Assembly: GCA_031268995.1 (NCBI GenBank)
Contig: JAIRWK010000320.1
Span: 1 to 46,046, forward strand
Origin: Planctomycetaceae bacterium
Lineage (GTDB): Bacteria > Planctomycetota > Planctomycetia > Pirellulales > Thermoguttaceae
Reading direction: 5' to 3'
Length of the DNA stretch: 46,046 bases
In this document: in pieces, positions 1 to 46,046 of the stretch
Numbering within the stretch: the stretch's first letter is position 1
Layout of the letters: each line of letters begins with the position of its first letter
The notes under the pieces: model-generated
The model's input: only the letters and a program-made list of their open reading frames with translations
What the model was told of the DNA's origin: nothing
Databases searched by the model: none
Made by a program: the position numbers and the translations under genes

Positions 1-36
1 TAAATAATCCGTGTATAAATCTAATCGTTCTTCCAT
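1..36 (-). CDS. 5' end of a CDS truncated by the window edge; N-terminus MEERLDLYTDYL, possibly an IS4/IS701-type transposase
   Basis: Minus-strand ATG at 36 is followed by 12 open codons; the LYTDYL start resembles some IS transposases (recalled, not searched). Confidence 0.3.
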   Translation of the reverse strand, partial: MEERLDLYTDYL

Positions 37-63
37 GATAAAAAATCCTGTTCCTGCTTGGTT

Positions 64-153
64 GTACTCAAGCTGTTTTGAAATTCCCGAAGCTGAACAC
101 GCAAACACAACAACGTCAAGCGGTTGCTCAAGGGCGAAGCCTATCGCCCTACC
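64..153 (+). repeat. Family A element, copy
   Basis: tactcaagctgttttgaaattcccgaagctgaacacgcaa...gggcgaagcctatcgcccta. Confidence 0.9.
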
Positions 154-729
154 TTAAATTTCGGGGCAACATCCACCCTTGAATGTGCATTTTATCAGGT
201 TTATGTAATTCCGCAATCATCTTTCTAAAGATAGCACAATAAGGCAATACCAGAAAATATCTTTTCACAAATTTCACAAAAAACAATAAAATAAAAATGT
301 GTATTGATTGTTAATGGTACATTCATTACTCGACGATACCTAAATTTCTTAATGGTAAACACGAAATGCGTAACATGAGTAAATAATCAACCTTATTTAA
401 CTGTACAGTTTTTTAAGTCCACCGCTCTAAATACCCCCACAATAACAACAACGTAGGCAGTTTTAATCAGTTCAAATATCTATAACACAAACTGAAACAA
501 TGAATTAACAAAAAACAGACACTGGAACTTCGGATTAAAAATTCCTCCTTCATTAAAAATTTCCCCTTTGTTTTTGTGCTTTAAAGTTTAGTTGAGACCA
601 ATTGTGGGGGGGGGGTTTTAATTTGTGGTTTGCTGTTTATATTGTTTGCCGTTTGCATGAGATCCGTGGTGCGTTTTTTATCGCGATTTTTCAAACACAT
701 TTGAATATAAATTTTGATTTAAAATAACA

Positions 730-2460
730 ATGCCTAATTTTTTTCTTGACAATAAGGACATACGTTTTCTTTTTGACTATTTTGATATTCGTGAGCTTGC
801 GGAATTGCAGGAGCGGAATACGCCTAACGGTGATGCGGATTACTTGCCAGACAATATTGATGATATGGTTGACAATTACCGCAAAATTCTTGAGGTTATT
901 GGCGAAATCTCTGCGGAAACGATTGCCCCAAATTCGACGCAAGTTGACGCGGAAGGCAATAAACATAATCCTGACGGTACTGTAACATTGCACCCTTTGG
1001 TACAACAAAATCTTGACCGTCTTGCCCAAGCCGATATGCTCGGTTTCACCATTCCGCGCAAGTACGGCGGTCTCAATTGCCCAATCCTAATTTACACAAT
1101 TGCAACCGAAATTGTTTCTCGCGGCGATTGCTCTTTTATGAATATGTTCGGATTGCAAGGGATTGCGGACACAATTTATGCGTTTGCGTCTGACGAGATA
1201 AAAGATGAAGTGTTGCCGAAATTCGCGTTGGGCAAAGTTACGGGAGCAATGGTTCTGACTGAACCGGATGCGGGAAGCGACTTGCAAGCCGTGCAATTAC
1301 GCGCCGATCAAAAAGATGATGGAAGTTGGGTTTTAAATGGAGTGAAACGATTTATTACCAATGGTTGCGGAGAAGTGTTGTTGGTGTTGGCGAGAAGTGA
1401 ACATGAGATCAAAGATGGTCGCGGGTTGAGTTTATTTATTGCCGAGCGTTCGTCGGCGGTGAAGGTTCGTTGTCTTGAGCATAAACTTGGCATTCATGGC
1501 AGTCCGACTTGCGAGTTGGTTTTCAACAATACGCCAGCGCGTTTGATTGGAGAACGGCAACGCGGGTTGATTACCTACGTGATGGCGTTGATGAATGGTG
1601 CGCGTCTTGGAATAGCGGCTCAATCGTTGGGAGTAGCTGAATCGGCGTATCGTCTTGCCCGCGAATACGCGCACAGCCGTGAACAATTCGGAGGGGCAAT
1701 TGAACGGCTTGCGCCCGTGGCGGAAATGGTTGCGAATATGAGCGTGCGGATCGAAGCAATGCGAGCATTGACTTACGAAACCGCTAGAGTGTGTGACATT
1801 GAAAATAACACAAACCGCTTGCTTGAACGCAATGCCGACACTCTTGCCGAAACAGAAAAGAAAGAATTTAAACAACGAAGCAGAACACTCAAGCGATTAA
1901 ATGCCATCTTGACGCCAATGAGCAAATATTATTGCGCGGAAAGTGCGATTGCGATTACGAATGATACTGTCCAAGTGCTTGGCGGCAGTGGTTTCTTGCG
2001 GGATTATGCCGCAGAGCGTTACTTGAGAGACGCAAGAATCACATCAATATACGAAGGAACAAGCCAATTGCAAATCATCGCCGCAATTCGAGGAATTACG
2101 AGCGGTGTTTACTTTGATCACATAACGCAATTTGAGCAAAAAGAATTTGCCGACGATAAATTGACCGAATTAAAATCCATCCTGATCAATAAACGTACAG
2201 AAATTCAATCATCTGTAGAATTCGCCAAATCACGCGGCGGAAATTATATTGAGCTTGCGGCAAGAAATTTAGTGGATGCGGCTGTATCGGTATTGATTGG
2301 GCATTATTTATTGGGGCAAGCAGAAAGGAACGAACGCAAAAAATCCGTCGCCAACCTATTCATCACCCAAAACGCCCCACAAATAACCACGAATTGCACA
2401 AAAGTGAACTCAGGAAATACACAAGTCATAGAACAATACCAATTGTTGACCAACCCATGA
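730..2460 (+). CDS. Acyl-CoA dehydrogenase family protein (576 aa)
   Basis: Motifs such as MVLTEPDAGSD, QVLGGSGFLRDYAAERYLRDARITSIYEGTSQLQ. Confidence 0.93.
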   Translation: MPNFFLDNKDIRFLFDYFDIRELAELQERNTPNGDADYLPDNIDDMVDNYRKILEVIGEISAETIAPNSTQVDAEGNKHNPDGTVTLHPLVQQNLDRLAQADMLGFTIPRKYGGLNCPILIYTIATEIVSRGDCSFMNMFGLQGIADTIYAFASDEIKDEVLPKFALGKVTGAMVLTEPDAGSDLQAVQLRADQKDDGSWVLNGVKRFITNGCGEVLLVLARSEHEIKDGRGLSLFIAERSSAVKVRCLEHKLGIHGSPTCELVFNNTPARLIGERQRGLITYVMALMNGARLGIAAQSLGVAESAYRLAREYAHSREQFGGAIERLAPVAEMVANMSVRIEAMRALTYETARVCDIENNTNRLLERNADTLAETEKKEFKQRSRTLKRLNAILTPMSKYYCAESAIAITNDTVQVLGGSGFLRDYAAERYLRDARITSIYEGTSQLQIIAAIRGITSGVYFDHITQFEQKEFADDKLTELKSILINKRTEIQSSVEFAKSRGGNYIELAARNLVDAAVSVLIGHYLLGQAERNERKKSVANLFITQNAPQITTNCTKVNSGNTQVIEQYQLLTNP

Positions 2461-2467
2461 AATTACA

Positions 2468-2570
2468 TACTCAAGCTGTTTTAAAATTCATGGAGCTGAT
2501 TACGGAAGCGCAACAACGTGAAGCGGTTGTTCGGTGGCGAAGCCTATCGCCGATACCGGCTTCGGTATAC
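2468..2570 (+). repeat. Family A element, copy
   Basis: tactcaagctgttttaaaattc...taccggcttcggtata. Confidence 0.9.
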
Positions 2571-2632
2571 CGTCTTTAACAACCATTTAATGTTGTTGTG
2601 TTTACGTATTCGGTTGTGGAAATTTTGAAATT

Positions 2633-2707
2633 GTAGAGGCGTACCCTTGCGGTCGCCCCGATGCGGGAATTAATCTCACACGGGCAACCGCAAGAGTTGC
2701 CCCTACC
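2633..2707. repeat. Imperfect inverted repeat of the gggcaaccgcaagggttgccc type
   Basis: gtagaggcgtacccttgcggtcgcccc...gggcaaccgcaagagttgcccctac. Confidence 0.65.
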
Positions 2708-2752
2708 GTCCACAACAAAATGATTTTAGGAAATTCCCAAAAACCATTTTAA

Positions 2753-2867
2753 AAGATCAGCACGCAGACGACGCAGATTTGGAGTAGATGTTCGCAAGAT
2801 CGGAAAATAGAATCTAATCTGCGATTATCTTTAGAGAATCTGTGTCATCTGCGTGCTGATTTTAAAA
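2753..2867. repeat. Family D palindromic element
   Basis: gatcagcacgcagacgacgcagattt...aatctgtgtcatctgcgtgctgat. Confidence 0.85.
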
Positions 2868-2872
2868 GGTAT

Positions 2873-3000
2873 TATGCTCAAGCTACTTTAAAATTCCCGA
2901 AGAAGTTGCGGTAAACCTGCAACGCAAAGCGTTAGGCAAACGCAACAACGTGAAACGGTTATTCAAGGGCAAGCCTATCGCCTATACGGCTTCGGTGTAC
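2873..3000 (+). repeat. Family A element, long variant
   Basis: Carries the extra segment cggtaaacctgcaacgcaaagcgttaggcaa. Confidence 0.85.
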
Positions 3001-3501
3001 CTGCGGTCGTTTCAGGGGCAAAAATTGGGAAGCATCAAATTCTTGCAACAGGACAGTACCAGAAAGAACTTTTGTTATTTCATATTCCGTAGCAGGATAT
3101 TCAGCCTTTGTATCTGGATTTCTGTTTGTAGAAATGTTGCGTTTAATGTGTGGAATTTTGCCTTTGACAAAATGTTGATATTCATTTCTTATCTCTTCAA
3201 TTCTTTTGTCTGTTGTGCAATTTATTTCTGTTATACTCAAGCGGTCTCTATATTCTTTTAACAACTTGCATTGGTTTTCATTCAATTTTGAGTACATTGG
3301 GTTAGACCAATCTAATCTCAGGTACAGCATCTTCACAAACTGCCGATACCGAGAATAATAGCCCAAAAAACAAAACCTGAAAAAAATAACTCTTTCATAA
3401 ACAAAAAATCTTGCCAACATTTTAACTCTCCCCCCCTCAATTCTGACTAACAGGAACTTCCAAAAAACTCCGTGAGAAATACCGATGCAATACATCTTCA
3501 A
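2959..3501 (-). CDS. Hypothetical protein; C-terminal tail reads into a family A repeat
   Basis: Open frame; central region (KLNENQCKLLKEYRDRLSITEINCTTDKRIEEIRNEYQHF) looks coding; last ~13 aa are repeat-derived. Confidence 0.35.
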   Translation of the reverse strand: MKMYCIGISHGVFWKFLLVRIEGGRVKMLARFFVYERVIFFRFCFLGYYSRYRQFVKMLYLRLDWSNPMYSKLNENQCKLLKEYRDRLSITEINCTTDKRIEEIRNEYQHFVKGKIPHIKRNISTNRNPDTKAEYPATEYEITKVLSGTVLLQEFDASQFLPLKRPQVHRSRIGDRLALE

Positions 3502-3534
3502 TAAGTGTACAATAATGATCTCAACTTTTCAATA

Positions 3535-3855
3535 CTTCTCCGTCCCGTTAGGGACGGAATGCGAGAACTTTTCAAACGGCTTAATTGCAATCACATTGCG
3601 TCCAATACGGGACGCGGAATATTTTTGACATTATTTTCTACCAACATATTGTCCCTAACGGGACAGGATCGTCAGTTACTTGTAACCGATCATCAACTTT
3701 ATAATCTCGCCCCTGCGGGCTTTGTGTTTTGGGACATCCGATCCGGCGGTTGCGCTGCGCTACACCGCCGGTTATGCACATCACGCCTCATACGGGGCTA
3801 CGGAAAATATTCGACCGCCAAATTTCGATGTCGCTGTTTACAAAAAACTAGGTTT
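3535..3855 (+). repeat. Family B multi-hairpin repeat, copy 1
   Basis: cgtcccgttagggacggaatgcgagaacttttcaaacgg...cgtccaatacgggacgcgg...ttgtccctaacgggacaggatcg...gcggttgcgctgcgctacaccgccggttatgcacatcacgcc. Confidence 0.85.
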
Positions 3856-4040
3856 TAGAAATTCCCAATAGATGATTTTTAAAGCGACAAAAGAGACATA
3901 AATGACGATAGGAACATGTAAATATTGAGTAAATGATTACTCCATCCCTATCGTTTTTTGTGTTCCCCAAAACTGTTCGTAGGCGATATGGGCGGTAGGC
4001 TTCGCCCATACTGGCTAACTGTGTAATCCACAAACGATCT

Positions 4041-5039
4041 TTATTGACCGACGAATAATCCTGTGGCGTACCAGAGTCCGTTTGAACTTTGAACCATGTC
4101 GTAGGCGAAATATTTTTGTTTTGCCCTAACACTTCGCCAATGAGCCGGCGAACCACGCCAACCACGTACACACGCTAACGCCGCCTCAAAATGCCCGTTG
4201 TACAAACCACTTTGCGCACAAACTTCCGAAATTCCCTCGCCCAAAATCGCACGAACCCTGCTCGACCTCGCAGAAAAATTCTGATGTCCAAGCACACGGT
4301 TTTTGGCTTGATACGCTGCATGATCCGTCGCCTCCGTCATCAATGTCTGGTCAATCTCACCATCAGCACTAAGCGGACGATCTGGATGAATTTTGACCGC
4401 ATACGTTAATGTCCTTTGCGTCAACTTGCACGACGGAATCGTTAAAAACGTCGTCGTCTGAAATTGATTCGGCGCAGTGAAATTGATAAAAGGTAAAACC
4501 CCAATAACTTCACCATAATACGCCTCGTCATAATCCGCAAAATCAACTATCGCAAGACCGGGAAGTTTGACCATCTCCTTGAACATCGGTAACTCAAGAA
4601 CAGAAACCTCACGCCCACCATCACCCAACACCTTCGCATCAACCGACAACTTCAAAACCACAAATTGCTCCTTCACCTTCGCCATCGCGTCCGACTCAAA
4701 AACATTCCGCTCAAACTCATCACAAACATACGGCAACATCCCCGATTGATTAACTTGATTGCGATTACGAGACGACTTCACAACACCACTCACGCCCAAA
4801 CCACTGTTCGCAACTTGCGCCGAATCGCCGCTGTTGCCGTTGCCTTCCGCCGAAAAATAAATCAATAAATTTCGACCCGATGTTCGAGCAACATGCATTG
4901 CCACGTCAAAATCCTCAAACCAACTACGCTCACTCGCAAAAAGATTGCCGCCCAATTGCCCCGATAAAAAGGACACCGACAACAAAACATACACCAAAGC
5001 CAACCTAAATGGGTTCGAGAACAACTTCCGAAAAATCAT
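4041..5039 (-). CDS. Secreted thioredoxin-like protein; ORF stays open upstream to 5360
   Basis: Signal-like N-terminus MIFRKLFSNPFRLALVYVLLSVSFLSGQ, then SWFEDFDVAMHVARTSGRNLLIYFSAEG and FERNVFESDAMAKVKEQFVVLKLSVD typical of thioredoxin-fold proteins. Confidence 0.65.
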   Translation of the reverse strand: MIFRKLFSNPFRLALVYVLLSVSFLSGQLGGNLFASERSWFEDFDVAMHVARTSGRNLLIYFSAEGNGNSGDSAQVANSGLGVSGVVKSSRNRNQVNQSGMLPYVCDEFERNVFESDAMAKVKEQFVVLKLSVDAKVLGDGGREVSVLELPMFKEMVKLPGLAIVDFADYDEAYYGEVIGVLPFINFTAPNQFQTTTFLTIPSCKLTQRTLTYAVKIHPDRPLSADGEIDQTLMTEATDHAAYQAKNRVLGHQNFSARSSRVRAILGEGISEVCAQSGLYNGHFEAALACVRGWRGSPAHWRSVRAKQKYFAYDMVQSSNGLWYATGLFVGQ

Positions 5040-5925
5040 CAAGATTTTTCCCCCGTATATCCCCCCCCGTTTGCACAACCAATACAATGTGCAATAATGT
5101 TGCATCTGTACTTTGGTATAAATGACGCGCTGGGCAAGTTGCCGTACTAGATACGACAAAACGCCAGTCAACAATTTGCCAAACATGGCAGCCGGATCAA
5201 AAGAACCGGCGACCATGTTACAGGATATACATTTACACCTTTTAAAGGATGCTTTAGCGAAATTGATTTTGCAGTTGCGATCACTCGCAACAGTCGCCTC
5301 GACAACCAAATCAGATTTAACATTTGTGTTGCTGTCGTTCATCTTTAATTTTCCGATCATCTTTAACCTCCGTTGAGATTTAAAAAAGTTTAAACTGTCC
5401 GCACTAGAAATCTCGGCAACTGTTGTACGCTTAACTATCGTAAAGCAGGCATTTACAATTTTGAACCGAATAATTGCAGCACTCGCAGTATATTATTTCG
5501 CAAATTCCATTGTCCATCCGCAAAACAATTGCGCAACAAATAATCACACCGCCAAACGGCATAAAAAATTATTTGTTCCAAAGACAACAAAAAATGCGAA
5601 CCAATCACGTTGCCTTGCCATCAAGAACAACTCCTCTTGAAAAACAGACGTACCATCCATTCAAAAAAATCAAAGTTGAAAACCAAAGCCGTAACTTGCA
5701 CAAAAGTACTTTGCAAAGATAATAAAAATGTTAAACTTTAACGATTATGCAATATCTGCCGGATATAATATGCCATCCCCACCAACCTGTAAAGTCCCCC
5801 CACAAGTCAAAACCGGCTGTTCGCGTTTTGGGAGAACAGGGACGTGAGGAACATAAAGGAAAATGGGGACGATGTGCTGTAACCGGTGTAGTTATCCATG
5901 AGCAACTGCTTTGTGTTTTTGTGAT

Positions 5926-6028
5926 TATACCGTAGCCGGTAGGGCGATAGGCTTCGCCCCAGAACAACCGCTTCACGTTGTTGCGCTTGCGTGTCCAGCT
6001 TCAGGAATTTTAAAACAGCTTCAGTATA
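5926..6028 (-). repeat. Family A element, copy
   Basis: TA-taccgtagccggtagggcgatagg...agcttcagta-TA. Confidence 0.93.
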
Positions 6029-6163
6029 AATATCCTGCGTTTTGACTTTTAAAACAGCTTTTGAGTTTGCTTTAGTTTATTGTAATTTGAATTGTGATTT
6101 TGGTTGGGCGAAGGTCGCTTGACACACTAATTCAAAAAATTTTCACCTTAACCAAATTTAACG

Positions 6164-8134
6164 ATGAAAAATACGATTAAAAATTCACTGTGTTTTGTTT
6201 CACCTCTGTTTTTTCTTTTGACATTTTGTGGAACGATACTCGTCGTTTCGCAAGATGTTGTCCAAGCCGGTAAATTTTCGCGTTGGCGGCACGTCAACCC
6301 GATCAGCCGTCAAACAAGTCAAATTGATTTTGACACGGTAATGGCGAAAATTAAATCAAATCCGATTGAGCCGAAAAGCTCGGATTTGATTCGTTGCAAA
6401 AAATTATTGCTCAACGAATGCAATAAATTGATCAAAATCCTCGCCAACGATACCAATCACGAAGCGGCGGATTCTTGGCGTGAGGAACTACAACTCGACG
6501 GACTTAAATCAATTCTTACCGGTACGGAATTGCCCGATATTAAAATAATTCAAGATATGTGGAATAATTTTAATAAGGATAAAATCGGTTTGCGTTGGGA
6601 GATTTTCAACGGGGTACGTAATGAGTTGCGGCGTTATCAAACGATGCATGGACTTTTGGAACTTGGCAAAGAGTATAATACGCAACTCGCAACTGTTAGT
6701 GATCGTTTTGAGGTTGTTTTGCGTGATTACCTCAAAACAGCTTCGTCAATCGACGGCGCAACATTAAATGATATTATCGTTTGGTACAACGACATAAGCC
6801 TTTTTGATCCCCGCGCGGCGCAAATTGTTACTCTTGCCCGCAAGAAAATTTCTGTGCCTAATATCCGGTTTTCAGTCAACGATCAATTTATGGCAAGCGG
6901 TTTTAGCCGTGAGCTTGAGCGTGATATTGATGTCAATGAAACAATTCAAGGAACAAAAATTGTCGGCTCCGGCAGCATGACAGGAACAAGTCATTCGGAA
7001 GTTGCCACACGAACAAAAGGCGCGGCAATAGACATAATTATCGATGCCGAAATGGAAACGAAAACAACAGGTTATCATCCGCCTGTAACTCTAAATACAA
7101 ATACAACAGGTACTCTTTCCGGCAAGAAACGAGTAATACTTTCGCCCGATAAAATTACGGCTTTTCCCGCAACTTCCGACGCGGATTTAAAAGCGGATAT
7201 TTACAATGTTCGTGTTAATGCCGGAGCGTTGGTGCGTTGTATTGCAAAACGGCAAGTGGAAAATCAACGAGAAGATTCGTTGGCAGAGGCGGAATTGCGG
7301 GCGGAGGCGAGGTTGAACGATCAAATAGACGCAATTGTTGACGCGGAAATTTTTGACGCGAATGAACAATACCAAAAAAGTTTTCGCCGTCCGTTGAAAA
7401 AATTTGGTTTGCTGCCTGAATTTGATCTTTCAAGTTCCGCTGCTAACGCGAATAAAAATTTGTCTGGCAAAATAAACGGATATGCACTCGTCGGAACAAC
7501 ATTTCAACCAAGCAGCCCAATAAACGCGCCCGAAATTGAAAATAATTACGACGTGTACGTTCAATTACATCAATCATTGCCAAATAACGTAGCAGCGTTT
7601 GCGTTGGCAGGTAAGAATTTCGATGAATCTAATTCGAATTTAAGCGAACAATTAGGAAGTGAACTCGAGTCGCTGCGCCAAATTTTTGAACGCAAAGAAG
7701 GACAAGAACCGATTGCGATAACGTTTGCGGGCAAAGCACCGGTTGCGATAACGTTTGAGGAAGATATTGTCAAAATAGTTGTCCGAATAAATGGATTTAC
7801 CCAAAATGGTTCAAGACATCCCGGACTCGATATTACGTTGAGTTACAAGGTAAAGATTGAACAAACAACCGACGGTAATAACATCGTCGTCCTTGAGCAA
7901 TCCAAAGACCCCGACGCAATGCCGCGAGGTAAAGAACACGTTACAGCAAGAGAACAAACAATCAGAACAGTCGTGCTACGCCGTTTAGGAACAGTACCAA
8001 AACGCGTAGAACTCAAACCGTTCGGATTGAAATGGAAGGGTTGGCAAGGCAGCGGCGAATTAGTACCAGTCTTCGCAAAATCCACAGGCGGCTGGTTGAC
8101 CATCGGGCTAAATTGGAAAAAAAAGAATGACTGA
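6164..8134 (+). CDS. Conserved secreted protein of unknown function (656 aa)
   Basis: Long ORF, N-terminal signal peptide, good coding character, followed by hairpin repeats. Confidence 0.8.
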   Translation: MKNTIKNSLCFVSPLFFLLTFCGTILVVSQDVVQAGKFSRWRHVNPISRQTSQIDFDTVMAKIKSNPIEPKSSDLIRCKKLLLNECNKLIKILANDTNHEAADSWREELQLDGLKSILTGTELPDIKIIQDMWNNFNKDKIGLRWEIFNGVRNELRRYQTMHGLLELGKEYNTQLATVSDRFEVVLRDYLKTASSIDGATLNDIIVWYNDISLFDPRAAQIVTLARKKISVPNIRFSVNDQFMASGFSRELERDIDVNETIQGTKIVGSGSMTGTSHSEVATRTKGAAIDIIIDAEMETKTTGYHPPVTLNTNTTGTLSGKKRVILSPDKITAFPATSDADLKADIYNVRVNAGALVRCIAKRQVENQREDSLAEAELRAEARLNDQIDAIVDAEIFDANEQYQKSFRRPLKKFGLLPEFDLSSSAANANKNLSGKINGYALVGTTFQPSSPINAPEIENNYDVYVQLHQSLPNNVAAFALAGKNFDESNSNLSEQLGSELESLRQIFERKEGQEPIAITFAGKAPVAITFEEDIVKIVVRINGFTQNGSRHPGLDITLSYKVKIEQTTDGNNIVVLEQSKDPDAMPRGKEHVTAREQTIRTVVLRRLGTVPKRVELKPFGLKWKGWQGSGELVPVFAKSTGGWLTIGLNWKKKND

Positions 8135-8144
8135 TGGGAATTTT

Positions 8145-8238
8145 TATACCGTAGCCAGAATGGGCGATATGCTTCGCCCTTGAACAGCCGTCCCGCGATG
8201 CTGCGCTTGCGCGTTCAGTTTAAAACAGCTTGGGTATA
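8145..8238 (-). repeat. Family A element, copy
   Basis: TA-taccgtagcc...cttgggta-TA. Confidence 0.9.
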
Positions 8239-8245
8239 ATTTTTA

Positions 8246-8290
8246 ATTCGGTCGATTTTCAGTCGAAAGAAATCGACCGAATTCGAATAA
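8246..8290. repeat. Family E short palindrome between convergent genes, terminator-like
   Basis: attcggtcgattttcagtcgaaagaaatcgaccgaat. Confidence 0.8.
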
Positions 8291-8384
8291 AACATTGCCA
8301 TGAAATAAAATTACCATTAATGCCCTCAAGTTAGGGGTAGTACCTTTTGCTTTAGAAATTCCACGACACTCGCTGGATTTTTTA

Positions 8385-9503
8385 TTATTTGTGATTTTCT
8401 TCGATTATTTCCAGTAATTTCGGCACTATTTCTTCGTATGAAAAAGTGCCGATAATTTTTCCTTTTTGCTTTAAGTTTACTGATTTGATGCCGCACCACA
8501 CGCCGAAATCCGCATTGTCTGTTTCGCCCGGTCCGTTGACTCGGCAACCCATTACCGCTATCGTTACCGGATAATCTTTGATCACACGTGTCCTGTCATA
8601 AATCCTCTCCGCCAACGCAACAAAACGATCATTCTCAACCCGCGCACAACTCGGACAACTTATAATATTCAACGCCGCACGTTGCCAAATTCCCGAATGT
8701 ATCGTACCATTTTTGACGTTCTCCAAAATAAGTTTGCCCGCAATTATCTCCTCCTCTTTTCGATCATTCGATACCGTCAAGGAAACTCGCAACGTGTCGC
8801 CAATCCCTTCAGCAAGAAGCGGCTCAATCGCCGCCCGCGATTTAATTAACCCCTCCGGCAAAAGACCCGCCTCCGTTACACCAAGATGCAACGGAACATC
8901 AGGACAAATCACAGAAAAACGCTTGTTTGCCGCCGTAACTGTTGCGGGATCAGACGATTTAATTGACACACAATACCTCGCGAAATTCAACGTATCAATA
9001 AATTCAGAATGCTCAACCGCACTGCGTATCATCAAATCAATATTCTTGCCCGACTCCGCATCAACTAATAAGTTCGGATCAAGACTCCCGCAATTCACCC
9101 CCACTCTAACCGCACAATCGTTTTCCCGTGCAACTCGAATAATGAATTTCACTTTTTCTTGCCAAGCCGTTTGCGGTTCAAAATGATGTAAATGTCCGGG
9201 GTTGTATCTGATCTTGTCAACATACGGAGCAACCAATTCGGCTAACTTATAATTTTCTTGCAAATCAACCGACAAGTTTGCTGTTGTCCGCTTCCGAATC
9301 TCACGCAACGCATCCGCGTCCGCCTTTGAATCAACCGCAATCCTAACAATCGTCGCACCCGCATCCGCAAGACGTTGACAAACCGCCGCCGTCGATTCAA
9401 TATCAACCGTTTTAGTTGCCGCCATACTTTGAACCGCAACAGGTTCGCCGCCACCAATCGAAATCGTACCTATACGGACAATCCGCGTTTTTTTTTGTAA
9501 CAT
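8385..9503 (-). CDS. ispG: 4-hydroxy-3-methylbut-2-en-1-yl diphosphate synthase
   Basis: VQSMAATKTVDIESTAAVCQRLADAGATIVRIAVDS, RYNPGH, RVGVNCGSLDP, SCPSCARVEND, GCRVNGPGE. Confidence 0.96.
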   Translation of the reverse strand: MLQKKTRIVRIGTISIGGGEPVAVQSMAATKTVDIESTAAVCQRLADAGATIVRIAVDSKADADALREIRKRTTANLSVDLQENYKLAELVAPYVDKIRYNPGHLHHFEPQTAWQEKVKFIIRVARENDCAVRVGVNCGSLDPNLLVDAESGKNIDLMIRSAVEHSEFIDTLNFARYCVSIKSSDPATVTAANKRFSVICPDVPLHLGVTEAGLLPEGLIKSRAAIEPLLAEGIGDTLRVSLTVSNDRKEEEIIAGKLILENVKNGTIHSGIWQRAALNIISCPSCARVENDRFVALAERIYDRTRVIKDYPVTIAVMGCRVNGPGETDNADFGVWCGIKSVNLKQKGKIIGTFSYEEIVPKLLEIIEENHK

Positions 9504-9523
9504 TTTTTATTCAGTGGACAAAG

Positions 9524-9640
9524 ACACGGCACGCAGATTTCGGAAAGATATTCGCAAGATCAGAGAACCCAAAAATCCGATCCGCGACCATCTTTAGTAA
9601 TCTGTATTATCTGCGTGCTGATATTTTTTTTTCAAAAGGA
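9524..9640. repeat. Family D palindromic element
   Basis: cacggcacgcagatttcggaaagatattcgcaagatcag...ctgtattatctgcgtgctgat. Confidence 0.75.
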
Positions 9641-9645
9641 CAAAG

Positions 9646-9748
9646 TATACCGTAGCCGGTAAGGCGATAGGCTTCGCCCTTGAACAGCCGCTTCGCGATG
9701 CTACGCTTGCGTGTCCGGCTTCAGGAATTTTAACACAGCTTTAGTATA
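9646..9748 (-). repeat. Family A element, copy
   Basis: TA-taccgtagccggtaaggcgatagg...agctttagta-TA. Confidence 0.93.
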
Positions 9749-9992
9749 GCAGTTCACACAACATTATTCTACTCAATTGCAATATTGTTGCTATACCGAA
9801 TATCACAAAAACAGATTGCAGGTTGGGCAAAAAGGGGTATTGTGTAGTTTGTTGTCGGTGGATACAATACCCGCCTGGATTGTTTTTTTGGATTCGGCGA
9901 GAATTGGGCATATTTTAATTGCGTGAATGGGTTGAAATTTGTCGATCCTAGTTGAATGAGAATCAAAGTTATACCGAAGTCGGTATAGGCGA

Positions 9993-10118
9993 TATACTCA
10001 AGCTGTTTTAAAATTCCCGAAGCTACGGTAAGCCTACAACGCAGAGCGTTAGGCAAGCGTAGCGACGTGAAGCGGTTGTTCAAGGGCGAAGCCTATCGCC
10101 TTACCGGCTACGGTGTAA
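9993..10118 (+). repeat. Family A element, long variant
   Basis: tactcaagctg...cggtaagcctacaacgcagagcgttaggcaag...ccggctacggtgta. Confidence 0.9.
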
Positions 10119-10175
10119 CAGTCGCCGAAAATTTGACCGCGAACAGTTTGCAAACCCTAAACCAAAATCAGAAAA

Positions 10176-12824
10176 ATGAGAAAAATATTAAACCAATTAA
10201 GACCAATATCATTGCGATACTTGATGACAATCAATATTGTCCTTTCAATGACGGCGTTATTTTTGATGACCGTCGCAAATAACATTTTTGCCCAGCAAGA
10301 TGCCTTTCCGATTGAAAGGTTGCATACGGACTGGTTGTATCAGGATGTCGGATTGGATATTTCGGCTTGTTTCACTTCGGCGGAGAAAAATGAAGTGGAA
10401 ACAAAATTATTGACGAAAGTGATTGCCGATATTGAAAAACTTGGAGCTAAAAGCGAAGCGGAAAAACTTAACGCGAAATTCCAAAAATTATCAGACCAAA
10501 AATTAACGGGCAACGATCCACAATGGAAATCGCTTTACTTGGAAGCGGCAAATTTTCGGCGTGTCAAACGGCTTTCTATTTTGACACAAAAATTTCCGCA
10601 ACTTGTTTACACAAAGCATTGTGTTTTGGGCGGCAGTCATTACGCTTACACCGAAAATGCTACCGATGCCCAAATGCCGGAAAGAGCCAAACATAACCGC
10701 GATTGGCGAGTTGGTGCGGCTTTGTGTTTGATGAAAGTCAATGTAGACGGAACGGTTACGTCAGATATTTTGTATGAGGCAAAGACGGGTATTCTTCGTG
10801 ATCCAGATGTGTCGTTTGACGGGAAAAGAATATTGTTTTCGATGCGGCAAAATGACAAAGATGATGATTTTCATCTTTACGAATACGATGTTGCGTCAAA
10901 GAACACGCGGCAGTTGACGCAAGGAACAGGGTTTGCGGATATTGAGCCGTGCTATTTGCCCAACGGTAATATTTTGTTTACGTCAACACGTTGCGTGCAG
11001 ATTGTTGATTGTTGGTGGACGGAGGTTAGCAATTTTTATCTCATGGACAAGGACGGACGTTTTATGCGGCGAATTGGTTTTGATCAAGTTCACACAAATT
11101 ATCCAACCGTAACCGAAGACGGATGGGTTCTTTACACTCGATGGGATTACAATGATCGCGGTCAACTTTATCCGCAACCTCTCTTCCAAATGAATTACGA
11201 CGGAACTGCACAGACTGAATTTTACGGCAACAATTCATGGTTTCCGACGACCGTGTTACATGCCCGAATGATTCCGGGTTCGCAAAAGGTTGTGGCGGTT
11301 GCGAGCGGACATCACACCCACCAACGCGGAAAGTTGATTTTGATTGATCGAAGCAAAGGTACACAAGAAGCCGAAGGTGTACAATTGATTGCACCGAGAC
11401 AAGAAACTAAATCCGTTAAGGTTGATCATTATGGTCAAAGCGGCGATCAATTCCAATATCCGTATCCAATTGACGAAAATCATTTTCTTGTAACCTATCA
11501 ACCGGAAGGTTTTAAGAATAACACTTACACGATTCCGTTTGGTGTTTATTTGGTGGATGTTGACGGCAACAGAGAATTGTTGGCGTTTGATTCGTCGATT
11601 TCGAGTTGTCAACAAATTCCGCTTGCTGCGCGGGCGATTCCGACGTTGCGGGCTTCTGCTGTTGACTACGCGAAGGAGACGGGACAATTTTACGTTCAAG
11701 ATATTTACGAAGGTCCCGGTCTTAAAGGTGTTGAACGCGGCACAGTTAAATCGATTCGTGTTGTTGCATTGGAATTTCGGGCGGCGGGAATTCACAGCAA
11801 CGGTAACGGCGGACCGGCAGGCGGTGCGGTTGTGTCAACGCCAATCGCAATCGATAACGGCTCATGGGACGTTAAACGAGTTATCGGTAACGTTCCGGTA
11901 GAAAGAGACGGTTCCGCGTTTTTTGAAGTACCGGCAAGAACGCCGCTCTATCTCCAGATGCTGGATGAAAAGGGCAAGGTCGTTCAGACAATGCGGAGTT
12001 GGTCAACATTGCAACCCGGCGAATTATTTTCGTGTATTGGTTGCCATGAAAATAAAAATGAAACACCGTTCAACAAAGGCGGCAATAATCCTCTTTCAAA
12101 ACTTGCGTTACGGAGTTCACCCCAAAAGCCGGTTCCACTTGTTGCGAGCAATCGCGGATTCAGTTTCCCGTTGGATGTGCAACCGATTTTGAATAAAAAT
12201 TGTGTGAATTGCCATAAGGGCGACGGTCAAAAACTTGCGGATGGTTCGGATACGCCGTTTAGTCTTCTTGAGAAACGTTATGAGCCAAAAGTCGGAGAAA
12301 GATATAATCGAGCGGGACGCGATTTCAGCGAGGCGTACATAAATCTTGTTCAAAAGGGACGACCGAATGCGATTGTGAATTGGTTGAATGTTCAATCAAT
12401 ACCGCCGATGATAGAGCCGAGTACGCCAACATCACCTGACAAACCGGGTTCTGTAAATCATTATACGGGGTCGGCAAAGAGCAAGTTGATTACAAATTTG
12501 GAGGCAGGGCATCATGATGTGAAGTTGTCGGCGCGTGATATGGAGGTTTTGGCGTGTTGGATTGATTTAGCGGTGCCGTATTGTGGTTCATATACGGAAG
12601 CGAATATTTGGAATGATGACCAAAGAGCAGAATATGCGTATTATCTTGATAAACGTACACAAATGGAGGAGATTGAAAAACAGAATATAAAGAAACTACT
12701 CGACTTTAACAAAACCTCAATACTTCCCGAAGCATCCTTATTCATCACACCAAATATCGGCGGTGTAGACGCAAAAAACAACTTCAAAAAATCCTTCGTA
12801 GAAGCCGCAAAAACAAAAGAGTAA
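10176..12824 (+). CDS. HzsA-like protein (PD40/beta-propeller plus c-type heme motifs), exported
   Basis: Signal peptide, PD40-like stretches (DPDVSFDGKRILFSMRQ, EPCYLPNGNILFTSTR), CIGCHE and CVNCHK CxxCH motifs. Confidence 0.75.
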   Translation: MRKILNQLRPISLRYLMTINIVLSMTALFLMTVANNIFAQQDAFPIERLHTDWLYQDVGLDISACFTSAEKNEVETKLLTKVIADIEKLGAKSEAEKLNAKFQKLSDQKLTGNDPQWKSLYLEAANFRRVKRLSILTQKFPQLVYTKHCVLGGSHYAYTENATDAQMPERAKHNRDWRVGAALCLMKVNVDGTVTSDILYEAKTGILRDPDVSFDGKRILFSMRQNDKDDDFHLYEYDVASKNTRQLTQGTGFADIEPCYLPNGNILFTSTRCVQIVDCWWTEVSNFYLMDKDGRFMRRIGFDQVHTNYPTVTEDGWVLYTRWDYNDRGQLYPQPLFQMNYDGTAQTEFYGNNSWFPTTVLHARMIPGSQKVVAVASGHHTHQRGKLILIDRSKGTQEAEGVQLIAPRQETKSVKVDHYGQSGDQFQYPYPIDENHFLVTYQPEGFKNNTYTIPFGVYLVDVDGNRELLAFDSSISSCQQIPLAARAIPTLRASAVDYAKETGQFYVQDIYEGPGLKGVERGTVKSIRVVALEFRAAGIHSNGNGGPAGGAVVSTPIAIDNGSWDVKRVIGNVPVERDGSAFFEVPARTPLYLQMLDEKGKVVQTMRSWSTLQPGELFSCIGCHENKNETPFNKGGNNPLSKLALRSSPQKPVPLVASNRGFSFPLDVQPILNKNCVNCHKGDGQKLADGSDTPFSLLEKRYEPKVGERYNRAGRDFSEAYINLVQKGRPNAIVNWLNVQSIPPMIEPSTPTSPDKPGSVNHYTGSAKSKLITNLEAGHHDVKLSARDMEVLACWIDLAVPYCGSYTEANIWNDDQRAEYAYYLDKRTQMEEIEKQNIKKLLDFNKTSILPEASLFITPNIGGVDAKNNFKKSFVEAAKTKE

Positions 12825-12842
12825 TCACACTATTGTAGTGGA

Positions 12843-12953
12843 AATCAGCACACAGATAACGTAGATTTTTTAAGGACAATCGCGGATCAGATTCTATTTT
12901 CTGATCTGCGAATATCTCCTCCAAATCTGTGTCGTTTGCGTGCTGATTTTTAA
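12843..12953. repeat. Family D palindromic element between convergent genes
   Basis: aatcagcacacagataacgtagatt...aaatctgtgtcgtttgcgtgctgattt. Confidence 0.85.
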
Positions 12954-12955
12954 TG

Positions 12956-14677
12956 TTACATTCTTGGGTAATTTGGGTTATTGCGAAGGTTATCTGTTTG
13001 CGGGGCGGTTAGTAAATTGATTTCTTCGTTGTCCTCAATTAAATCATGAATGGTTATTTCGCCTAAACCGTTTAAGACAAGTATCTTGCCCGGCGTTCTA
13101 GTAGGCGGAGGATCCGAACCCAAAACATTGCCCAACACCACACCACCGTAAATATCCATTATACAGGCGTTGGTGATAACATCCCTGCGTTGAGGTTGCA
13201 ACTTTGGATCAGTTGTACCTGCTGGTGTTGGCATTGATCGTGGCGGAGTGCGTGGATTAGTAACTTCTGCTTTGTCGAGAGCTGATGGGTCTTGAGTCAC
13301 GGCGTTTTTAATGTTCAAAGTCGAACCGCGATAAACTCGCTCACCTGCCCCCCAAACCCACTCCGAACCATCCGCCATGTCAAAATAAATCGCAAGAATA
13401 TTCGCCGACGGCTCAGACCAAGGAGCTGAACGAGACGGGGGTAAAACCGAACGCGATAATATACGCGAATCCGGCGGGATTGTTACCTTGTTTGATGTTT
13501 TGCTAACTTCCGACGTAAGATACTTGTCCGATGCTAAACTAAAATCAACAACATCACTTTCATTCAATCCATAGTTCGGATTCGCAAGCCAAAGTTTTAC
13601 ACGATAACGATAAGTCTTGCCCGGCATAACCGAATAATCCAAATATCGGAAAAGAAAATGCGACACGATGCGTTGTCCTTCAATCGGTATATTTGTCGTA
13701 TTAGGCGTATCAATTCTGCCAACGGGCATGTTGGTTGTGGAGACGGCATCGAACGGTGAGGCATCAAGAAAAGACCCAGCGTCTTTCGATCTGTTTTCCA
13801 TTTCTTCTTGCAATTTTTTATTGTATTCTTGACTTTTTTTCTGCCATTCGGCTTCGGTTTCGGAAAGTAGCGGAATGCTGCTTTGTGTTATTCCTTTTTC
13901 GAGCGGTCTGATTGTTGGAGGCAACGGGCAAGCCATCCACAACGATTTGGGACCTCGATTTTCATACGGTGCCAAATAAAACGGATCAACCGGCTCCGAA
14001 CCAAGCCCATTCCACTCACGCATTCGTCTATCAATTTCATCGTATGCGTTTATTTCTACCCATTTAATATTGTTTTCATCTTGCTCCGGCTCAATCTCCG
14101 CCCGCTCCAAAATATATGAAACGTAAATAGGCGTGTCTTGATTAGGCATTGGTCTAACGCTCGCCGCATAAGCGCGGACATACAAATCACGCTGTTCTTG
14201 AATCGGAATCAAACCTGTAACAATTGCCCATCTTTCACCACGCCGCGTTTTGCCGCCAATAGGTTTTATTGACACTGCACCAAGTCCCGCCGAAGCCTGC
14301 AAATTTTCAACCGGTTTGAGTGGCACTTTGTCCCGCTTGATCCGCTCAGGAAATAACAACGGCAACCAAACCGTTGGCGTTTCATATAACTTCAATTGTA
14401 CGCCGAACTTAATCCATTCAGCGTATTTGTCATAGTGGAAAACAGCTATCGCCTCATCCGTTGCGGTGCGGGTATTCGCGTCAATAAAATTCCGCGTATC
14501 TTGCGATACAGTGTCAAGTTTCGCGGGTTGCCAACTTAACGGCTTGTAAGAGGTTACGCCCAAATAAATAAAGAAAAAGGCAACCAACACCAATAACCCA
14601 ACTACCAATTTCTCTCCGTGAAGAATAAGAAATTGTTTAACGTCAAATGTTTTCTTCTTTTTAGATTTAGCTTTCAT
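12956..14677 (-). CDS. Planctomycete-type conserved single-TM protein of unknown function (573 aa)
   Basis: Long ORF with Lys-rich N-terminus and one TM helix (KLVVGLLVLVAFFFIYLGV). Confidence 0.75.
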   Translation of the reverse strand: MKAKSKKKKTFDVKQFLILHGEKLVVGLLVLVAFFFIYLGVTSYKPLSWQPAKLDTVSQDTRNFIDANTRTATDEAIAVFHYDKYAEWIKFGVQLKLYETPTVWLPLLFPERIKRDKVPLKPVENLQASAGLGAVSIKPIGGKTRRGERWAIVTGLIPIQEQRDLYVRAYAASVRPMPNQDTPIYVSYILERAEIEPEQDENNIKWVEINAYDEIDRRMREWNGLGSEPVDPFYLAPYENRGPKSLWMACPLPPTIRPLEKGITQSSIPLLSETEAEWQKKSQEYNKKLQEEMENRSKDAGSFLDASPFDAVSTTNMPVGRIDTPNTTNIPIEGQRIVSHFLFRYLDYSVMPGKTYRYRVKLWLANPNYGLNESDVVDFSLASDKYLTSEVSKTSNKVTIPPDSRILSRSVLPPSRSAPWSEPSANILAIYFDMADGSEWVWGAGERVYRGSTLNIKNAVTQDPSALDKAEVTNPRTPPRSMPTPAGTTDPKLQPQRRDVITNACIMDIYGGVVLGNVLGSDPPPTRTPGKILVLNGLGEITIHDLIEDNEEINLLTAPQTDNLRNNPNYPRM

Positions 14678-14695
14678 AAGTTCAATTTGTCAAGT

Positions 14696-14793
14696 TATAC
14701 CGAAACCAGTACGAGCGATAGGCTTCGCCCTTGAACAACCGCTTCACCTCATCGCGATTGCGCGTTTAGCTTCGGGAATTTTTAAGCAGCTTT
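14696..14793 (-). repeat. Family A element, degenerate copy
   Basis: taccgaaaccagtacgagcgataggcttcgcccttgaacaaccgcttcac... Confidence 0.85.
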
Positions 14794-14936
14794 GCGGAAC
14801 TTTCTTCAAACCTCATTTAAAAATGAGGTTCGATATCTGCGTCATTAAACCACATCTCTAATAACATCACCAACTGATCAAGATTTTTTGAAATTCCTTT
14901 TTTGGAAATTCCCTGTTGTGCCGCGCCGGTATAATT

Positions 14937-15488
14937 TTATGCGCTTATAGTTGCCAGTTGATCATCTTCAAATAACAATTTATTTGTGTCCAAAATAATT
15001 TTCACGTCATCGCCGACTTTGCCGAGACCGCGAATATATTGGGCGCATTGACCCGTACCGCTTTGCGGCGGCGGCGAAACATTTGTTTCCTCAATTGATC
15101 TGACTTCGTTGACCGTATCGACAACCAAGCCGACTTGATATTGCCCGCCTCGCAGGTTGACAACCACGATACAAGTCCTTTCGTCGTAATCGCGTCCAAC
15201 CATGTTGAAACGAAGCCGCATATCGATTACGGGGATTACTTGTCCGCGCAAATTGACTACGCCTTTGACGTAATGCGGCATGTCCGGCACTTCTGTTACC
15301 TTCTGAATACCAACAATCTCAGTAACATGCCGTATCTCAAGACAATAATCCTCGTCTCCAAGACGAAACGAAAGATACTTGTCCTTCAACGTATCCTCAG
15401 TATCATCCGTAAATGTACCATCACGACCAACCGTATTAGTAACGTTGGGGTCAGCAGCGTTGTCAAATTTTTCAAGTATATCTGACAT
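14937..15488 (-). CDS. cheW: Chemotaxis protein CheW
   Basis: YLSFRLGDEDYCLEIRHVTEIVG, VPDMPHYVKGVVNLRGQVIPVIDMRLRF, KIILDTNKLL. Confidence 0.92.
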   Translation of the reverse strand: MSDILEKFDNAADPNVTNTVGRDGTFTDDTEDTLKDKYLSFRLGDEDYCLEIRHVTEIVGIQKVTEVPDMPHYVKGVVNLRGQVIPVIDMRLRFNMVGRDYDERTCIVVVNLRGGQYQVGLVVDTVNEVRSIEETNVSPPPQSGTGQCAQYIRGLGKVGDDVKIILDTNKLLFEDDQLATISA

Positions 15489-15517
15489 AAATTCACCTTT
15501 CTTTCAATTTCAGTTGT

Positions 15518-15621
15518 TATACCGAAGCCGGTATGGGCGATAGGCTCCGCCATTGAACAACCGCTTCACGTTGTTGCGTTTGCGTGTCCAGCTTCGGGAA
15601 TTTCAAAACAGCTTGAGTATA
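15518..15621 (-). repeat. Family A element, copy
   Basis: TA-taccgaagccggtatgggcgatagg...cttgagta-TA. Confidence 0.92.
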
Positions 15622-15673
15622 ATGCAATACATGTTACACCGAAACCGGTACAACACGACTGCGATATTATAGC

Positions 15674-16423
15674 TTATTTTTTGTTGGCGAGTATAGCTTC
15701 TGCGAAGCTCAAATCTGATTGTGTTGTTATTTTCAGGTTTGACTTGTCCGCCGGAACGATTGAAACGTTAAAACCGGCTTTTTCGACAAGCTCGGCATCA
15801 TCTGTTGGAACTGCACCATCGTCTTTTTGGGTTGCGTAAGCATCTAGTAAAATTTGTCTGCGGAACACTTGCGGGGTTTGCGCTTCCCAAAGTCCCGCTC
15901 GTGGTACGGTCAATTTGATCACGCCGCTTTCAACCGATTTTACCGTACCTACAATCGGAGTTGCAAGAATTGCGGCACCGTGTCGTTTTGCCGTATTAAA
16001 CACGTCGGTAATTTGTTGATCAGTAGTACACGGACGCGCCGCATCGTGCACAACAACATAATCAATATCGTCACGAACAATCTTCAAAGCCTTCTGAACC
16101 GAATCAACCCGCTCCAAACCTCCTGAAATTACCACAAGAAGCAAACGATCAATGTCAAAAGCAAAATAATCCCGAAACCACGAAACATCCTCAGGCGAAA
16201 CAACAAGAATGATCTGTTTGACATCCGTACGCCTCGCAAATTTTTCCGTACTGTAAAGCCAAATCGGTTTGCCTTGCAACTTCGCATAAGGCTTTTTTGC
16301 AGACGCAACTCCGCTGTCAAACTGCTCTTCGTGTTCAACCGTCTTTCTGCTACTAAAACGTTTACTTTGACCAGCCGCCGCAATAATTACCGCATACGTT
16401 ATCGATTCCTTCAACTCCACCAT
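15674..16423 (-). CDS. ispD: 2-C-methyl-D-erythritol 4-phosphate cytidylyltransferase
   Basis: IIAAAGQSKRF, VVVHDAARPCTTDQQI, ETPQVF-like AQTPQVFRRQILLDAY, TDDAELVEKAG. Confidence 0.92.
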   Translation of the reverse strand: MVELKESITYAVIIAAAGQSKRFSSRKTVEHEEQFDSGVASAKKPYAKLQGKPIWLYSTEKFARRTDVKQIILVVSPEDVSWFRDYFAFDIDRLLLVVISGGLERVDSVQKALKIVRDDIDYVVVHDAARPCTTDQQITDVFNTAKRHGAAILATPIVGTVKSVESGVIKLTVPRAGLWEAQTPQVFRRQILLDAYATQKDDGAVPTDDAELVEKAGFNVSIVPADKSNLKITTQSDLSFAEAILANKK

Positions 16424-16509
16424 CTTTTTTTAATCTCAAAAAAACAAAATTTCACAAGACCACAATTTCACACCCAACGGAATTGCTCTAGTGAGCTTCT
16501 AAAAAACTC

Positions 16510-16975
16510 TTCTTAGCCCTGCAAGGGCGTGATGTGCGTAACCGGCGGTGTAGCGTAGCGAAACCGCCGGACTCAACGCCCCAACCACGAGATTATTGTG
16601 GGCGAGTCATACCGTAGCCGGTAGGGGCGATAGGCTTCGCCCCTACCGGTTTCGGTACAAAAAACGCCGTCCCGCTAGGGACGGAATGCGAGGACTTTTC
16701 AAACGGTTAAACTGTAATCACATTGCGTCCCATACGGGACGCGGAATATTTTTTACACTATTTTCTACCAACATATTGTCCCTAACTGGACGGGATCATC
16801 GGTTACTTATCACCGATCATCAACCTCATAATCTTGCCCCCTGCGGGGCGTTGTGTTTTTGGGGCATACGATCCGGCGGTGCGCTACACCGCCAATTATG
16901 CACATCACGCCCCATGCGGGGCTACGGGAAATAGTCGCCAGTTAAATTCAAGGTTACTGTTCAAAAAATGTAGGT
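16510..16975. repeat. Family B repeat, copy 2: partial inverted part plus full + part, with an A-terminus palindrome at 16609-16660
   Basis: ccctgcaagggcgtgatgtgcgtaaccggcggtgtagcg (inverted) then cgtcccgctagggacggaatgcgaggacttttcaaacgg... Confidence 0.85.
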
Positions 16976-17326
16976 TCTTATTAACTTCCCCCTAATTATC
17001 CCACCCAAAACCAAAACTTCAAGCCAACCCCAAAAAACAAAATTCTACACCGCAAATCATCAACCCCGTAACCGCCACCTATTTTCACGAAAATTTACTA
17101 TCTTGTCAATACGCACTTTTGAAATACGCCCAAACCAGAGTATCGATAAATACGCAAATTTCAGATTGAAATTTTAGACTTCAGGCAAAAGGTTTTACTA
17201 GAGACACGGAGGAATTTTTTTTATCACGAAAGACACGAAAAATGGGGGATTTTTGTTCAATTATTTTTAAGGGACAAAGGAGACACAATGGACATGAGGG
17301 ACAAAACAAGTGTTTCCCCAAGTTAT

Positions 17327-17428
17327 TATACTGAAGCTACTTTAAAATTCCTGAAGTTGAACACGCAAGCGCAACAACGTGAAGCGATTGTTCAAGGGCG
17401 AAGCCTATCGCCCTACCGGCTACGGTAC
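17327..17428 (+). repeat. Family A element, copy
   Basis: TA-tactgaagctactttaaaattcctgaag...ccggctacggta. Confidence 0.92.
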
Positions 17429-17455
17429 AAGAGAAATTTCTAAAATTAATTTTAT

Positions 17456-17505
17456 CCGAATTTGGTCGCTTTCTACCCGAATGAAAATCGACCGAATTTG
17501 AAATA
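17456..17505. repeat. Family E short palindrome, diverged
   Basis: tccgaatttggtcgctttctacccgaatgaaaatcgaccgaatttga. Confidence 0.65.
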
Positions 17506-17562
17506 ATTTATTTTTTGGCGAACAGTATATTTAGAAATTGCCATAATGGAATTTAAGCCCAT

Positions 17563-19074
17563 TTAATCCCACCACCACTGACCGTTTTGCAATTCGATTT
17601 TTGTTTTGTTGCGGACCTTTGAGATTTGGCTATTTTTTTCTGTTTTTGCGTTTTCTTTTGAGAGGGCTTCGTTTGGGTCTATTTGAATGCCTCCGATTGG
17701 GAAACCGACTTTTCCGCCTTTGGTTTTGTAGTTGACTGCTGGTAAAACGAATTTTGGTGAGTTGTATGTTTGGACTTTGAATTTGTTTTCATCGCCGAAA
17801 ATATCCATTGACCAATCTGATTTATCGTAAAAATTTTGCTCGTGAATATGCGCGGCACACACGAACATATCGATCAAATTTCGGAGTTGAGCGTACACGA
17901 GTATTTTTTTCGCAAGTTTGGGGTATTGACTTGAGAAACTACGGGTAAATTCCGAACTCGCTTTGTCAACACTATTGCTCCTAATCTCCCGTTTGCCCGT
18001 AATAGAATCGACAACTTCTTCCTCCGTAACCAACTTGACTCCATCCCCCACAAGCTCAATTCCCGTTTTGTCATCCGTCATTACAACCGATTGGTAATCC
18101 GGCACGAAATACCAACGATGTAATTTATTTGATTGTTGCGCGGACAAGTCTGTTTTGGCGATGAACGTTGAGATATTTACACCGGCGGGCAATTTCTCCA
18201 CCCCAATACCAATCAATTTCATTCGATAATCCGCCGCGACCATTACTCTCGCCGCGTGAGTTTCCGCCGACACTCCGTCAACCCGTATCGTTTGCATTCC
18301 AAGACTTTGGCGCAAATTTTCCGCGAAAACATTGATTCTATTTCTGTCAAACCGAGTATTTTGCAGAAATTTTTGCATATTAGCATTGCCTTCGCTCGTG
18401 GGATCAATCGAACAACCAACCACATCAACCACTTCACCTCGCGGCGCAAAAGCCCGCAACGCAACAACTAAATCTTGCAACTCACAAATTGGTTTGCCCG
18501 TCTCTATCCCAACCATCATGCCCTCCGCGCCGGGATACCAACCCTCAGCAGGTCCCGCAATTACAATATCTTTTGAATCTGGAAAAAAGAAAAGATATTT
18601 GATTCGCGTCAAACCCGCCAAATAACGCATCTCATCCGTCAAACTGCCGTTCGCATCAACAAACGCACGCTCAAGATGTTTAAGCGAAACAAACCGCAAA
18701 TCACTTTTTATCGTTATGGATTTCGGCAATTGCGTATAAGATTTTCGTGCGGCAAGTAATTTTTGTTGCTCGAGTTGTCCGTTATCGAGAGACAGTACTT
18801 CAAGCACTCCGTGTGCATCTATCCAAACACCGGAATTACCACTGCCAAGACCTGCGGCAACATTTTCACTAGATTGCGCAAACGCCAACGAACCACCAAA
18901 TAACAAAATCATCACAAACCCCAAAACGCAACAAACCATTTGCCCTAAACGTGTTGCAATAAACACATTTGAGAATCCGTTTGCGCTGATTCGTAATTGG
19001 GCAAATGTTTCAGATATTTGGGAAAAAAGATAGAACGACCTGTTTGTAATCAAATTTTTGGTTTTCATTTTCAT
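17563..19074 (-). CDS. Planctomycete secreted protein, DUF1598-like
   Basis: Signal-like N-terminus; GVWIDAHGVLEV, RYLAGLTRIKYLFFFPDSKDIVIAGPAEGW, VDVVGCSIDPT. Confidence 0.7.
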   Translation of the reverse strand: MKMKTKNLITNRSFYLFSQISETFAQLRISANGFSNVFIATRLGQMVCCVLGFVMILLFGGSLAFAQSSENVAAGLGSGNSGVWIDAHGVLEVLSLDNGQLEQQKLLAARKSYTQLPKSITIKSDLRFVSLKHLERAFVDANGSLTDEMRYLAGLTRIKYLFFFPDSKDIVIAGPAEGWYPGAEGMMVGIETGKPICELQDLVVALRAFAPRGEVVDVVGCSIDPTSEGNANMQKFLQNTRFDRNRINVFAENLRQSLGMQTIRVDGVSAETHAARVMVAADYRMKLIGIGVEKLPAGVNISTFIAKTDLSAQQSNKLHRWYFVPDYQSVVMTDDKTGIELVGDGVKLVTEEEVVDSITGKREIRSNSVDKASSEFTRSFSSQYPKLAKKILVYAQLRNLIDMFVCAAHIHEQNFYDKSDWSMDIFGDENKFKVQTYNSPKFVLPAVNYKTKGGKVGFPIGGIQIDPNEALSKENAKTEKNSQISKVRNKTKIELQNGQWWWD

Positions 19075-19463
19075 TGATTTTTCTTTGGTTTGGAAAGTTT
19101 ATTGTTTCGTTTGAATGTTGTTGCCGGTTTGTCGCAACTTCTATAGGATTTCAAAACGGCTTTACTACTATCTTAATTTTATCAGTTAGCAGATGAGAGT
19201 AATTCCAAATCGGTATAATTTTTTCAAAATTTTTGCTAAAGAATCGAAATAAACGTTGCGGTTAAAATAATTGTTACAAAAATTACAATTCGAGCAATTG
19301 GACAAAAAAATATGATTGCCCGCTCAACACTTAAATTTTGACTAGACGGCTATTGATTGATCGTCAATGATTCAGAGGTTATACTGTGTCGCGACCATGA
19401 ATGGTTTTACAGTTTTGTCGTGTGTGAGGGGGAGTTTTTTGTATTTTTTTGTCTCTTATACTT

Positions 19464-19576
19464 TATACTCAAGCTGTTTTGAAATTCCCGAAGCTGAACA
19501 CGCAAGCGCAACAACGTGAAGTGGTTGCTCAATGGCGAAGCCTATCGCCTTACCGGCTACGTTATAGCCGGTATAG
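19464..19576 (+). repeat. Family A element, copy
   Basis: TA-tactcaagctgttttgaaattcccgaagctg...accggctac. Confidence 0.9.
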
Positions 19577-19611
19577 TTTTCAAATTTAAATTTATATTTC
19601 AGGGGTTTTAG

Positions 19612-20802
19612 ATGTTACATGCGGTTATTCTTGCCGGCGGGTCTGGTACGCGGCTTTGGCCTGAAAGTCGTCAATCGAAGGCTAAACAATTTCTCGAAAT
19701 TGAATCTGGGCGGACAATGATTGAGTCAACAGTTGCCAGGTTGGAGCGGATAATTCCGCATGAAAGAATGTGGGTTTTGACAACAGAATCCATGTCCGAA
19801 CAAATAGCAACACTTTTGCCGCAAATTCCCCAAACGCAGATTATTTGTGAACCTATACCACGCAACACCGCACCATGTATCGGTTTAGCAGCGGCGAGAA
19901 TTAGCAATGAATTTCCTGATGCGACGATGATTATTTTGCCGTCTGATCATGTTATTCGTAACGAAAATTCATTTTGCCAAACGTTGCAATTTGCCGCTGA
20001 TTTGGTTGACGAGGATTCTAAGCGGTTGGTTACGCTTGGCATTAAGCCGACATTTCCGTCAAGTTCGTATGGTTATATTGAGACGAACGATTTAATTATT
20101 TCTAGTGCAACACAAAAATGGCAATCGTTGACAACTGTCCACAACGTGCGATGTTTTCACGAAAAACCGTCGCGGGACAACGCGGTAAAGTTTATTAAAT
20201 CGGGAAATTTCGCGTGGAATGCGGGAATATTCATCTGGAGATCGGCAACGATAATTGATTTGATTGCAAAATTTGAACCTGAAACGGGTGATATTTTGAA
20301 ACGGATTGCGGACAAATTCGGTTCTGTTGACGAGAAAAAAACTATTGAAAACTTATTTCCGCAATGTAAAAATATATCTATCGATTACGCTGTTTTGGAA
20401 CGTGTAAACTCAACATGCCCAAACTATTCCAAAATTTCCGAAACCGAACACGCAAATGCGGAATCGCGGAGCAATTTTCGTGCCGGCTATGGTATAGTTA
20501 TGCTTGAGGCGGTATTTGATTGGGATGATGTTGGTACGTGGAGTGCGATTGATCGGCTATATTCGGGCAAACATGATGAGCATAATAATATTGCAATCAC
20601 GACAAAACTTATTGCAATAGATTCGTCCGGTTGTTTTGTGCGTGCCGACAATCCAGAGCATTTATTTGCGTTAATTGGCATAAATGACGTGATTGTCGTT
20701 CAGTCAAATAATGCAACACTAATTGCAAAAAAAGAACACGAAGAAGCCGTCAGAAAAATCATCAATGAGTTAAAAGAAAAAGATTGGAAAGAATTTTTGT
20801 AA
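19612..20802 (+). CDS. manC: Mannose-1-phosphate guanylyltransferase-like protein
   Basis: VILAGGSGTRLWPESRQSKAKQFLEI, ISIDYAVLE, FDWDDVGTWSAI; contains an apparent in-frame repeat relic. Confidence 0.9.
   Translation: MLHAVILAGGSGTRLWPESRQSKAKQFLEIESGRTMIESTVARLERIIPHERMWVLTTESMSEQIATLLPQIPQTQIICEPIPRNTAPCIGLAAARISNEFPDATMIILPSDHVIRNENSFCQTLQFAADLVDEDSKRLVTLGIKPTFPSSSYGYIETNDLIISSATQKWQSLTTVHNVRCFHEKPSRDNAVKFIKSGNFAWNAGIFIWRSATIIDLIAKFEPETGDILKRIADKFGSVDEKKTIENLFPQCKNISIDYAVLERVNSTCPNYSKISETEHANAESRSNFRAGYGIVMLEAVFDWDDVGTWSAIDRLYSGKHDEHNNIAITTKLIAIDSSGCFVRADNPEHLFALIGINDVIVVQSNNATLIAKKEHEEAVRKIINELKEKDWKEFL
20407..20494 (+). repeat. Family A relic inside the manC-like CDS
   Basis: TA-aactcaacatgcccaaactattccaaaatttccgaaaccgaacacgcaaatgcgg...gtgccggctatggta-TA parallels the family A consensus. 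Confidence 0.75.
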
Positions 20803-20847
20803 TACCGTCGTTACTTTGTCCTTTTAAAAAATATTAGCACGCAGATA

Positions 20848-21077
20848 TACTCATCGCACTATGAAATTCAGTTTTTATTTTTTTGGCAGGATTTACTGGA
20901 TAGCAGGATAGACAGGATTTCATTATATCCTGTAATCCTGCCTTATTACTCAAGCTGTTTTAAAATTCCCGAAGCTGAACACGCAAGCGTTGCATCGCGA
21001 AGTGGTTGTTCAAGGGCGAAGCCTACCGCCCATACCGGCTTCGGTATAAAAAGACAAATTTCATAGCATCTACAGTA
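20848..21077 (+). mobile_element. Family C element (TA-flanked MITE-like) inside D, itself containing A
   Basis: tactcatcgcactatgaaattcag...aaatttcatagcatctacagta; empty-site form of D seen elsewhere. Confidence 0.85.
20946..21046 (+). mobile_element. Family A element inside family C
   Basis: cctTA-ttactcaagctg...cttcggta-TAaaaagac versus intact C gtctTAaaaagat at about 35055. Confidence 0.9.
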
Positions 21078-21177
21078 TAGCGCAGACTTTTAAGGATATT
21101 CGTGGATCGGATTTATTTTTTGATCTTGCGAATATCCTCAAAATCTGCGTCGTCTGCGTGCTGATATTTTTATCTGA

Positions 21178-22143
21178 TTATTTTCTGTATTGGTTTTGGT
21201 ATATTTGTTTTATAATTTCGTTTAATTTCGTTTTTGGTTTCCAGTTTAGGAGTTTTTCTGCTTTGGTTAGGTCTGGTACTCGGCGGCGCATATCATCGAA
21301 ATCTAATCCGTAAACGTCTTCGTAGGGAATGAATTTTAGATTTGATTTTGAGTTCACGATGTTTATAATTTTTTCTGCAAGTTGTTGAATGCTGATTTCT
21401 TCGTTGCTACCGAGATTTATTACTTGTCCGATGGCTTGCGGGGCGGAGTCGAATTTTAATAATGCTTCAACTACATCAAAAACAGAGCAGAAACAACGTT
21501 GTTGTTTTCCGTCGCCGTAGATTTCAAGTGGTTGATTTTTAATTGCGGCGTTGATGAAGCGTGGCACGACCATTCCGTATTGTCCGGTTTGTTTTGGTCC
21601 TACGGTGTTGAATAATCGTACAATAAATACCGGCAAACTTGTTTGGTAATGGTGCGCGAGCAATAGAAACTCATCAAGCATTTTTGCTGAAGCATAAGCC
21701 CAACGTCGTTTTGATGTTGCGCCTATTGTAATGTCGTTGTCTTCTGAAAATGGGATGCGGTCTGATTTACCGTAAACTTCGCTGGTTGAGGTTAGCAGCA
21801 GTGGAATGTGGTAACGAGTGCAAACATCGACGAGCGAATCTGTTGTGCGTACAATTCGTTGTACGGTTTCGACGGGGTGGTCAATTATTAGTTTTACGCC
21901 AACTGCGCTTGCGAGGTGATAGACGAATTCGTGTTTAGGGACTTCGCGTTCAAGCAGTTGCCGTTCGTCGGCGGAGGCAATTATCGCGCGGAAGTTAATA
22001 TTGGATTCGAGTGAAGCGATATTGCTCCAATTTCCTGTTGAGAGGTCATCAATTATTGTTACACAATTTCCGCGTTTCAACAACCCTTCGACTAAATGCG
22101 AACCAATAAATCCGGCACCGCCGGTAACAAGATATCTTTTCAT
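21178..22143 (-). CDS. NAD-dependent epimerase/dehydratase (SDR)
   Basis: MKRYLVTGGAGFIGSHLVEGLLKRG, YASAKMLDEF, RLFNTVGPKQTGQYGMVVPRFI; upstream ORF extension is repeat-derived. Confidence 0.92.
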   Translation of the reverse strand: MKRYLVTGGAGFIGSHLVEGLLKRGNCVTIIDDLSTGNWSNIASLESNINFRAIIASADERQLLEREVPKHEFVYHLASAVGVKLIIDHPVETVQRIVRTTDSLVDVCTRYHIPLLLTSTSEVYGKSDRIPFSEDNDITIGATSKRRWAYASAKMLDEFLLLAHHYQTSLPVFIVRLFNTVGPKQTGQYGMVVPRFINAAIKNQPLEIYGDGKQQRCFCSVFDVVEALLKFDSAPQAIGQVINLGSNEEISIQQLAEKIINIVNSKSNLKFIPYEDVYGLDFDDMRRRVPDLTKAEKLLNWKPKTKLNEIIKQIYQNQYRK

Positions 22144-22157
22144 CACCAAGTTTGTGT

Positions 22158-22277
22158 TATACCGATGCCGGTATGAGCGACAGGCTTCGCCCTTGAACAA
22201 TCGCTTCGCGTTGTTGCGATTGCCTAACGCTCTGCGTTGTAGGTTTACCGTAGCTTCGGGAATTTTAAAGTAGCTTA
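22158..22277 (-). repeat. Family A element, long variant
   Basis: taccgatgccggtatgagcgacagg...cctaacgctctgcgttgtaggtttaccgtagcttcggg. Confidence 0.9.
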
Positions 22278-22322
22278 CGGGAATTTTTAAAAATACTATT
22301 TACCAAAAACAAATTACTCCAA

Positions 22323-22369
22323 ATTCATTCGATTTTCAGTCGATGGAAATCGACCGAATTCGAATAAAA
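22323..22369. repeat. Family E short palindrome
   Basis: attcattcgattttcagtcgatggaaatcgaccgaattcgaataaa. Confidence 0.75.
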
Positions 22370-22377
22370 TTAACTTT

Positions 22378-22480
22378 TATACTCAAGCTGTTTTAAAATT
22401 CCCGAAGCTGAACACGCAAGCGTAACAACGTGAAGCGGTTGTTCAAGAGCGAAGCCCATCGCCTTACCGGCTACGGTATA
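22378..22480 (+). repeat. Family A element, copy (99 bp between flanking TAs)
   Basis: TA-tactcaagctg...ggctacggta-TA. Confidence 0.93.
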
Positions 22481-22581
22481 AAAATTCCCTGTAGCCAAAA
22501 TGCGCGGCATGAATTTATTTGACCGCAAATTCCGCCGCGCAATTGACCACAATAGCACGATTAAACGTACTTGCGACAATC

Positions 22582-23952
22582 TCAAACTTCGTCTGTGATG
22601 GCGAATGGTTCGCGGTAGTCGCGTTTCCAATATTTTTCGGCTTCGGCGTTATTTTCGATTTTGCCGGTTTCTTTGTTGATTTTCAGAGCCGCGCCGCCCA
22701 GACGAAGAGAAACGGTTGAATAATGCACCAACGCTGTACTGCAATGTCCTTCTGCAATATCCGCGTTGGGCAATTCTCTTGTCCTGATCGAATCCAAAAA
22801 ATTACGTTTGTGTGGTTCGTCCGGAAAACGTCCGTGACCGGTTTCTTTGATTACGGGTTTACGGTCTTTGGGTCGGTCAAAAACTTGCCAGCCGCCGCCA
22901 TGACGCGCAACTTTCATCAATCCTTTCGTACCATATAACTCAATTGCCGTCGCGCATTGCATCCAATATGGAACCATGTCCGACATCCGCACAACCGGAT
23001 CAATTTTGAGCATATATCTGGTGTAAAGCGTTTCCTCAACCGTGAAAATTAAATCATTAAATTTATACGTCGCAACCAAAGTATCGGGCGTTTGACCGTC
23101 GCTATCTTTGGGCGAATCCGTAAAGCGACCGCCAGTAGCGTAAGCGGAATCGGGAAACTTTACCCCAACAAGCCACCGCGCCAAATCAATTTGATGTACT
23201 CCGTCATTAAGGAGATCACCAGCCGAAAAATCCCAAAGCTGATGCCATTTGCCATTCATAATTACTGGCGAATAGGGGCGATCTGCTGCTGGTCCCAGCC
23301 ATGCACTCCAATTGAAGTTTTCTGGAGTTTTTTCGTTTTTGATTTTGAATGAGCTGGTTTCGGCTTTTTGGTTGAAGACGCGGCAGAGGTGAATTTTTCC
23401 AAGTTTACCTTCTTCGATATATTTTTTTGCGGCGATGTTGTAGGCTGCGCTTCGGTTTTGTGTGCCGTGTTGAACGATTCGTTTGTATTTACGAGCGGCT
23501 TTAACCATTTGCTCGCCTTCCCAACCCGAATGCGATGCAGGCTTTTCCGTGTAAACATCTTTGCCTGCTTGACAAGCACGAACTGCTGCGAGTGCGTGCC
23601 AGTGGTCAGGAAGCGCGCAAATTACAGCGTCAACATTTTTGTCATCAAGAACAGTGCGCATATCGTCAACGTATTTTGTCTTAGCTTTTTCGGCAGTTTT
23701 TTCACCACGATCTTTACGTACGTCGCAGGCGTAAAGGACGTTGACATCATCGAATTCGCAAAATCCGGGAATTCTCGCGCCCGGATAATCGAAACCGAGC
23801 AAAAGGCTGCTGCCGCGACCGCCGCAACCAATAAGCGCAACATTTATTTTGTTGTTTGCTTTTGTTTCAGCCGCGTTGATACCGTTCGTCAATATTGTTA
23901 AACCCGCCCCTAATCCGAGCGAAGTTACTTTGACAAATTCACGTCTTTTCAT
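22582..23952 (-). CDS. Gfo/Idh/MocA family oxidoreductase with N-terminal Tat-like signal
   Basis: MKRREFVKVTSLGLGAGLTIL, ALIGCGGRGSSLL, DVYTEKPASHSGWEGEQMVKAARKYKRIVQHGTQNRS. Confidence 0.93.
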   Translation of the reverse strand: MKRREFVKVTSLGLGAGLTILTNGINAAETKANNKINVALIGCGGRGSSLLLGFDYPGARIPGFCEFDDVNVLYACDVRKDRGEKTAEKAKTKYVDDMRTVLDDKNVDAVICALPDHWHALAAVRACQAGKDVYTEKPASHSGWEGEQMVKAARKYKRIVQHGTQNRSAAYNIAAKKYIEEGKLGKIHLCRVFNQKAETSSFKIKNEKTPENFNWSAWLGPAADRPYSPVIMNGKWHQLWDFSAGDLLNDGVHQIDLARWLVGVKFPDSAYATGGRFTDSPKDSDGQTPDTLVATYKFNDLIFTVEETLYTRYMLKIDPVVRMSDMVPYWMQCATAIELYGTKGLMKVARHGGGWQVFDRPKDRKPVIKETGHGRFPDEPHKRNFLDSIRTRELPNADIAEGHCSTALVHYSTVSLRLGGAALKINKETGKIENNAEAEKYWKRDYREPFAITDEV

Positions 23953-24513
23953 AAAATTTCTCCCAAGTTAATTATTGAGCTGAGCGCGTTTGAAATTTTA
24001 ACGACCTGTGAAAATTTATTTTTCGTGTCGTCGAAATTCATCGTGTGTTCAGCGTGTATTTTTTGCCGTTGCGCTTTAATAATCTGGGCAACAGCGTACT
24101 TCTTTCCACAAAATAGACCAATTCCCCAAGCCATTTCAAAATCCTCAAAGCCGGACAGACAAGTATAGCTTTGGGCAAAGGTCAGAACTTCGTGCTATTT
24201 TGACAAAATTACCAATGTTCGTCAAGAGCAAATACACGAAAAACCAAAATTGTAGATGCTCTTTGCCCCTTAAAAATAAAAAATACGAAAAAACTCTTGA
24301 AGGCATGGTGAAAAAAACTAATTGTTGCTCACAGATCAAGCGTCTGTTCTCGACCGACAATTGAAATTTTGGCGAAAACTTTTGTCCCCACTGTTCTTTG
24401 TTTGTTGTGGGTGATATACTAGGGGTGTTTTGTGCCGTAGTTGGTGCGGAATAATTGGATTTTTGGAGTCGGGGCGGTCTCTGGCTTGCAAAATTTATGA
24501 AGGAAATAACTGT

Positions 24514-24607
24514 TATACTCAAGCTGTTTTAAATCTGGACACGCAAGCGTAACAACGTGAAACGGTTGTTCAGGGGCGGGGTCTGTCGCCTTACCGGCTT
24601 CGGTATA
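24514..24607 (+). repeat. Family A element, copy
   Basis: TA-tactcaagctgttttaaatc...ccggcttcggta-TA. Confidence 0.9.
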
Positions 24608-24659
24608 CTTGTTTGATTGTTTTTTGGGTATTTGCAAAAAAAATCGGCGGTTATTTTTG

Positions 24660-24761
24660 TACTCAAGATGTTTTACAATTTCCGAAACTGAGTACGTAAG
24701 CGTAACAACGCAAAGCGGTTGTTCAAGGGTAAAACCTATCGTCCGTATTGGTTTCGGGATA
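24660..24761 (+). repeat. Family A element, degenerate copy, tandem with the previous one
   Basis: tactcaagatgttttacaatttccgaaactgagtacgtaagcgtaacaac...ttcgggata. Confidence 0.8.
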
Positions 24762-24797
24762 GCTAAGCAAATTTCACAATTTTTTTGGGAGGTTAAC

Positions 24798-26075
24798 ATG
24801 ACTAAAGGTGCTTGTCAGTGTTGTTGCCGTTCTGTTGCGGTTAGTAGCGATAACGTTAGCAAGATATTTCAAGACGCGATGGAAGCCGGTAAAGGAATTC
24901 TTCGCTTGACCCCTACGTGGGTTCCTCGCGTGTTTATGCAACCGGGACGGCGAATAAAACTTGCGCCGACTGATTGGTATGCGCTTGGTGTTGATCGCGG
25001 CGGAATCAATGAGCGTTGGTTCTCAAGCACAACCGAAGCAGGAAACCCGGGCAGACAACCTGACGAAGGTTTAAGTTACGTAAAATTTAATGGGCAAAAA
25101 TTTTTGTTGCGTGATGCTGTTGCCGAAGGAAAGGGGACGGTTGTTGGGGACAAAATTTGGGACAAATTCAAACGTTGGCCCGTTTATTCGAAGTTTTTTG
25201 ATAATCTAGGTCCAATCTTTCACCACCTTCACCAGCGTGAAGAACACGCTAAACTTGTCGGTCAAGAAGGTAAACCCGAAGCCTACTATTTTCCACCGCA
25301 ACTAAACGCGGCGGAAAATCACTTCGATTATACTTTCATGGGATTTGAACCCGGAACGACAAAAGACGATGTAAAAAAATGTCTTGAAAATTGGAATAAA
25401 GGCGACAATGGAATTCTTGATATTTCAAAGGCTTACAGGTTGAAGCGTGGTACGGGTTGGGTTGTTCCGGCTGGTGTTTTGCACGCGCCGGGGTCTCTTT
25501 GCACGTATGAGCCGCAATGGGGTTCGGATGTTTTTGGGAGTTTTCAATCGTTGATTGAGGGCAGGCAAGTCGAGTGGAGTTGGCTTGTTAAGGATGTGCC
25601 GAAAGAGAAACATAATGATTTTGATTACATTATCAGCATGTTAGATTGGGAGAAAAACGTTGACCCGAATTTCAAGAGTTCAAATTACGTTGAGCCGATT
25701 GTTGACGAGAAGCAATCCGGTAAAGGATATACCGATAAATGGATTACTTACGGCAAAATTGATGGGAAACAATTGTTTTCAGCAAAAGAGCTTACAGTTT
25801 ATCCGAATAGCAAATGCACTCTCAACGATAACGGCGCGAGCGGTTGGATTTTGGTTCAAGGTCATGGCAAAGTTGGAGAGTTGACGGTTGACACGCCGGT
25901 TATGATCAACTACGGAGCGGAGCCAAATGACGAAATTTTCGTTACAGCAACTGCGGCAAAAAATGGTGTTACGGTCGAAAATACCGGCAGTGAGCCGCTT
26001 GTTGTGTTGCGTTATTTCGGACCGGACACTCACCCGTCAACACCAAACATAGGTGATCACAGAAAAGTAAATTAA
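24798..26075 (+). CDS. Cupin-domain protein, possibly a sugar/phosphosugar isomerase
   Basis: GGAGG 10 nt before ATG 24798; HHLHQREEHAK and GTGWVVPAGVLHAPGSL cupin-like motifs; the ORF extension to 24609 is a degenerate family A repeat. Confidence 0.75.
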   Translation: MTKGACQCCCRSVAVSSDNVSKIFQDAMEAGKGILRLTPTWVPRVFMQPGRRIKLAPTDWYALGVDRGGINERWFSSTTEAGNPGRQPDEGLSYVKFNGQKFLLRDAVAEGKGTVVGDKIWDKFKRWPVYSKFFDNLGPIFHHLHQREEHAKLVGQEGKPEAYYFPPQLNAAENHFDYTFMGFEPGTTKDDVKKCLENWNKGDNGILDISKAYRLKRGTGWVVPAGVLHAPGSLCTYEPQWGSDVFGSFQSLIEGRQVEWSWLVKDVPKEKHNDFDYIISMLDWEKNVDPNFKSSNYVEPIVDEKQSGKGYTDKWITYGKIDGKQLFSAKELTVYPNSKCTLNDNGASGWILVQGHGKVGELTVDTPVMINYGAEPNDEIFVTATAAKNGVTVENTGSEPLVVLRYFGPDTHPSTPNIGDHRKVN

Positions 26076-26303
26076 AAAAAGTTGAATGTAGAATTGGGAG
26101 ATAAATCTATGATTTTAATCTTATAATTTATTGTATTAATTGGTTAATTGAGGAAGGGCTATTTTTTCAAAACATGTTTCAAGCAAAATGAAAAATGTAA
26201 AATTTGCCCTTCACGTATTGACAATTAATTGCAATAAAAAATTCAAACGTTAAATTAACCTTAAATTAACAACCGTTAAATTAAAATTGAAGGAGAAATA
26301 TAA

Positions 26304-27308
26304 ATGTCAAGACCTGTTACACTTACAACGGGACAATGGGCTGATCTTAAACTTTCGGAACTTGCTCCGAAGGCTAAGAGTTTCGGTTATGATGGGCTGG
26401 AGTTAGCGTGTTGGGGCGAGTTATTTGATGTCCGGCGCGCATTGAATGAGAGTGATTATTGTGCCAAACGGCGTGAAATATTGACTCAAAACGGACTCGG
26501 AATTTGGGCGATTCAATCGCATCTTGTGGGGCAAGCGATTCTTGATCAAATTGATTTGCGGCACAAGGCGGTTTTGCCGGATTACGTTTGGGGCGACGGC
26601 AACCCCGCCGGAGTTAATGAACGCGCGGCGAATGAATACAAAGATACGGCGCGTGCGGCGCAAAAACTTGGTGTAAATGTTGTTACCGGATTTACCGGAT
26701 CGAGTATTTGGCAATATTTGTATTCTTTTCCGCCAGTACCGCAGAGTTGGGTTGATGATGGATTCAAGTTGCTGGTAGATCGTTTCAATCCGATTCTTGA
26801 TGTGTTTGGCGAATGCGGGGTCAAGTTTGCTCTTGAGGTGCATCCGACGGAGATTGCTTTTGATATTTACACTGCTGAGCGTGCGCTTGAGGTGTTGAAG
26901 TATCGACCGGAGTTCGGGTTTAATTTTGATCCGTCTCATTTGATTTGGCAAGGAGTTGATCCGGTAGAATTTTTGTACAAATTTAAAGACCGGATTTATC
27001 ATGTTCACATGAAAGATGCGATAGTTACGTTGAACGGCAAAACCGGCATTTTGGCATCTCATTTGAATTTCGGCGATTACAGACGCGGTTGGGATTTCAG
27101 GTCGCTCGGTCACGGCGGAGTCAATTTCGAGGAGATCATAAGAGCCTTAAACAACATCGGTTACAATGGACCTTTGTCGGTCGAGTGGGAAGATATGGGA
27201 ATGGAACGAGAATTCGGCGCAACCGAAGCCGCTGCATTCGTCAAGAAAATCGACTTCTCGCCAAGCAACCTAGCCTTCGACGGCGCATTCGATAAAGAAA
27301 ACCAATAA
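26304..27308 (+). CDS. Sugar phosphate isomerase/epimerase (xylose isomerase-like TIM barrel)
   Basis: [65 protein letters not shown] aaggag upstream. Confidence 0.92.
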
Positions 27309-27516
27309 ACATTACAATGCCAAACGAAATTGTAATTTTTCAAATATACCGAAATCTACGTTAAAAACAGGTTTCGGTATATTATTCGATCTTTAAACTT
27401 TTCGCACAATGTCTTATGGATTTTATCGTTGGATTTGTGCGTCAAAATTTATTGTCTTTGCTTGTACCGTTTCTAATTTCTCTCAGCAGTGCTGAGAGTT
27501 TTGGGCTGTCTTTATG

Positions 27517-27625
27517 TATAGCACGCAAATAACGCAGATTTTTAAGAGATAGTCGCTGATCTGATTATGTTTTCTGATCTTGCGAACATTTCCTCCAAAT
27601 CTGCGTTATCTGCGTGCTGAATTTT
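27517..27625. repeat. Family D palindromic element between convergent genes
   Basis: tagcacgcaaataacgcagatttttaagagatagtcg...aaatctgcgttatctgcgtgctga. Confidence 0.85.
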
Positions 27626-27636
27626 AGGCGGAGTGG

Positions 27637-30213
27637 TTAATTTGTGGTGCTGTTGTTGTTTAGTAGTTTATTTACGAGGGCGAAGAGGACTTCTTGTTTA
27701 ACAGGTTTGGAGCAGAAGTCGTCCATGCCGCAGTCGATACATTTTGTCCGATCTTCAACTGTTGCGTTTGCTGTTAGGGCAATAATTGGTATTGGTCGTA
27801 TTTTTTTGCCTGTTTCTTCTTCGTTTTCCGCCTCCGATTCGCGTATCAATTTTGTTGCTTCGTAACCATCCATTACCGGCATTTGGCAATCCATCAAAAT
27901 AATGTCAAACGAATCGTCATTCCTAAATTTATCCACCGCCAACTCGCCATTCGCAACAACCTCGCAACTATGACCGCAACTACGCAACATTCCCGTAATC
28001 ACAACTTGATTGACAACATTATCCTCCGCGATCAAAAATTTCAATTGACGTACGATATGAGATTTATTTTTTGCTTCTTGTCTATCGCTGTCTTTTTTGG
28101 TGAAGAAACCTTGAACGCTTTGTTTGAACAACGCGGATAAAATCGCATCATACAACGCCGATACGCAAAACGGTTTTTTCACCGTAACCATTTTCAAAAC
28201 TTGCGCCAACACTGCATCTATACTGTCAACCATCATCACAAGCAACACAACCGGAATATTCGCCGTACTTTCCGTTCCGCGTATCCGACCAATATAATCA
28301 ACTATCTCAAGCTGCGTAAAACCTTCGTCCCACAAAATCAATTGAACTGTATCTTCTGCGTTTGAAGAATATAATTTCGCTTCGATCTCTTCCCTTGTCG
28401 ATACGACACTCACTCGCATTTTCCAATACTCCAGTTGCGTTTTTAGAGATTCGCGTACAACCATATTGTCCGCAATAAGCAGAACATTGATGTTTTCTAC
28501 GCTAGGCAAATCGCGCATTGAAGTAATTGACGGCACTGGATTGTCCCACATCAAAGTGACTTGCTCAACTGGAACGCCCATAATAACGTTGAACTCGAAC
28601 GTCGTACCAATACCTGACTCGCTTGTTACTGTTATATCGCCGCCCATCATGCGGATAAGATGCTTCGATATCATCAACCCCAAACCAGTACCGCCAAATT
28701 TCGACGCGATTGATGAATCGGCTTGCGAGTAAGATTTGAACAAACGCGACAGGTTGTTTTTTTCGATACCAATACCCGTATCGGCGATACGGAATCTGAT
28801 CAATGCGTTATTATCGCGTTGCAGTTCAAGACATGCAACTGAAATTCTTACTCCGCCTTTGGTTGTAAATTTAACAGAATTGCCCGCAATATTGATCAAT
28901 ATTTGCAATAAACGACTGCCGTCGCCGACAACAATACGTGGAACACCGGGCAAAACATCAAGACAAAGTTCAAGTTCTTTGTCCATAAAACGAGTTGACA
29001 TTATGCTGAACAACGATTCAATTTTGTCAAATAGATCGAATTCACGACGGTCTAATTCTAGTTTACCGGCTTCGATTTTGGAGAAGTCGAGAATGTCATT
29101 GATCAACGACAGAAGTGTCTCGCCGGATAGGCAAATCATCTTGACGTATTCTGATTGTTTGTCCGTCAACTGCTCATTCGCCAATAAATTCGTCAATCCT
29201 AAAACGCCCGTTAAAGGTGTTCGAATCTCGTGGCTCATGTGGGCAAGGAATTGCGATTTAGCGGTGTTGGCAAGCTCGACGGAACGAACTGCCTCACGCA
29301 AATCCGCTGTACGCTCAGCAACTAATTCCTCAAGTTGTGTTCTATATTTATTGATTGCCGCTTCTTTGGCAACTAGAGAGGTAAGTGCTTGAACATGTTG
29401 TTCCTCGCGGTGACGCAAATACGTTAGACAAACAAATCCGCTTAACCAAATACACGTGATTGTAATATAACCCACACAAAAAAGTATAAAACGATAGTAC
29501 GATAACGTGTCCGAATTAACAGATGTAGAAATTATTCCGTGCATGTCACCTTCTTTTGCGGTGAGTTTCGTATGGCAAGCAACACAATTTTTTGTAACAA
29601 AAATAGGCATCGCAAGACGCGCTGTTGTGTGTTCGCCGGAATTATCTATCGCAAATACCTTGTCCAAACCGCCGCTACTCAACCGCTTGATTGCACTTAA
29701 CTCCCAATCATCTGCTTTATTTTTTGGATTGTCTGGGGCAATAGATGTCAACTTAAACGAAATACCGCTGTCCTTCAATTTCGACAACCCGTTAATATTG
29801 CGAATCAATGTCGTACTATCGATGAGATACATTTTACTACCGTCAGCGGTTTTGATTTCTTGTCTGGGCAAATTTTGAAAGTAACCGTCTTCAGAATGAT
29901 GCGAATAAATTCCTCCAGAGTTAAAGAACCATTGGTGGTACACCGACAAAACAGAATCCGCCAACTCCGCACGGCTGTACAATTGATATACGTACACTCG
30001 GTCAATACAAACATAAAAACCAATTGATACAAAAATAAAGAAAACTGTCCAAACGATCATAAAGATCGTAAACAGCCCGCGTTGCGACGACACTTTATTG
30101 GTGTTGCCAGTGTTCGCTTGACCGCCAAGCAACGGCGTAATCTCCGGCGGAGGAGGACTTGAAAGTATGTCCTGTGAAAACGCAGTAGGAGTTATATGAA
30201 TGGAATCACTCAT
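27637..30213 (-). CDS. Hybrid sensor histidine kinase/response regulator with periplasmic c-heme-like sensor (DUF3365/Tll0287-like)
   Basis: TM, CVACHT in the sensor region, FLAHMSHEIRTPLTGVLGL, FGGTGLGLMISKHLIRMMGGDI, C-terminal REC DIILMDCQMPVMDGYEATKLIRESE. Confidence 0.92.
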   Translation of the reverse strand: MSDSIHITPTAFSQDILSSPPPPEITPLLGGQANTGNTNKVSSQRGLFTIFMIVWTVFFIFVSIGFYVCIDRVYVYQLYSRAELADSVLSVYHQWFFNSGGIYSHHSEDGYFQNLPRQEIKTADGSKMYLIDSTTLIRNINGLSKLKDSGISFKLTSIAPDNPKNKADDWELSAIKRLSSGGLDKVFAIDNSGEHTTARLAMPIFVTKNCVACHTKLTAKEGDMHGIISTSVNSDTLSYYRFILFCVGYITITCIWLSGFVCLTYLRHREEQHVQALTSLVAKEAAINKYRTQLEELVAERTADLREAVRSVELANTAKSQFLAHMSHEIRTPLTGVLGLTNLLANEQLTDKQSEYVKMICLSGETLLSLINDILDFSKIEAGKLELDRREFDLFDKIESLFSIMSTRFMDKELELCLDVLPGVPRIVVGDGSRLLQILINIAGNSVKFTTKGGVRISVACLELQRDNNALIRFRIADTGIGIEKNNLSRLFKSYSQADSSIASKFGGTGLGLMISKHLIRMMGGDITVTSESGIGTTFEFNVIMGVPVEQVTLMWDNPVPSITSMRDLPSVENINVLLIADNMVVRESLKTQLEYWKMRVSVVSTREEIEAKLYSSNAEDTVQLILWDEGFTQLEIVDYIGRIRGTESTANIPVVLLVMMVDSIDAVLAQVLKMVTVKKPFCVSALYDAILSALFKQSVQGFFTKKDSDRQEAKNKSHIVRQLKFLIAEDNVVNQVVITGMLRSCGHSCEVVANGELAVDKFRNDDSFDIILMDCQMPVMDGYEATKLIRESEAENEEETGKKIRPIPIIALTANATVEDRTKCIDCGMDDFCSKPVKQEVLFALVNKLLNNNSTTN

Positions 30214-30271
30214 TTGAACCAGAAACTATTACATCAATTTATATACCGAAGCTGCTTTATAGCGAAACTGC

Positions 30272-30362
30272 ATAATAAAGCTACTTTAAAATTCCCAAAG
30301 CCGAACACGAAATCGCAACACTACGAAACGGTCGTTCAAGGACGAAGCCTACCGCCCATGAC
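30272..30362 (+). repeat. Family A element, degenerate copy
   Basis: aaagctactttaaaattcccaaagccgaacacgaaatcgcaacac...gacgaagcctaccgccca. Confidence 0.75.
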
Positions 30363-30521
30363 ATATCATGAAAATGAAAAACTTTCTCTCAAAAAATTGT
30401 AACATTCTACAGCTGTAGTATAGGTTACAAATTACCCAGAGTACAAAAAATTATAATAATTTAAAATTGGTTTTTGCGGAAAATTTCTACCGCAAAGGCG
30501 ACAAAGTCGCACAAAGGTTTC

Positions 30522-30626
30522 TATACCGAAGCCGGTATGGGCGGTAGGCTTCGCCCCTGAACAACCGCTTCACGGTGTTGCGCTTGCGTGTTCAGCTCCA
30601 TGAATTTTAAAGTAGCTTGAGTATAA
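30522..30626 (-). repeat. Family A element, copy
   Basis: TA-taccgaagccggtatgggcggtagg...agcttgagta-TA. Confidence 0.93.
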
Positions 30627-30681
30627 ATACCCTTCGTCGCCTTTGCGGTGCTTACAATTCGTGTGTGAGTAACTAATTGTA

Positions 30682-31797
30682 TTATTTTCGCAAGGCGGTT
30701 AACTTTGATTGCATTACGATTCGGCGCAGGCGTGGGTTGAACATTGCGGGTTTTTTTAGGTATTTTAATCTGATATTCCAAATGATGTTTTTTGTATTTT
30801 TTTTGTATTCTTTCAATACATTTTTATTTGAGTTTATTGCGTTAGCCAATGCTGTTGCGCTTGCGAGGGCGGTGCTGATTCCTTCGGCGGAGGTTGGGCT
30901 GATAAATCCGGCGGCTTCACCTACAAGGAGTACGTTATTTCTGCCAAGATTGATTGCGTTAGTTGTAGCGGGTCTGACGATCAAACCAATTTCTTGTTTT
31001 TGCGCTTGCCCAAAATTTAATCCGATTGAGCTAAGGTAATTTTTTAGTTGCTTGAATCTGTTTCTCGCGTCGGGCAATAGAGGATTTTCGTCTTTGGTTT
31101 GTAGTGGAATTGCGCTGCCGATTAGGAGTTGATCATCTTTGGGAATTGTCCAACAATAAAAATCGGTCAAATTATTGTCGAAAATACCAACGTAATTATT
31201 TTGAAAATTTATTTCCGACGACAACGAATCCGTTTGGGTTTCAATTTCGTTGTTGTCGAACCAATCTTGGAACGCGATGTATTTTTTCAATCGCGGATCG
31301 GTGCCGAAAAATTGATCCCGAACCAACGACGCACCGCCATCCGCTCCAACAAGCCATCGAACTTTTTCCGTTTTCGGCTCATCGTTTTCGGTGAAATGAA
31401 TTATCAAATAATCGCCGTTTACCTCAACCGTTTTGCTGTCAACTCCAGCTTTTTTGTAAACCGCGTTTGACCGCACGTCAACCGATTCGGGCAAAAGCGA
31501 CAGCAACCATTGATCAAATTTATTTCGTTTTATATTTATGTATTGTCTTGGGTAATGATTTATGAGTTTTGAGTTTATATCAATTACGGTTACGGCAAAT
31601 GGTTGTGGATTTGCGAGGGTGTGTAGCGGCAATGCGAGGTCGAGTTGTGCTAACAATTTTTGTGATTCGGGGGCAAGAATGCCGCCGCAACATTTTTGCC
31701 GGTCTTTATTGAGCAACAAAACTCGGTGTTTAGACGCGACGAGACGCGCCAATGTTGCTCCTGCGGGACCGGCACCGATTATTCCAATATCGTACAT
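30682..31797 (-). CDS. FAD-dependent oxidoreductase, geranylgeranyl reductase-like
   Basis: YDIGIIGAGPAGATLARLVA, WLVGADGGASLVRDQF, VLLVGEAAGFISPTSAEGISTALASA. Confidence 0.88.
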   Translation of the reverse strand: MYDIGIIGAGPAGATLARLVASKHRVLLLNKDRQKCCGGILAPESQKLLAQLDLALPLHTLANPQPFAVTVIDINSKLINHYPRQYINIKRNKFDQWLLSLLPESVDVRSNAVYKKAGVDSKTVEVNGDYLIIHFTENDEPKTEKVRWLVGADGGASLVRDQFFGTDPRLKKYIAFQDWFDNNEIETQTDSLSSEINFQNNYVGIFDNNLTDFYCWTIPKDDQLLIGSAIPLQTKDENPLLPDARNRFKQLKNYLSSIGLNFGQAQKQEIGLIVRPATTNAINLGRNNVLLVGEAAGFISPTSAEGISTALASATALANAINSNKNVLKEYKKNTKNIIWNIRLKYLKKPAMFNPRLRRIVMQSKLTALRK

Positions 31798-31905
31798 TTT
31801 GTAAGATGTTAATATGAGTTCATTTTATAATTTTTTAGCATTTCATCAGTTACTGTAATCAAGGGACGTAAGCGAAACAAAGGAAATTGCGGGTAAAAAT
31901 ATTGG

Positions 31906-32008
31906 TATACTCAAGTTGTTTTAAAATTCCTGAAGCTAGTTACGGAAGCGCGACAACGTGAAGCGGTTGTTCAAGGGCGAAGCCCATCGCCCTACCGGCT
32001 ACGGTATA
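31906..32008 (+). repeat. Family A element, copy (99 bp between flanking TAs)
   Basis: TA-tactcaagttgttttaaaattcctgaag...ggctacggta-TA. Confidence 0.93.
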
Positions 32009-32268
32009 TTTGTGTTGGGTGAAATGCTGATCTGTTTACGTTACGCGGTATATTATCACCTATCTGATCAATATAAACAATTACCTGCATGTTAAAAGTT
32101 GCGTTCTATTTTAATTTTTATTCAATTTTGGTTGCGAAACCGGTTTATTTTATACTTTTAGTACAATCGGAAAAATCGGAAATAATAGAATTTTCGGACA
32201 TGGGAAAAATATATTTTTCCCGCGTTAATAATTTGCCGAATCGACGAGGACGATTGCAAGATGGGTTT

Positions 32269-32348
32269 TATGCTGAAGCTGCGGCAAACGCGACAACGTG
32301 AGCGGTTGCTAAAGAGACGAAGCCCATCAACCGTACCGGTTGCGGTAC
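32269..32348 (+). repeat. Family A element, degenerate/deleted copy
   Basis: tatgctgaagctgcggcaaacgcgacaacgtgagcggttgc...accggttgcggta. Confidence 0.75.
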
Positions 32349-32377
32349 ATCCTCAGGGAATTTTTAAAAATTAATTT

Positions 32378-32481
32378 TATACTCAAGCTACTTTAAAATT
32401 CATGGAGCTGAACACGCAAGCGCAACACCGTGAAGCGGTTATTCAGGGGCGAAGCCTACCGCCCGCACGGGCTTCGGTATA
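32378..32481 (+). repeat. Family A element, copy
   Basis: TA-tactcaagctactttaaaattcatggagctgaacacgcaagcgcaac...cttcggta-TA. Confidence 0.92.
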
Positions 32482-32530
32482 TTCGGATTCGGTTGATTTC
32501 CATCGACTGAAAATCGACCGAATTTGAATG
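32482..32530. repeat. Family E short palindrome
   Basis: attcggattcggttgatttccatcgactgaaaatcgaccgaatttgaatg. Confidence 0.75.
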
Positions 32531-32599
32531 ATTTATTTTTGGCATTTTGGGGCAAATAGAATTTGAAAAAAATTTCCCATCAGACATCGTACCAACAAT

Positions 32600-33616
32600 T
32601 TGAGGCAATTTATGAATAACCCAATCCCCCCCGCCAAAACGATTTTACAACAAACAATTCAACCTGTAGAATTGATCTCGGCGACTGTCAATATCATGCG
32701 AGTTTGCGAATCATCGGAGTTATCAACAGGCAATTCTGTGTTGTCCGCAATTGACTCCGAATTGTCCGTAACAAATTCCGAATTGTCTGTAATTAATTCT
32801 GAATTGTTTTCGAATGAATTTGAGTTATCTGAATCTTGGTTGTTGTCTGAAGGTATTTATGGTGATGGAATTGGTGAGTCTAATTTAATTGTTTCGGAGC
32901 TTTTATCGGAAGCGGGCGGATGTCTATCTAATATTGATGCGGACAAGGTTGTTGATTCGATTGTTGGCGTTCAAGTCGAGAATGGCGGCGATAGTTCTGT
33001 CGGTTCAAGTGATCGTGATGTGATTATTGATGTTAATGGTTCGGGCAAGATTTCAGAATCGGTTGCGAGCAATTCAACGCGGGTTATTGCCAAACGCAGA
33101 CCAGTTAATCAAAATCAATCCGGTTTAAATCAACGGACAAAATTTCATCGGATTGCGGAGAAACGTATTGAGCAAGGCGTATCACTTTCGCGGGTTGCGC
33201 AACGTTTGGGGATTGACATTTCGGAAGCGCGTGAGCAAGAGAAGGAGACGACTGATCTCAAGTTAAGTCAGTTGTATGATTGGCGTGATATTTTGGAGGT
33301 TTCGGTTGGCGAGTTGATATTGGAGCCGGAGGAGATACCTTCTAATCCTGTCAAGAATCGTTGTCAACTTGTCCGCATGATGAAGACGGTACGTTCAATA
33401 ATAGAGGTTTCACGCAATTCGAATATTTTAGTTCTCGCCAAGCAGCTTGAGTCTTATATTTTGGAGTTGATGCCGGAACTTGAGACGGTTACGGCTTGGC
33501 CCAGTGTTGGTCAAGCCCGCGATCCACACTCGCAAGGTTCCGCCGCAACAAGATGCTCGGATTTCTCAAAAATATACTTGCGAAGAAATATACTGGAACA
33601 AAACGATAATGGTTAA
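32600..33616 (+). CDS. Putative HTH-containing protein with a Ser/Glu-rich repetitive N-terminus
   Basis: RIAEKRIEQGVSLSRVAQRLGIDISEAREQEKETTDLKLSQLYDWRDIL resembles an XRE-type HTH; N-terminal heptad repeats. Confidence 0.6.
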   Translation: MRQFMNNPIPPAKTILQQTIQPVELISATVNIMRVCESSELSTGNSVLSAIDSELSVTNSELSVINSELFSNEFELSESWLLSEGIYGDGIGESNLIVSELLSEAGGCLSNIDADKVVDSIVGVQVENGGDSSVGSSDRDVIIDVNGSGKISESVASNSTRVIAKRRPVNQNQSGLNQRTKFHRIAEKRIEQGVSLSRVAQRLGIDISEAREQEKETTDLKLSQLYDWRDILEVSVGELILEPEEIPSNPVKNRCQLVRMMKTVRSIIEVSRNSNILVLAKQLESYILELMPELETVTAWPSVGQARDPHSQGSAATRCSDFSKIYLRRNILEQNDNG

Positions 33617-33639
33617 AATTTATTTTCCTAAAAACCATT

Positions 33640-33743
33640 TATACTCAAGCTGTTTTAAAATTCCCGAAGCTGAACACGCAAGCGTAGCATCGTGAAGCGG
33701 TTGTTCAAGGGCGATGCCTACCGCCCATACCAGCGTCGGTATA
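33640..33743 (+). repeat. Family A element, copy
   Basis: TA-tactcaagctgttttaaaattcccgaagctgaacacgcaagcgtagcatcg...cggta-TA. Confidence 0.92.
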
Positions 33744-33756
33744 CCGGCTCCAGTAT

Positions 33757-33850
33757 AGCACGCAGATGACGCAGATCACAAAAAGACTCGCAGATCGGAA
33801 TTATTTTTCTAATCTGCGAATCCTTTTATGTTCTGCGTCATCTGCGTGCA
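33757..33850. repeat. Family D palindromic element between convergent genes
   Basis: agcacgcagatgacgcagatcac...ctgcgtcatctgcgtgc. Confidence 0.85.
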
Positions 33851-33862
33851 ACACAACACCTC

Positions 33863-34795
33863 TTAACCAGCCAATGCTTTTACAATGCGGTCGGTTATTG
33901 TTTTTATGATCAATTCACGTTCTTCGTTTGATTGCGGGCTTGTGCTTTGGTGTTGGTTTTGGGCGGCGGCGTTGGCGGTACAACCTGCGCAGGTACATTT
34001 TGAGTTTACGGATGCTTTTTGTCCGGTGTTGTCGTCGTTTCTTTTGAAGGTTGGCGGTTGGAATGCTCTGTGCGCGACACCGGTTTCTTTCCAACTGTCT
34101 CTGAAAATATCATTCGCGCATAACTCGCAATTTTCCAAATCCGCACGCGGATCTTTGAACCCCCACTTCTGCTTCAACGTCAATAAATCTTCCGCTTCGT
34201 CTCGTGTAAAATATTCGACCTTGCCCAAATCACGAGCAATCAGACAAATTCTACAATACGCATCCAACATCTCCGCAAGCCAATACGCACGCTCAATAGT
34301 TGGTCCCACGCTAACTGTACCGTGATTTGCTTGAACGATAATATCGCTCTTCATAATGTACGGCATTATAACATCCGCAAATCCTTGACCACCCGGCAAC
34401 GCATAACTGGCAATTGGAACATCGCCCATATTTATGTCAACTTCAGGCATAAGACATTGTGGTATTGCTTCGCGTGCGATACCAAACGCTGTCGCGTGCG
34501 GCGGATGACAATGCACGACCGATTTGACTTCAGGACGAGCTTTCATTATTGTTACGTGAAGCAATATTTCACTCGTCCGTTTCCGCGTTCCGGCAATCTG
34601 GTTGCCCGACATGTCAACTATACAAAGATCTTCAGGTTTCATAAAACCCTTGCAAATCCCCGTCGGCGTGCAAACAACACGGTTCTCATCTATCCGAAAT
34701 GAAATATTACCGTCATTCGCAGCCGCAAAACCGCGATTGTAAATACGACGACCAATATCACAAACTTCTTCTTTTACTTGATGAATATTAAGCAT
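33863..34795 (-). CDS. Class II aldolase/adducin family protein (BMC-associated), with C-terminal extension
   Basis: AANDGNISFRIDENRVVCTPTG, KSVVHCHPPHATAFGIA, VQANHGTVSVGPTIERAYWLAEMLD. Confidence 0.9.
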   Translation of the reverse strand: MLNIHQVKEEVCDIGRRIYNRGFAAANDGNISFRIDENRVVCTPTGICKGFMKPEDLCIVDMSGNQIAGTRKRTSEILLHVTIMKARPEVKSVVHCHPPHATAFGIAREAIPQCLMPEVDINMGDVPIASYALPGGQGFADVIMPYIMKSDIIVQANHGTVSVGPTIERAYWLAEMLDAYCRICLIARDLGKVEYFTRDEAEDLLTLKQKWGFKDPRADLENCELCANDIFRDSWKETGVAHRAFQPPTFKRNDDNTGQKASVNSKCTCAGCTANAAAQNQHQSTSPQSNEERELIIKTITDRIVKALAG

Positions 34796-34904
34796 CCTAA
34801 AATCCTCAACTTGTTTGAATGTTATACCCACACGCGGGCAATCTTAAAATTATACTAAAATCGATACAAACGATACGCTTTGCTTTTAAACAAATGTTTT
34901 CTGT

Positions 34905-34952
34905 TATACCGTAGCCGGTAGGGTGAAGCCTATCGCCTTACCGGCTACGGTA
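34905..34952. repeat. Solo palindrome made of two family A 3' ends
   Basis: taccgtagccggtagggtgaagcctatcgccttaccggctacggta. Confidence 0.85.
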
Positions 34953-35088
34953 TACTCATCGCACTATGAAATTCAGTTTTTATTTTTTTTGACAGGATTT
35001 ACAGGATGGCAGGATTTCATTATATCCTGACAATCCTGTAATCACGTTATCCTGTCTTAAAAAGATAAATTTCATAGCAGCTACGGTA
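34953..35088 (+). mobile_element. Family C element, intact copy
   Basis: tactcatcgcactatgaaattcagtttttatttttttTGACAGGAT...atcctgtcttaaaaagataaatttcatagcagctacggta; imperfect terminal inverted repeats. Confidence 0.85.
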
Positions 35089-35180
35089 TAACGTCATTGA
35101 TTGATTGATTGGGATTTTTAGAAATTCTCTCAATTTCGATATTGTCCCCTTTGTCCTTTATGTCCCTTTGTCGCTAATCA

Positions 35181-35462
35181 CTAATGTAAATCGATTTTAT
35201 CTAATATTGCGGCGTTATAGGCATCGACGGGTTTAAGAGAAGGGTAAAATGGTTTTGTTGCTTCGGCACCTTCGGTAAATGCGATCAAATCGCCTTCGCC
35301 CGCTGCCAAGTCATCATAAACTACCAACTCCTCCGAATCCAACGCTAGTCCTTCGCGTAAATTGCCCACGCCCAACGGCACAACTACACGCCAACTACTG
35401 CCGCGAAGCGATTCATGCAATTTGGAAAACGTCAACGTACCAATTACTTTTCCAATTCTCAT
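35181..35462 (-). CDS. BMC vertex protein, EutN/CcmL family
   Basis: MRIGKVIGTLTFSKLHESLRGSSWRVVVPL; AGEGDLIAFTEGAEA; AAILDKIDL. Confidence 0.88.
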   Translation of the reverse strand: MRIGKVIGTLTFSKLHESLRGSSWRVVVPLGVGNLREGLALDSEELVVYDDLAAGEGDLIAFTEGAEATKPFYPSLKPVDAYNAAILDKIDLH

Positions 35463-35525
35463 TTCATTAATCACAAAAGGTACGAAAAATACGAAAATCA
35501 CAAACGCGGTGAACTATTTTTTCAT

Positions 35526-35629
35526 CATGCCGTAGCCGGTAAGGCGATAGGCTTCGCCCCCCGAACAACCGCTTCACATTGTTGCACTTGCGTGTTCAGC
35601 TTCAGGAATTTTAAAGTAGCTTCAGTATA
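35526..35629 (-). repeat. Family A element, copy
   Basis: ccgtagccggtaaggcgataggcttcgcc...agcttcagta-TA. Confidence 0.92.
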
Positions 35630-35647
35630 AATGGAATTTCCAAAAAC

Positions 35648-35846
35648 CTCATTTCCACCTAATTTTTTAACTAAACAACCTCAGTAGCCAATGAATCCCA
35701 TCCATACCAACCTCATTACCTCATTGGAATATTTGTTGATTATTTCACGCCCGCACAAAATCCGTTTAATGAGGTAATTAGGTTAGTGTTTTTTAACTAT
35801 TTGTTGCTTAGGTTGTTTAGTTAAAAAATTGGGTGAAAATGAGGTT
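35648..35846. repeat. Family F palindromic element, reference copy
   Basis: aacctcatttccacctaattttttaactaaacaacct ... aggttgtttagttaaaaaattgggtgaaaatgaggtt inverted ends. Confidence 0.8.
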
Positions 35847-35847
35847 A

Positions 35848-35930
35848 TATACTGAAGCTACTTTAAAATTCCTGAAGCTGAACACGGAAGCGCAACAAAG
35901 CAAAGTCTATCACTCTACCGACTACGGTAT
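35848..35930 (+). repeat. Family A element with internal deletion
   Basis: TA-tactgaagctactttaaaattcctgaag...ctaccgactacggta. Confidence 0.88.
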
Positions 35931-36637
35931 GTCAACAAAAATGATTGAACGGATTCTAAAATTTTCGATTCATTGATTCGGGCGGGCGGAACAATCATCA
36001 GGTTTGCGTCGATTTCTTTTGTGTCGATTGATACTTGTTTTGGATCAATTGCGAGAATTACACGCAACGTTTCACGTAAACTTGTTGTTCTGAGTATTGT
36101 CGCCGGATGTTGTGTTAGGATTATTCCTTGTTTATTTTGTCCGGCGATTTTTTCCGCTTCGTCCGCAACTTCAATATGATCGGTAAAACGGTTTTGAACC
36201 AATTTGTATTCGGATTGCAATTTTGTCAACAATGAATTCGATACGGTTACGCTGCCATGCAACGCGATCCATAATGAACGATTGCCGGTATTTATTTTTC
36301 GTACAATAATTTCCAAACCGCGTTTTTTGAGTTCATCTTTTGCCGACGGAGTCAAAACACATTTAGGCGAAACAACAACACGCAAAATCTTTTGGCTTTG
36401 AACGCCTTCAAATTTACGCTTCACATCGTCCAAAGAAATCACACGGCAACCGTTAAACAATAATTCTTCGTCGTTAATTTTATTGTTATCTTTATTGACT
36501 TCGCCGCCTATTTCTTTGATCTCAATATTTTTAGCCGCAGTCTTTCTATTCTCGATCTCAAGATCATTCAGAATTTTTCGGACAACATCGTTGATGTCAA
36601 TATTGCCGACAATTTCATCTTTTGTGCTTGTTATCAC
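35915..36637 (-). CDS. BMC-locus protein of unknown function (240 aa)
   Basis: Lies between BMC genes on the same strand; KCVLTPSAKDELKKRGLEIIVRK resembles a short motif I associate with BMC proteins; N-terminal amphipathic helix. Confidence 0.7.
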   Translation of the reverse strand: MITSTKDEIVGNIDINDVVRKILNDLEIENRKTAAKNIEIKEIGGEVNKDNNKINDEELLFNGCRVISLDDVKRKFEGVQSQKILRVVVSPKCVLTPSAKDELKKRGLEIIVRKINTGNRSLWIALHGSVTVSNSLLTKLQSEYKLVQNRFTDHIEVADEAEKIAGQNKQGIILTQHPATILRTTSLRETLRVILAIDPKQVSIDTKEIDANLMIVPPARINESKILESVQSFLLTYRSR

Positions 36638-36697
36638 AGTTCAGTTTCCGCGTCTAATTTTTTTTCGGACAATACCCAATATCTACAACATGTCAGC

Positions 36698-36799
36698 ATA
36701 CTCAAGCTGTTTTAAAATTCCTGAAGCTGGACACGCAAGCGTAGCATCGCGAAGTGGTTGTTCAAGGGCGAAGCCTATCGCCTTACCGGCTACGGTATA
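36698..36799 (+). repeat. Family A element, copy
   Basis: atactcaagctgttttaaaattcctgaagctggacacgcaag...ccggctacggta. Confidence 0.92.
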
Positions 36800-36835
36800 C
36801 TCAAGCTGTTTTAAAATTCCTGAGGTTGCGGTATA
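36796..36835 (+). repeat. Truncated family A element abutting the previous copy
   Basis: tatactcaagctgttttaaaattcctgaggttgcggtata. Confidence 0.85.
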
Positions 36836-37080
36836 ATTTTTTCGCGTTCATCAATTACACCAACTACGCACCATCTTGCTGGCGAGCTGCGCGTACCAAC
36901 AATTTCTGACGCATACGCTCCGTCGTTCGAAACAATCACGTTGTCGCCCGCGCTAGCTCCAAATAAATCCAACGCAACATAAACATCAAACCCATCATCC
37001 ACAACAAGTAACTTCCAACCATCAAGCGAACGATGTTTGATCGTTGATGTTGCAGTCCCGATCACTTTAGCTATAATCAC
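36811..37080 (-). CDS. BMC vertex protein, EutN/CcmL family
   Basis: MIIAKVIGTATSTIKHRSLDGWKLLVV, ASAGDNVIVSNDGAYAS, WCVVGVIDE. Confidence 0.9.
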   Translation of the reverse strand: MIIAKVIGTATSTIKHRSLDGWKLLVVDDGFDVYVALDLFGASAGDNVIVSNDGAYASEIVGTRSSPARWCVVGVIDEREKIIPQPQEF

Positions 37081-37126
37081 TTAAACTCCTGCGTTATACT
37101 GCAATCGAATACCATTAGGAATGTTC

Positions 37127-37242
37127 TATACCGATGCCGGTATGGGCGGTAGGCTTCGCCCTCGAACAACCGCTTCGCGGTACTACGCTTACCTAACACT
37201 CTGCGTTGCAGGCTTACCGTAGCTTAAAACAGCTTGAGCATA
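37127..37242 (-). repeat. Family A element, long variant
   Basis: taccgatgccggtatgggcggtagg...cctaacactctgcgttgcaggcttaccgtagc. Confidence 0.9.
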
Positions 37243-37245
37243 AAA

Positions 37246-37740
37246 AACTCTTCCTAGCCCTGCAAGGGCGTGATGTGCATAACCGGCGGTGTAACGCAGC
37301 GCAACCGCCGGACTCAACGCCACAACTCCCCAAAGCCGCGCAGGGGCAAGATTATTTTGGGCGAGTGATCGTTTAATAATCTCGTTCTTGTGGGAAATTG
37401 TTGTAGCTGATTTTCCCCGTCCCGTTAGGTATGAAATGTCGGTAGAAAATATGGGATTAAAAAACGCCATCCTGTTAGGGACGGAATGCGAGGACTTTTC
37501 AAACAGTTTATCATAATCACATTGCGTCCCATACGGGACGCAGAATAGTTTTGGCATTATTTTCTACCAACATATTGTCCCTAACGGGACAGGATTGCAG
37601 GTTACTTAATAACCGGTCATAAACTTCATAATCTCGTCCCTACGGGGCTTTGTGTTTTTGGGCATCCGAATCCGGCAGTTACGTTGCGCTACACCGCTGG
37701 TTATGCACACCGCGTCCCATGCAGGGCTACGGAAAATATT
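37246..37740. repeat. Family B repeat, copy 3: partial inverted part plus full + part
   Basis: ccctgcaagggcgtgatgtgcataaccggcggtg...atcctgttagggacggaatgcgaggacttttcaaac... Confidence 0.85.
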
Positions 37741-37836
37741 CGCCCTTTGAACAACCACTTCGCAATGCTACGCTTGCCTAACGCTCTGCGTTGCAGGTTT
37801 ACGCAACTTCGGGAATTTTAAAACAGCTTGAGCATA
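37741..37836 (-). repeat. Family A element, long variant, truncated at a junction with family B
   Basis: cgccctttgaacaaccacttcgcaatgctacgcttgcctaacgctctgcg...cttgagcata. Confidence 0.88.
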
Positions 37837-37866
37837 ATAAAAAAATCGTAGTCGTTCACGGGCTTT

Positions 37867-39348
37867 TTATTTTCCCAAGATGTGCAAACTTCCGACATGT
37901 GCGTAACGTCTTGATCTTGTGAATGTGAGTGGTGTTGTGATTCCTTCTCCTGTTGGACCAGCGATTGAGAACGATGAAAAACCGGCGGCTTGTCCTGCGT
38001 TTCCTGCGGTACTGGGACCGTTTGTAACGAATATTGTTGTGTCAAGTTCTTTCGCCATTCGAGTAATTGTATCGACGTTGTTTGAGTGAATTATAGCGGT
38101 GTGTCTGAATCCGTGTTCGTATTTTTTGGCAAGTCTTATCCCTTCGTTGACATCGCGAACTCTGACAAATGGAATGAACGGCATCATTTGTTCAACAGGT
38201 ACAAACGGATTCGATTCGTCAGTTTCGCCAAACAACAACTCTACTTTGTCAGAAATATTTTTTCCGATTCCGGCGGCAAGTACTTTTGCGTTTTTGCCCA
38301 AAAAATCGCGGCTTGGTACATCGTGTTTTGACGCACCTTCTCCGGTTTGAACAATTGCTTTATCTGTAAACGCATCGACTTCTGCCGAATTTAACCGAAC
38401 CGCGCCCGCCCTTTCCATAGCACTGAACATCACATCAAAAACCGAATCAACTACAAATACTTCCTTTTCCGCAAGACACAACAGATTATTGTCGTAAGCA
38501 CCCGCAGAAATTATGTTCCGCGCCGCGCGATCGAAATCAGCCGTCTCATCAATCACTACCGGCGGATTGCCTGGTCCTGCAACAATTGCGCGTTTCGATT
38601 GAGACATCGCCGCTTTGGCAACTCCGGGGCCGCCCGTAACAATTATCAACGCAATATCAGGATGTTTAAAAATCACATCAGCCGTTTGCATTGTCGGCTC
38701 AACCACAACACAAATCAAATTATCAATTCCATAAGTATTAAGGATTGCGGCATTGAATCGCCGTACCCCTTCAGCGGCGATTCGTTTACCACTTGGGTGC
38801 GGATTGACGACGACTGTGTTACCGGACGCGATCATGTTGATTGCGTTATTTGAAATGGTGGGCAAGGAATGAGTTACAGGCGAAACTGCGCCGATAACTC
38901 CGAACGGCGAATACTCAATCAATGTCAGACCGTGATCGCCGCTAAAAATTTCACTTTTGAGAAATTCCGTACCCGGCGCGTTTTTGCCCAACCCGACAAG
39001 TTTATCAATCTTATGCTCAAGACGACCAATCTTCGTCTCGTTCATTTCAAGCGTACCTAACTCAACAGCTTGATCAATTACGATTCGCCTAATGATTTCA
39101 ATCATTCCGTATCGTTCGGCAATAGTTTTTCGTTGGAGTTCCTCGAATGCGGTTTTTGCTGCGGCAACCGCGTCGTTTGGGTCGGAGAACAAACCGTTGT
39201 AGCCGTGAAAGTTACGGCTGCTTGACGATGGGAAAGCAAAATGAGGTTGACCGCTTGGGCAACCAATAGACGGTTTAACTTGTTGACCTATTCGGTTGAT
39301 TACTTCTGTAACAATATCCCGAATAATCGGTTCGCTCAATCCTTGCAC
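37867..39348 (-). CDS. CoA-acylating-type aldehyde dehydrogenase (PduP/EutE-like), GTG start proposed
   Basis: SPFGVIGAVSPVTHSLPTISNNAINMIASGNTVVVNPHPSGK, VTGGPGVAKAAMSQSKRAIVAGPGNPPVVIDETADF, DNNLLCLAEKEVFV; aggag precedes GTG 39348. Confidence 0.9.
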   Translation of the reverse strand: MQGLSEPIIRDIVTEVINRIGQQVKPSIGCPSGQPHFAFPSSSSRNFHGYNGLFSDPNDAVAAAKTAFEELQRKTIAERYGMIEIIRRIVIDQAVELGTLEMNETKIGRLEHKIDKLVGLGKNAPGTEFLKSEIFSGDHGLTLIEYSPFGVIGAVSPVTHSLPTISNNAINMIASGNTVVVNPHPSGKRIAAEGVRRFNAAILNTYGIDNLICVVVEPTMQTADVIFKHPDIALIIVTGGPGVAKAAMSQSKRAIVAGPGNPPVVIDETADFDRAARNIISAGAYDNNLLCLAEKEVFVVDSVFDVMFSAMERAGAVRLNSAEVDAFTDKAIVQTGEGASKHDVPSRDFLGKNAKVLAAGIGKNISDKVELLFGETDESNPFVPVEQMMPFIPFVRVRDVNEGIRLAKKYEHGFRHTAIIHSNNVDTITRMAKELDTTIFVTNGPSTAGNAGQAAGFSSFSIAGPTGEGITTPLTFTRSRRYAHVGSLHILGK

Positions 39349-39473
39349 TTTATGACTCCTATTCTCTGCCGTAGTACCGGCACATTTGACTGATGTATAG
39401 AAAAATTTTTTCCCGCATCCGTATATCAATCTAGGTAAATTTGATATATATTATGGGAGATTTTCAAAAACCT

Positions 39474-39715
39474 CATTTTCACCTAATTTTTTTAACAAAA
39501 CAACCTCACTATACCGAAGCCGGTACGGGCGGTAGGCTTCGCCCATGAACAACCGCTTCGCGTTGTTGCGTTTGCCTAACGCTCTGCGTTACAGGTTTAC
39601 CGTAGCTTCAGGAATTTCAAAACAGCTTGAGTATAACTCATTGGAATATTTGTTGATTATTTCACGTCCGCGCAAAACCTGTTTAATGAGGTAATTGAGG
39701 TTAGTGTTTTAAATC
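39474..39715. repeat. Family F element, second copy, interrupted by family A
   Basis: aacctcattttcacctaatttttttaacaaaacaacctcac / actcattggaatatttgttgattatttcacgtccgcgcaaaacctgtttaatgagg. Confidence 0.8.
39512..39633 (-). mobile_element. Family A element, long variant (122 bp), inserted in family F
   Basis: cctcac-TA-taccgaagccggta...cttgagta-TA-actcattgg versus F copy 1 cctcat-TA-cctcattgg. Confidence 0.9.
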
Positions 39716-39775
39716 ATTTTGTCGTGGACAACGGTTGTCCGTGTGAGGTTAATTCCCGTATTGGGGCGACCTTGA

Positions 39776-40084
39776 TCAATCGCATTGAAAAGCGATTTTA
39801 CGTTTATCGACGTGAATTGAGTCGAGTATTCCGATGATGGCGGCATCGACGGGCAATGGTTTTGTTTCGGGTGTTTGCCGTGCGCTTGAGCCTTGTACAA
39901 CAAGGACAAATTCGTTTTCACCTGCGCCGACGGTATCAACGGCAACTAATGTTCTACCGGTTGTGTTTATTTCGGTGTGTTCGGAGTTTAGGCGGTAGGG
40001 TTCGACGACGAGTAATTTTTTACCGACCATTGAATCGACTTTTTGCGTGGACACAATTGAACCGACTATTTTGGCGATGAACAC
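39776..40084 (-). CDS. BMC vertex protein, EutN/CcmL family (GTG start proposed)
   Basis: FIAKIVGSIVSTQKVDSMVGKKLLVVEP, VDTVGAGENEFVLVVQGSSAR, VDAAIIGILDSIHV. Confidence 0.9.
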   Translation of the reverse strand: MFIAKIVGSIVSTQKVDSMVGKKLLVVEPYRLNSEHTEINTTGRTLVAVDTVGAGENEFVLVVQGSSARQTPETKPLPVDAAIIGILDSIHVDKRKIAFQCD

Positions 40085-40219
40085 GATAATTTTGGTAATT
40101 TGTATAAAATTTAACGCACACAAACGGCAGACAACAAACACTCAACGCGCAATTTATCGGATAAAAAAGAAACAAATATTAGTGGGAGTTTCCAAAAATC
40201 GGTCTTTCACGAACAGCTT

Positions 40220-40322
40220 TATACCCAAGCTGTTTTAAAATTCCAGAATCTGAACACGCAAGCACAACAACGTGAAGCAGTTGTTCAAGGGCGAAGCCTA
40301 TCGCCCCACCGGCTACGGTGTA
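40220..40322 (+). repeat. Family A element, copy
   Basis: TA-tacccaagctgttttaaaattccagaatctgaacacgcaag...ccggctacggtgta. Confidence 0.92.
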
Positions 40323-40411
40323 AGTCCATTTTAAAATTCCTGTAGTTGATCATAACTGGCGGGTGTTGTTGTTCGAATGCGGGATTGGCTTTGGTATAGG
40401 AAAGTGTAATT

Positions 40412-41665
40412 ATGGTGTATATTCCGGTAATTATTGCGATGTTGTTATTGCTTGGTTTTTCTGCTTTTTTTTCGTTGAGTGAGGCGTCGTTTTTTTCGTT
40501 GGATCGTTCTGGTCGTGCTAAACTTTTGGAGGGGAATCGTGTTTCGCAGATTGCCGCTAAATTACTTGCCCGACCTGAACGTTTGCTCAATTCGATTTTA
40601 CTGGGTAATTTGATTGCGAACTTGTTGATCTTTACAATTTCTTCTTCAATGACGTTTAGTTTGCAGCGTGAGGGGCGATCTGATTTGGCGGTTTGTTTAG
40701 CACTTGCGGCGATATTTGGGGTGATTTTATTTGGCGAGGTTTTGCCCAAGATATTGGGCGTGATTGTTCCTAGATTTTTTGCGGCGTTGACGGCTTTACC
40801 TTTATCTATAGTTGTGCGGGTTCTTCAACCAGTGATACCGATTTTGGGTTTTGCCAATTTATTATCTCGCAGAATTTTTGTACCGAAATTCAAATTGGAA
40901 GAAAATATTCGGGTGAGTGATCTTGAGCTTGCTGTTGAGTTATCGAAGGAGGAGCAAGCGTTGTTGCGAAGTGAGCAGCGTGTTCTTCAAAATATTGTTT
41001 TGTTGTCTGATATGCAAGCGGAGGAGTTGATGTCGCCTCGATCTTTATTGCGTTGTTTTTCGGCTGATGTTAAATTTGATGAGGTTTTGGTGTCGTTTCG
41101 CGGCAAAGTTCCGCGTAGTGGCTATTGTTTTTTGACGGAATCTGATTCGGATGAGATTGCGTTGGCGGTTAGTTTGGATGGGTTATTGGGTTGTTTATCG
41201 AGTGAGTGTCGTGAGCGGGCGGAAAGTGTAATTTATGTTCCTTGGAGTGCAAGTGTTGCGGCTGTATTTGATCAATTGCAGATTGCCGGTATCAATGTTG
41301 CGGTGGTGGTGAATGAGTTTGGGGAGACGATAGGCGTGTTGACGCTTGGCGAGATTATTGAGGCGATATTTACACGGAAACAAGGTCGAAGTCGTCGATT
41401 GCTTGACAGGATGGAGGTTGAGCGGGTTGGCGAGTCGGTGTGGTTGGTGAATGAGTTGACGAGTTTGCGGTCGATTTGTCGTTTATTTAATTTATCTTTT
41501 GAGGGTTATTCAAGTGTTACGGTTGGTGGTTTATTGCGTGAGATGTTGGAGAGATTCCCGCGAGTGGGCGATGTTTGCGAAATCGGCGGTTTTGAGTTAA
41601 TGGTAATTTCGGTCGCAGAAGATTATCACTTGGCTGTACATCTGTGCAAAAAAAGGAGTGATTAG
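40412..41665 (+). CDS. CNNM/DUF21 plus CBS domain membrane protein
   Basis: Multiple TM, FFSLSEASFFSLDRSGRAKLLEG, LLNSILLGNLIANLLIFTI, VVVNEFGETIGVLTLGEIIEAIF, C-terminal CorC-like domain. Confidence 0.88.
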   Translation: MVYIPVIIAMLLLLGFSAFFSLSEASFFSLDRSGRAKLLEGNRVSQIAAKLLARPERLLNSILLGNLIANLLIFTISSSMTFSLQREGRSDLAVCLALAAIFGVILFGEVLPKILGVIVPRFFAALTALPLSIVVRVLQPVIPILGFANLLSRRIFVPKFKLEENIRVSDLELAVELSKEEQALLRSEQRVLQNIVLLSDMQAEELMSPRSLLRCFSADVKFDEVLVSFRGKVPRSGYCFLTESDSDEIALAVSLDGLLGCLSSECRERAESVIYVPWSASVAAVFDQLQIAGINVAVVVNEFGETIGVLTLGEIIEAIFTRKQGRSRRLLDRMEVERVGESVWLVNELTSLRSICRLFNLSFEGYSSVTVGGLLREMLERFPRVGDVCEIGGFELMVISVAEDYHLAVHLCKKRSD

Positions 41666-41679
41666 TGGTGAGCGACGAG

Positions 41680-41728
41680 TATTCGACCGAAATCGATAGA
41701 ATTGATTTTAGTCGATTTCGGTCGAAAT
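41680..41728. terminator. Family E palindrome between convergent CNNM and uvrC genes
   Basis: tattcgaccgaaatcgatagaattgattttagtcgatttcggtcgaaata. Confidence 0.6.
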
Positions 41729-41746
41729 ATATTTTATTGGTTTTGT

Positions 41747-43093
41747 TTATTGTAGTTTTTGTGTGAATCTATTTCTTCTCAAGATGTGGTGGTAATGTTG
41801 TGCGAAGCGGTGTGCTTCATCTCTCACGTATTGTAGGAGTCGCAGGGCGAATGAGTGGCGGCTTAATGTTAGTGGTTCATCTTGATTTGGTATGAATATT
41901 TCTTCGTCTTTTTTTGCGAGAGAGATTACCAATTTTGGTTGTGATTGTGTTCTTTTGAGGGCGGACAAGACGGCGTTTAGTTGTCCTTTTCCGCCGTCGA
42001 TTAGCAAAATATCCGGTGTCGGGTTGCTGTCTTCATCTTGCGCAAACCGTCTTGTAACAACTTCCGCCATGCATGCAAAATCATCAATTCCTGTAACACT
42101 TTTTATTTTGTAGCGTCTGTAACCTGACTTGAACGGCAAACCGTCCGTAAAACAAACAAGACTTGCGACCATATCACTACCGCCAAGATGCGCAATATCT
42201 ATGCCCTCTATCGTGCGCGGCAACGACTCCAACTTGAAAATCTTTTTCAATCCCACAACTCCACGACGCGGATCAATTGCAAATGCTTCGGGTTGAACAT
42301 GTGTTTCGATGTTACCGTGTTTGTCGAGTGTTTCAAGATCATGAATTTGATCGCGCAACGCCGCCGCAATCTCATAACTCCGCTCATCCGCCGCCAACTT
42401 CATCTCACGCTTCAAGCTCGCAATTAACGACTTTTTATTGCCCTCAAGAAACCTGATCAAACGATGTATATTTTTTCGATATTCCGCCGAAGTTATCCGA
42501 AAATTGCACGCGCCGGAACATTGGTGAATCGAGTGCAAAATGCAAGGTCTAAGCCAATTAAAACGCTCATCATTGGGACGAATATCAAGTGAACACGTTC
42601 TAAATTTGAATATCTTTTGCAACACAACTATCGCACCGCGCAACCCGCCCGAATTGGTAAAAGGACCAAACAAACGCACGCCATGTTCTTTGGGTGTTCG
42701 TGTTATTTCAACTCGCGGGAATGGTTCGCGGGTGCGGATTTGCAAATATGGAAATGTTTTGGAATCTTTTAAGTCGCGGTTATATTTCGGTTGAATATCT
42801 TTGATCAAACGTGCCTCAAGCAACAGCGCATCCACTTCACTTTGTGTCTGAATATAATCAACATCAGCAATCTCCGGCACAAATGCTGCTGTTCGCGGAT
42901 CATCTGTTGCGCTTTTGTGGAAGTATGAGCTTGCGCGATTTCGTAAATCTTTTGCTTTACCGATATAGATTACGCGTTGTGCCAAATCTTTCATCAGATA
43001 AACGCCCGGCGCGTGAGGAAAAAGACGCACTCTGTCTGCCGCAGAATTTTCGTTACAAAAATCTTTATCGTTTACATCGGATGTTTCAGACAC
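41747..43093 (-). CDS. uvrC: Excinuclease ABC subunit C (GIY-YIG plus UVR plus RNase H-like), no C-terminal HhH region seen
   Basis: PGVYLMKDLAQRVIYIGKAKDLRNRASSYF, RPCILHSIHQCSGAC, EGIDIAHLGGSDMVASLVCFTDG, LLIDGGKGQLNAV, RDEAHRFAQHYH then stop. Confidence 0.92.
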   Translation of the reverse strand: MSETSDVNDKDFCNENSAADRVRLFPHAPGVYLMKDLAQRVIYIGKAKDLRNRASSYFHKSATDDPRTAAFVPEIADVDYIQTQSEVDALLLEARLIKDIQPKYNRDLKDSKTFPYLQIRTREPFPRVEITRTPKEHGVRLFGPFTNSGGLRGAIVVLQKIFKFRTCSLDIRPNDERFNWLRPCILHSIHQCSGACNFRITSAEYRKNIHRLIRFLEGNKKSLIASLKREMKLAADERSYEIAAALRDQIHDLETLDKHGNIETHVQPEAFAIDPRRGVVGLKKIFKLESLPRTIEGIDIAHLGGSDMVASLVCFTDGLPFKSGYRRYKIKSVTGIDDFACMAEVVTRRFAQDEDSNPTPDILLIDGGKGQLNAVLSALKRTQSQPKLVISLAKKDEEIFIPNQDEPLTLSRHSFALRLLQYVRDEAHRFAQHYHHILRRNRFTQKLQ

Positions 43094-43200
43094 GACACAA
43101 TTCTCCTTCTATTGGATAAAGGAACATGAGAGACAAAAATGACACATAAACAACATGAAGGGAACTTCCCAAAACTGCTCCAATAATACTTTGTCCATTT

Positions 43201-43320
43201 CAAAATCAGCACGAAGATAACGCAGATTCTTTAAGGATAACCGCAGATCGGATTTTACTTTCTGATCTTGCGAATATCTTTTCTAAATCTGCGTCGTCTG
43301 TGTGCTGAATTTTTAAAATG
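43201..43320. repeat. Family D palindromic element
   Basis: aaaatcagcacgaagataacgcagattctttaaggataaccg...aaatctgcgtcgtctgtgtgctgaattttt. Confidence 0.85.
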
Positions 43321-43335
43321 GTTTTAAAAAATTCT

Positions 43336-44487
43336 CTATTGTGAATTTTCGTAAACTGAAATTATTTCTTCCAATGATTTACGAGTTGAGAAGGGTGAAT
43401 TTATTAATTCGGTGATTGCTTGTTTTGGTATAATTTTTGTGTTTATTGCGTTTGGGATGGCGGTTAGCCAATTATTGATTTTTAATTTTTGTCTGAATAT
43501 TCTGGTTGGGAAAAATTGTTCTAATTCGGCGGTTACGTTGTCCGAATAAACCACACCCAACCCACTCGCCAACGCCTCTATCGCAACTATCGGTAATCCC
43601 TCATACAACGACGGCAAAACCAAAACATCAAACAACGAACCCATAATCGCCGGAACATCATCACGTTTGCCCGTCAAAATAATACGCCCCAATACCCCCG
43701 CATCAATCACCTCACGCCGAATCCCCTCAAATAACTCGCCCACGCCAATAAAAACCGCATAAATCTTTTCATTGCCGCGAATCATTTCAGCAAGAAGTTG
43801 TACGAGAAATTTGTGATTTTTCTGCCGGGTAAACCGCCCAACATGACCAATCACGACCGCGTCTTTTCTTATGTTGAACTCGGTTTGATATTTTGTCCGC
43901 AATTCATTACGTCTCGCGTCATCAATTGTGAAACGTTCAATATCGACTGCCGGATGAATAATTTTTACGCGGGTAATTTCGTCAAGCCCAAAAGTTTCGG
44001 CGACCAATTTTGAACAGGGCAAAATATCAGTTGCATACTTAAATATCCACCGCCGACCAAAAATATAATGCGCCAATCGCCGATGAAACCGCGTGTTGTC
44101 GTAAACCGATGCGTGAATTGTCATGACACGTTTTGGAATATGTTCTTGTGCGGCGATTCGCAAAATCTCACCGGCAAGATCAAATTGATGTACATGTATC
44201 GCGTCGTATCTATTCGCGCGTAAAATATTGCGAACCGAATTAAGATAAGGATTAAGGCAACTGCTCGGAAAAGGACTACGAGAAAACGGAACAAAATATA
44301 CCGCCGAACCCAAACCAATAACCTCATTCAAAACCGCCTCATCACAAATATTGACCAGAAAATCAAACCGCACCCGAAAATCACCCAACCGCAACATCTC
44401 AAGAAACCACTTCTCCGCTCCACCAGCAGAACCCAAATCGCCAAAAACATGTAACACCCGAATCGGTAGTCGTTTCATTTTTCTCAA
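43336..44487 (-). CDS. Glycosyltransferase family 4 (GT-B)
   Basis: HVFGDLGSAGGAEKWFLEML, HVHQFDLAG, IGHVGRFTRQKNHKFLVQLLAEM, VLPSLYEGLPIVAIEALASGLGVV. Confidence 0.92.
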   Translation of the reverse strand: MRKMKRLPIRVLHVFGDLGSAGGAEKWFLEMLRLGDFRVRFDFLVNICDEAVLNEVIGLGSAVYFVPFSRSPFPSSCLNPYLNSVRNILRANRYDAIHVHQFDLAGEILRIAAQEHIPKRVMTIHASVYDNTRFHRRLAHYIFGRRWIFKYATDILPCSKLVAETFGLDEITRVKIIHPAVDIERFTIDDARRNELRTKYQTEFNIRKDAVVIGHVGRFTRQKNHKFLVQLLAEMIRGNEKIYAVFIGVGELFEGIRREVIDAGVLGRIILTGKRDDVPAIMGSLFDVLVLPSLYEGLPIVAIEALASGLGVVYSDNVTAELEQFFPTRIFRQKLKINNWLTAIPNAINTKIIPKQAITELINSPFSTRKSLEEIISVYENSQ

Positions 44488-44509
44488 TTAAAAAGGAAGA
44501 CTCAAAGGA

Positions 44510-44625
44510 CACAGAGGATAAGTTAACAGCATCTTTTGTGAGTTAAGTTTAAACGCGAGATTTTCAACCTTGATGACCACCGCATAATAATTCCTCTGTG
44601 TCCCTTTTGTACCTTGAGTCTCTAC
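44510..44625. repeat. Inverted-repeat intergenic element
   Basis: gactcaaaggacacagagga ... tcctctgtgtcccttttgtaccttgagtc. Confidence 0.7.
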
Positions 44626-44638
44626 CAGCAATAACACT

Positions 44639-45394
44639 CTACTTGCCGAAAATTTCATTGAGAGCCGGCACTAGCGCATCTGCCCAAAGTTGGTAGCCTT
44701 CTTTGTTTGGGTGTAAACCGTCGGGCATGATATTTTTGGGCAAAACGTTATCTTCGGCAAGAAACACTTTATTGATGTCGAGCAATTTTACATTTTTGTC
44801 CGACTTGAACAGGTCGGGCAAAAATGAATTTATTTCATCAACTTTCTTTCGCAATTTCCCATCAGGTTTCTCGTCTCGCGGAAAAACATGCAACACAATT
44901 ATTTTGATTTCGGGATACGCCTTTTCAAGCCTTTCGACGATAGTTTTGATACCGTCGGCGGTTTCTTTTGAGGTTGACGAATTTGAGCCGGCATTATTAG
45001 TTCCAATCATTATGACGGCGGCTTTGGGTTTGATTTTGGTCAACGGCAAATGATCAAGCCGCCAAAGAACATGTTGCGTTTGATCTCCGCTGATGCCTAA
45101 ATTGATTGGTTTGAAAGGCGTGTAAGATTTCTTCCAAACCTCCACGCCGGCACCATCCCAACCATGCGTAATTGAATCGCCAATCATAAGCAATTCAGCT
45201 TCGCCCTTGTCCATTTGTTCTACGCTCGTAACGTACCGCGCACACCATCCGCCGTCTTTTCGCGGCACCGGTTTAACTGCGTTACTTTGGGCAAATGTAT
45301 CTGAAATCGTCAAAAACGAAATGGCGATTACAGATAATATTGTGAGCGATTTTAAATGTTTAGTTAAATTTGTTAAGTTGTTGATTTTTCTCAT
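44639..45394 (-). CDS. SGNH/GDSL-family hydrolase, secreted
   Basis: Signal peptide; ELLMIGDSITHGWDG, NLGISGDQTQHVLWRL, VIMIGTNNAG, MPDGLHPNKEGYQLWADAL. Confidence 0.9.
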   Translation of the reverse strand: MRKINNLTNLTKHLKSLTILSVIAISFLTISDTFAQSNAVKPVPRKDGGWCARYVTSVEQMDKGEAELLMIGDSITHGWDGAGVEVWKKSYTPFKPINLGISGDQTQHVLWRLDHLPLTKIKPKAAVIMIGTNNAGSNSSTSKETADGIKTIVERLEKAYPEIKIIVLHVFPRDEKPDGKLRKKVDEINSFLPDLFKSDKNVKLLDINKVFLAEDNVLPKNIMPDGLHPNKEGYQLWADALVPALNEIFGK

Positions 45395-45671
45395 TCGTTT
45401 AAATTTTCTGTTAAATTTGAAATTTGTCCGCACTCGAATTATTGCCGAATTCAAAAGTGCGTTCGGTGTCGCAAACGATAAAAAACATTGCAAATCCACT
45501 GACCCCAATGCCCCGCAACACCAAAATCATCAGACGCGAATCATACCAAAATAACAAATCACGTCAACAGCAATTTCAGTACGTGTATTCGGGAACTTCC
45601 AATGGGACATGTGAAACTGATAGGTTTTGGACAAAAAATTCTTTTATCAGAGAACTCTTTCGGTTTTTATT

Positions 45672-45758
45672 GCACGCGGATGACGCAGATTTTGGGGGAT
45701 ATTCGCGGATTTTGTCTGTCCGCGAATATCCCCCAAAATCTGCGTCTTCTGCGTGCTT
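45672..45758. repeat. Family D, near-perfect long hairpin
   Basis: gcacgcggatgacgcagattttgggggatattcgcgga / tccgcgaatatcccccaaaatctgcgtcttctgcgtgc. Confidence 0.9.
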
Positions 45759-45777
45759 ATTTTCCTTTCCGCGAAAA

Positions 45778-45984
45778 TCACGGCACGATGGCTTTTTCGA
45801 TTTCGCTGAAGGGACAGTGTTGACCTTTTTCGTTCTGCAAACTAAAGTTGTCGTGAAGGGCTTGCAAATCGTTCAAATCTTGCAAGGGAACTTCCCATTC
45901 TGAATAGTGTTGCATGAGTACCGCTATAAAATTGGAACTCCAAGCAACTAATTCCGAGTCTTTTCTAGGTAAATAACCTTCCAT
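45778..45984 (-). CDS. Small protein MEGYLPRKDSELVAWSSNFIAVL..., possibly a truncated remnant of a longer family
   Basis: Strong RBS (ggagaaaaatATG); the stop lies close to a family D hairpin. Confidence 0.45.
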   Translation of the reverse strand: MEGYLPRKDSELVAWSSNFIAVLMQHYSEWEVPLQDLNDLQALHDNFSLQNEKGQHCPFSEIEKAIVP

Positions 45985-46010
45985 ATTTTTCTCCTTTTTG
46001 TTTAAGGATA

Positions 46011-46046
46011 TACCGCAGCTACTATGAAATTTATCTTTTTAAGACA
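46011..46046 (-). repeat. Family C element, cut by the window end
   Basis: TA-taccgcagctactatgaaatttatctttttaagaca matches the C right terminus. Confidence 0.75.

Follow-up and report, generated by a model that had tools for sequence, protein, structure and literature searches.

Background

RUP (Repeat Unit of Pneumococcus) is a repeat of about 107 bp whose ends resemble those of the resident insertion sequence IS630-Spn1; its target is duplicated and it enters other repeats (PMC3049150). It reportedly inserts into or near insertion sequences, and 110 copies are described in a pneumococcal strain (PMC3049150). Correia elements and ERIC are presented, in the part of the source that deals with them, as short, non-coding, dispersed and mainly intergenic repeats, the highest copy number quoted in that part being 711 for ERIC in Photorhabdus luminescens (PMC10969869). 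For the IS630 relative ISY100, 34 of 39 products of transposition in vitro carried the TA duplication in its normal form (PMC2170065).

The DNA analysed here (the window, 46,046 nucleotides) forms a single contig in the 4.19-Mb assembly of a Planctomycetaceae bacterium, which has 438 contigs and is 86% complete. It contains copies of two short repeats, A and C, and of a palindrome, D. A and C are MITEs of a known kind but form a new family, unusual in its density, of which no description was found in the literature searched, whose coverage was partial. Our main reading, with a probability of about 0.93, is that A and C are IS630-derived MITEs and that at one locus C entered a TA of D and A then entered a TA of C.

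The nested locus

Read directly, positions 20838-21172 hold a 100-bp A within C within the D palindrome, with TA on both sides of each insert (Table 1). C begins at 20848 with tactcatcgcactatg, resumes after the right-hand TA of A with aaaagacaaattt and ends at 21077 with ...ctacagta. The profile scores of the nested A (110.8 bits) and of the left part of C (85.0 bits) exclude chance resemblance. When the flanks of the nested A are joined they match uninterrupted C at 80% over 100 bp, with a gap at an extra T (20946). This T turns the left A junction from TATAC into TATTAC; it is the sole flaw in the nesting and most simply a later 1-bp change.

The earlier note on this DNA had described a three-level nest with TA duplicated at every junction, and direct reading bears it out: each insert is TA-flanked, and intact copies of C and D carry a single TA. 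The order it gave (D, then C, then A) stands as well: C lies in a TA of D and A in a TA of C, and D predates C here. The sequence quoted for the intact C (34953-35088) is exact, gtctTAaaaagataaattt; this copy is also the empty-site match of another A, at locus L005 5969. The string quoted for D at 43210 and 12850 is right in giving both copies a single TA; it is the family consensus and not the sequence of the copies themselves, which show one and two differences from it (gcacgaagaTAacgcagatt at 43210 and gcacacagaTAacgtagatt at 12849). The start of A had been given as TTACTC; the canonical start is TACTC.

Scans of the window found no Rfam family and no tRNA. Its genes include DUF1598 and hydrazine synthase alpha-type domains, the latter as a middle-domain match (PF18582, 3.1e-34) in a reading frame at 10176-12824, in a gene setting that is otherwise ordinary. 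This gene content, like the neighbours retrieved with one gene, indicates a planctomycete.

Table 1. Repeats of the nested locus and related copies in the window
Feature	Position	Strand	Evidence
Left arm of interrupted D, cacgcaga (g at 20837 before it)	20838..20845	+	Direct reading against D consensus
TA, left copy of C-made duplication	20846..20847	.	Direct reading
C, left part	20848..20943	+	nhmmer, C model 1-107, 85.0 bits
TA, left copy of A-made duplication (extra T at 20946)	20944..20945	.	Direct reading; single TA in the empty C (34953-35088)
A, full length, tactcaagctg...cttcggta	20947..21046	+	nhmmer, A model 1-102, 110.8 bits
TA, right copy of A-made duplication	21047..21048	.	Direct reading
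C, right part	21049..21077	+	blastn against intact C, 91% over 33 bp (21047-21079)
TA, right copy of C-made duplication	21078..21079	.	Direct reading
D palindrome remainder, gcgcagact to about 21172	21080..21172	+	nhmmer, D model 8-104, 74.8 bits; blastn 84% over 100 bp
Intact C, empty site for A, TA-flanked	34953..35088	+	nhmmer, 120.9 bits
Intact D, empty site for C	43210..43315	+	nhmmer, 99.6 bits; direct reading
Intact D, empty site for C	12849..12952	+	nhmmer, 93.9 bits
A, full length, TA both sides	33642..33741	+	Profile match
A, full length, TA both sides	22380..22478	+	Profile match
A, full length, TA both sides	15520..15619	-	Profile match
A, full length, TA both sides; has empty-site match	30524..30623	-	Profile match
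A, variant of about 120 bp, TA both sides; has empty-site match	39512..39633	-	Profile match

TA flanks and empty sites

A and C have ends of the 5'-TAC...GTA-3' type of the IS630 insertion sequence, with TA on each side; when either element is taken out along with one TA, the joined flanks match an empty sequence. Flanks and empty sites were analysed in 60 stretches of the same genome (the window and further loci), 693 kb in total, in which TA makes up 5.5% of dinucleotides. TA adjoins 84% of left ends of A (296/353) and 87% of right ends (320/366), and the corresponding figures for C are 28/31 and 27/32. Among 307 full-length copies of A, TA stands on both sides in 234, on at least one side in 302 and on neither in only 5. 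About 13-16% of single A ends lack TA. The exceptions mostly have CA, TG, TC or TT instead, each one change away from TA. Outside the TA, the flanks of A and C are unrelated sequences with a mild A/T preference only.

The flanks of every A or C copy with both flanks present were joined on the assumption of a duplication of 0-8 bp and looked for throughout these 693 kb, leaving out the neighbourhood of the insertion itself. The unfiltered matches (n=105) include tandem and self artefacts, and the duplication length was taken from the filtered set alone. Clean, ungapped matches spanning the junction numbered 5, 11, 37, 17, 11, 4, 4, 4 and 4 for duplications of 0 to 8 bp. The peak at 2 bp is sharp, and 30 of its 37 restored sites are exactly TA. 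Examples are a C at L007 3532, whose empty site lies at L007 4874-4993 (96% over 120 bp), and an A at L002 5921, matched at L056 3791-3885 (97% over 95 bp). Five entries of C are found among the clean empty sites or the nestings in D. Both the 2-bp TA duplication of the Tc1/mariner/IS630 type and the mobility of A and C, which the earlier note had proposed, are upheld by these flanks and by empty sites in which only one TA is left, an outcome that also answers the refutation test of that note. Among 18 relatives with the neighbouring ManC-like gene, none keeps the next gene adjacent and A occurs there only in L228, a comparison that is uninformative for the site.

Nesting elsewhere and the order of insertion

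Nesting is common in this genome. Comparison of joined flanks with the consensus reveals independent single-TA nestings at other places, of A within A, C and D (in D at several TAs) and of C within D. Certain TAs recur as targets of A or C, namely gcacgcaga-TA-acgcag in D and gtct-TA-aaaag in C; the cases are too few for target hot spots in D and C to be claimed as a real preference.

The recurrence of A at the same TA in several copies of C, and of A or C at the same TA in several copies of D, would fit a D-C-A arrangement that was built once and then copied as a block, in which case it would not record three separate insertions. Three A copies at one TA of C are strongly unlike each other, being different variants that are 64-76% alike (below the family average), and are therefore separate insertions and not a copied C-A block. 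Composite copying does appear to occur elsewhere, but no second whole D-C-A turned up (after the locus itself, the best match of the 343-bp query spans positions 12-221 only), and both intact C and intact D exist. Even a copied block would have had to be built in the order D, C, A, and we consider block copying a highly improbable account of the locus. Nested copies of this kind can serve as a relative clock for amplification.

Abundance, distribution and age

Copy numbers were estimated only from contigs picked by number alone (230 kb), because the remaining stretches had been picked for having matches. A has 127 matches there and occupies 5.2% of bases; extrapolated to 4.19 Mb, this gives about 2,300 matches with fragments included. 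The corresponding estimate for C is about 330 matches, an upper figure since each strand of its palindrome is counted, and that for D is about 455 distinct places. A pattern search of the whole genome that tolerated a single mismatch finds 1,348 5' ends of A, compared with 0 for a reversed-pattern control; with the pattern extended by TA and the tolerance unchanged, the number is 1,248. The same 5'-end pattern occurs 52 times, once and once in three of 20 congeners and is absent from the rest, although diverged relatives may escape it: G013 has many A matches of 87-91%. Diverged A-like subfamilies, 82-93% identical to parts of the query, are seen in G013 (several contigs), G012, G014 and G019. 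Many other congeners have the C-type left end only (query 16-55). Different species thus seem to have had their own expansions of related MITE families.

Copies of A diverge from the consensus by a median of 11%, and some copies at different loci are identical; amplification therefore extended in time, with fairly recent members. With one family of about 100 bp occupying some 5% of the sampled genome, this is apparently a very large, lineage-restricted MITE burst.

Repeats that lie mostly between genes could also be kept mainly for a host function, as RNA hairpins with a role at transcript ends or in regulation, and not be parasites. Most A copies of at least 80 bp (112/131) are outside long reading frames, a placement that is also expected from selection against gene damage. 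C and D are predicted to form strong hairpins (z -7.5 and -9.5), but the folding of A does not exceed expectation (z -1.2 and -1.9), its copies are as far from the consensus as given above, and it is nearly absent from congeners. Host function is very unlikely to be what mainly maintains these repeats.

Relics of a probable IS630 parent

The genome that carries A and C (G000) has PF13358 (DDE_3) matches at eight places. The relic transposase combines HTH_33 and DDE_3, and its single gene between ends and TA flanks mark the element as an IS630 insertion sequence. The reading frame at L147 (249 aa), though truncated, scores 109.8 bits against the NCBIfam IS630 model NF033545 (cut-off 100). Past the transposase stop, L142-L145 read ...atgaaatctaaaacagcttgagta followed by TA, with small variants, and the complement matches A 1-22 at 86-91%. 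The left end of the relic at L147, TA followed by TACcgtagctactatgaagttcc, matches the inverted 3' end of C, taccgtagctgctatgaaattt, and further copies were seen; the IS left end to be compared with that inverted C end is taccgtagctactatgaagttcc. Upstream of the L147 transposase there is a TA-flanked-like ...acataccgtagctactatgaagttcc, where other relics have tatactgcgactactatgaaattcc, and both match the inverted 3' end of C. Because the termini of the relics match them, the 5' end of A is IS right-end sequence and both ends of C are left-end-like. The terminal inverted repeats of C (TACTCATaGCACTATGAAATTC and, inverted, TACcGTAGCTGCTATGAAATTC) pair in its predicted hairpin (z -7.5). Those of A (TACTCAAGCTG in the consensus and, at the inverted 3' end, TACCGTAGCCG) are recognisable, short and imperfect.

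An autonomous element with the same termini, for which the earlier note had suggested looking, is thus present in part: IS630 with matching ends occurs in the same genome, but every copy seen there is truncated, interrupted or has stops. No intact transposase of the A/C parent family was found in this genome, whose assembly is 86% complete and in which repeats assemble badly. With every parent copy seen broken, A and C would now be either stranded or dependent on a transposase that this incomplete assembly lacks. On the evidence of its sequence, the IS630 relic is probably the parent that moved A and C. Open-frame IS630 genes of congeners (L169, L172) are about 43-46% identical, and the termini flanking IS630 in congeners, TAC-N8-ACTTTAAAA, resemble the TACTGAAGCTACTTTAAAATTC variant of A. 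Solved structures were also searched, with the transposase of a relative, and none matched. A itself has inserted repeatedly in the transposase relics (L142 1778-1880 and L143-L145), in L142 in the interval separating the gene from the right end, as is also reported for RUP in pneumococcus.

In the proposed mechanism, an IS630 transposase acting in trans would bind the terminal repeats and cut the element out. The excised element would then be joined to a TA, which would be duplicated on repair. At the nested locus C entered a TA of the D palindrome, and A later entered a TA of that C. A highly improbable alternative is that the repeats spread independently of IS630 (by recombination, gene conversion or a RAYT/IS200-type enzyme) and that the TA flanks are part of the repeat, for the element ends are themselves TA, so that TATAC...GTATA can be read as a unit, and the inverted repeats are imperfect, but empty sites have one TA where filled sites have two, with the sharp peak at 2 bp, the sequences flanking the copies are otherwise unrelated, and the IS630 relics present here share these ends.

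With the MITEs, a broken parent, many filled and empty sites and a nested order found together in one genome, this is a clear case in which to ask how MITEs of bacteria arise from an IS630 element. The same genome is suited to asking how MITEs outlive their parent and whether nested insertions yield new elements.

A composite of A and a transposase remnant

In L143, L144 and L145, A occupies one and the same TA within the transposase gene and is followed by the 3' remnant of the gene and the IS right end; the uninterrupted site, ggttc-TA-aaataat, is found in L141 and L142. To the left of A, unrelated sequence stands where the rest of the gene would be, different in 3/3, and the right flanks differ too. 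The three composites have in common a derived change, AAATAAGG in place of AAATAAT. The simplest reading is that A inserted once and that A and the remnant then moved as a unit, the remnant of the gene having become, through the A within it, part of a further mobile element. On the left, however, only 1/3 is flanked by TA, which counts against movement as a unit. On balance we lean slightly towards nesting as a maker of new mobile units, with a composite of about 345 bp moved to at least three loci and the outer end of A as its new left end. If so, a MITE burst keeps producing new element types even after the death of its parent.

The D palindrome and other repeats

D was rejected as an IS630-type MITE: 26 aligned copies have no consistent TA flanks. 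Its boundaries are uncertain, since some copies have longer palindromic arms. A longer palindrome surrounds D at window 43150-43330, in L014 (from 516, and at about 3715-3870), in L059 (about 5960), and in L012 and L054. The longer arms are of the type gggaa(c/t)ttccaaaaactgcttcaataatactttgtccatttaaaatcag..., and the nested locus keeps part of an arm, ttactttgtccttttaaaa, at 20812-20830; the nest may have this longer arm as a fourth, older level. When the D core was searched in viral contigs, one contig matched.

Other repeats share the window. A palindromic repeat, aattcggtcgattttcagtcga...aaatcgaccgaattcgaataaaa, occurs at 8245-8292, 22322-22369 and 32486-32533 and is also a target of A, copies of which adjoin it at 22380 and 32380. 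A longer repeat containing ccggcggttgcgctgcgctacaccgccggttatgcacatcacgcc lies at 3540-3816, 16500-16940 and 37241-37745; its copies are 64-90% alike and have inverted halves.

Comparison with known systems

Like D, REP/BIME are strong intergenic palindromes, D having several hundred copies; A and C differ from REP/BIME in having TA duplications and IS ends. With Correia elements and ERIC, which are TA-associated bacterial MITEs, A shares its short length, non-coding nature, dispersal and mainly intergenic position, a likeness by description; its estimated copy number is about three times the 711 copies quoted for ERIC in Photorhabdus luminescens. IS630 and ISY100 use a TA target and duplicate it, as A and C do, whereas A and C are without a transposase and the resident IS copies seen are all broken. 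The proportion of A ends at TA (84-87%) is comparable to the 34/39 of ISY100, the figure for A also including decay. RUP is the nearest parallel: A is alike in size, in type of parent and in its presence inside the transposase gene of that parent. The likeness is one of description, and A differs in belonging to another phylum and in its estimated 2,300 or so copies and fragments, compared with 110 for RUP.
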